This document shows, piece by piece, positions 1 to 37,314 of a DNA stretch of 37,314 nt. The DNA comes from Anaerolineae bacterium. Lineage in GTDB: Bacteria; Chloroflexota; Anaerolineae; JAAYZQ01. Location: assembly GCA_023544525.1 (NCBI GenBank), contig JAMJFU010000013.1:1-37314 (forward strand), in the 5' to 3' direction. Both the position numbers and the translations under genes were made by a program. The notes beneath the pieces were generated by a model. It saw nothing but the letters and a program-made list of their open reading frames with translations. It did no database searches and had not been told where the DNA came from. Each line of letters begins with the position of its first letter. The first letter of the stretch is position 1.

Positions 1-1
1 G

Positions 2-811
2 ATGGACTATCACGATCGCTGTACCGCCTGCATCTCCACCCAGGCAGGCTGTGGGATGGGCTGTGTGTTCTGTGCAACAGGCCAGGGCGGGCTGGCCCGG
101 AACCTGTCGCCGGGCGAGATCGTGGCCCAGGTCCTCCATTTCGCCCGAGAGATCCGCACGGAGGAGATCGAGCGGGCCACCGCCCTGGGATATCAGGCCG
201 AGCTGGCAGAGCATCCTATCTCTAACGTGGTGTTGATGGGGATGGGAGAACCCCTGGCCAACTATTCGGCAACCCGGAAGGCCCTCGAAACCCTGACCGA
301 CGATCGGGGTTATAACCTGGGAGCGCGGCGGATCACTGTGTCTACAGTCGGCCTGGTGCCCGGCATCCGCCAACTGGCCGCCGAGGGCCTGCCTGTCAAC
401 CTGGCCGTTTCACTGCATGCGCCGACGGACGAGTTGCGAGATCGGATTGTGCCCATAAACCGCCGCTATCCGTTAGGGGAGTTGATGCCGGCTGTCCGCG
501 ACTATGTGTCCGGAACGGGACGGCGTGTGACCTTTGAGTACGCCTTGATCGATGGGGTCAACGACAGCCTGGAGCAGGCTCGGGATCTGGCGGATCTGCT
601 GGCTGGCATGCTCTGCCACGTCAACCTCATCCCGCTCAATCCGACACACGGGTCCCCGCTCAAGCCCTCCCCGCGAGAACAGGTGGATGCTTTCCGCCAG
701 GAATTGCAGTGGGCTGGGATTCCAGTCACGGTACGCATGCGCCGGGGGATCGACATTGAGGCTGGCTGTGGGCAGCTTCGCCAGCGCCAGACCAACATCG
801 AACTTGGCTGA
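2..811 (+). CDS. rlmN: 23S rRNA/tRNA adenine-C2 methyltransferase RlmN (5' truncated by window edge)
   Basis: Radical SAM enzyme that methylates C2 of an adenine in 23S rRNA (and some tRNAs). The visible 269 residues carry the radical SAM cluster motif C17-x3-C21-x2-C24, the family motif [20 protein letters not shown] in the barrel, and near the C-terminus the block [11 protein letters not shown], whose C256 matches the family's methyl-carrying cysteine. RlmN proteins are usually about 350 residues, so roughly the first 90-100 residues lie left of the window; the ATG at position 2 is almost certainly internal because the frame is open to the edge. Its place just before rpe matches the Firmicutes rlmN (yloN)...rpe order, although the phosphatase, kinase and RsgA genes that separate them in Bacillus subtilis are missing here. 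RlmN rather than Cfr is inferred from this housekeeping context. Confidence 0.95.
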
Positions 812-815
812 TTAC

Positions 816-844
816 TTGCATTTTTGCTCAAAAACGGGTATCAT
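816..844 (+). promoter_or_regulatory. Predicted sigma70-type promoter for rpe
   Basis: TTGCAT at 816-821 and TATCAT at 839-844 are separated by exactly 17 bases in the gap between rlmN and rpe. The predicted transcript would have a leader of roughly 130 bases before rpe. Both hexamers match consensus in four or five of six positions. Seen by eye only. Confidence 0.45.
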
Positions 845-979
845 ACCAACTGAAGCCTTTGAGCACCCTGGTCTGCCTGGCATGGCCCGAGGGCGCACGT
901 GACTGGCTGCGGGCGACTCCCATAAGCTGCGGCGGCCTCGTCGCCTGGAGGACCGGGTTTTTGGGTCAGGTGGCTGGAG

Positions 980-1648
980 ATGAATGTGGACTACTACTAC
1001 AAGATTGCGCCGTCAATTCTAGCCGCTGACTTTGCCCATTTGGGGGCCCAGGTGGCAGAGGCGGAACAAGCTGGCGCTGACTATATCCACGTCGACGTCA
1101 TGGATGGCCACTTTGTGCCCAATATCACCATGGGCCCGCAGATAGTAAGGGCTGTGCGCAGCGTCACACGTTTGCCTTTGGACGTGCATCTTATGGTAGA
1201 ATCGCCCGAGGCGTACGTGGGCCATTTCTGCGAGGCAGGGGCCAGCATCCTGACCGTCCACGTCGAGACCTGCCCCCACCTGCACCGGACCATCCAACAG
1301 ATCAAAGAACTGGGTTGCAGGGCAGGCGTGACCCTCAACCCCGCAACGCCGGTGACCAGTCTCGAGGAGATCATCCCCTACGTGGACCTCGTATTGGTGA
1401 TGACGGTCAACCCCGGTTTCGGAGGACAGACCTATATCGAGACCATGACAGCCAAGATCCAGCGTGTACGGGCGATGTTGGATGCCGACAATCCTGGCGC
1501 CGAACTGGAAGTGGATGGGGGCATTGGCCCAGAGACGGCACACAGGGTGGTCGAGGCAGGAGCAACGGTCCTGGTGATAGGGTCGGCGATTTTTGGCGCT
1601 AAAGAGGGGGTGACACGCGCAATCGAGCGAATCCGTCAGGCGGCATGA
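980..1648 (+). CDS. rpe: Ribulose-phosphate 3-epimerase
   Basis: Interconverts ribulose-5-phosphate and xylulose-5-phosphate in the pentose phosphate pathway (cytosolic TIM barrel). At 222 residues it is normal length. Visible family blocks are [46 protein letters not shown] and EVDGGI. By family knowledge H37, D39, H70 and D179 are the metal ligands, with the two aspartates acting as acid/base catalysts. The start is uncertain by two codons: the GGAG at 976-979 touches the ATG at 980, whereas a GTG at 986 lies six bases downstream of it and may be the true start. It is followed by a convergent rpmB with a shared hairpin between them. Confidence 0.96.
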
Positions 1649-1694
1649 AAGAAAGAAACCCGTTTCCGGCGGTACGCGCGCCGGATGACGGGTT
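1647..1694 (-). terminator. Rho-independent terminator of rpmB
   Basis: An inverted repeat pairs AACCCGTTTCCGGC (1657-1670) with GCCGGATGACGGGTT (1680-1694) around a short GC-rich loop. On the minus strand the hairpin is followed by a T-rich run (TTTCTTTCTTTC), the expected polarity for terminating rpmB. It may also act on rpe from the other side, but there is no T-run in that direction. Confidence 0.6.
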
Positions 1695-1739
1695 CGAGTT
1701 GGGCCAGAACGGCCACTGGCGAGGGGACGCCGTCTTGTG

Positions 1740-1919
1740 CTAGTTCTTGTTCAGTGTCCGCAGGCAGCGCGTGCAGACCTTGAGGGTTTGAGGGTTACCC
1801 TCTTTAAAGATCGTGACTTTTTGTATGTTCGGCTTCCACTGACGCTTGGTTTTGACGTTCGAGTGGCTGACGTTATGCCCAAACGAAGGAGTCTTGCCGC
1901 AGATATCGCATTTTGCCAT
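1740..1919 (-). CDS. rpmB: 50S ribosomal protein L28 (zinc-binding form)
   Basis: Small large-subunit ribosomal protein of 59 residues. The sequence MAKCDICGKTP at the N-terminus and CTRC near the C-terminus supply two CxxC pairs, so this is the zinc-binding form of L28. The frame is open five codons upstream, but MAKCDIC is the family start and an AGAGGTG ribosome binding site lies just before the ATG at 1919. It is the only minus-strand gene in the left half and sits between rpe and the asp23/fakA pair. The same divergent position of rpmB against yloU-yloV is known from Bacillus subtilis, which supports conserved synteny rather than rearrangement. Confidence 0.96.
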   Translation of the reverse strand: MAKCDICGKTPSFGHNVSHSNVKTKRQWKPNIQKVTIFKEGNPQTLKVCTRCLRTLNKN

Positions 1920-1989
1920 GAGCGCACCTCTCACATGAATAGAGCCAGCCCATACCAGCGCTGGCCCCGAACAGTCTGGTTACACGACT

Positions 1990-2018
1990 ATCTTACCATA
2001 TGCGCCGCATTAACGCAA
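1990..2018 (-). promoter_or_regulatory. Predicted promoter for rpmB
   Basis: Read on the minus strand, TTGCGT (2018-2013) and TAAGAT (1995-1990) are separated by 17 bases and lie about 70 bases upstream of the rpmB start. No equally good promoter was found for the divergent asp23 gene in the same gap. Confidence 0.45.
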
Positions 2019-2067
2019 ACCCGGCTGGGGCGAGTGCAATAGACCGACCAACGAGGTAGATCTTTTC

Positions 2068-2418
2068 ATGGAACAAAGCAGGTTAGGTAAAATCGAAGTG
2101 ACACCGACGGCGATTGCCAGTCTTGCGAGCCAGTCCGTGTTGGAATGCTACGGGGTTGTGGGCATGGCGGTCAAGGATCTGGCGAGTGGCATCGTCCAGA
2201 TCCTGCAACCGTCCAGTCACCGACGCGGGGTCGAAGTCCATATCGATGGAAGTGACATCGTGATCGATCTGTACGTGGTCATCGAATACGGCACACGTGT
2301 TGCGGTCGTCGCGCGCAATATACAGAGTGTGGTCAAGTATACGCTCGAAAAGGCCCTGGGCGTGCCTGTGGCAGCAGTGAATGTACACGTGCAGGATCTG
2401 CGCGTGAGCACCGAGTAG
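2068..2418 (+). CDS. Asp23/Gls24 family protein (YloU-like)
   Basis: A 116-residue Asp23/Gls24 (DUF322) domain protein. The family signature is visible as GKIEVTPTAIASLASQSVLE at the start, the central GVEVHIDGSDIVIDLYVVIEYG, and the ending VAAVNVHVQDL. These proteins are cytosolic or membrane-associated; in Gram-positive bacteria members affect envelope stress and lipid metabolism, but the molecular activity is not established. Position directly before fakA is the same as yloU-yloV in Bacillus subtilis. A GAGG about 11 bases upstream supports the ATG. A second, diverged paralogue lies at 13703-14077. Confidence 0.9.
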   Translation: MEQSRLGKIEVTPTAIASLASQSVLECYGVVGMAVKDLASGIVQILQPSSHRRGVEVHIDGSDIVIDLYVVIEYGTRVAVVARNIQSVVKYTLEKALGVPVAAVNVHVQDLRVSTE

Positions 2419-2520
2419 GGTTCGGCGCGCCTGGCACGGGCTACGGATCCCATTGCCCGGTCAGAGACCCCTCCCATTCCCAGGCGATTCTAGCGCCCAG
2501 ATTGCCAGGAGGCAGAAGCA

Positions 2521-4200
2521 TTGACGGAACATGAAACAACTGCGGTTGGAGGCAACGAGCCCTCTTCCACGCGGCACGGAGCTCCCACCCAGTATTGCGA
2601 TGGCAGAGGCCTGAAACGTTTGATCGGAGCAGGCCTGGCCTGGCTAGAACGCCATCAGCAAGCCATAAACGCCCTGAATGTCTACCCCGTACCCGATGGC
2701 GACACTGGGACCAACATGCTTCTGACCATGCAATCGGCCTATCAAGAGATCCAAGACTCACCGGAGGACGAGGTGGGGATCATTGCCCAGAAGGTGGCCC
2801 ACGGCGCACTGATGGGAGCCCGGGGGAACTCGGGCGTGATCCTGTCGCAGATCTTTCGTGGCTTTGCCCGTACCCTGGACGGGATTGAGGCCTTTGATAC
2901 GGTTGTTCTTGCTGCTGCTCTTCGGGAAGCCGCCGCGACAGCGTATAAGGGCGTCATAAAACCGGTGGAGGGCACCATCTTGACGGTGGCCCGCGAGGCA
3001 GCGGAGGCCGCCGTTGGCGCTGCGGCCAGCAGCGACGACCTGGGTTACGTTCTAGCCCAGGTTGTCCGTGAGGCCAGGGAGTCGGTGACACGGACCCCAT
3101 CCTTGTTGCCAGTGTTGGCCGAGGCTGGGGTTGTAGACGCCGGCGGTCAGGGCTTGCATATCATCCTGGAGGGCATGTTGCGCTATTCCCGGGGAGAACA
3201 ATATACCGTTGACAACGAACTGGCCGCGGCCATGGATCTGCACGACCTGCACGTGGAGGGGGAAGAGGGATACGGCTACGATGTGCAGTTCATCATCCAA
3301 GGCGAACGACTGGATGTGGAAAAGATCCGGGAGACGATCGCGGCGATGGGAGACTCGGCCCTGGTTGTGGGTGACTCCCGTGCGGTCAAGGTCCATGTTC
3401 ACACACCAGAGCCGGGCACACCCATCAACTATGGGGCAGGGTTGGGTTCTCTGAGCCGGGTAACGATCGAGAATATGCAGGAGCAGTATCAGGAGTTCAT
3501 CCTGAGCAAGGCACAGAAGCCTGTGGTGCAGCCCGAGCATCCGGGACGCATTGGCACAGTGGTCGTGGCGCCGGGACCAGGGCTGACCAGCGTCTTTGAG
3601 AGCCTGGGCGCCAGCAGCGTTGTGTCGGGCGGGCAGACCATGAATCCCAGCACCGAAGAGCTGCTGCACGCCGTGGAGAGAGTGGCCAGCAACGATGTAA
3701 TCGTCTTGCCCAACAACAAGAACATCATACTGGCTGCTGAACAGACGAAGGAGCTCTCGGAAAAGAACATTGAGGTAGTGCCCACCATCAGTGTGCCGCA
3801 GGGGATCGCGGCCCTTCTGGCCCTGAACTACCAGGCCGACGTCGAGGCCAATGCCCGGATCATGGCCGAGGCGGCCGAGCATATTGAGACCATCGAGATT
3901 ACGAGGGCTGTGCGCTCGGTGCAGATCAACGGTATGAGCGTGGAGGAAGGCGAGGTAATCGGCCTTATCAATGGCACGCTGAAACTCAAGGGAACGGCTG
4001 CGACCGAAGTGGCTCTGGATGCTCTGGGTGAGGTCCATGCTGAGGATTACGAGATCATCACCATCTATTATGGCGAGATGGTGACGCACGATCAGGCCGA
4101 GCAGCTATCGGAAGAGACCTCTGAGCGCTATCCTGAGCAGGAGACCGAGGTCATAGATGGCGGCCAGCCTCACTACTACTTTATCATGTCGGTAGAATAG
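2521..4200 (+). CDS. fakA: Fatty acid kinase catalytic subunit FakA (DhaL/YloV family)
   Basis: ATP-dependent kinase that phosphorylates fatty acids bound to FakB (DegV) proteins, producing acyl-phosphate for phospholipid synthesis. Residues about 30-220 form the DhaL nucleotide-binding domain, with the metal-binding motif NVYPVPDGDTGTNM at 53-66 (D59, D61) and HGALMGARGNSGVILSQIF after it. A middle linker domain and a C-terminal domain (about 340-559, starting GRIGTVVVAPGPG) follow. At 559 residues it matches FakA/YloV. The start is TTG: AGGAGG (2507-2512) sits eight bases upstream and no better ATG exists before the DhaL domain. The immediately following two degV genes are the expected FakB partners, so kinase and carriers form one operon with the asp23 gene. 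Confidence 0.93.
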   Translation: MTEHETTAVGGNEPSSTRHGAPTQYCDGRGLKRLIGAGLAWLERHQQAINALNVYPVPDGDTGTNMLLTMQSAYQEIQDSPEDEVGIIAQKVAHGALMGARGNSGVILSQIFRGFARTLDGIEAFDTVVLAAALREAAATAYKGVIKPVEGTILTVAREAAEAAVGAAASSDDLGYVLAQVVREARESVTRTPSLLPVLAEAGVVDAGGQGLHIILEGMLRYSRGEQYTVDNELAAAMDLHDLHVEGEEGYGYDVQFIIQGERLDVEKIRETIAAMGDSALVVGDSRAVKVHVHTPEPGTPINYGAGLGSLSRVTIENMQEQYQEFILSKAQKPVVQPEHPGRIGTVVVAPGPGLTSVFESLGASSVVSGGQTMNPSTEELLHAVERVASNDVIVLPNNKNIILAAEQTKELSEKNIEVVPTISVPQGIAALLALNYQADVEANARIMAEAAEHIETIEITRAVRSVQINGMSVEEGEVIGLINGTLKLKGTAATEVALDALGEVHAEDYEIITIYYGEMVTHDQAEQLSEETSERYPEQETEVIDGGQPHYYFIMSVE

Positions 4201-4220
4201 GCCCGGAGGCACAACAGGCA

Positions 4221-5075
4221 ATGGCAAACGTGCGTATCGTTACTGACGTTACAGCTAATCTCGATCCGGGCCTCGTCGAGCAGTTCAAGATCACGGTGCT
4301 GCCCATCGAGATCCGAGTCGGGGATGCGCTGCATGTGATCGGTCCTGGCGAGGCTGGCGAGGATCTCTTTGAGCAGATGGCAGAGGACCCGGCTCAATCG
4401 TCGTCCGTGACGATCCCTGCCAGTGTCTTTCACAGGGCTTTCACAGAGCTGTGCAGGCAAACTGAGCAGATCCTGGTGATTGTCACGTCGAGCAAGCTAA
4501 GCGGGGCCTTCGAACAGGCCAGGATTGCGTCGCAGGCGTTTTTGGGACGGTGCCGCATCGTCGTTCTCGATTCCATGTCGGTTTCCTGGGGGCTGGGGTT
4601 GATGGTCAGGGCGGCGGCCCGGGCAGCAAGCCGGTCCTTGCTGCTGGACGAAATCGTGCGCATGGTGCGGGGAATCCTGCCGCACATTTACTTTGTGTTC
4701 CTCGTGGAGCGTCTGGACTATTTGGAGAAGGGCGGCCGGCTAGGGGCAGCCCAGGCACTTCTGGGCACGATGCTACGCATCAAGCCTTTGCTGCTCATGG
4801 AAGATGGTGAGATTGTTTCCCTGGAAAAGGTACGCACACGGTCGGCTGCGCTCGAGAAACTGGTGGATTTTGTCACCGAGTTCGCCACCATCGAGGAGGT
4901 GATGATCCTCAAGAGCCCTGTGGACAGCGAGCTCAACGGTTTGATACCGGAGTTGAAGGAGCTGCTCAAGCAAGCTCTGCCGCGCCAGCAGTTCGAGACG
5001 ATCGATTACGATCCCATCCTTGCCACTCACCTGGGCCCGGAGGCTCTGGGCATCATCGTCTACGAGGGCCTGTAG
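4221..5075 (+). CDS. DegV family fatty-acid-binding protein (FakB-like, copy 1)
   Basis: A 284-residue DegV protein, the family that carries a fatty acid for phosphorylation by FakA. Diagnostic blocks are RIVTDVTANL at the start, the SSKLSGAFEQA segment, LDYLEKGGRLGAAQALLGTML followed by IKPLL, and the terminal HLGPEALGI. The usual TSQPS-type lipid-contact motif near residue 60 is degenerate here (SSSVTIPA), in contrast to the next gene. That difference may mean another acyl preference; this is inference. The gene starts 20 bases after fakA behind a GGAGG. Both DegV copies are only distantly alike, so this is an old duplication. Confidence 0.9.
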   Translation: MANVRIVTDVTANLDPGLVEQFKITVLPIEIRVGDALHVIGPGEAGEDLFEQMAEDPAQSSSVTIPASVFHRAFTELCRQTEQILVIVTSSKLSGAFEQARIASQAFLGRCRIVVLDSMSVSWGLGLMVRAAARAASRSLLLDEIVRMVRGILPHIYFVFLVERLDYLEKGGRLGAAQALLGTMLRIKPLLLMEDGEIVSLEKVRTRSAALEKLVDFVTEFATIEEVMILKSPVDSELNGLIPELKELLKQALPRQQFETIDYDPILATHLGPEALGIIVYEGL

Positions 5076-5131
5076 GTGGGTCACTGCCCGGACAGGGCGA
5101 CAGGCAGTGGATGGACAGGAAGGAAACAGGC

Positions 5132-5986
5132 ATGAGGCGTGTGGGGGTCGTCACCGACAGCACTGCAGACATCCCTGTGCGCCTGGCATCAGAGCTGGAG
5201 ATCCATGTGGTGCCCTGCCAGGTGTTCTTCGGAGAGAAGCTATACCGGGACGGCCTGGACCTGACACCAGAATCGTTCTATAAGGAGCTGGCCAGCAGCT
5301 CAGAGCTACCGCGCACGTCCCAGCCGGCTGTGAGTTCGTTCGTCGAGGCATACCATCAGCTCCTGGAGCAGGAGCACTGCAAGTCCGTGGTCTCGATCCA
5401 TGTGGCCGGCAATCTCAGTGGGACTTTGAACTCGGCCTGGGCAGCCGCGCAGACGCTGCCCGAACCATCGCGGATCAAGGTCCTGGACTCGGGCCAGGTA
5501 TCGATGGGCATGGGCTGGGCCGTGGTGGAGGCAGCCCGGCTGGCACAAAGAGGTGGGACAGGAGATGAGGTGGCTGACCTGGTTTGGAGATGCGTGCCCC
5601 GGCTCCGGACTGTGGCAATGATCGACACCCTGGAGAACCTGTACAAGGGCGGGCGGATCAGCCAGTTTTCAGCCACCATTGGCTCGGCGCTGCAGATCAA
5701 GCCGTTAGTGAGCCTCCAGGCTGGAGAGCTCTCAGTATGGGCTCGAGTACGCACTCGCTCGAGGGCCCTTGATGCGCTGGTGGACCGGGTGCGGGGATGG
5801 GGCAAGGTAGCCGAGATGGCGGCGCTTCACGCTGACGCCGAAGAGCTCTTGGACAGCCTGGTCAGCCGCCTGCACGGCGCTTTTCCGAGAGAAAAGATGC
5901 TGGTCTTGCCGGCTGGTTCGGCATTGACCACCCACCTGGGACTGGGTGCCGTTGGAGTCTGCGCCCTCCTGGAACCCGACGCCTGA
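5132..5986 (+). CDS. DegV family fatty-acid-binding protein (FakB-like, copy 2)
   Basis: Second DegV/FakB carrier, 284 residues from the preferred start. It shows the canonical VVTDSTADIP N-terminus, the lipid-contact motif TSQPAVSSF, NLSGTLNSA, the block LENLYKGGRISQFSATIGSAL with IKPLV, and the terminal THLGLGAVGV. I chose ATG 5132 because AGGAAGG (5117-5123) lies eight bases upstream; an in-frame ATG at 5111 would add seven residues but has only a weak ribosome binding site. With fakA and the preceding degV it makes a complete kinase with two alternative carriers, as in organisms that hold separate FakB proteins for different fatty acids. Confidence 0.92.
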   Translation: MRRVGVVTDSTADIPVRLASELEIHVVPCQVFFGEKLYRDGLDLTPESFYKELASSSELPRTSQPAVSSFVEAYHQLLEQEHCKSVVSIHVAGNLSGTLNSAWAAAQTLPEPSRIKVLDSGQVSMGMGWAVVEAARLAQRGGTGDEVADLVWRCVPRLRTVAMIDTLENLYKGGRISQFSATIGSALQIKPLVSLQAGELSVWARVRTRSRALDALVDRVRGWGKVAEMAALHADAEELLDSLVSRLHGAFPREKMLVLPAGSALTTHLGLGAVGVCALLEPDA

Positions 5987-6111
5987 GTTCGCGGGTCTGC
6001 GGCAGCTATGGTCTGGTGGGTGCCTGGAAAGTCACCGGAGATTCAAGGTCGAGGCGGAGTTTCCGCCCGTGTTTGGCAGAGACAGGAAGTTGGTAGTGAG
6101 TTGGAGGTGTG

Positions 6112-8625
6112 ATGCTCGCAGCTTTTGAAAAGCTGGAGAAGATTTTGAGGCTTGAAGAAACCCACGGGTACCGCGATCGGGCGGTGATCGGAGGGTTTGA
6201 CACCTTTGTCCGGGTCTGGCAAGAGGAGGCCCTTGGACAAGGTCCCGAAGAGACACAGGTGCGCCTGATAGACGAGATCGTCGATCTGCTGGCCGGTTAC
6301 GGAAATGCAGACCATAGGCGCAGGGTCGAGGTCATAAATGATATCCTGAGCCGGCTTTCGTCCGAAATTGAGCCGGCGACAGGCCCGCGGCGACCATCGC
6401 CGTACAAGCCCGGCAGCCCTGCTGCCAAGGCCGTTGAGGTGCAGATGCCACCTCCCCAGAAGCCTGGCAGTGCGGCCACTCCCGCGGCAGCGCCTCCTCC
6501 ACCCCCACCAGAGCCAGCTCCTGCAAAAGAACGGACGAGCAGCGGGTTGGATGCGCCGGTCACCACGCTGCCCGGCGTGAGCACTGCTTACTCAGCCAGA
6601 CTCGAGAGATTGGGTATCCAGACCGTCCGGGACATGATCTATCACTTTCCCCACCGCTACGACGACTATAGCCAGCTCAAGCCTATCAACCGGCTGGAAT
6701 ACGGCGACGAAACGACGGTGATCGGCACCATCTGGGAGACTCGCACCCACAAGACACGGAGTGGCAGCGCGATCGTGACCAGCGTCATTGCCGATGCCTC
6801 CGGCACCATCGAGGCCGTCTGGTTCAACCAGCCCTACCTGACCCGCCAGCTTCGAGCCGGCCGGCGGATCGTGCTCAGCGGCAAAGTCGACGAGTACCTT
6901 GGACGCTTGCGACTGCAATCGCCGTCGTGGGAGCCTTTGGAGAAGGAGTTGATCCACACGGGCCGGATGGTGCCGGTCTATCCCCTGACGCGCGGCGTCA
7001 GTTCGCGGTGGATGCGCCGCCTCATAAAGCGGGTGCTCGACCACTGGGTACCCCTCCTGGACGACTATCTGCCCGACCCGGTCCGTGAGCGGGAGCAGCT
7101 CCTGGAGCTGCCGGCGGCCATCCAGCAGATCCACTTCCCCGAGAGCAAGCAAACCAGGGACGAGGCGCGGCGGCGCCTGTCATTCGACGAGTTCTTTTTC
7201 ATCCAGCTGGGCATGCTACAGCACCGGTTGTCCTGGCAGAGCCAGGAAGCTGCGCCCATCGAGCTGGACAGTGGCCTGCTGTCGGCATTCCTGGAGTCCC
7301 TGTCCTTCGAGCTGACGGATGCGCAAAAGCGCAGCCTGGAAACCATCCTTGGGGATCTATCAGAGCCTATCCCGATGAGCCGGCTCTTGCAGGGGGACGT
7401 CGGGTCAGGCAAGACGGTCGTGGCAGCCGCTGCCATGCTGATGGCCGTGGCGGCTGGCAAGCAGGCAGCCCTTATGGCACCCACCGAGATCCTGGCCGAG
7501 CAGCACTACCGCACAGTCTCGGAACTGCTGGCAAACGCCGAAGGCCTCGGCTTGGGCCGGCCAGTCTCTGTCGAGCTGTTGACGGGAAGCCTGGGCCGGG
7601 TGGACCGGCGCAAGGTATACACTGCCCTGGCATCGGGCGAAGCCGATATCGTCGTCGGCACCCATGCTCTCATTCAGCGACACGTCGCCTTTGACGATTT
7701 GGCGCTGGTCGTGGTGGACGAGCAACACCGGTTCGGTGTGCTCCAGCGCGGCGCGCTACGGAGCAAGGGTGGTGCTCCACACATGCTGGTGATGAGCGCT
7801 ACGCCGATCCCGCGAAGCCTGGCCCTGACTGTCTACGGCGACCTGGAGATATCGGTTATCGACGAGTTGCCACCGGGGCGTGAGCCGATCGAGACTCGCT
7901 GGCTACTGCCACGGGAACGGGAACGGGCCTATAGCTTCCTCCGGAGCCAGATTGAGAAAGGGCGCCAGGCCTTTATCCTCTACCCATTGATCGAAGAGTC
8001 AGACAAGGTCGAGGCAAGGGCTGCTGTCGATGAATATGAGCGGCTGCAGAGCAAGGTCTTTCCAGAGCTGACGCTGGGACTGCTTCATGGTCGTATGAAG
8101 GCGAAGGAAAAGGACAGCGTAATGGAGCGTTTCCGCGCTGGGGAGATCGACATCCTGATCTCGACGTCGGTGATTGAGGTCGGGATCGACGTGCCCAATG
8201 CCACGGTCATGCTGATAGAGGGAGCTGACCGCTTTGGGCTAGCCCAGCTGCACCAGTTCCGGGGACGGGTAGGCCGGGGTGCGTATCGATCGTATTGCCT
8301 GCTGCTCTCGGATAGTGTCTCCCCAGAGGATCCCAAGACGAGGACGACGTGGGAAAGGCTGAGGGCCATCGAAGAGACCCAGGATGGATTCGTGCTGGCC
8401 GAAAAGGACCTGGAACTCCGCGGCCCAGGTGACTTTTTTGGGGTGCGGCAGAGTGGCTTGCCCGCACTGCGGCTGGCGAGCTTGAGCAACCTACAGATCT
8501 TGGAGCAGGCGCGCGGCGAAGCCCTCAAGATCTTTGAAGAGGATCCGGCCCTGACTGGGGCAGAACACCAGCCGCTGGCTGAGCAGGTGGAACGCTTCTG
8601 GCAGGGACAGGGCGATCTCAGTTGA
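6112..8625 (+). CDS. recG: ATP-dependent DNA helicase RecG
   Basis: Superfamily 2 helicase that remodels stalled replication forks and branched DNA. At 837 residues it is longer than Escherichia coli RecG (about 693); the extra part is an N-terminal helical region (about 1-90) plus a proline-rich linker (about 115-145), an extension also known from Thermotoga RecG. The wedge OB-fold follows (about 150-300, starting TLPGVSTAYSARLERLGI). Walker A is GDVGSGKT near 428, the DEQH box near 535, SATPIPRSLAL after it, and the RFRGR-like motif QFRGRVGRG near 716. The preceding GTG at 6109 is one codon upstream; the GGAGG at 6103-6107 favours the ATG at 6112. It ends 18 bases before coaD. Confidence 0.97.
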   Translation: MLAAFEKLEKILRLEETHGYRDRAVIGGFDTFVRVWQEEALGQGPEETQVRLIDEIVDLLAGYGNADHRRRVEVINDILSRLSSEIEPATGPRRPSPYKPGSPAAKAVEVQMPPPQKPGSAATPAAAPPPPPPEPAPAKERTSSGLDAPVTTLPGVSTAYSARLERLGIQTVRDMIYHFPHRYDDYSQLKPINRLEYGDETTVIGTIWETRTHKTRSGSAIVTSVIADASGTIEAVWFNQPYLTRQLRAGRRIVLSGKVDEYLGRLRLQSPSWEPLEKELIHTGRMVPVYPLTRGVSSRWMRRLIKRVLDHWVPLLDDYLPDPVREREQLLELPAAIQQIHFPESKQTRDEARRRLSFDEFFFIQLGMLQHRLSWQSQEAAPIELDSGLLSAFLESLSFELTDAQKRSLETILGDLSEPIPMSRLLQGDVGSGKTVVAAAAMLMAVAAGKQAALMAPTEILAEQHYRTVSELLANAEGLGLGRPVSVELLTGSLGRVDRRKVYTALASGEADIVVGTHALIQRHVAFDDLALVVVDEQHRFGVLQRGALRSKGGAPHMLVMSATPIPRSLALTVYGDLEISVIDELPPGREPIETRWLLPRERERAYSFLRSQIEKGRQAFILYPLIEESDKVEARAAVDEYERLQSKVFPELTLGLLHGRMKAKEKDSVMERFRAGEIDILISTSVIEVGIDVPNATVMLIEGADRFGLAQLHQFRGRVGRGAYRSYCLLLSDSVSPEDPKTRTTWERLRAIEETQDGFVLAEKDLELRGPGDFFGVRQSGLPALRLASLSNLQILEQARGEALKIFEEDPALTGAEHQPLAEQVERFWQGQGDLS

Positions 8626-8643
8626 CGGTCTGGAGAGAGGACA

Positions 8644-9171
8644 ATGCCAACAGCCATTTACCCCGGCACGTTTGATCCGGTACACAACGGGCATATTGAC
8701 ATCGCTACGCGCGCGGCCGGGATCTTTGAGCATCTGACCATGGCTATCTATGCCCGGCCGATGAAGAGCCTGCTATTCAGTGTCGAAGAGCGGAAGGCGA
8801 TGATCGAAGAGGCCATGGCGGGCGTGCCCAACATCAGCGTTGCTACCTACAATCAACTGACTGTAGATTTCGCCCGGCAGCTGGGTGCACAAGTGATTGT
8901 CCGGGGTCTGAGGGTCATCTCGGATTTTGAGTTGGAATTCCAGATGGCGTTGACCAACAAGAAGCTTGATCCAGGTATCGAGGTCGTGTGCTTGATGACG
9001 AGCCAGGAGTATGCGTTCATCAGTGCCAGCACCGTAAAAGAGATAGTCATGTTGGGCGGGTGTGTGGACGGCATGGTGCCACCCCAAGTGGCGGAAGCCA
9101 TGGAGGCCAAGTTTAGAGGACTGGATTCAGAGGGGCAGAGCTCTGTGAGGCTGGTCTCTTTGCGCGATTAG
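8644..9171 (+). CDS. coaD: Pantetheine-phosphate adenylyltransferase
   Basis: Transfers AMP from ATP to 4'-phosphopantetheine, the fourth step of coenzyme A synthesis. The 175 residues start MPTAIYPGTFDPVHNGH with the nucleotidyltransferase motif H14-x-G-H17, continue with RGLRVISDFELEFQMALTN, and hold the second nucleotide-binding signature ISASTVKEI. The C-terminus is about 12 residues longer than in the E. coli enzyme. A GAGAGG lies just upstream of the ATG. Coenzyme A supply fits with the acyl-CoA dehydrogenase and fab genes downstream. Confidence 0.97.
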   Translation: MPTAIYPGTFDPVHNGHIDIATRAAGIFEHLTMAIYARPMKSLLFSVEERKAMIEEAMAGVPNISVATYNQLTVDFARQLGAQVIVRGLRVISDFELEFQMALTNKKLDPGIEVVCLMTSQEYAFISASTVKEIVMLGGCVDGMVPPQVAEAMEAKFRGLDSEGQSSVRLVSLRD

Positions 9172-9274
9172 GCGCGCAGAGCCTTCGCCTCTGAACGCTG
9201 GCTGGCGTCGGATCAGTCCAGCGAATTGCGGCCAAGTCCAGTATATTGTGGATGCACACGAAAGGAGATCACAG

Positions 9275-9769
9275 TTGAGCGACATCTACCACCTGATCGA
9301 CCGGCTGGAGCGCCTGCTGAATGAGAGCTGGCGGATGCCGCTGAGCGCCTACCTTGTCATCAACGAGGATGACTTTCTGGATGTCATCGACCAGATGCGG
9401 ACAGCGATTCCTCGGGAGATCAAGGAAAGCGAGAAGGTTCAGCGCGAGCGGGAACGCATCGTGGCCCAGGCTGAGGAAGAGGCTGAGAGGATCGTGCACA
9501 TGTCTCAGGAAGAAGCCACCAAGCTGGTGCAGGATCACGAGGTCATACGCCTGGCGCAGCATCGGGCCGACACCGTCATCGAACGGGCTCAGCGTGAAGC
9601 CGAGGCCATGAAGCTGGAAGCCGACGAGTATGCCCGGAGTGTGCTTTTGGCCCTTGCGGGCCAGCTCGATGGGCTGGACGATCAGATCGCGCAGCTTCTG
9701 GCTACGGTTCGCAACGGCCTAGAGACCCTGGACCAGACCCAGGAACGCGAACTGGAAGAGCAAGGTTAG
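9275..9769 (+). CDS. Conserved coiled-coil protein (ATP synthase b / DivIVA-like)
   Basis: A 164-residue, very charged helical protein with no membrane segment. After a short N-terminal part (IYHLIDRLERLLNESWRMPL) the stretch about 50-125 is continuous coiled coil rich in E, R, Q and A, resembling the stalk of ATP synthase subunit b, which is how such proteins are often auto-annotated. Proteins of this type recur between coaD and yceD-rpmF in Firmicutes and Chloroflexota. The start is TTG at 9275: AAAGGAG (9261-9267) is seven bases upstream, while the GTG at 9248 in the same frame has no site. Function unknown; a scaffold or septum-associated role is possible but unproven. Confidence 0.7.
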   Translation: MSDIYHLIDRLERLLNESWRMPLSAYLVINEDDFLDVIDQMRTAIPREIKESEKVQRERERIVAQAEEEAERIVHMSQEEATKLVQDHEVIRLAQHRADTVIERAQREAEAMKLEADEYARSVLLALAGQLDGLDDQIAQLLATVRNGLETLDQTQERELEEQG

Positions 9770-9844
9770 AATAGAAGGCAGCTTCTTCCATTATAGAGCA
9801 GGCCGTCCTCGGGAGAGGCCGGCTTGTATGGCTGTGTCGTCGTT

Positions 9845-9873
9845 TTGACATGGGGCTGAGTCTCGCCTATAAT
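9845..9873 (+). promoter_or_regulatory. Consensus sigma70 promoter for yceD-rpmF
   Basis: TTGACA (9845-9850), 17 bases, TATAAT (9868-9873): a perfect match to the housekeeping consensus, 46 bases before the yceD start. Transcription should begin near 9880. A weak GGCC-flanked hairpin at about 9805-9827 may separate it from the upstream gene. This is the strongest promoter in the window, fitting a ribosomal protein gene. Confidence 0.85.
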
Positions 9874-9919
9874 TGGGCGACTTGGCACTAGACGTTACTG
9901 GAAGGTTTGAAGTCAATCG

Positions 9920-10474
9920 ATGCGTTTTAACGTTGCTCAGTTGCTCAAGGGGCCAACCGGTGCGGAGCGCCGGTACCACCTGAGCGAAGAAATACGGAAC
10001 TTGGACCCAGATCTACATCCTGTCAGCCCGCTGGAAGGGACGGTTACGCTGATGCGCACCAGCCAGGGAATCCTGGCCACGGGCAAGTTGCGAACCGTTC
10101 TCCAGCTCGAGTGCGATCGGTGTCTGGAGCCATGCGACGTGGAGGTGGAATTGGAGCTCGAGGAAGAGTTCCGTCCCACCATCCTGATCAACGATGTGCC
10201 GATCGATCCCACGCCGGAGGATGAGCGCGACGATGCACTTACCATCGATGAGCATCACGAGCTCGACTTGAGAGAGGTGATCCGCCAGAGTTTGTGGCTG
10301 GTAGCGCCGATGGAGGCCCTCTGTCGTGTGGATTGTGCTGGACTCTGTCCCCAGTGCGGTGGAAATCGCAATCTTGGAGAGTGCCAGTGTGTAGGGCCGG
10401 CCCTGGATCCGCGCTGGGCTGTGCTGCAGACGTTTTTAGCAGGTGAATCAGAGTCTGACGAAAGGAGCGAATAG
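9920..10474 (+). CDS. YceD/DUF177 family protein
   Basis: A 184-residue DUF177 protein. The family layout is seen: an N-terminal segment, GTVTLMRTSQGILATGKL, the cysteine pair C-DRC-LEP, an acidic middle, and the C-terminal APMEALCRVDCAGLCPQCGGN with further CxxC-type cysteines that probably bind zinc. The YceD family is nearly always next to rpmF and has been linked to 23S rRNA accumulation in E. coli and plants. It ends three bases before the rpmF GTG and the rpmF ribosome binding site lies inside its last codons, so the two are translationally linked. Confidence 0.92.
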   Translation: MRFNVAQLLKGPTGAERRYHLSEEIRNLDPDLHPVSPLEGTVTLMRTSQGILATGKLRTVLQLECDRCLEPCDVEVELELEEEFRPTILINDVPIDPTPEDERDDALTIDEHHELDLREVIRQSLWLVAPMEALCRVDCAGLCPQCGGNRNLGECQCVGPALDPRWAVLQTFLAGESESDERSE

Positions 10475-10477
10475 CCC

Positions 10478-10663
10478 GTGGGAGCACTACCGAAACGGAA
10501 ACTGGGCAAAGGCCGGAAAGGGCGGCGGCGCAGCCATCACGCGCTCAAGGCCCGCAATCTGGTGGCTTGCCCCAATTGCCACGAACTGCGATTGCCCCAC
10601 CAGGTTTGTCCCTGGTGCGGTCATTATAAGGGCATGGAAATCGTCAACCTCAAGTCCGAATAG
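10478..10663 (+). CDS. rpmF: 50S ribosomal protein L32
   Basis: Large-subunit ribosomal protein, 61 residues. The N-terminus GALPKRKLGKGRKGRRRSHH is the family signature, followed by a zinc ribbon with ACPNC and VCPWC. The start is GTG at 10478 behind AAAGGAG (10461-10467). In many bacteria rpmF is followed by plsX and fabH; here an acyl-CoA dehydrogenase takes that place before fabD. Confidence 0.97.
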   Translation: MGALPKRKLGKGRKGRRRSHHALKARNLVACPNCHELRLPHQVCPWCGHYKGMEIVNLKSE

Positions 10664-10671
10664 GGCCTTAT

Positions 10672-10769
10672 GCACCGCACGACGGTGCTCAGAAATGGCG
10701 CGTATGCAGAGGCCGTGTCAGGGCGGCATTCCCCTGTGGGATGTGTTCCCAGGAGCACGGCCTTCTTCT
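10672..10769 (+). terminator. Probable terminator region after rpmF
   Basis: Two structures follow rpmF. The first is a perfect GCACCG/CGGTGC hairpin (10672-10677 with 10683-10688) without a T-run. The second pairs GGCCGTG (10711-10717) with CACGGCC (10756-10762), contains an inner TGGGA/TCCCA hairpin, and is followed by TTCTTCT. The second looks like a functional terminator, which would leave the next gene needing its own, unseen, promoter. Confidence 0.45.
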
Positions 10770-10811
10770 ACCCTCACTTCGGTGTAGGGTGCGTTGGACG
10801 GGGAGGCGGCC

Positions 10812-11954
10812 TTGATCGATTTTTCATTGTCCGAAGACCTGCTCGAGATCCAAGCTCGAGCGCGCAAGTTCGCCCAGGAGGAAATCCTGCCTATTGCGGC
10901 GGAATACGACCGCAAGGGCACAGTTCCACCGGGCATTGTCGAAAAGGCCAAGAAGGCGGGCTTGCTGAATGTGACCATTCCCCGGGAATATGGGGGGATG
11001 GGTTATGGCGCCCTGCAAAGCGCCATCATAGCCGAGGAATTGGGTGCTGCATGTTCGGGCATCAGCATCACCATCCTGGTGAATGGGCTGGCCCTGACGC
11101 CGATCCAGCTCTTTGGCAATGAGGAGCAGAAGGAGAAATTCCTGCGGCCGGTGGCTGAGGGTGCCAAGTTGGCAGCCTTCTGCCTGACGGAGCGTGAAGC
11201 TGGATCGGATGCCGGGTCGATCAAAACGACGGCGTTGCCGGATGGCGACGACTATGTGATCAATGGCGTCAAATGCTTTGCCACCAGTGGCTCAATGGCC
11301 GAGATCTTGGTCGTCTTTGCCCTGACCGACCCCGACCGGGGTGCCCGTGGGGCCTCGACCATCGTCGTACCGGCGAACACTCCTGGTATACGGGTCAGCA
11401 AAGTCGAGGACAAAATGGGCCAGCGAGCTTCGAACACAGCTGAGCTCACCTTTGACGATGTCCGTGTCCCTCAATCCAACCTCCTGGGTAAACCAGGGCG
11501 CGGGTTTCCTATTGCCCTGCAGACGCTGGACTTTGGCCGCTCCGGCGTGGCGGCCCTGAGCGTGGGCGTAGCCCGGGCGGCGCTGGAGCTGGCGATAGGC
11601 TATGCCAAGGAGCGGCAGCAGTTCGGTGCGCCCATCATCACGAACCAGGGCGTGTCGTTCATGCTGGCTGACATGGGTATGAAAGTCGAAGCGGCACGGT
11701 TGCTCACCTGGCAGGCGGCGTGGATGGCTGACCAGGGCCTAAAGGCCACGGCCCAGTCGGCAATGGCCAAGTGCTTTGCCTCTGATACTGCCATGCAGGT
11801 GACGACCGACGCCGTGCAGATCTTTGGTGGCGTAGGCTATATGAGGGACCACCCTGTGGAAAAGCTGATGCGTGATGCCAAGATCCTGCAGATATACGAG
11901 GGCACGAACCAGATCCAGAGGATGGTGATCGCCCGGCAGCTGGCCAAGTTGTGA
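10812..11954 (+). CDS. Acyl-CoA dehydrogenase (rpmF-fabD locus)
   Basis: FAD enzyme oxidising acyl-CoA to trans-2-enoyl-CoA and passing electrons to ETF. The 380 residues cover the full family: helical N-domain, the FAD-contact strand AAFCLTEREAGSDAGS, the middle beta domain, and the C-terminal helices with QIFGGVGYMRDHPVEK. The catalytic base is E363 in IYEGTNQIQR. I use TTG 10812 because GGGGAGG (10800-10806) precedes it by five bases and it gives the normal family length; another TTG at 10794 is possible. Its position between rpmF and fabD, where plsX-fabH usually lie, suggests a link to fatty-acid turnover. The acyl chain specificity cannot be read from sequence. Confidence 0.93.
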   Translation: MIDFSLSEDLLEIQARARKFAQEEILPIAAEYDRKGTVPPGIVEKAKKAGLLNVTIPREYGGMGYGALQSAIIAEELGAACSGISITILVNGLALTPIQLFGNEEQKEKFLRPVAEGAKLAAFCLTEREAGSDAGSIKTTALPDGDDYVINGVKCFATSGSMAEILVVFALTDPDRGARGASTIVVPANTPGIRVSKVEDKMGQRASNTAELTFDDVRVPQSNLLGKPGRGFPIALQTLDFGRSGVAALSVGVARAALELAIGYAKERQQFGAPIITNQGVSFMLADMGMKVEAARLLTWQAAWMADQGLKATAQSAMAKCFASDTAMQVTTDAVQIFGGVGYMRDHPVEKLMRDAKILQIYEGTNQIQRMVIARQLAKL

Positions 11955-11978
11955 GTGCCTGCGGGTGGACTTGGTGAT

Positions 11979-12914
11979 ATGCCCGAGACCGCGTTGATCT
12001 TTCCTGGTCAGGGGTCCCAGCGGCTAGGCATGGGCCGCGATCTGGCCGAAGCCCATCCGGTGGCGCGCGAGCTGTACGCGCGGGCCGATGAGCTGTTGGG
12101 CCGTTGTCTTTCTTGTCTATGCTTCGAGGGCCCGGAAGAGGAGCTCAACGACACCATCAATACGCAGCCAGCCCTGTACGTCACGAGCATGGCATTGCTG
12201 GAGGTGCTGCGTGCAGACGGCGCATTGGCTGGGGTGGCGATGGTGGCTGGTCACAGCCTGGGTGAACTGACGGCGTTAGCGGCCGCAGGTTCCCTCGACT
12301 TTGACGATGGGTTGCGCCTGGTCCAGGAGCGTGGGCGGCTGATGAAACTGGCCGGCGAGCAGAATCCAGGCGGTATGGCCGCGGTACTCAAGATGGAGGA
12401 TGCGGCGGTCGAGAAGGCTTGCCGCAGGGCCAGCGAAGAGACTGGCAAAGCTGTGCAGATCGCAAACTATAATTCCCCGGGCCAGGTGGTCATCTCTGGT
12501 GACCAGCAGGCTCTGGACAGGGCGATGGAGATACTGCGAGAGCAGGGTGCCAGGCGGCTCATCCCGTTGGCGGTGAGTATCGCTGCACATTCGCCATCAA
12601 TGGCGAATGTGGTGCAGCAATTTCGCGCAGCGGTTGCCGCTACGCCGGTCCGTGCACCTGAGATCCCTGTGATCGGCAACATCAGCGCCCGCCCGCTACT
12701 CGGGGTGGCCGACATCCGGGATGAGCTGGCTGGACAGCTCACCTGGCCAGTGCGATGGACGGCCTCAGTGCAGTGGATAGTCGAGCAGAGGGTCGAACGT
12801 TTCATCGAGGTCGGCCCGGGAGATGTGCTCAGCAAACTTGTGGCACGCATCGCACCTGATGTGGATGTGCTCAGCGCCGGAGATGTGGCATCTGTGGCGG
12901 CGCTGGCTGGCTAG
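11979..12914 (+). CDS. fabD: Malonyl-CoA:ACP transacylase
   Basis: Loads malonyl groups from coenzyme A onto acyl carrier protein for fatty-acid synthesis. The 311 residues start MPETALIFPGQGSQ (family signature), hold the nucleophile in GHSLGE (S93), QTQ-like NTQPALY, and the partner histidine in AAHSPSM (H204). An in-frame GTG at 11955 exists, but ATG 11979 gives the canonical N-terminus. It begins 24 bases after the acyl-CoA dehydrogenase and is followed at once by fabG. No acp gene is present in this stretch. Confidence 0.96.
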   Translation: MPETALIFPGQGSQRLGMGRDLAEAHPVARELYARADELLGRCLSCLCFEGPEEELNDTINTQPALYVTSMALLEVLRADGALAGVAMVAGHSLGELTALAAAGSLDFDDGLRLVQERGRLMKLAGEQNPGGMAAVLKMEDAAVEKACRRASEETGKAVQIANYNSPGQVVISGDQQALDRAMEILREQGARRLIPLAVSIAAHSPSMANVVQQFRAAVAATPVRAPEIPVIGNISARPLLGVADIRDELAGQLTWPVRWTASVQWIVEQRVERFIEVGPGDVLSKLVARIAPDVDVLSAGDVASVAALAG

Positions 12915-12945
12915 GGACAAGCGTATTCAGGTCCAGGGGGGAACG

Positions 12946-13692
12946 ATGGATTTTGGTGGCAAGGTGGCTGTGGTCACGGGGAGCTCGAGAGGGATCGGGC
13001 GGGCCATCGCCCTGCGGTTGGCGGCTGGCGGCGCCAAGGTAGTCGTCAACTACCAGGGCAACGAGGCGGCGGCCGAAGAGGTGGTGGCACAGATCCGAGC
13101 TGGCGGTGGTGAGGCGGTTGCGGTCCAGGCGGACGTCAGGGATGCAGCCCAGGCTCAGTCTCTGATGGAAGCGGCCAAAGGCGCTTTTGGCCGGGTGGAC
13201 ATCCTGGTAAACAATGCCGGCACGACCCGCGACACGCTCATCATGCGTATGAGCGAAGAAGAATGGGACGTGGTCATCGACACCAACCTGAAGGGATCCT
13301 TCAACTGCATCAAGGCTGTGAGCAGGCAGATGATGCGCCAGCGCTACGGCCGCATTGTCAACGTCAGTTCGGTGGCAGGTATCTCGGGCAATGCGGGACA
13401 GGCGAACTATGCCTCGGCCAAAGCAGGGCTGATCGGGCTCACCAAGACGGTCGCTAAGGAGCTCGGTTCGCGGGGCATCACCTGCAACGCGGTGGCTCCG
13501 GGCTTTGTGCCTACCGATTTGACCGCATCGCTTCCAGAGAGCCTGATCCAGGTGGCCATTGACCGCACGCCCCTGGGTAGGACCGGTTCGGCGGAAGATA
13601 TGGCGGCGGCCGTCTGTTTTCTGGCCTCGGACGATGCCAGCTACGTTACCGGCCAGGTGCTTGCCGTGGACGGCGGCTTGTCGATTTCATAG
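12946..13692 (+). CDS. fabG: 3-oxoacyl-[ACP] reductase
   Basis: NADPH-dependent short-chain reductase, second committed step of the elongation cycle. Of 248 residues, the cofactor motif TGSSRGIG (11-18), NNAG (89-92), active-site N114, S142, Y155 and K159 (in YASAKAG) are all present. The start is ATG 12946 behind AGGGGGG; the frame is open further upstream inside fabD, but that extension has no family similarity. Directly followed by a second asp23 gene whose ribosome binding site overlaps the fabG stop. Confidence 0.95.
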   Translation: MDFGGKVAVVTGSSRGIGRAIALRLAAGGAKVVVNYQGNEAAAEEVVAQIRAGGGEAVAVQADVRDAAQAQSLMEAAKGAFGRVDILVNNAGTTRDTLIMRMSEEEWDVVIDTNLKGSFNCIKAVSRQMMRQRYGRIVNVSSVAGISGNAGQANYASAKAGLIGLTKTVAKELGSRGITCNAVAPGFVPTDLTASLPESLIQVAIDRTPLGRTGSAEDMAAAVCFLASDDASYVTGQVLAVDGGLSIS

Positions 13693-13702
13693 GGAGGAAT
13701 CG

Positions 13703-14077
13703 GTGGAAGAGAACTATGGCAAGGTCACGATCGCACCGAACGTGCTTGTGACGATTGTACAAAAGACCGCAGCCTCCGTGCCGGGTGTTGCCCGGCTTAG
13801 CGAGAATACCCCAGGCGTGCAGCGCCTGCTAGGCCTGCACACAACGGCCGAAGGGGTGCGGGTCTCGATCTCCGAGGACCGCGTGGCGGTCGATCTGTTC
13901 TTGATTGCCAGGCGGGGCTTCGACCTGTTCCTCATGGGGCAGCAGTTGCAGAAAGAGATAACGCGGGCGGTTGAGGATATTGTGGGCATGGAGGTTCAGG
14001 AGGTCAACGTCCATATCGAGGACATCGCCACGGAACTAGCCCACGAGCAGTTGGATACGAGAGAAAAGGTGTCATGA
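13703..14077 (+). CDS. Asp23/Gls24 family protein (YqhY-like)
   Basis: Second Asp23 domain protein, 124 residues from a GTG start at 13703 (GGGAGG at 13692-13697, five bases upstream). Visible family blocks are [39 protein letters not shown] and [12 protein letters not shown]. It overlaps nusB by four bases (ATGA). In Bacillus subtilis the paralogue yqhY also precedes nusB, while yloU precedes the FakA gene, so this genome keeps both paralogues in both ancestral contexts. YqhY has been connected with acetyl-CoA carboxylase activity, which fits placement after fabD-fabG; that link is inferred here. Confidence 0.88.
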
Positions 14078-14490
14078 AGGTCCGCCATAGAGCGCGCGTG
14101 GCTGCTTTACAAGCCCTTTTCGAGGTTGACTGCACCGGGCACCATCCAACTGTCGTTATTGAGCGCGGCTTGGAGGATTCGACATTGCCAGAGCCTGGTG
14201 CAGAGTTTGCGCGCGAATTGGTGCGCGGGGTGAGTGAGCATCGCCAGGAACTGGACCGCTATATAGGCCGGTACGCGCCTGAATGGCCAGTAGAGCAGAT
14301 CGCGATCATTGACCGGAACATCCTGCGGATTGCCATCTACGAGATCCTCTTTGGGGCAGATACACCGACCAAAGTGGCCATCAACGAGGCGGTCGAACTG
14401 GCCAAGGAATATGGGAGTGATAGTTCTGGACGTTTCGTCAACGGGGTATTGGGTTCCCTGGTGGCCAAGGAAGCGCCGGCTGACGGGTAA
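14074..14490 (+). CDS. nusB: Transcription antitermination factor NusB
   Basis: All-helical RNA-binding protein that joins the rRNA antitermination complex. 138 residues; the signature parts are [16 protein letters not shown] at the N-terminus, [17 protein letters not shown] and [15 protein letters not shown] in the C-terminal half. It overlaps the preceding asp23 by four bases and the following tat gene by one base (TAATG), so the three are probably co-translated. Confidence 0.95.
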
Positions 14491-15137
14491 TGAATATTTT
14501 CAGCAACATCGGTATTACCGAACTGATTGTGATCCTCCTGCTGGCACTGCTGGTGGTGGGTCCGGAGCGCCTGCCCGAAATGGCACGGCAGCTGGCCAAG
14601 CTTCTGCGAGATCTACGAACGGCCTACGAGAATCTGACCAAAGATCTGGGGCCGGAGATCATGTCCCTTGAAAAGACGACGCGTGAGATCCGCGAATCCG
14701 TGAACTCGGTGCGCTCGATCCCCAAGGACATGGTCGGGTCGGTGGTGAAGGCGGCCGAGCTCGAGGACACCATCGCAGAGCTGAAGGATGTGCAGAAAAG
14801 CGTGGAGCAGACAGGCCGGAGCGTCACCCAGGCCGGCGAGCTGCTCCGAAAGCCTCTCGACGAGACACTCAGGACCGCGCGTGGCGCACTCGATCCGGCC
14901 AAAACCGAGGGCCAGGCAGACGCACAGCTGCCTGCACCCCAGGGAGAGGATGAACCAGGGCAGCCAGCTCCGGAACCCGGAGAGGGGCGACCAAGTCAGG
15001 AAAGTCTGCTAGGCACTGAGCAGGGCCGGGTCGAGACGGGTTCCCCGGACGAGCCGACCTCGCCGGCTTCTGTGGATGAGGAAGCCGGCCAGGGACCGCC
15101 ATCGGGGGCCGCAGAGGAAGAGCAAATAAGTGAGTGA
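14490..15137 (+). CDS. Sec-independent protein translocase TatA/TatB-type subunit
   Basis: Inner-membrane component of the twin-arginine export system. The N-terminus [20 protein letters not shown] forms one membrane helix (about 6-24), followed by the hinge GPERLPE and an amphipathic helix (about 30-50). A long helical region follows, then from about residue 140 an acidic tail rich in P, E, G and Q. The E in GITEL and the GPERLP hinge look more TatB-like, but no separate TatA gene is here, so the subtype is left open. 215 residues is long for TatA. It overlaps tatC by eight bases. Confidence 0.88.
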   Translation: MNIFSNIGITELIVILLLALLVVGPERLPEMARQLAKLLRDLRTAYENLTKDLGPEIMSLEKTTREIRESVNSVRSIPKDMVGSVVKAAELEDTIAELKDVQKSVEQTGRSVTQAGELLRKPLDETLRTARGALDPAKTEGQADAQLPAPQGEDEPGQPAPEPGEGRPSQESLLGTEQGRVETGSPDEPTSPASVDEEAGQGPPSGAAEEEQISE

Positions 15138-15852
15138 GGCACAGAGTCCCGTAGAAGGCGAATCTGCCGTCATGCCGCTTATGGAGCATCTCAAAGAGCT
15201 CCGGAGCCGGTTGATCTGGGCATTCATCGCGTTGTTTGTGACCACTGCCTTTAGCTTCATCTTTGCCAAGCAGGTGCTCGAGATCCTGATCGCGCCGATG
15301 GGCGACACGTTGCCCCAGGCCCTCAAACCGACAGAGGTCCTGGGCAACTATATGAAAGTGGCGCTCATCTGTGGGGTCACGCTGTCTATGCCGGTGCTCG
15401 TCTACCAGGTTGGGCGGTTCATCGCCCCGGGTTTGACCAAGCAGGAGAAACGTTACCTGTTTCTGCTGGTGCCAGGCGCCACCCTGTGCTTTGTGGGAGG
15501 CGTGGCTTTTGCGTACTTTGTGATGTTGCCCACGGCGATCCCGTTCTTGCTGGGATTCCTGTCCGATGTGGTCGAGCAGCGTTGGGCGATCGGTGAGTAC
15601 TTGTCATTCGTAACATCACTGTTGTTCTGGCTTGGTATAGCCTTTGAGCTCCCGCTCTTTGTCTATTTCCTGGCCAAGATTGGTTTGGTCAACGCCGAGA
15701 TGCTGAGCCGCAACCGGAAATATGCGCTGGTCGGCATTGCCGTGTTGTCGGCGGTGATCACACCCACGGTGGATCCGCTGAATATGGCCCTTGTCATGGG
15801 GCCGCTCGTCGTACTGTACGAGCTGGGAGTCATCCTGGCGAGAATCGCCTGA
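15130..15852 (+). CDS. tatC: Sec-independent protein translocase TatC
   Basis: Multispanning receptor that recognises twin-arginine signal peptides. The 240 residues show the diagnostic start MPLMEHLKELRSRL, the loop block FIAPGLTKQEKRY, and six hydrophobic helices. The start is taken as GTG 15130 inside the end of the preceding tat gene (AGAGGAAGAG upstream); ATG 15172, just before the conserved HLKELR, is an alternative. Tat export implies folded cofactor-containing proteins are secreted, although no Tat substrate is encoded in the window. Confidence 0.96.
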   Translation: MSEAQSPVEGESAVMPLMEHLKELRSRLIWAFIALFVTTAFSFIFAKQVLEILIAPMGDTLPQALKPTEVLGNYMKVALICGVTLSMPVLVYQVGRFIAPGLTKQEKRYLFLLVPGATLCFVGGVAFAYFVMLPTAIPFLLGFLSDVVEQRWAIGEYLSFVTSLLFWLGIAFELPLFVYFLAKIGLVNAEMLSRNRKYALVGIAVLSAVITPTVDPLNMALVMGPLVVLYELGVILARIA

Positions 15853-15877
15853 TCTCAGCTCCGGCGAACGCAAAAGA

Positions 15878-15903
15878 GGGCGCCGCATTCCCCAAGTGCG
15901 CCC
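15878..15903 (+). terminator. Weak hairpin after tatC
   Basis: GGGCGC (15878-15883) pairs with GCGCCC (15898-15903) over a 14-base loop, 25 bases after the tatC stop. No T-run follows, so terminator function is uncertain. Confidence 0.3.
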
Positions 15904-15953
15904 GAATGATAATCAGATCCAATCAAAGACATTGTCAAGGAGGAACAAGCACC

Positions 15954-17273
15954 ATGGCGCGTATCCGTGTATTGATCATGGGAGCTGCTGGGCGTGACTT
16001 TCACAACTTTAATACGTTCTTTCGTGACAACGAGCGCTATGAAGTTGTGGCATTCACGGCTACCCAGATACCAAACATCGAAGGGCGGGTATATCCGCCC
16101 GAGCTGGCTGGTAAGCTGTATTCGGAGGGGATTCCCATCTATCCGGAGCCGGAACTGGAGGACCTGATCCGGGAGCATGCCATCGACCAGGTCGTTTTCG
16201 CGTATTCGGATGTCTCCCACGAGTACGTCATGCACAAAGCCTCGCAGGTTTTGGTGGCCGGTGCTGACTTTCGTCTTATGGGCAGCCGCCATACGATGTT
16301 GGCCAGCAGCAAGCCGGTCGTGGCCGTGGCTGCGGTCCGCACCGGCTCGGGCAAGAGCCAGACAACGCGCTACGTATGCGATATCCTGCAGAAGATGGGC
16401 CGCAAGGTTGTTGCTGTCCGCCATCCCATGCCTTACGGCAACCTGGTCGCCCAGAGAGTGCAGCGCTTTGCCGAGTATGCGGATCTGGAAAAACAGGACT
16501 GCACCATAGAAGAGCGGGAGGAGTACGAGCCGCACATTGACCGGGGAATCGTCGTCTATGCCGGTGTAGATTACGAAGCCATCCTGCGCCAAGCTGAGCA
16601 GGAGGCTGATGTTGTAGTGTGGGACGGGGGCAACAATGACCTCCCATTCTTCAGGCCAGATCTACACATCGTGGTCGCCGACCCGCACCGTGCTGGACAC
16701 GAACTGCGATACTATCCGGGCGAAAGCAACCTGCGCGCGGCCGATGTGGTCGTCATCAACAAGATTGACACGGCCGACTTGTCGAATATCAGCCAGGTGC
16801 GGGAGAACGTCCGGCAGGTCAACCCGAAGGCGGTGATGGTCGAGGCAGCCTCTCCCATCTTTGTGGATAATCCCGGCGCCATCCAGGGCAAGCGTGTGCT
16901 GGTCGTCGAGGATGGGCCGACGCTGACGCACGGAGAGATGGCCTACGGTGCGGGCGCAGTCGCAGCCAGGCGCTACGGTGCTGCTGCCATCATCGATCCG
17001 CGGCCCTATGCGGTTGGCTCCATTGCGGAAACCTTCCAGAAGTATCCCACCACGGGCCCGGTTCTGCCGGCGATGGGATATGGGGTGGATCAGATCCGGG
17101 AGCTCGAAGAGACCATCAACGCGACGCCCTGTGATCTGGTGCTCATTGGCACGCCCATCGATCTGCGGCGCATCGTCAACATCAAGTGTCCCGCGGACCG
17201 TGTGCGCTACGAGTTGCAGGTTATCGGGCAGCCGACGCTGGCACAGATACTGCAGGACAGGCTGGGCGTGTAG
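15954..17273 (+). CDS. Cyclic 2,3-diphosphoglycerate synthetase family P-loop protein
   Basis: A 439-residue protein resembling archaeal cyclic 2,3-diphosphoglycerate synthetase (CpgS), which closes 2,3-diphosphoglycerate to the cyclic thermoprotectant using ATP. Residues 1-115 form a Rossmann-like domain (RVLIMGAAGRDFHNF). The second domain has a Walker A motif RTGSGKSQTT (129-138), a WDGGNNDLPF block and an NKID segment that resembles a nucleotide-binding loop. AAGGAGGA precedes the ATG at 15954; the frame is open 16 codons further. Many bacterial homologues exist without known product, so the family call is firm but the reaction is not. A strong terminator follows, so it is likely a single-gene unit. 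Confidence 0.8.
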   Translation: MARIRVLIMGAAGRDFHNFNTFFRDNERYEVVAFTATQIPNIEGRVYPPELAGKLYSEGIPIYPEPELEDLIREHAIDQVVFAYSDVSHEYVMHKASQVLVAGADFRLMGSRHTMLASSKPVVAVAAVRTGSGKSQTTRYVCDILQKMGRKVVAVRHPMPYGNLVAQRVQRFAEYADLEKQDCTIEEREEYEPHIDRGIVVYAGVDYEAILRQAEQEADVVVWDGGNNDLPFFRPDLHIVVADPHRAGHELRYYPGESNLRAADVVVINKIDTADLSNISQVRENVRQVNPKAVMVEAASPIFVDNPGAIQGKRVLVVEDGPTLTHGEMAYGAGAVAARRYGAAAIIDPRPYAVGSIAETFQKYPTTGPVLPAMGYGVDQIRELEETINATPCDLVLIGTPIDLRRIVNIKCPADRVRYELQVIGQPTLAQILQDRLGV

Positions 17274-17299
17274 CGCTCATCTTGGGAAATAGAGGCATC

Positions 17300-17341
17300 G
17301 GCGGGATGCCCGGCCCACCCGTGGCCGGCATCCCGCCTTTT
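17300..17341 (+). terminator. Strong rho-independent terminator after cpgS-like gene
   Basis: A 15-base-pair stem with one bulged C: GGCGGGATGCCCGGCC at 17300-17315 pairs with GGCCGGCATCCCGCC at 17323-17337, followed by TTTT at 17338-17341. It begins 26 bases after the stop codon. Confidence 0.85.
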
Positions 17342-17355
17342 CGTGCGGACCCAGG

Positions 17356-17384
17356 TTTACAAGGGCCTGCTTTTGGTGTACAAT
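17356..17384 (+). promoter_or_regulatory. Predicted promoter for the DUF35 gene
   Basis: TTTACA (17356-17361), 17 bases, TACAAT (17379-17384), placed just downstream of the preceding terminator. Transcription should start near 17391, which rules out the long open frame beginning at 17343 as the real start of the next gene. Confidence 0.65.
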
Positions 17385-17397
17385 AGCCACGTAGCGA

Positions 17398-17420
17398 GCG
17401 ACCTGAAGCCGCCAGGTCGC
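17398..17420 (+). promoter_or_regulatory. Perfect inverted repeat at the 5' end of the DUF35 transcript
   Basis: GCGACCTG (17398-17405) and CAGGTCGC (17413-17420) form a perfect 8-base-pair repeat around a 7-base spacer, starting about seven bases after the predicted transcription start. It could be an mRNA 5' stem or an operator. About 140 more leader bases separate it from the likely start codon. Confidence 0.45.
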
Positions 17421-17561
17421 CGGGCAGCCGATCGAAGGCAGTTTGGCTCGCCGCGACCAGAACAGAAGTGGTTTCCGCTGCCAAAACCATGTCTGGTAGG
17501 CGGCTTGTCCCTGGTCCTGTTGGATCTGAGCGGGACACGAAGAGGTGGCGCCCATCGCGAT

Positions 17562-17957
17562 GTGGACAGCTTTGTGACGGTGGCCGAGGATTTCATCGAT
17601 CACGCCCGCATCGTTGGAACGCGCTGCCACGTCCGCGGATTGACCTACGTGCCCGCGACGATGTTCTGCGAGCGGTGCTTCTCTGAGCTGGATGACTGGG
17701 TCGAGGTCCCCAGCCGGGGACGGGTGTTCACTTATACGATGCTTTACCGGGATCTAGATGATGAGGTGCTGGCTCAGCCTGCCGTGTTGGCCTACGTCAA
17801 GCTGGATGATTGTGACGGCGGACTCGTACATCATCTAGGTGAAGTAGAACCGGAGGAAGTCTTAATCGGGCTCGAGGTAGAGGCGGTGTTCAAGGACGCT
17901 GCTGAACGGAAAGGCTCCATCCTCGATATCCAGTATTTCCGGCCCGTGGACGGATAG
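17562..17957 (+). CDS. DUF35 OB-fold / Zn-ribbon protein
   Basis: A 131-residue protein of the DUF35 family, whose members bind acyl-CoA and usually act as partners of thiolases or HMG-CoA synthase-like enzymes. The ribbon region reads GTRCHVRGLTYVPATMFCERC and the OB-fold begins WVEVPSRGRVFTYTM. The normal ribbon has two CxxC pairs; here the second cysteine is arginine (C22-x2-R25, then C36-x2-C39), so zinc binding may be lost. The start is uncertain: GTG codons at 17562, 17574 and 17580 are all possible and none has an ideal ribosome binding site. No thiolase gene is adjacent, so its partner is elsewhere. Confidence 0.75.
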   Translation: MDSFVTVAEDFIDHARIVGTRCHVRGLTYVPATMFCERCFSELDDWVEVPSRGRVFTYTMLYRDLDDEVLAQPAVLAYVKLDDCDGGLVHHLGEVEPEEVLIGLEVEAVFKDAAERKGSILDIQYFRPVDG

Positions 17958-18120
17958 CGCGTCAGGCGAGGTGTGGGTCAGCAGACGGTTGGTTCGGGAG
18001 ATGCGATTCGCTTCATCCGCTCACCCACCAGCCGGCGGCCTGCGATTGGATGGGGGCTGCGGACGTTGAGCCTGCCCGAACTGGCCCTTTCGCCTGGATG
18101 TGACGAACGGCCTAGATAGC

Positions 18121-18606
18121 ATGAACCGAAAGCTGGTTCTGGGGATCTTGGCGGGGTTTATCGTGCTGTGCACGGTGGCCTCTGTGGCTGTCGGACTTGG
18201 TGGCGCCAGCCTCTGGCAACGCCTCTCTGAGGAGCCCGAGGATGTCCGCGCCGAGGTCAAGGCCCCGCCCTCCACTGTCAAAGGAGCGCCGTTTACGATC
18301 GAGATCTCGGTCGAGAACCTCTCTGCCGAGACTGTCCTGCTGGACAGCATCGATGTGGCCGAGGGCTACCTGAATGGGATGGACATCTCGCAGTCAGAGC
18401 CGGCATTCTCAGAGGCCCGTGAGCTCCCCTTTGGCGGCGTTCAGACCTACAGGTTCGAGCAAGAGATCCCGCCTGGAGAAACCCTGGTTGTTCGCATGAT
18501 TGCCATCGGCAAAGAGGCCGGCGACTGGTCGGGAGCGATTGACGTCTGCATCGATTCTGGCATCCGCTGCCTGACCTCTGTTGCCCAGACTGTGGTCGAG
18601 GAATAA
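18121..18606 (+). CDS. Membrane-anchored extracytoplasmic protein, unknown function
   Basis: A 161-residue protein I do not recognise as a named family. Residues 5-32 are one strong hydrophobic helix after MNRK, consistent with an uncleaved signal anchor. The rest looks like a small beta-sandwich, with alternating hydrophobic strands such as FTIEISVENLSAETVLLDSI and a PPGETLVVRM strand, resembling CARDB or late-embryogenesis-type folds. One cysteine pair near the end (C147 and C154 approximately, in VCIDSGIRCL) could form a disulfide outside the membrane. The frame is open to a GTG at 18100; ATG 18121 gives the natural signal anchor. It precedes the ureohydrolase by 30 bases. Confidence 0.6.
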   Translation: MNRKLVLGILAGFIVLCTVASVAVGLGGASLWQRLSEEPEDVRAEVKAPPSTVKGAPFTIEISVENLSAETVLLDSIDVAEGYLNGMDISQSEPAFSEARELPFGGVQTYRFEQEIPPGETLVVRMIAIGKEAGDWSGAIDVCIDSGIRCLTSVAQTVVEE

Positions 18607-18636
18607 CCCCTCGCTGAGGCCAAATGACAGAGAGTT

Positions 18637-19470
18637 ATGGACATCGAAGGATCGCTTGACAGCCTGGAGCGGGGTAGCGTCGTGCTGCTGGGCATTCCCT
18701 TCGATGAGCACTCGTCGTTCATCAGCGGAGCAGCCCTGGCGCCGCCCCGTATCCGCGAGGCGCTGTACTCTGATGAGACGAACCTGTCGACCGAGTCGGG
18801 CGACGATCTGAGCCGGCAGCCCCGTCTGAGGGACCTGGGTGACCTGAGGCTCGAGCGCGGCGCCGCAGCGCTGGCCCAGATCGAACACACCGTCGCTGCC
18901 CTCCTGGAGCGGGGAGCACGCGTGCTGTCGTTGGGCGGGGATCATGCCCTGACCTTGCCCGTCGTGCGGGCCTATGCCCGGAGATACGAGCTGCTCAACA
19001 TCCTCCACCTCGATGCGCACCCCGACCTCTATGACGAATTCGAGGGCGACCGTTACTCGCATGCCTGCCCCTTTGCCCGGATCATGGAGGAGGGTCTGGC
19101 CAGCCGGCTGCTGCAGGTGGGAATCCGGACGATGAACCCACATCAGCAGGCACAGGCCCGGCGCCTCGGTGTGGAGGTGGTCGATATGCGCCAGTGGGGC
19201 CCCGGCATTCGATTGCGTTTTGAGGGGCCGCTGTACATCAGCCTGGATCTGGATGTCCTGGATCCGGCCTTTGCTCCGGGAGTCTCGCACCACGAGCCTG
19301 GAGGGCTTTCCACCCGCGAGCTCATCCGGCTCATCCAGGGGCTAGAAACAGCCTTGGTGGGAGCCGACATCGTCGAATTCAATCCCGAACGGGACGTAGT
19401 GGGTGTTACGGCCATGGTTGCGGCCAAGATGGTCAAAGAGCTGGCTGCAAACATGCTGCATTCTGGCTAA
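18637..19470 (+). CDS. Ureohydrolase family protein (agmatinase/arginase, plant-arginase-like)
   Basis: Dinuclear manganese hydrolase that releases urea from agmatine, arginine or a similar guanidino compound. The 277 residues carry all metal ligands: H103 in LGGDHALT, D126, H128 and D130 in HLDAHPDLYDEF, and D204 and D206 in SLDLDVLDPAFAPG. The block YSHACPFARIMEEG with RLLQVGIRTMN closely resembles plant arginases (where SHASSFARIMEGG occurs), a branch nearer to bacterial agmatinases than to animal arginases. Substrate cannot be decided from sequence. No polyamine or arginine genes adjoin it. Confidence 0.88.
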   Translation: MDIEGSLDSLERGSVVLLGIPFDEHSSFISGAALAPPRIREALYSDETNLSTESGDDLSRQPRLRDLGDLRLERGAAALAQIEHTVAALLERGARVLSLGGDHALTLPVVRAYARRYELLNILHLDAHPDLYDEFEGDRYSHACPFARIMEEGLASRLLQVGIRTMNPHQQAQARRLGVEVVDMRQWGPGIRLRFEGPLYISLDLDVLDPAFAPGVSHHEPGGLSTRELIRLIQGLETALVGADIVEFNPERDVVGVTAMVAAKMVKELAANMLHSG

Positions 19471-19542
19471 AGGTGCCGCTTGCCATAGTGCCGGGATGGT
19501 CGATGGCATAGGGCAGGCCAGCAGAAAGGTGAACTGTATCGC

Positions 19543-20133
19543 ATGACGAACCTGGAGGAGATTGTAAACCAGCTCGAATCGCTGACGGAAGAGAACCTGG
19601 CTGAAGTGGCCCGCTTTGTCGAATACCTGAGGTGGAAGCAAGGGGCCGCCCCGACCGGGAGGGCCGGACAGCCATGGAGTTATGATTTTGTGGAGGGGTT
19701 TCGCCGGGCCAACGTCAGCGCCGACCAGGGCTCGGCCGGGATGGAGGTTCAGGTGGGTGAAGCCTCATGCGACGGGGAATTGCGTATGGCGCTGTGGCAG
19801 CATCCACCGGTCACGGGTACCGCCATCGTGGAGTACCAGGTGCCGGTGCCGTCCGACGTGCGCAACCTCTGCCTGCGTTTTGCCACCGGCATCCGCGATG
19901 GTTCTCAGCTGGCCCCAGGCAACGTCGTCGCCTTTCGGATCTTTGTCAACGACTGGAAGATCTGGAGCGATACCCAGCACATTCGCAAGTGGAAAGAGCA
20001 CGAGCTAGCCATGCCAACGTTGCCCGGAGACGTGGCCCGGGTGCAGTTTGTGACCGATGGCCTGGGCAACCATCGCTGGGCCTGGGCTGCTTGGGCTGAG
20101 CCTCGTCTGGTCGGGCAGGTGGCGGCCGGCTAG
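19543..20133 (+). CDS. Uncharacterised protein: short helical N-domain plus beta-sandwich
   Basis: A 196-residue protein of unknown function with no signal peptide. Residues 1-33 (LEEIVNQLESLTEENLAEVA and on to YLRWKQ) form the helix pair found at the start of many small Chloroflexota and cyanobacterial proteins of DUF2281 type. The remainder is rich in beta strands and ends GNHRWAWAAWAEPRL, a pattern reminiscent of NPCBM-like or other galactose-binding beta-sandwiches, where W-D-W-A-x-W-x-x-P-R-L occurs at the last strand. Binding of a sugar or similar ligand is a guess. AAAGGTG lies upstream of the ATG. It sits between the ureohydrolase and an acyl-CoA dehydrogenase without obvious linkage. 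Confidence 0.55.
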   Translation: MTNLEEIVNQLESLTEENLAEVARFVEYLRWKQGAAPTGRAGQPWSYDFVEGFRRANVSADQGSAGMEVQVGEASCDGELRMALWQHPPVTGTAIVEYQVPVPSDVRNLCLRFATGIRDGSQLAPGNVVAFRIFVNDWKIWSDTQHIRKWKEHELAMPTLPGDVARVQFVTDGLGNHRWAWAAWAEPRLVGQVAAG

Positions 20134-20202
20134 CGAGATAGTGGGCCTTGGGACCGCTGTTTGTGCTGTACTCTTGAATCGGATGTGAGGAGGTAACACT
20201 GC

Positions 20203-21348
20203 ATGGACTTTGAGCTGAACGAAGAACAGCGCTTGGTGCGAGACATGGTGCGCGACTTTGCTGAAAAAGAGATCGCGCCTAGTGCGGCTGCGGTGGACAA
20301 GGCTGCCGAATTCCCGGCCGAGAATATCCGCAAGATGGCAGACTTGGGCCTGATGGGGCTGCCGTACCCAGAGGAGTACGGGGGTGGAGGTGGCGACTAT
20401 TCGAGCTACGCCATCGCCGTCGAAGAAATCGCCCGGGCCTGTGGTTCTACGGCCCTGATCTATGCTGCCCATGTCTCACTTGGCTGCGGGCCCATCTATA
20501 ACTTTGGCACCGAGCAGCAGAGGCAGACTTGGTTGCCGCGGCTGTGTAGTGGCGAGGGGCTGGGCGCCTTTGGCCTGACCGAACCTGAAGCCGGCTCAGA
20601 TGCGGGATCCACCCGGACCACGGCGGTGCGCGATGGCGACCATTATGTCCTCAATGGCAGCAAGATGTGGATCACGTCGGGTGCCATCGCCGACGTGGTG
20701 ACCTGTACGGCCAAGACCGATCCCGGGGCGGGCACGGGGGGCATCTCCTGTTTCCTGGTTCCTGGGGGCACCCCGGGCTTTGTCCCAGGTAAGAACGAGC
20801 CCAAGATGGGCCTCAAAGGATCGATCACCTCGGCCCTGTCGCTGGAGAACTGCCGCCTGCCAGCCGACCACCTGCTGGGCGAGGAGGGCGAGGGGTTTAA
20901 GCAGATGCTGATCACCCTCGACGCTGGCCGGATCAGCATTGGGGCCATGGCGCTCGGGTTGGCGCAGGCTGCTTTCGAAGAGGCCACGCGCTACTCAAAG
21001 GAACGGGTCCAGTTCGGAGAGCCGATCGCGAAATTTCAGGCCATCCAGTGGATGATCGCCGATATGGCGACCGAGATCGATGCCGCGCGCCTGATGATCT
21101 ACCGCGCTGCGGCCATGAAGGATGCCGGCGTGCGCTTTACCAAGCAGGCAGCTATGGCCAAGCTTTTTGCCTCTGAGGTCGCCGAACGTGCGGCCTTCAA
21201 GGCCATCCAGATCCATGGGGGCTACGGCTACAGCCAGGAGTACCCGGTGGAACGTATCTACCGTGACCAGCGCCTGTGCACCATCGGCGAAGGAACGAGC
21301 GAAATCCAGCGGCTGGTCATCGCCCGCCAGGTGCTTGGCAAGCTGTGA
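20203..21348 (+). CDS. Acyl-CoA dehydrogenase (butyryl-CoA dehydrogenase-like)
   Basis: Second acyl-CoA dehydrogenase, 381 residues, clearly different from the one at 10812. It begins MDFELNEEQRLVRDMVRDFA, has GAFGLTEPEAGSDAGSTRT at the FAD site, KMWITSGAIAD, IQIHGGYGYSQEYPVER, and the catalytic E363 in IGEGTSEIQR, the pattern of short-chain (butyryl) enzymes. A strong AGGAGGT lies upstream of the ATG. No etfAB or crotonase genes are adjacent, so it does not form a visible beta-oxidation operon. A hairpin follows it. Confidence 0.93.
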   Translation: MDFELNEEQRLVRDMVRDFAEKEIAPSAAAVDKAAEFPAENIRKMADLGLMGLPYPEEYGGGGGDYSSYAIAVEEIARACGSTALIYAAHVSLGCGPIYNFGTEQQRQTWLPRLCSGEGLGAFGLTEPEAGSDAGSTRTTAVRDGDHYVLNGSKMWITSGAIADVVTCTAKTDPGAGTGGISCFLVPGGTPGFVPGKNEPKMGLKGSITSALSLENCRLPADHLLGEEGEGFKQMLITLDAGRISIGAMALGLAQAAFEEATRYSKERVQFGEPIAKFQAIQWMIADMATEIDAARLMIYRAAAMKDAGVRFTKQAAMAKLFASEVAERAAFKAIQIHGGYGYSQEYPVERIYRDQRLCTIGEGTSEIQRLVIARQVLGKL

Positions 21349-21350
21349 AC

Positions 21351-21389
21351 GCGCAAAAGCCAGGCAGGCCATCCGCCTGGCTCCTGCGC
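21351..21389. terminator. Bidirectional hairpin between convergent genes
   Basis: AGCCAGGC (21358-21365) pairs perfectly with GCCTGGCT (21375-21382), and an outer GCGCA/TGCGC stem (21351-21355 with 21385-21389) extends it. No T-run follows on either side. It starts three bases after the acyl-CoA dehydrogenase stop. Confidence 0.55.
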
Positions 21390-21440
21390 ACCGTCCGCCT
21401 GTGTGGGCTGGACTGGCGTTAAAGAGGGTTGTCGAGGACG

Positions 21441-21686
21441 CTACTCCTTGAGAATGCCCTTTGTGTAGGCGAACCACACAAAGACCGAGGCCACGATCGC
21501 GATCAGCCCGACAATGACCGTGACCTGGATGGACTGGCCCGTCATGCCGACCGGTGCCATAATAAGCCATGTCGTCAAAAAGACAGCGACAATGGTGACG
21601 ACGACGAGGGAGAACATCCCATAGATGAGGAGTCTCTTTCCGCGCTCAGCGCGCTGCTCTGCGGATAGCTGTTCCTTGGCGCCCAT
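21441..21686 (-). CDS. Small two-helix membrane protein, unknown function
   Basis: An 81-residue protein with a charged N-terminus (MGAKEQLSAEQRAERGKR) and two hydrophobic helices (about 19-43 and 53-75) joined by a short loop with APVGMTGQS, ending KGILKE. I do not recognise a family. The start at 21686 is supported by AAGGAGG four bases upstream, and a good promoter precedes it, so this is very likely a real gene even though it is short. It is convergent with the acyl-CoA dehydrogenase and divergent from the AMMECR1 gene. Confidence 0.75.
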   Translation of the reverse strand: MGAKEQLSAEQRAERGKRLLIYGMFSLVVVTIVAVFLTTWLIMAPVGMTGQSIQVTVIVGLIAIVASVFVWFAYTKGILKE

Positions 21687-21742
21687 TTTTCCTCCTTGCA
21701 TGACTTTGATGCGTGTGCAGCAGCCGGGACAACAACGTGAGC

Positions 21743-21771
21743 ATTATACCATGAAAGACGTCAGAAATCAA
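21743..21771 (-). promoter_or_regulatory. Promoter of the small membrane protein gene
   Basis: On the minus strand, TTGATT (21771-21766), 17 bases, then a perfect TATAAT (21748-21743), about 57 bases upstream of the start codon. No comparably good promoter was found for the divergent AMMECR1 gene. Confidence 0.7.
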
Positions 21772-21832
21772 GTGACCCATTAGTACTATACACAAGCCAT
21801 TGGAAAAGAACTGAAAAAGGGAGAACGTGGCG

Positions 21833-22363
21833 ATGGAGCGATCTCATCCCCTGGTAGAACTGGCCCGCAGGACGATCGGGAGTTACGTGCGCGAGGGCAA
21901 GCGTCCATCCCTGCCACCTGCACTGCCCGCGGAGATGCAGCAGCCAGCAGGCGCATTTGTGACCATTTACCGCCATGGCCAGTTGCGGGGTTGCATCGGC
22001 ACCATCCATCCCACCCAGGCGAGCGTCGCCGAAGAAGTTATCGAAAACGCCGTCGCTGCGGCCAGCCGGGATCCCCGGTTCTCTGCGGTGGAAAGCCACG
22101 AACTCGAGGACCTGGAGATCAAGGTCGACGTGCTGACCAAACCAGTACCGATCGACGGCGTGGAAGACCTGGACCCCAAGCGCTATGGACTGATCGTCCA
22201 GTCTCTAGCCCATCCCTGGAAGCGAGGCCTCCTGCTGCCGGACCTGGAGGGGATTGATACGGCGGAAAAGCAACTCTTCTGGACGCGCCATCATAAGGCG
22301 GGGATCACGGACCCTGAAGAGCCTGTGGAGCTGTATCGCTTCGAGGTCCAGCGCCACACCTGA
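21833..22363 (+). CDS. AMMECR1 domain protein (AmmeMemoRadiSam system protein A)
   Basis: A 176-residue AMMECR1 domain. Signatures seen are QLRGCIGTIHPTQASVAEEV, the DPRFSAV segment, LEIKVDVLTKP, and the C-terminal LLLPDLEGIDTAEKQL with HHKAGI. In bacteria and archaea these occur with a Memo-like dioxygenase and a radical SAM protein as the AmmeMemoRadiSam set, whose biochemical role is still unclear; here the other two components are not in the window. The conserved cysteine of RGCIGT is present. ATG 21833 fits the AAGGGAG at 21817-21823 better than the GTG at 21827. Confidence 0.88.
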   Translation: MERSHPLVELARRTIGSYVREGKRPSLPPALPAEMQQPAGAFVTIYRHGQLRGCIGTIHPTQASVAEEVIENAVAAASRDPRFSAVESHELEDLEIKVDVLTKPVPIDGVEDLDPKRYGLIVQSLAHPWKRGLLLPDLEGIDTAEKQLFWTRHHKAGITDPEEPVELYRFEVQRHT

Positions 22364-22478
22364 CCTGGTGCAGATGATGGCCGGCAGCCAGACGACGTTG
22401 CAGTGGCGATTCAACTGACCAGAGAGTAGTCGACCGAGGCTGCCTGGCCATCCGCCGGGACCAGGCTCCTGACGGTCA

Positions 22479-23942
22479 CTATTCGCCGGTGGAGGCCAGG
22501 GCCACGCCCGAGCGGGCCGGAAGCCGGATGCCGGCCAGTTGGCCCCGGGCCACCGTGAACACCTGCTCCTCCCAGGGATCGCGTAACTCTGTCCCGTCCT
22601 CAAGATGTTCAGACACAGGCAGATCGATGGTCACCGGCTGGCGCGTGTTGTTCAGCGCGACGACGACAGATCCTTCTTGCCCTTTTCGAAGGTAGGCCAC
22701 AACGCCCTGACCGGCAAAAAGCCAGTCGAATTCACCGTTCCGCAGTTCTGGGCGTGCCTGGCGCAGGCGGATGCATCGTTGGATATAGCCGCGCATTTCG
22801 TGGTCCCATTGGCGCTCATCCCAGGGGAAGGACCTGCGGCAGTCGGGATCGTGGCGTCCCTCCATCGCGATTTCGTCACCGTAGTAGATGCTCGGCGCAC
22901 CGGGATAGGTCATCTGAAACAGAGTGGCCAGCCGGTAAGCCGAGTCGTCACCCCGGGCCAGGGTCTTGAACCGTGGCGTGTCGTGGCTCCCCAGGAGGTT
23001 GTATTGGACTTCTGTGATCGTCTGTGGGTATAGCTCGAGCAACTCGTCGATGTCGTCAGCAAATTCCTCTGCATCCAGCACATCAATCTGATGATAGCCG
23101 GTCCGGGCGATCTCTGCCTGCAGGAGATTGTCTCCGACGAAAAAGCCCAGGCAGGCCCGGGTGAAAAGGTAGTTCATCACGGCGTCGAACTGGTCGCCCT
23201 GGAGCCAACGGCGGGCATCGCCCCAGATCTCGCCTACAATGTACGCCTCTGGATTGATCGTTTTGACCCGGTCCCGGAACTCTTCCCAGAACTCGTCATC
23301 GTCGATGTCACCCGGTACATCGAGCCGCCAACCGTCGATGCCGAACTCGATCCAGTGGCAAGCGACGTCCCATAGGAAGTTGCGCACGGCTTTGCTGTCC
23401 ACGTTGAGCTTGGGCAAGGCCGGCAGATCCCACCACGATTCATATCCGTGCTGGCCTCTTGGTGCATGATATGGGCGGAGGGGGAATTTCTTGACGAGGA
23501 ACCAATCCACGTAGGGCGAGGCGGGGCCGTTCTCCACGATGTGATGGAACTGGAAAAAGCCCCGGCTGGCGTGATTAAAGACGCCATCCAGGATGACATA
23601 AATACCCCGCTGGTGGGCCTGGTCCAGAAGTGTCCGGAGCGCATCATCTCCACCGAGGATGGGATCCACCCGGTAGTAATCGTGCGTGTGGTAGCGGTGG
23701 TTGGCCGCCGACTGGAATATGGGATTAAAGTAGATGGCAGTGATGCCCAGATCCTGGAGATAGTCCAGGTGCTCGGCAACGCCCAGGAGATCACCGCCTT
23801 TAAAGCCGTGTACGGTTGGGGCACTTTCCCAGGGTTCCAGGTTCGACGGTTTCACCACGCGTTCGCTGCGAGCAAACCGGTCGGGGAGAATCTGGTAAAA
23901 GATTGCGTCGCGGACCCAATTAGGTGTTTCCGGTGATGTCAC
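22479..23942 (-). CDS. GH13 alpha-amylase family enzyme (cyclomaltodextrinase/neopullulanase-like)
   Basis: Cytoplasmic glycoside hydrolase of 487 residues acting on alpha-glucans such as maltodextrins or cyclodextrins. The four GH13 regions are visible: DGVFNH (I), GWRLDVPGD with the nucleophile Asp (II), EIWGDA with the acid/base Glu (III), and LLGSHDTPR (IV), followed by the C-terminal beta domain. The MPDLPKLNxD-type block (DLPALPKLNVDSKAVR) is characteristic of the cyclomaltodextrinase/neopullulanase group, although the extra N-terminal domain of that group is absent. The start is GTG 23942 with GAGGGAGG nine bases upstream; the frame is open a further 32 codons, but that part is cysteine-rich and family-unlike. 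No signal peptide is seen. Confidence 0.9.
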   Translation of the reverse strand: MTSPETPNWVRDAIFYQILPDRFARSERVVKPSNLEPWESAPTVHGFKGGDLLGVAEHLDYLQDLGITAIYFNPIFQSAANHRYHTHDYYRVDPILGGDDALRTLLDQAHQRGIYVILDGVFNHASRGFFQFHHIVENGPASPYVDWFLVKKFPLRPYHAPRGQHGYESWWDLPALPKLNVDSKAVRNFLWDVACHWIEFGIDGWRLDVPGDIDDDEFWEEFRDRVKTINPEAYIVGEIWGDARRWLQGDQFDAVMNYLFTRACLGFFVGDNLLQAEIARTGYHQIDVLDAEEFADDIDELLELYPQTITEVQYNLLGSHDTPRFKTLARGDDSAYRLATLFQMTYPGAPSIYYGDEIAMEGRHDPDCRRSFPWDERQWDHEMRGYIQRCIRLRQARPELRNGEFDWLFAGQGVVAYLRKGQEGSVVVALNNTRQPVTIDLPVSEHLEDGTELRDPWEEQVFTVARGQLAGIRLPARSGVALASTGE

Positions 23943-24028
23943 GTCTGGCAGCCTCCCTCGATGGCGACTAGCGGTGCCGGCTTCTGACAGGCAGAATGTC
24001 CGTGCAGCGCAGAAGCAACAAGCGTTTG

Positions 24029-24057
24029 ATTCTAGCATAGACGTGGCGCAGCGTCAA
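24029..24057 (-). promoter_or_regulatory. Promoter of the GH13 gene
   Basis: On the minus strand, TTGACG (24057-24052), 17 bases, TAGAAT (24034-24029), about 87 bases upstream of the GTG start at 23942. It is divergent from the promoter at 24114-24142. Confidence 0.65.
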
Positions 24058-24113
24058 AAGCTGCCACCCCCGATTTCTGGAGCTTGATGCCTACCCCTGG
24101 CATCGAAGCGTCG

Positions 24114-24142
24114 TTGACATCCCTTTGCACCTGGGGTACAAT
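24114..24142 (+). promoter_or_regulatory. Promoter reading into the unassigned stretch before the translin gene
   Basis: TTGACA (24114-24119), 17 bases, TACAAT (24137-24142): only one mismatch to consensus. The transcript should start near 24149. The next firmly identified gene begins 450 bases later, so this promoter either drives an unrecognised short gene or RNA, or gives the translin operon a very long leader. Confidence 0.75.
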
Positions 24143-24602
24143 CGGCCCAGAATGCTCACACCCGGAGAGAGGATGTGTGGTGATAATCGGGCCCTGGGCT
24201 CTGTTTCGCGATGGGCAAGTGGTGGGTACAGTGCGTAACCGGCTCCCGCCCCTGAGCGCGAAGGAGGCCTTGAGTAACGCAGCGCTAGACACAGCGCCCG
24301 GCCTGCACCCACGCAGGTGGGGCAGCGCTGCGCACGCTGTAGCGGCCATCATCCGCCACCGGCTTGGATTGGGTGGCGCGCTGCGATGAGGGCACTCACC
24401 CGTCCACCGCTGCTTTCAAGCCGCCTGAAGCTATTGATGGCGACCATGATCCTGGCCAACTGGTAGCCACACTGCTGTTGCTGCCCATCATATGGGTCAA
24501 GTTCCGGCTGCCACGAGCGGCCGCTACGGAGGCCGGTGAGGCGTGAGGCCGGTGCCTCTCAAAAGAGCAGGGCCGAGCGCTCTAGCCATAGGAGGAATGA
24601 AT
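24143..24602 (+). other. 460-base stretch without a confident gene
   Basis: Between a near-consensus promoter and the translin gene. It holds a candidate 69-codon frame (separate entry), then a 26-codon frame at 24386-24466 overlapping it by ATGA and reading into a hydrophobic LLMATMILANW, then, in another frame, codons up to TGA 24546 encoding a membrane-like LVATLLLLPIIWVKFRL followed by PRAAATEAGEA. The two hydrophobic pieces lie in adjacent frames, as if a small membrane protein gene had been frameshifted. I find no tRNA, SRP RNA, 6S RNA or known riboswitch signature here by eye. Confidence 0.4.
24180..24389 (+). CDS. Possible small protein (69 residues), unsupported by homology
   Basis: An open frame from GTG 24180 to TGA 24389. 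Its support is positional only: GGAGAGAGG (24164-24172) lies seven bases before the GTG, and a near-consensus promoter lies 40 bases upstream. The peptide (starting VIIGPWALFRDGQVVG) has no hydrophobic helix or motif I recognise, and the composition does not clearly favour coding. It could instead be part of a non-coding RNA. Its stop overlaps by ATGA the start of the small hydrophobic frame downstream. Confidence 0.25.
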   Translation: MIIGPWALFRDGQVVGTVRNRLPPLSAKEALSNAALDTAPGLHPRRWGSAAHAVAAIIRHRLGLGGALR

Positions 24603-25241
24603 ATGCAGAATCTTGAGACGATCGTTGAGGAGGTCCGTGCCGATTTTGAGGGCAAGACCAGTGTGCGCGACGTCGCCCTGCAGCGCTCCCGTACACTGAT
24701 CCGCAACTGTGCCAATGCCATCCGTGCCGCGCACCGGGGCGAGTTTGAGGAATCGCGGGCCCTGCTGCAGGTGGCTCGCGACGCGGCTCGGGAGATGCAG
24801 GCCGATCTGGTCCCCTATCCCGAGTTGTACCACGCCGGGTATACTCAGGATGCCCTCAAAGAATATGTGGAGGCCGAAGTGGTCTATGCCTTCATTAAGG
24901 GGGGCGAGTTACCCGGCCCCCGCGAACTGGAGGTCGAGTCCGCCGCCTATCTCAAGGGGCTGGCTGAAGCGGCCAGTGAGATGAGGCGCCACTCCCTGGA
25001 CCTCATGCGCCAGAACCGGCTGGCGCGTGCCGAAGAGATCTTGGCTGTCATGGACGAGGTCTATGGCCAGTTGATGACGGTCGATTTTCCCGACGCCATT
25101 ACCGGCGGATTACGGCGGACCACCGACATGCTCCGCGGCGTGGTGGAACGCACGCGCGGTGACCTGACCACCGCGTTTCGCCAGGAGATGATGCGACAGG
25201 CCTTGCGGGAGTTCGAGGAGCGGGTCGGCCTCGAGTCTTGA
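24603..25241 (+). CDS. Translin family protein
   Basis: A 212-residue all-helical protein of the translin family, known in eukaryotes as single-stranded DNA/RNA-binding octamers (with the TRAX subunit forming an RNase, C3PO) and present in archaea and some bacteria. Recognisable blocks are VALQRSRTLIRNCANAIRAA, HRGEFEESRALL, YPELYHAGYTQDALKEYVEA, LPGPRELEV, YLKGLAEAASEMRRHSLDLM and FPDAITGGLRRTTDMLRGVVERTRGDL split over the last third. ATG 24603 is seven bases after GGAGG (24591-24595); the ATG at 24597 is too close to it. Catalytic acidic residues of TRAX were not checked individually. It is followed by two genes of a Cas4-like nuclease in the same direction (38-base gap), which suggests joint work on nucleic acid. 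Confidence 0.82.
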   Translation: MQNLETIVEEVRADFEGKTSVRDVALQRSRTLIRNCANAIRAAHRGEFEESRALLQVARDAAREMQADLVPYPELYHAGYTQDALKEYVEAEVVYAFIKGGELPGPRELEVESAAYLKGLAEAASEMRRHSLDLMRQNRLARAEEILAVMDEVYGQLMTVDFPDAITGGLRRTTDMLRGVVERTRGDLTTAFRQEMMRQALREFEERVGLES

Positions 25242-25279
25242 CCGCGGGTGTATGCCTGCGCCAGGTCCTAGGAGGAAGC

Positions 25280-25534
25280 TTGAGCCCAGAGGATGAGATC
25301 ATCCGAGCCAGCGAGATCGGGCAGTATGCCTACTGCGCACGGGCATGGTGGTATGCCCGGGTCAAGGGCCATCAGCCGGAGAATGTGGCCGAGTTGCAGC
25401 GCGGCGTAAGCGAGCACCGTCACCACGGCCAGAGGGTAGAAGGATACCACCTGTTGCGACGGGTGGGTCTGGCCCTGCTTGTGCTGGCCGGGCTGGCGCT
25501 GGCGGCCTGGCTGCTCTTGAGCATCGGGGGCTGA
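25280..25534 (+). CDS. Cas4-like nuclease, N-terminal chain with C-terminal membrane helix
   Basis: An 84-residue protein matching the first part of Cas4/Dna2-type PD-(D/E)XK nucleases. The opening RASEIGQYAYCARAWWYARV holds the first Fe-S cysteine (C19), and the G-x3-H motif (G42, H46) corresponds to nuclease motif I. It then ends in a hydrophobic helix (about 63-83) directly after RR, so the N-terminus should face the cytosol. The nuclease core itself is missing and lies in the next gene. Start is TTG 25280 behind AGGAGG (25270-25275). The stop is preceded by a run of five G, and removal of one G would fuse the frame to the next gene. Confidence 0.72.
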   Translation: MSPEDEIIRASEIGQYAYCARAWWYARVKGHQPENVAELQRGVSEHRHHGQRVEGYHLLRRVGLALLVLAGLALAAWLLLSIGG

Positions 25535-25538
25535 ACCT

Positions 25539-26060
25539 ATGGCCTGGCTATGGCTGGTTGCGCTCCTGCTGGCAGGGCTAGGACTTATGCTCGTGATACG
25601 CTCCCGGGCTGCAAGACAGCAGGCTGGCCTGCCAAAAGGTCGCGTGACCTACGTGGATACCGGCGCCTGGAATCGCTGCGAGCGGCCTCTCTTCTCCAAC
25701 CGTTACCGCCTGACTGGGCGGCCCGACTATATCGTGCGCCTGCGCGAGGGTGTGGTCCCGGTGGAAGTCAAGTCGAGCAGGGCACCTGCGCAGCCCTACG
25801 AATCACATCTGATGCAACTGGCGGCGTACTGCTTGCTGCTGGAGGAGATGGAAGGGCGAGTGCCGCCCTATGGCATCTTGAAGTATCGGGACCGTACCTT
25901 CGAGGTGGACTATACCCCTGACCTGCGGGCCAGGCTGCTGGTAGCTGTCGAGGAGATGCGCAGTGGCCTGGGTGACCAGGGGCCAGCGCGGAGCCACGAC
26001 GAGCCGCCCCGCTGCAGAGGCTGTGGCCATCGTTCCCAGTGCGACCAGCGTCTCGCCTGA
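25539..26060 (+). CDS. Cas4-like nuclease, C-terminal chain with N-terminal membrane helix
   Basis: A 173-residue protein beginning with a membrane helix (about 2-20) followed by RSRAAR, placing the rest in the cytosol. It carries PD-(D/E)XK motifs LTGRPDYIV (D63), PVEVKSS (E76-V-K78) and the QLAAY (Q93-x3-Y97) helix, and ends with C159-x2-C162-x5-C168, the Cas4-type Fe-S cysteine pattern. Together with C19 of the previous chain it completes the four cysteines. Motif I and the first cysteine are in the other chain, so both must assemble for activity. No cas1, cas2 or CRISPR array is in the window, so this is a stand-alone Cas4-like protein. It starts four bases after the previous stop. Confidence 0.78.
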   Translation: MAWLWLVALLLAGLGLMLVIRSRAARQQAGLPKGRVTYVDTGAWNRCERPLFSNRYRLTGRPDYIVRLREGVVPVEVKSSRAPAQPYESHLMQLAAYCLLLEEMEGRVPPYGILKYRDRTFEVDYTPDLRARLLVAVEEMRSGLGDQGPARSHDEPPRCRGCGHRSQCDQRLA

Positions 26061-26080
26061 TTGTCTTCCTGCCTGCTCAT

Positions 26081-26118
26081 GACCGGCCGCGCATGGCTGT
26101 GCTGGACGGCCGGAGGTC
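26081..26118 (+). terminator. Possible terminator of the translin/nuclease operon
   Basis: GACC-GGCCG (26081-26089) pairs with CGGCC-GGA-GGTC (26107-26118) with a three-base bulge. There is no T-run, so terminator strength is doubtful. Confidence 0.35.
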
Positions 26119-26163
26119 AGGATGAGCGCCGTCGCCCGGTAGGATGGAACTTTGCAGGCGGAA

Positions 26164-26192
26164 TTGACGCTGCGGGTGAACTGTGCTAATAT
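26164..26192 (+). promoter_or_regulatory. Promoter of rluB
   Basis: TTGACG (26164-26169), 17 bases, TAATAT (26187-26192). It implies a leader of roughly 195 bases before the rluB ATG. Confidence 0.65.
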
Positions 26193-26393
26193 CCTGGGTG
26201 CAGCCACTGGGCCCGAAGCTTCTCTGAGCGGCGAGAGGTCCTTGTCGCTGACCAGTGTTGCCGGGGTTGCGGGCGGCAGTGGATACGCTGTTTTGGGAAG
26301 AAGATGCATTCGCGTCGGGCTCGGCAGTAGATGCTCGGAGGCACTGCAGGCCCGCGAGGGCGCTCGAGCTAACGCTGATTACGTAGAAGAGGA

Positions 26394-27176
26394 ATGTCAG
26401 AAGGTCATTTAGAACGTTTACAGAAAGTCCTGGCCCGCGCCGGCGTTGCTTCGCGTCGCAAGTCCGAGGATCTCATCCGCCAGGGGCGGGTTCAGGTCAA
26501 CGGGCGGGTCGTGACCGAGCTCGGGACCAAGGTGGATCCGGCAGGTGATGAGATCCGGGTGGACGGTAACCGGATCGAGATGGTTGCCCGCCGGGTCTAT
26601 GTTATGCTGAACAAGCCGCAGGGCGTTCTGTCAGCGATGAGAGACACCCGTGGGCGCCAGGCACTTGGGGATCTGGTGCCGGCGCCGGTGAGGCTGTATC
26701 CGGTCGGCCGTCTGGATGCCACCAGCGAGGGGCTGATCCTGCTGACGGACGACGGGGAACTGGCGAACCTCCTCACCCATCCTCGCTACGAGCACGAGAA
26801 AGAGTACCGGGTGGTGGTGAACGGCCAGCCTTCGGACGAGACGCTTGGCGCCTGGCGGCGAGGGGTGGTGCTTGATGGCAAGCCTACCGTCCCTGCGCAG
26901 GTGGAAGTGTTGGCGGTTCGGCGGGATTCGGCCGAGCTCCGGCTCGTGATGCGGGAGGGCCGAAAGCGGCAGATCCGGCGCGTTGCCGAGCTGCTAGGCC
27001 ACCCTGTGCGCGAGTTGAGGCGGGTACGGCTCGGACCCCTTGAGCTGGGTACGCTTGAGCCAGGCCAGTGGCGGTACCTCACGGCAAAAGAGGTTGAGAG
27101 CCTGCAAGCAATAAAGCGCCAGCATCGTAGGCCAAAGGGCCGCAGGGCCGGGCGCCGCAGGCCAGGCCAGGGTTAG
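26394..27176 (+). CDS. rluB: 23S rRNA pseudouridine synthase RluB/RsuA family
   Basis: Converts a specific uridine of rRNA to pseudouridine. The 260 residues have an S4 RNA-binding domain (about 5-62: RLQKVLARAGVASRRKSEDL) and the catalytic domain with VYVMLNKPQGVLSA and the nucleophile D108 in GRLDATSEGLILLTDDG. The C-terminus (about 240-260) is a basic arginine/glycine tail. The GAGGA site is unusually close to the ATG at 26394. rluB followed by cmk is a widespread bacterial order. RluB rather than RsuA or RluE is inferred from that context. Confidence 0.93.
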   Translation: MSEGHLERLQKVLARAGVASRRKSEDLIRQGRVQVNGRVVTELGTKVDPAGDEIRVDGNRIEMVARRVYVMLNKPQGVLSAMRDTRGRQALGDLVPAPVRLYPVGRLDATSEGLILLTDDGELANLLTHPRYEHEKEYRVVVNGQPSDETLGAWRRGVVLDGKPTVPAQVEVLAVRRDSAELRLVMREGRKRQIRRVAELLGHPVRELRRVRLGPLELGTLEPGQWRYLTAKEVESLQAIKRQHRRPKGRRAGRRRPGQG

Positions 27177-27279
27177 AGTAGACCTCTGGCCAAAGCCACC
27201 ATTTGGTAAGAGGCGGCGGGGCACGCTAATCCCCCATCCAGACAATCCCAATCACACTCAGTGAGCGAGGAGGCAAGTA

Positions 27280-27972
27280 TTGGAGCAGGTATCGACGATC
27301 GCCATAGACGGGCCGGCAGCCTCGGGCAAAAGCACCATCGGCAGCCTCGTGGCTGAACGATTAGGATATGTGTATCTCGATACGGGCGTGATGTACCGGG
27401 CCGTCACCTGCGTAGCTCTGCAAGCGGATATGGCCATCGAGGACGAGGCAGGGGTCACAGCCCTTGCCGAGCGGCTCCGCATCGAGATCCTGCGCCCCAC
27501 GGTGGACGATGGCCGGCAGTATACCATCCTGGCGGATGGTGACGATGTGACCTGGGATATCCGAAAGCCGGAGGTTGACCAGGGTGTGTCCCCGGTTTCT
27601 GCTTACTCGGGAGTGAGGGACGCACTCACTTCCCAGCAGCGCCGCATGGGCGAACAGGGTGAGATTGTGATGGTGGGTCGCGACATCGGTACGGTGGTCT
27701 TGCCCGATGCGGACGTCAAGATATACCTGGATGCGACGTTGGAACAGCGGGCCGATCGCCGCTATCGCGAGATCCTAGCCCGGGGCAAGCCTGCGGACTT
27801 TTGCGAGGTACTCTCTTCCGTTCGACGGCGGGACGAGATCGATAGCGGGCGGGCGCTGGCACCCTTACAGCCAGCCGAGGATGCAGTCGTGATCGACACG
27901 ACCTTGATGACGGTGGGAGAGGTGATGGAGCAGGTCATGGCTCTCATAGACTGCTGCCGGGATGGCGCGTGA
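27280..27972 (+). CDS. cmk: Cytidylate kinase
   Basis: Phosphorylates CMP and dCMP with ATP. The 230 residues include the P-loop GPAASGKST (11-19), LDTGVMYRAVT, the GRDIGTVVLPDADVKIYLDA core and RADRRYREI lid arginines. The start is TTG 27280: GAGGAGG (27267-27273) lies six bases upstream. Normal family length. A clear terminator follows 23 bases after the stop. Confidence 0.96.
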   Translation: MEQVSTIAIDGPAASGKSTIGSLVAERLGYVYLDTGVMYRAVTCVALQADMAIEDEAGVTALAERLRIEILRPTVDDGRQYTILADGDDVTWDIRKPEVDQGVSPVSAYSGVRDALTSQQRRMGEQGEIVMVGRDIGTVVLPDADVKIYLDATLEQRADRRYREILARGKPADFCEVLSSVRRRDEIDSGRALAPLQPAEDAVVIDTTLMTVGEVMEQVMALIDCCRDGA

Positions 27973-27995
27973 TCCCGGGGAGCAGGGGACGCCGC

Positions 27996-28020
27996 GCCTG
28001 GGTATATCCCGGGCTTTTTT
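27996..28020 (+). terminator. Rho-independent terminator after cmk
   Basis: GCCTGGG (27996-28002) pairs with CCCGGGC (28008-28014) across a TATAT loop, with one wobble pair, directly followed by TTTTTT. Confidence 0.88.
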
Positions 28021-28160
28021 GTGGGGCGGCCTCGTGTCCGTCTCGCCAGGCCAGTGAGGGAGGTCTGCGCTGCGGCCGGTCCATCGCATGCCCAGCGGGC
28101 AGGTACCGTAGGAAGCTTTTTGCAGCCTGAAGGCGGGTGCAGCATTTTGTGGAGAGAGGC

Positions 28161-29489
28161 ATGGTGGGAAAGCAACCAGGGGGCGTGATCGCAGCCATTG
28201 AGCCGGGCAGCCTTGGCGACCAGGCTGGCCTGCAGCCAGGCGACCGGCTCATTGCCATTAACGATCAGCCCCTGCGGGATATCATCGACGTTCAGTTCTA
28301 CGGGGCTGAGGAGGAACTGGACCTGTTGGTGGAGCGCGGCGGCAGGCAGTGGACCGTAGAGATCGAGAGGGAGTACGACCAGGATCTGGGCCTGTCGTTC
28401 GTGAACCCCACTTTTGACGTCGACATCCGCCGCTGCGCCAACAACTGTGGTTTTTGCTTTGTCAAGCAGAATCCCCCGGGTGTGCGCAAGTCACTCTATA
28501 TCAAGGACGACGATTACCGGCACGCCTTCCTCTTTGGGAATTTCGTAACACTGACCAACCTCACTCCGGAAGACTGGGCACGGCTGGAGGAGCAGCGGCT
28601 TAGCCCCTTGTACGTCTCGGTGCACGCAACGGACCTCGAGCTGCGGCGTAGATTCCTGGCCCGCAAGTCGGCTCCAGACGTCATGGAGCAGTTGAACCGG
28701 CTGGCGGAACTAGGCATCGAGGTCCACACCCAGGTCGTCCTGGTGCCGGGTTTCAACGATGGCGACCACCTGGCTCGAACGCTGGCCGATCTGGTAGAGC
28801 TGTACGGCAGGCCGGTGGCTTCGGTAGGTATCGTGCCCATCGGCCTGACCCAATACCATAGTGGAGATTGCCGGACCTACACAGTGGAAGAGTCCCGGAA
28901 AGTATTGGACCAGCTCGAGCCATGGCGCCTCAGATGCCGAAAACAATGGGGTCAGACTTTCATCTATCCCTCCGACGAGTGGTACCTGGTGGCTGGCAGA
29001 GATGTGCCCCCAGCGCGGACCTACGATGACTTCTCCCAGCTGGAAAACGGGGTTGGCATGGTGCGGCAATTGCTGGACGAGTGGCAGGCAGTCCAGGCAG
29101 GGTTGCCGGCGGACAGCCTACGATCCGGCACGCTGGCCTGCGGGACCTTGATAGCGCCGCTGCTTGCTCGCATAGTGCAGGAACTGAACAGCGTGGTGGA
29201 TGCCGATGTCCGGCTCGTTCCGGTCCCCAACCGTTTTTTCGGTCCTGTGACGACGGTTTCGGGCCTTTTGTCCGGACAGGATGTGCTAGCGGCCTTGAAG
29301 AACCAGGACCTGGGGGAAGTCGTGCTGTTGCCGGCCGCGATGTTCACCGGGAGGTATGGCGCTGGTTCGGCTCCGCCGGGTACCACGCTGGATGACATGC
29401 ACGTCACCGAGATTGCCGCCGAACTGGGCGCCCAGGTCGAGATGGCCGGGAGTCTGGCAGAGGCGCTGGCTGTCCTGGCCCGGAAGTGA
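28161..29489 (+). CDS. DUF512 family protein with PDZ domain and radical-SAM-type cluster motif
   Basis: A 442-residue protein. Residues about 5-70 form a PDZ-like domain (IAAIEPGSLGDQAGLQPGDRL is its core). A C92-x3-C96-x2-C99 motif follows (RRCANNCGFCFV), then FLFGNFVTLTNL and LSPLYVSVHATD, as in radical SAM barrels, and the C-terminal DUF512 domain (about 265-440). Such proteins are conserved in Clostridia, Chloroflexota and Cyanobacteria, often near der or plsY, but the reaction is unknown. I choose ATG 28161 (GGAGAG upstream); GTG starts at 28137 and 28149 are possible. It is convergent with the redox cluster. Confidence 0.87.
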   Translation: MVGKQPGGVIAAIEPGSLGDQAGLQPGDRLIAINDQPLRDIIDVQFYGAEEELDLLVERGGRQWTVEIEREYDQDLGLSFVNPTFDVDIRRCANNCGFCFVKQNPPGVRKSLYIKDDDYRHAFLFGNFVTLTNLTPEDWARLEEQRLSPLYVSVHATDLELRRRFLARKSAPDVMEQLNRLAELGIEVHTQVVLVPGFNDGDHLARTLADLVELYGRPVASVGIVPIGLTQYHSGDCRTYTVEESRKVLDQLEPWRLRCRKQWGQTFIYPSDEWYLVAGRDVPPARTYDDFSQLENGVGMVRQLLDEWQAVQAGLPADSLRSGTLACGTLIAPLLARIVQELNSVVDADVRLVPVPNRFFGPVTTVSGLLSGQDVLAALKNQDLGEVVLLPAAMFTGRYGAGSAPPGTTLDDMHVTEIAAELGAQVEMAGSLAEALAVLARK

Positions 29490-29506
29490 CCGGCCGCCTG
29501 GCCACG

Positions 29507-29568
29507 CTCTGAGCGGGCAGGTGGCAGCTCAGAGCCAGTCAAGGGACGGGAGTGCCATCCGTCCTTGA
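29507..29568. terminator. Two tandem hairpins between convergent operons
   Basis: The first pairs CTCTGAGC (29507-29514) with GCTCAGAG (29527-29534) perfectly. The second pairs TCAAGGGACGG (29539-29549) with CCGTCCTTGA (29559-29568) with one bulged G. Neither has a T-run. Their place between the DUF512 gene and the minus-strand redox cluster fits a two-way terminator. Confidence 0.55.
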
Positions 29569-29592
29569 GCGCAGCGGTTGGTTCTGGTCGAT

Positions 29593-29916
29593 CTAACGAT
29601 AGTCTTCGCGCACCGGGTGCCAGGCATCGAGCGCCTGGCAAGGCTCATCGAGGATGGTCGCCGAATGGGACACCCCAGGCGGGATGAGCACCCCATCTCC
29701 GGCCCTGAGGGTCTGCTTCTCCCCAGCCAGGTCAAAGACCATCGCGCCAGATACGACCCATGTGATCTGCTGGTGGGGATGTTGGTGTTCGGGGACGATG
29801 GCACCGGGCTCAAAGTCAAAGAAGGTGAGCATCACCCCTTCTAGATAGACTGCCCGGCGGCTTACGCCCGGTAGCATCTCGGTGGCGGGCAGGTCCTCCT
29901 TGCGAAAGTAGCTCAT
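29593..29916 (-). CDS. Cupin domain protein
   Basis: A 107-residue single-domain cupin. The first motif PEHQHPHQQITWVVSG supplies metal ligands H44, H46 and Q50, and the second (LRAGDGVLIPPGVSHSA) supplies H84. The usual glutamate of motif 1 is replaced by glutamine. It is the last gene of the minus-strand redox cluster, 27 bases after the osmC stop. The start at 29916 (GGGAG upstream) gives MSYFRKEDL; the frame is open eight codons further. A redox or metal-dependent small-molecule role is plausible from context but not shown. Confidence 0.85.
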   Translation of the reverse strand: MSYFRKEDLPATEMLPGVSRRAVYLEGVMLTFFDFEPGAIVPEHQHPHQQITWVVSGAMVFDLAGEKQTLRAGDGVLIPPGVSHSATILDEPCQALDAWHPVREDYR

Positions 29917-29943
29917 GTCTTCTCCCGTTGTCCCGGGCACAGC

Positions 29944-30369
29944 TTAATGCCGTAGCCCTTCCAGGTGTTCCGAGAATTCGATCTCACCGCGCAGCATCTT
30001 GTGTACCTCACAGGTTCGGGCTGCGTTGTACAGGATGCGCTGCTCCCGTGCAGTCAACCCTTCGCCTATATCCAGGTGGCTCACGAACCTGGTCCTGGTT
30101 TCACGACCCACAAACTCTGTCCGGCCCTCGACCGTGGCTGCCAGGCGGGTATAGGTGATCCCTTTGTAGTCGGCAACCGCCGCCATGGTGAGGACCATTC
30201 AAGCGCCCAGCGCCGCTCCGACCAACTCCAGAGGGCAGAAACCGGCCCCCGGACGGTCGATGCTGGTGCGTTGATCGGCCTCGAATGCCCGGTCGCCAGC
30301 GACGACCCGGACACGGTCGTTGCCCCGGTATTCGGTGGTCACCACGTTCACGAGCACCTCGTCAACCAT
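29944..30369 (-). CDS. OsmC-family peroxidase with in-frame TGA at the catalytic cysteine: candidate selenoprotein
   Basis: An OsmC/Ohr-type thiol peroxidase of 141 residues when TGA (30201-30199) is read as selenocysteine 57. Before it lie 56 in-frame codons starting MVDEVLVNVVTTEYRG and ending FCPLELVGAALGA; after it come MVLTMAAVADYKG and, near the end, RTCEVHK. In OsmC proteins the segment reads A-L-G-x-C, so the TGA replaces exactly the peroxidatic cysteine; the second family cysteine is C120. A GAGGAG precedes ATG 30369 by five bases. Read as a stop, only a 56-residue stub and an 84-residue fragment remain. A hairpin with a GGUU loop lies 16 bases after the TGA. OsmC-like selenoproteins are known from metagenomes. 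The alternative, a nonsense mutation, is less likely because the codon falls exactly on the catalytic position. Confidence 0.85.
30171..30198 (-). promoter_or_regulatory. Candidate SECIS element of the osmC gene
   Basis: On the minus strand, right after the TGA, CGGC (30182-30179), loop GGTT (30178-30175) and GCCG (30174-30171) form a perfect stem-loop; the apical loop begins 20 bases after the TGA. With one bulged A three more pairs extend it. In E. coli fdhF the loop is GGUC, 18 bases after the UGA. A second small hairpin, ATGGT/ACCAT (30198-30185), lies between. Its position inside the coding region fits bacterial SECIS elements read by SelB. Confidence 0.65.
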
Positions 30370-30460
30370 CTGTTCTCCTCATCCCCGTGCTGGAGCCGCA
30401 GCCGTGCCTGTAGGTGGGCGCGATGGCATCTCCCGCGCTGCGCTCCACTCTGGTCAGGCG

Positions 30461-33025
30461 CTACCTGCTTGTGCGCAGCCAGCGCACGCTGTTGGAGCGG
30501 CACTGCGGGCAGGTCCTCTCCAGGTTGGCGCTAAAGTAGCCGGCCCACTCGTGCCCGCAGCGCATGCAGGCAAACTCGGCATCCTGGTTTTCGTCAGACT
30601 CTTTGGGATTGCGAGGGCTCGGCACCCGCGCACTCGCCAGCAGCTCGCGCGTACGCTCGACTTCCTCAGGCGAGACAGAGGCACGTTTCTTTTCAGCCTC
30701 GGTCATGATCGTCTGCCAACGAGGTCCCTCAGCAGCCGAGCACCACTCCAGGAGCAAGCGGTCAGGACGGAGCCCTTGCTTCTCCAGGCCATCCCACAGG
30801 CCATCCAGCCGGCGCGTGGTACTCCGGTTGGCGTCGATGTAGTGGCAGTCCACATAGTGACAGCCGGAGACCAGCACGACGGGTGCGCCTTTCTTGAAGG
30901 CATACCAGATGAACTCGGGGTTCACCCGACCCGAGCACATAGTGCGGATGATGCGGGCGTTGGGCGGATAGGCCATGCGGGCCACGCCGGCTGTGTCGGC
31001 CCCGGCGTAGGAGCACCAGTTACAGGCAAAGGTCACGACCTTTTGGCTGGGATCCTCATCCAGGATGGCGTCCAGCTGGGCATACATTGCCTGGTCAGAG
31101 AAGTGCCGCATCTCGATGGCCCCAAACTTGCATTCCGCGGCACAGGTGCCACACCCGGAGCAGGCCGCACTGGTGATATGTGCCACAGATTTCTTCTCCC
31201 AATGGATGGCACCGAAGGGACAGACGCCAGCACACTGGCCACACATTTTGCAGAGATCCTCGTCGACGACGGCGGTGATCGCCTCGACGGCAAACCTGCT
31301 CTTGTTGAGCAGGATTGCGGCGTGGGAGGCCGCGGCACTGGCCTGGGTCACGCTCTCGCGCACGTCTTTCGGGCTTTCGGCTGCACCTGCGATGTAGACG
31401 CCCTTGGTCGGCGTGTCCACCGGGCGAAGCTTGGGATGGGCTTCCTTGAGGAAACCGCTGGGGGACTTGGAGAGACTGACCATCTGGCGGATGGCTTCGG
31501 TGTTGGTGGCTGGTTTGCCGCCCACAGATAGCACCAGCATGTCAAATTCGTGGGTCTCCAGGCGGTTGGCGGTGGTGTTCTCGACGGTGACCCGCAGGTT
31601 GCCACTGGCGGGGTCCTCACGCACTTCGCCGGGCAGCCCCCGGATGTAGCGAACGCCGTTGCTCTTGGTGCGCATGAGCAGTTCTTCAAAGCCCTTGCCA
31701 AAGGTCCGCAGGTCCATATAAAAGACCGTGATCTCGGTATCAGGATAGTTGTCCTTGAGGTACTGGGCGTCTTTGACGGTATTCATGCAGCAGGTGTTGG
31801 AGCAGTATGGATAGCCTCGTTCTGGATCCTGGGTCCGGGAGCCAACGCACTGGATAAAGCCGATGTGCTTTGGCCTCGTCAAGTCGCCAGGCCGGGCGAA
31901 ATGGCCTTCCAACGGGCCACCCGTCGAGATCAGCCGCTCAAACTCCATGCTGGTGACGACATTGGGGAAGCGGGCGTAGCCATACTCGTCAACCGCAGTG
32001 GGATCATAGACCTCCATGCCCGTGGCGACGATGATGGCACCCACCTCCAGGTCGAGGAGCTCGTCCTGCATGTCAAAGTCGATGCACTTCTTCTCGCAAG
32101 CCTCGATGCACTTGCCACAGGCAATGGGGTTCTGTCCCAGGCATTCGTCCGCTGCTACGATGTAGGCAGACGGCACTGCCTGGGGGAAGGGGATGTGGAT
32201 GGCCTTGCGGCTGCCAAGCCCGATCTGGTATTCGTCAGGCACGACGACGGGACAGACCGCGGCACAGTCGCCACAGGCGGTACATTCGCCCTCATCGACA
32301 TAGCGGGCTTTTTTGCGGACCCTCGCCCGGAAATTGCCAACGTACCCAGAAACGTCCTCGACCTCCGCGTGGGTCAGCAGTTCGATGTTGGGATGTCGAC
32401 CGACATCCATCATTTTTGGCCCGAGAATTCATATACTACACTCTATGTCGGGATAGACCTTGTCGAGCTGGGCCATGATGCCACCAATAGAGGCCTTTTT
32501 CTCGACCAGATACACCTTGTGACCCGCATCAGCCAGGTCCAGTGCGGCCTGGATACCGGCGACCCCGCCGCCGATAACCATTGCCGCGTCGGTGACCGGG
32601 ATCTGCTCTTCGTCCTGAGGATAGAGCCAGTGAGCGCGCGCAACCGCAACTTTGACGATATCCTTGGCCTTGCGAGTGGCAGCTTCTCTGTCGCCAGGGG
32701 TTACCCAGGAGCAGTGTTCCCGGATATTGGCCATCTCCAATAGGTATGGGTTCAGGCCGGCACCCTCGATGCACTGGCGAAAGATCGCCTCGTAGGAGGT
32801 GGGCGAGCAGGAAGCGACCACCACACGGTTCAGGTTATGCTCGTAAATCGCCCGCTGGATCTCTTGCTGGCCCGGGTCGGCACAGGTGTACTTGTTGCGT
32901 ACCGCCACGGCTACGCCAGGCAGGTTCTCGGCGTAGGCTCGTAGCGCCTGCGTGTCCACGGCGCCGGCGATGTTCGACCCACAATCGCAGACGAACACCC
33001 CGATGCGCAGATTCTCTGGTGGCAA
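30461..33025 (-). CDS. hdrA: HdrA-MvhD fusion, heterodisulfide reductase-type flavoprotein with in-frame TGA read as selenocysteine
   Basis: FAD and Fe-S protein that, in Hdr complexes, bifurcates electrons between ferredoxin and a disulfide-type acceptor. It is 854 residues if TGA (32431-32429) is Sec199. In order: an N-terminal cysteine-rich region, the FAD motif GGGVAG (152-157), KVYPDIECSI-Sec-ILGPK (HdrA proteins normally have C-S-x-C-I-L), a ferredoxin pair (C248, C251, C254, C258 and NPIACGKCIEAC), a further C-x-n-CC cluster (YPYCSNTCCMNT), two more 4Fe-4S motifs (CKMCGQCAGVC, CSGCGTCAAEC), an MvhD-like domain (CNWCSYAGAD, IIRTMCSGRVNPEF, GCHYVDCHY) and a C-terminal zinc ribbon (CMRCGHEW, CPQC). 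The start is TTG 33025 with AAGGAGGA. Without Sec readthrough the gene splits into 198- and 650-codon halves. Confidence 0.9.
32391..32408 (-). promoter_or_regulatory. Candidate SECIS element of hdrA
   Basis: On the minus strand GGATGTC (32408-32402), loop GGTC (32401-32398), GACATCC (32397-32391): seven perfect pairs under a GGUC loop, the same apical loop as E. coli formate dehydrogenase SECIS elements. The loop begins 27 bases after the TGA, inside the range known for bacteria. It lies within the hdrA reading frame. Confidence 0.78.
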
Positions 33026-33089
33026 GTTGTCCTCCTTCTGTCACGTTCAGCCAACGGCGCCCGGCCAACTCGCGGGCTCCTGCTGACGA

Positions 33090-33560
33090 CTAGTTGTCCT
33101 GGTCCCGCTGCCACATCTCGTAGCGATGTCCGCGGATATAATCTGTCTCTTTCCGGCTCTGTCGGTCGCGGTGGGCCTTCTCCACTGCTTCGCGCACCGC
33201 TTGCCGGAATTCTTCCGAATCAAACTGCTCTTTCCGAAAGAAATCAAAGGCCTGAAACTCGCGGAAAGCCTTCCGCTGGGTCTCCATCGTCCCGTGACCG
33301 GTGACCATAATCACGCGGGTAAGTGCCTGGTTTTGGTGGATCTCGCTTAGCAAGAGCATGCCATCCTGGTTCTCCTCATCCGGTTCTACGAGGCGGATAT
33401 CAAGTATGGCGAGGTCCAGGTCTTTGGTGGTGGCCAAATAATCCCGCGCGCTCTGGAGCGTGTCCACGGCCCGGACATCGTGGCCCTCTCGCTGCAAAAG
33501 GCCTGTAAGCAGCTCTCGCCAGTCGGCGAAATCCTCGACGATCAAGATCTTGCCTCTCAA
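33090..33560 (-). CDS. Single-domain response regulator
   Basis: A 156-residue CheY-like receiver. E9-D10 (ILIVED), the phosphoacceptor D54 (AILDIRLV), T87 (VTGHG) and K110 (FRKEQ) form the acidic pocket. After the receiver only a short charged helix follows (VEKAHRDRQSRKETDYIRG), with no DNA-binding domain, so output is probably by protein contact rather than direct promoter binding. Start is TTG 33560 with GGAGG six bases upstream. It begins 22 bases after the kinase stop and ends 64 bases before hdrA. Confidence 0.9.
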   Translation of the reverse strand: MRGKILIVEDFADWRELLTGLLQREGHDVRAVDTLQSARDYLATTKDLDLAILDIRLVEPDEENQDGMLLLSEIHQNQALTRVIMVTGHGTMETQRKAFREFQAFDFFRKEQFDSEEFRQAVREAVEKAHRDRQSRKETDYIRGHRYEMWQRDQDN

Positions 33561-33582
33561 TGCCTGCCTCCAATCTCTGCCC

Positions 33583-35265
33583 CTAGGCCTCGAGCAATCC
33601 CGGGCTGTCGTGGGCTGGCAACCGGACGGTGAACGTAGCACCAGCACCCGGCCTGCTGTCGCAGACGATGGTGCCACCCTGGCGCTCGATAAAGGTGCGT
33701 ACCCACCAAAGGCCAAATCCCAGACCATCGGCGGTGGGTTTGAACATGTCCCACAGGTGGGCCATCTGCTCGGGCGCGATGCCTACTCCTGTATCGCTGA
33801 TCTGGATCGTGACCCAGTGTCCTGTATTGTCTGGTTCCAGACGGGTGCGGATCTCCAGCCACTGCCTGGTCCGACCGTCCATGGCCTTTCGCGCGTTGGT
33901 GATCAACTCGAGAAAGATGTCCACGAGCAGGGAACTACTCTCGACGGGCGGTAGCCCTTGCTCCAAGTCCAGGATGACCTGCACGTTGGGTGGCAGGTTG
34001 GCAGCCTGCAGCGCTTCATTCAGCAAGCGGTTGACATGTAACTGCACAGGGGGTCCAGGTTCCTGGAAGGGCCGGAAGAGCGCGTCTGACATTCTCAGGA
34101 CAAAACGCGCGTTGCGCTCGATCCGGTCCAGGTTGTCGTCGATCCAGTCCCGGTCTGGTTGCGGGACCTCCAGGTCCTTCAGAGTCCGGCGGACCTCGGC
34201 TGCGCTGACGGGCAGAATACCCACCAGGTTGTTGATGCGGTGGGCCAGAGCGGTGGCGGTCTGGCCCATTACGGTCCATTTCTCGGCGGCGACGCGGCGT
34301 TCCTGCTCATCCAGGAGTGCCTGGTGCATCAGTTGCAGTTTCTGATGTTGGGTCGCGTTCTGGATGGCGATGACCGCTTCCTGGGCCAATGCCTCCAGCA
34401 ATTCGACGTCATGTTGGTCAAAGGCGTTGCGGCGGGTGCTTTCTAGTAGAAGCACGCCGAGCAACTCCTCACGTTCGGGTTCCTCAAAGCGCGTCAGCAA
34501 TGGCACGGCGACACCGGCCTCCATCTCCTCAAAGAGCAGGACGTTGCGGGGATCGGCGTGGGCATCGTGGCAAAGGTATGGTCTGCGGTGTTGCGCAACC
34601 CAGCCGGTGATGCCCTGCCCTACGCGAAACCGGTAGGACTTGACCTCGGGCGTCCAACCTTCTCCCAGGTGGGCCTTGAGGACGAGATCACCGGTTCCGA
34701 TGTTGTACAGCCGCAAGGAGCCGTGTTCAGCACCGACCAGAAAGACCGCCTTCTCCAGGATCAGGTTCAGGACCCGATCCAGTTGCAGGCTGGAGCTAAG
34801 CGCGGTATCGATGACGTGCAGGGCGCGAAATTGGGCCGTCATGCGTGCCAGCCGATCTGCCTGCCGCAGTGCTGCGGCTGCCAGGTCGGCCAGAGGCTGG
34901 AGCAGACCCACATCTGCATCGTCAAAGACCCGGCCTGGGGTATCGTCAGCCACCACCAAGACACCCCGGACGGTCTCTGCCCACAGGCAAGGGACAGCCA
35001 ACACCATGCACTGGCCCGGGCATTCGCCTGTGGCGGGCTGTCGCGACTGCCATACCTGGCGGAGCAGGTCCTCTCCCCAAGGGACTTTAGCCAGCCCGTG
35101 GGCCCGGGCCAGAGACAGCTCCTCCCCTGACGGGTCACAGAGGTAGAAGGCACTGGCGCTGGCTCGAAGCAACAGGGTGGCCTGGCGGACAGTGCTCTCG
35201 AGGAAGGTGGTCTCGCAGACCTCGGCCATCAAGGCCGGCTGTTGGGCTGTGTCTATGCTATCCAT
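33583..35265 (-). CDS. Soluble GAF-domain histidine kinase
   Basis: Cytosolic sensor kinase of 560 residues with no membrane helix. Residues about 15-140 and 145-310 form two GAF domains (for example CLWAETVRGVLVVADD and GQGITGWVAQHRRPYLCHDA). The phosphorylated histidine is H342 in TALAHRINNLVG, the N box is ELITNARKAM (N457), and G boxes are ISDTGVGIAPE and GLGFGLWWVRTFIE. C43 and the cluster C82, C86, C93 in the first GAF domain could sense redox state, but this is only a possibility. It starts inside the last codons of hdrB (8-base overlap), so it is translated together with the Hdr subunits. Confidence 0.92.
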   Translation of the reverse strand: MDSIDTAQQPALMAEVCETTFLESTVRQATLLLRASASAFYLCDPSGEELSLARAHGLAKVPWGEDLLRQVWQSRQPATGECPGQCMVLAVPCLWAETVRGVLVVADDTPGRVFDDADVGLLQPLADLAAAALRQADRLARMTAQFRALHVIDTALSSSLQLDRVLNLILEKAVFLVGAEHGSLRLYNIGTGDLVLKAHLGEGWTPEVKSYRFRVGQGITGWVAQHRRPYLCHDAHADPRNVLLFEEMEAGVAVPLLTRFEEPEREELLGVLLLESTRRNAFDQHDVELLEALAQEAVIAIQNATQHQKLQLMHQALLDEQERRVAAEKWTVMGQTATALAHRINNLVGILPVSAAEVRRTLKDLEVPQPDRDWIDDNLDRIERNARFVLRMSDALFRPFQEPGPPVQLHVNRLLNEALQAANLPPNVQVILDLEQGLPPVESSSLLVDIFLELITNARKAMDGRTRQWLEIRTRLEPDNTGHWVTIQISDTGVGIAPEQMAHLWDMFKPTADGLGFGLWWVRTFIERQGGTIVCDSRPGAGATFTVRLPAHDSPGLLEA

Positions 35266-36169
35266 TAGAAGCAGCCCCAGGGCATCGAGCCCGTCCCGTA
35301 AAGGCCTGGATCAGTTCCCGCGACTTGACCCGGTTCAAGCGCAACTGCATCTCGTCGGCCGAATAGCCCAGGGCCAGTCCCAGTAGCTGGGGATAGTAGA
35401 GCACCGGCAAACGATAGCTCACATCGAACTGCCGCTCGATGCTGCGCTGGTTGATCTCGTACATAATGTCGCAGAAGGGACAGATGACGATCATGCCGTC
35501 GGCGTCCGTGATGTGAACGTGGTCCAGTTTGCCCTTGGCGATGCCCAACGCGGTATCAGGGTCGACTGCCAGGATCCCGCCGCCACAGCAAGCGTCCTCT
35601 TCTTCGTACGGGATCAGGCGCGCGCCGGTCGCGGCAACCAGATCGCCCAGCGTATGGGGGTTCTCGGGATCGTCAAAACCATCATAGATGTGCGCCGGTT
35701 TCAAAAAGTGGCAGCCATAATGCACGGCAAAGCCAAAACCAGACAGATCAACAGATGACTCTTGTCGCAGCCGCTCCGGGCCGACCTCTTCGTACAGGAT
35801 GCGGGCATAGTGGCGGACTGTGACCGTGCCCGCGTAACGCCGGCCTGTGTTCTCGGACAATTGGTCGTTGATCCGCGCCCGCAAGGCGCTGTCCTCCTGG
35901 AGATGTTTGTTCGCCTCTACAAGGGTGCTGGTGCACGCGCTGCATAGGGTACATACATCCAGCCCATGCTCTTCGGCCAGGGCCAGGTTATTGGCTGCCA
36001 TCAACAGGGCTGCGTCCCAGCTCAGTGGCTTGGCAGGGTAGCCACAGCAGGCGAATCCGTCCAGATCCACCAACTCGATCCCCAGGTGGTCCGCCGTCCG
36101 CCGTGCTGCGACCTCGTAGTTCATGGCCCGGACCGGCACAGTGCAGCCCAGATAGAGTGCGAATCTCAT
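35258..36169 (-). CDS. hdrB: Heterodisulfide reductase subunit B
   Basis: Catalytic subunit of Hdr, 303 residues with two CCG domains (CxnCCGxnCxxC) that hold non-cubane 4Fe-4S clusters reducing a disulfide. The first domain has C9 (YLGCTVP), C41-C42 (FACCGYP) and LCSACTSTL; the second has HYGCHFLKP, DACCGGG and ICPFCDIMYE. The start overlaps the hdrC stop by four bases (ATGA), and its end overlaps the kinase start. In non-methanogens the natural disulfide is unknown. Both CCG motifs are intact. Confidence 0.92.
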   Translation of the reverse strand: MRFALYLGCTVPVRAMNYEVAARRTADHLGIELVDLDGFACCGYPAKPLSWDAALLMAANNLALAEEHGLDVCTLCSACTSTLVEANKHLQEDSALRARINDQLSENTGRRYAGTVTVRHYARILYEEVGPERLRQESSVDLSGFGFAVHYGCHFLKPAHIYDGFDDPENPHTLGDLVAATGARLIPYEEEDACCGGGILAVDPDTALGIAKGKLDHVHITDADGMIVICPFCDIMYEINQRSIERQFDVSYRLPVLYYPQLLGLALGYSADEMQLRLNRVKSRELIQAFTGRARCPGAASNG

Positions 36170-36678
36170 GACTCAACCTCCTCGAGCACCCCACTGCGCA
36201 CCAGGATGCGGCGCACCTCGTCGCCTCGTTCCTGGATCGGCGGCAGACCTGCCTCTTGGCGTCGCTGGTTTTCATAGTTGGTGATCTCGTACAATCGCCC
36301 GTGGTCGCGCAGCAACTCGGCCTGCTGGCGGAAGGCAGGCGGGACATGTCCCTCGCGAACAGCGATATTGCGAATGGCATTCATGAGGTCGGGGATGTGC
36401 ACATCCTGGGGACATCGTTCGTAGCAGGTGTAACAGGTCGAGCACAACCACACAAACTCACTGGCCAGTACTTCCTGGCGCATGCCCAAAAGGGCCATAC
36501 GCACGATGCGGCGCGGGTTGTACTTCTCCGTCATCCCCGCCACGGGGCAGCCCGCCACGCAGGTGCCGCACGAGAAGCAGCGCATGAATCGCTCTCCCCC
36601 TGGCTCGGCCAGGATCTCGTTCCGAAAGTTGGGCTCGAGATCGCCGACGTCGATGATACGCTCCCTCGTCTCAGGCAC
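36166..36678 (-). CDS. hdrC: Heterodisulfide reductase subunit C
   Basis: Electron-transfer subunit linking HdrA to HdrB, 170 residues. Two 4Fe-4S motifs are clear: C34-x2-C37-x2-C40-x3-C44 (CFSCGTCVAGCPV) and C79-x2-C82-x2-C85-x3-C89 (CSTCYTCYERCPQ). No membrane segment is present, so this is the soluble HdrABC type rather than HdrDE. The start is GTG 36678 behind GAGGAG. It follows the CCG protein gene by 59 bases. Confidence 0.92.
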   Translation of the reverse strand: MPETRERIIDVGDLEPNFRNEILAEPGGERFMRCFSCGTCVAGCPVAGMTEKYNPRRIVRMALLGMRQEVLASEFVWLCSTCYTCYERCPQDVHIPDLMNAIRNIAVREGHVPPAFRQQAELLRDHGRLYEITNYENQRRQEAGLPPIQERGDEVRRILVRSGVLEEVES

Positions 36679-36737
36679 GTTCCTGTCTCCTCACCTCGTC
36701 CTGTATGCCACAGCTTCCGCTGCCCCCCAATGAGCCC

Positions 36738-37314
36738 TCAATCAAGGGCCTGGCCGACCCAGGTAATCAGATCCTCGACCTGGACCGCGCGTTCCTCGTC
36801 CAGATCCCGTGCGGCACAGGAGAGATGGATCTGGCACTTGGGGCAGGTGGTCAGCATCACCCGAGCCCCTGTGTCTCTGGCTTGCTGCAGTTTCTCCTGT
36901 TGGATCAGCTTGGAACAACCGCTGCAGTTGACCCAGGCCGTCGATCCACAGCACATAGCCCGCTCGCGATTGTCCTCCATCTCGGCCAGCTCCAACTCGG
37001 GCACAGCCTGGATAACCTTGCGCGGCGGCTCGTATACCTTCAGATAGCGGCCCATGCGACAAGGGTCGTGATAGGTGATCAGGCCAGGCCGCGGGTTGAA
37101 CTCCAGGTTGCCCGCGTCGAGCTCTTGGTCCAATAGCTCGGCCAGATGCATCATCTCGAAGGGTAGCTGGCCGACCATGGCCGGATAGTCGTTCTTGAAG
37201 GCGTTGTAACATTCGGCGCAGGTGAACACGATCTTTTTGGCGCCGCTTCCCTTGAGCGCCTCAAGGTTCAATTCTGCCAGCCGCCGGAAACTCTCCACAT
37301 CCCCAGCCAACAAG
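36738..37314 (-). CDS. (Fe-S)-binding CCG domain protein (5' truncated by window edge)
   Basis: C-terminal part of a larger protein; 191 residues are visible and the frame is open to the right edge. It has FTCAECYNAF, a cysteine-rich CCG domain (DPCRMGRYL, MCCGSTAWVNCSGCSK, TTCPKCQIHL), as in HdrD, GlpC or the C-terminal part of other Fe-S oxidoreductases. N-terminal ferredoxin motifs would lie outside the window, so the exact type is open. It is first in the visible Hdr operon and probably a partner or donor/acceptor of HdrABC. Confidence 0.82.
   Translation of the reverse strand, partial: LLAGDVESFRRLAELNLEALKGSGAKKIVFTCAECYNAFKNDYPAMVGQLPFEMMHLAELLDQELDAGNLEFNPRPGLITYHDPCRMGRYLKVYEPPRKVIQAVPELELAEMEDNRERAMCCGSTAWVNCSGCSKLIQQEKLQQARDTGARVMLTTCPKCQIHLSCAARDLDEERAVQVEDLITWVGQALD

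Follow-up and report, generated by a model that had tools for sequence, protein, structure and literature searches.

An OsmC-family protein from an Anaerolineae bacterium with a probable selenocysteine at its peroxidatic position and a recurrent lipoate ligase gene context

Described OsmC selenoproteins and lipoyl-linked redox systems

Peroxidases of the Ohr/OsmC family use a reactive (peroxidatic) cysteine and a second cysteine, and their catalytic arginine is placed differently in Ohr and in OsmC (PMC5962072). OsmC-like selenoproteins with a UxxT motif were reported in 2005 from the Sargasso Sea and in 2008 from GOS (PMC1088965, PMC2398784). Searching 400 genomes of the phylum with the family model NF041052 (OsmC_like_Se) returned 26 matches over the cut-off, 25 of them with an internal TGA. 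HdrA proteins include another known selenoprotein group, with a CxxU motif. Lipoylated proteins serve as the reductants of Ohr (PMC5962072), and GcvH-like LbpA serves Hdr-like sulfur oxidation in the sHdr-LbpA system, which has its own lipoate ligase (PMC6067878, PMC10332631). In Trichomonas hydrogenosomes, OsmC works with an incomplete glycine decarboxylase complex, as the title of one paper states (reference 8 of PMC10332631).

The locus described here lies in a window of 37,314 nucleotides, the whole stretch of DNA that was analysed. It carries an osmC-like gene interrupted by an in-frame TGA. The encoded protein resembles the Ohr/OsmC cysteine peroxidases in fold and in the positions of the reactive residue and the second cysteine. 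It differs from them in a predicted selenocysteine where they have the peroxidatic cysteine, and in an extra Cys45. With the NF041052 selenoproteins it shares the OsmC fold family, selenocysteine at the peroxidatic column, a later second cysteine and a hairpin past the TGA. The motifs are nevertheless distinct: NF041052 members have UxxT (FULLTQ), whereas the window clade has UxxxT together with CPxEL, which contains the extra C45. The window protein scores 23.5 bits against NF041052, below the cut-off of 95. In a tree rebuilt without the long branches L033 and L035, which had distorted the first version, the window clade forms a branch of its own (support 100/99). The AU test does not reject a joint origin of selenocysteine in the two OsmC clades (p 0.59), and an independent gain is therefore not claimed. 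The window protein represents a distinct branch among already known OsmC selenoproteins and is very probably a real selenoprotein.

The osmC-like gene, its TGA codon and its relatives

The features of the gene are as follows.

29944 to 30369, minus strand: osmC-like gene with an in-frame TGA (Sec57), 141 residues, identified by translation, Pfam OsmC, an alignment of 15 homologues and a fold match
30199 to 30201, minus strand: TGA, putative selenocysteine codon 57 in the peroxidatic cysteine column of OsmC proteins, identified from the codons of the relatives
30169 to 30184, minus strand: SECIS-like hairpin with core stem CGGC/GCCG (30182-30179 and 30174-30171) and loop GGTT (30178-30175)

Translation from 30369 to 29944 gives MVDEVLVN...GAALGA-U-MVLTMAAVADYKG...CEVHKML..., with a single in-frame TGA at 30201-30199. 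This agrees with an earlier sequence-only reading, which had placed the TGA between A-L-G-A and MVLTMAAVADYKG, noted the retained C120 and located a CGGC-GGTT-GCCG hairpin exactly 16 nucleotides past the TGA. Frame pairs joined by a TGA are numerous by chance within the window; among the pairs inspected by eye, one protein across both sides of the TGA was recognised in the osmC-like frame and in hdrA (TGA 32431-32429) alone. With the TGA read as cysteine, the protein matches Pfam OsmC (PF02566) at 51.7 bits against a cut-off of 27.5. Its predicted structure has a mean pLDDT of 89, and the entries in the PDB that it matches best are OsmC/Ohr proteins (Foldseek match to 3cje, E 1.8e-6). Both functional columns of the family are occupied, the peroxidatic one by U57 and the resolving one by the invariant C120, and the local motif is U57-M-V-L-T61.

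Relatives were searched in 396 genomes and then across the class with a profile. The first search defined a compact group of 16 members, the window included and all confined to its class, in which 15 carry TGA and one (L031) carries TGC, a cysteine codon, at the same position. The class-wide search recovered the same 16, the weakest at 147 bits and the next match at 50. A contig scan of genomes yielded one relative, and a plasmid search gave three distant OsmC fusion proteins and nothing else. More distant OsmC proteins have cysteine at this column in a wider alignment. Residues invariant in the group include C45, P46, E48, L49, U/C57, T61, K69, R108, N115 and C120, among others. C45 is a third cysteine specific to the clade; the remaining OsmC rows displayed in the wider alignment do not have it.

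The sequence past the TGA is conserved in the relatives, where decay would have spoken against readthrough. Between the window and a relative of the same family, this part has a dN of 0.22 with dS saturated. It is therefore not decayed, which indicates that purifying selection is acting on it. The alternative, that the TGA is a true stop belonging to a pseudogene, a sequencing error or an 84-residue protein that starts past it, begins from the 84-residue frame given by conventional ORF calling, which the sequence-only reading had also described. That frame matches no NCBIfam family, and no ribosome-binding site is evident ahead of the ATG behind the TGA; a ribosome-binding-like GAGGAG stands ahead of the full-length ATG. 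Selection on the downstream part and the recurrence of this TGA across 15 genomes that were assembled separately also speak against a true stop, as do the covarying hairpin and the encoded SelA, SelD and tRNA-Sec described below. A true stop is accordingly very improbable.

The SECIS-like hairpin and the selenocysteine machinery

Covariation in the hairpin was assessed in an ungapped alignment of 14 distinct selenocysteine-encoding sequences. The four core pairs (CGGC-GGUU-GCCG) are formed in all 14. Codons 63 and 66 pair through their third positions, as G-C in eight sequences, as U-A in five and as A-U in one. Shuffling one side restored complete pairing in 8 of 200,000 trials, a figure in which the relatedness of the sequences is retained. 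The changes in the pair are nearly all synonymous, since codon 63 encodes Ala in 12 sequences and Ser in two and codon 66 always encodes Ala. Each of the two outer pairs is present in 10 of the 14 sequences; the window has a G.A mismatch at one of these positions. Thirteen of the 14 sequences begin the loop with G, although GCG accounts for roughly 22% of the Ala codons in a set of window genes. The covarying pair is broken to U.U in the cysteine relative L031. The hairpin of the window folds moderately better than shuffled sequences (z -2.4). No Rfam family matched anywhere in the window at the gathering threshold, and a search for promoters and terminators gave no useful result. The osmC hairpin is a credible bacterial SECIS.

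L031 (in genome G044) is the sole cysteine member of the group and clusters with the selenocysteine member L030 (support 99/98). It retains a GGTC loop without the covarying stem pair. It may be a case of selenocysteine replaced by cysteine in a genome where SelA and SelB are still present.

Most components for selenocysteine insertion were located in the genome of the window. SelA scores 570 bits, and a tRNA-Sec with anticodon UCA scores 67 bits. Two SelD matches exceed the cut-off, on contigs C179 (L047) and C515 (L046). SelB is represented in this assembly by a 59-residue C-terminal piece alone, at the end of contig C213. The best match of the SelB profile, on C480, was set aside because its sequence looks like that of an EF-Tu fragment. 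Among 18 genomes checked, SelB exceeds the cut-off in 14 and SelA in 17. These include G044, with the cysteine form, and G009 and G040, in which no OsmC of the clade was found. Presence of the machinery is therefore a necessary condition and not a diagnostic one. As a side observation on selD, one match contains an in-frame TGA and probably encodes a selenocysteine-containing SelD; the other lies inside a 770-residue open frame and may be a fusion.

The cysteine/selenocysteine column, the covarying hairpin and most of the machinery uphold the earlier proposal of selenocysteine at the OsmC peroxidatic position: the homologue alignment that the sequence-only reading had called for gives TGA in 14 relatives and TGC in L031, and its hairpin covaries. 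In all likelihood, the gene encodes an OsmC-family selenoprotein with UGA codon 57 read as selenocysteine. Both the decoding and the active-site position of U57 are supported by sequence evidence. What that reading had overlooked is the third cysteine, the selenocysteine codon of the adjacent hdrA and the lipoate and Hdr gene context.

Gene context and possible redox partners

In minus-strand order, the neighbourhood comprises a CCG protein, an HdrC-like and an HdrB-like protein, a GAF histidine kinase, a response regulator, HdrA-FlpD (Sec), Sec-OsmC and a cupin. The Hdr-type genes upstream (35258 to 37313) were assigned with Pfam CCG and Fer4.

36738 to 37313, minus strand: CCG protein
36166 to 36678, minus strand: HdrC-like protein
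35258 to 36169, minus strand: HdrB-like CCG protein
30461 to 33025, minus strand: hdrA, HdrA2 type with FlpD domain (NF040770 and Pfam FlpD, TGA read through)
32391 to 32408, minus strand: SECIS-like hairpin of hdrA, GGATGTC-GGTC-GACATCC, 20 nucleotides past its TGA (fold, single sequence)
29593 to 29925, minus strand: Cupin-domain gene directly downstream of osmC (Pfam Cupin_2)

With its TGA read through, hdrA scores 1117 bits against NF040770, whose cut-off is 1100. The TGA at 32431-32429 on the minus strand falls in a CSI-U (CxxU) motif, the position already known from HdrA selenoproteins, and recurs in the relative L052. Here, however, such an HdrA is encoded beside a Sec-OsmC gene, a pairing not found in the literature searched. 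Conventional gene calling would split this hdrA in two. Between the HdrB-like gene and hdrA (33090-35265, minus strand) lie the genes for the GAF-domain histidine kinase and the response regulator, a pair that suggests local redox or sulfur regulation. No cupin gene was found near osmC in the relatives by tblastn of their neighbourhoods.

The new observation concerns the genes upstream of osmC in the relatives. A lipoate-protein ligase gene (PF21948) lies directly upstream in 9 of 14 selenocysteine-encoding relatives, drawn from seven families, often with GcvH-like or Hdr genes: five have a GcvH-like gene (PF01597) near osmC, and two have hdrA there. Of the 15 Sec loci, 12 carry the ligase, a GcvH-like gene or hdrA, or several of these, within about 5 kb. 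At the remaining three, the upstream genes look housekeeping or unrelated by inspection. At the genome level, a ligase above 370 bits is present in 14 of the 16 clade genomes versus 28 of 380 others (Fisher p 2.6e-13, a test that ignores relatedness). In the window's own genome, HdrD-like, GcvH-like and ligase genes sit together on contig C399 and not on the osmC contig. Such a cluster of HdrD-like, GcvH-like and lipoate ligase genes recurs in the class, often with HdrA (L108 on C399 of genome G000, and L109-L118). The ligase/GcvH/Hdr module is also present in genomes in which no OsmC of the clade was found, so OsmC is at most accessory to it.

Because the ligase gene lies directly upstream, often accompanied by GcvH-like or Hdr genes, a lipoyl-dependent seleno-peroxidase or a dithiol oxidoreductase is suggested. 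In the preferred explanation, the hairpin just downstream guides decoding of UGA codon 57 as selenocysteine. The selenolate of U57 occupies the position of the Ohr/OsmC peroxidatic cysteine, with C120 as the resolving partner. A GcvH-like protein would most likely return oxidised OsmC to its reduced form through its dihydrolipoyl arm. The ligase encoded beside osmC in most relatives would lipoylate that GcvH-like protein, and heterodisulfide-reductase proteins could be the electron source. Peroxidase activity is presumed here from the family, and lipoyl donor and Hdr coupling are read from gene context. The evidence for lipoyl reduction of Ohr belongs to a subfamily other than that of the Sec-OsmC. 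This mechanism as a whole is put forward tentatively, at a little under an even chance. A broader proposal, in which the Anaerolineae seleno-OsmC subfamily belongs to a lipoyl-carrier/Hdr redox chain and exchanges electrons with a lipoylated GcvH-like protein, is conceivable but more doubtful. No such chain with a seleno-OsmC was found in the literature searched. The sHdr-LbpA system is comparable in that genes for Hdr-type proteins and for a GcvH-like carrier are grouped with one for a lipoate ligase; here, by contrast, the HdrA is of the HdrA2-FlpD type and an OsmC selenoprotein is present. OsmC is absent from the text of the LbpA paper, and a literature search combining OsmC, lipoate and heterodisulfide reductase met OsmC just in a reference list.

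Two other functional readings draw on the same context. The Sec-OsmC could be a peroxidase reduced by thioredoxin or a general thiol system, its lipoate and Hdr neighbours marking a shared anaerobic redox island. The variable context, with three of 15 Sec loci lacking these neighbours, and the existence of the module without OsmC are consistent with this. It accounts less readily for the ligase directly upstream in nine relatives from seven families, or for its enrichment in clade genomes, relatedness again being ignored, and is regarded as unlikely. The main alternative to a lipoyl-reduced seleno-peroxidase is a dithiol/selenol oxidoreductase without peroxidase function, acting through U57, C120 and C45 on a lipoyl carrier or on sulfur species in an Hdr system. 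The invariance of C45 in the clade and its absence from other OsmC rows point in this direction, together with the Hdr and GcvH-like neighbours and the role of LbpA in Hdr-like sulfur oxidation elsewhere. Against it, family members of tested activity are peroxidases and the HdrA encoded here is of the HdrA2-FlpD type; this function also seems improbable.

Ordinary gene calling would reduce the Sec-OsmC to 84 residues and lose its active site. Reading through the TGA extends the OsmC selenoproteins by a separate branch and provides a testable guess at the reductant. If the lipoyl-dependent seleno-peroxidase mechanism is true, selenium, lipoate and heterodisulfide-reductase chemistry would be joined in one chain, and the uses of GcvH-like lipoyl carriers would extend past glycine cleavage and sulfur oxidation.
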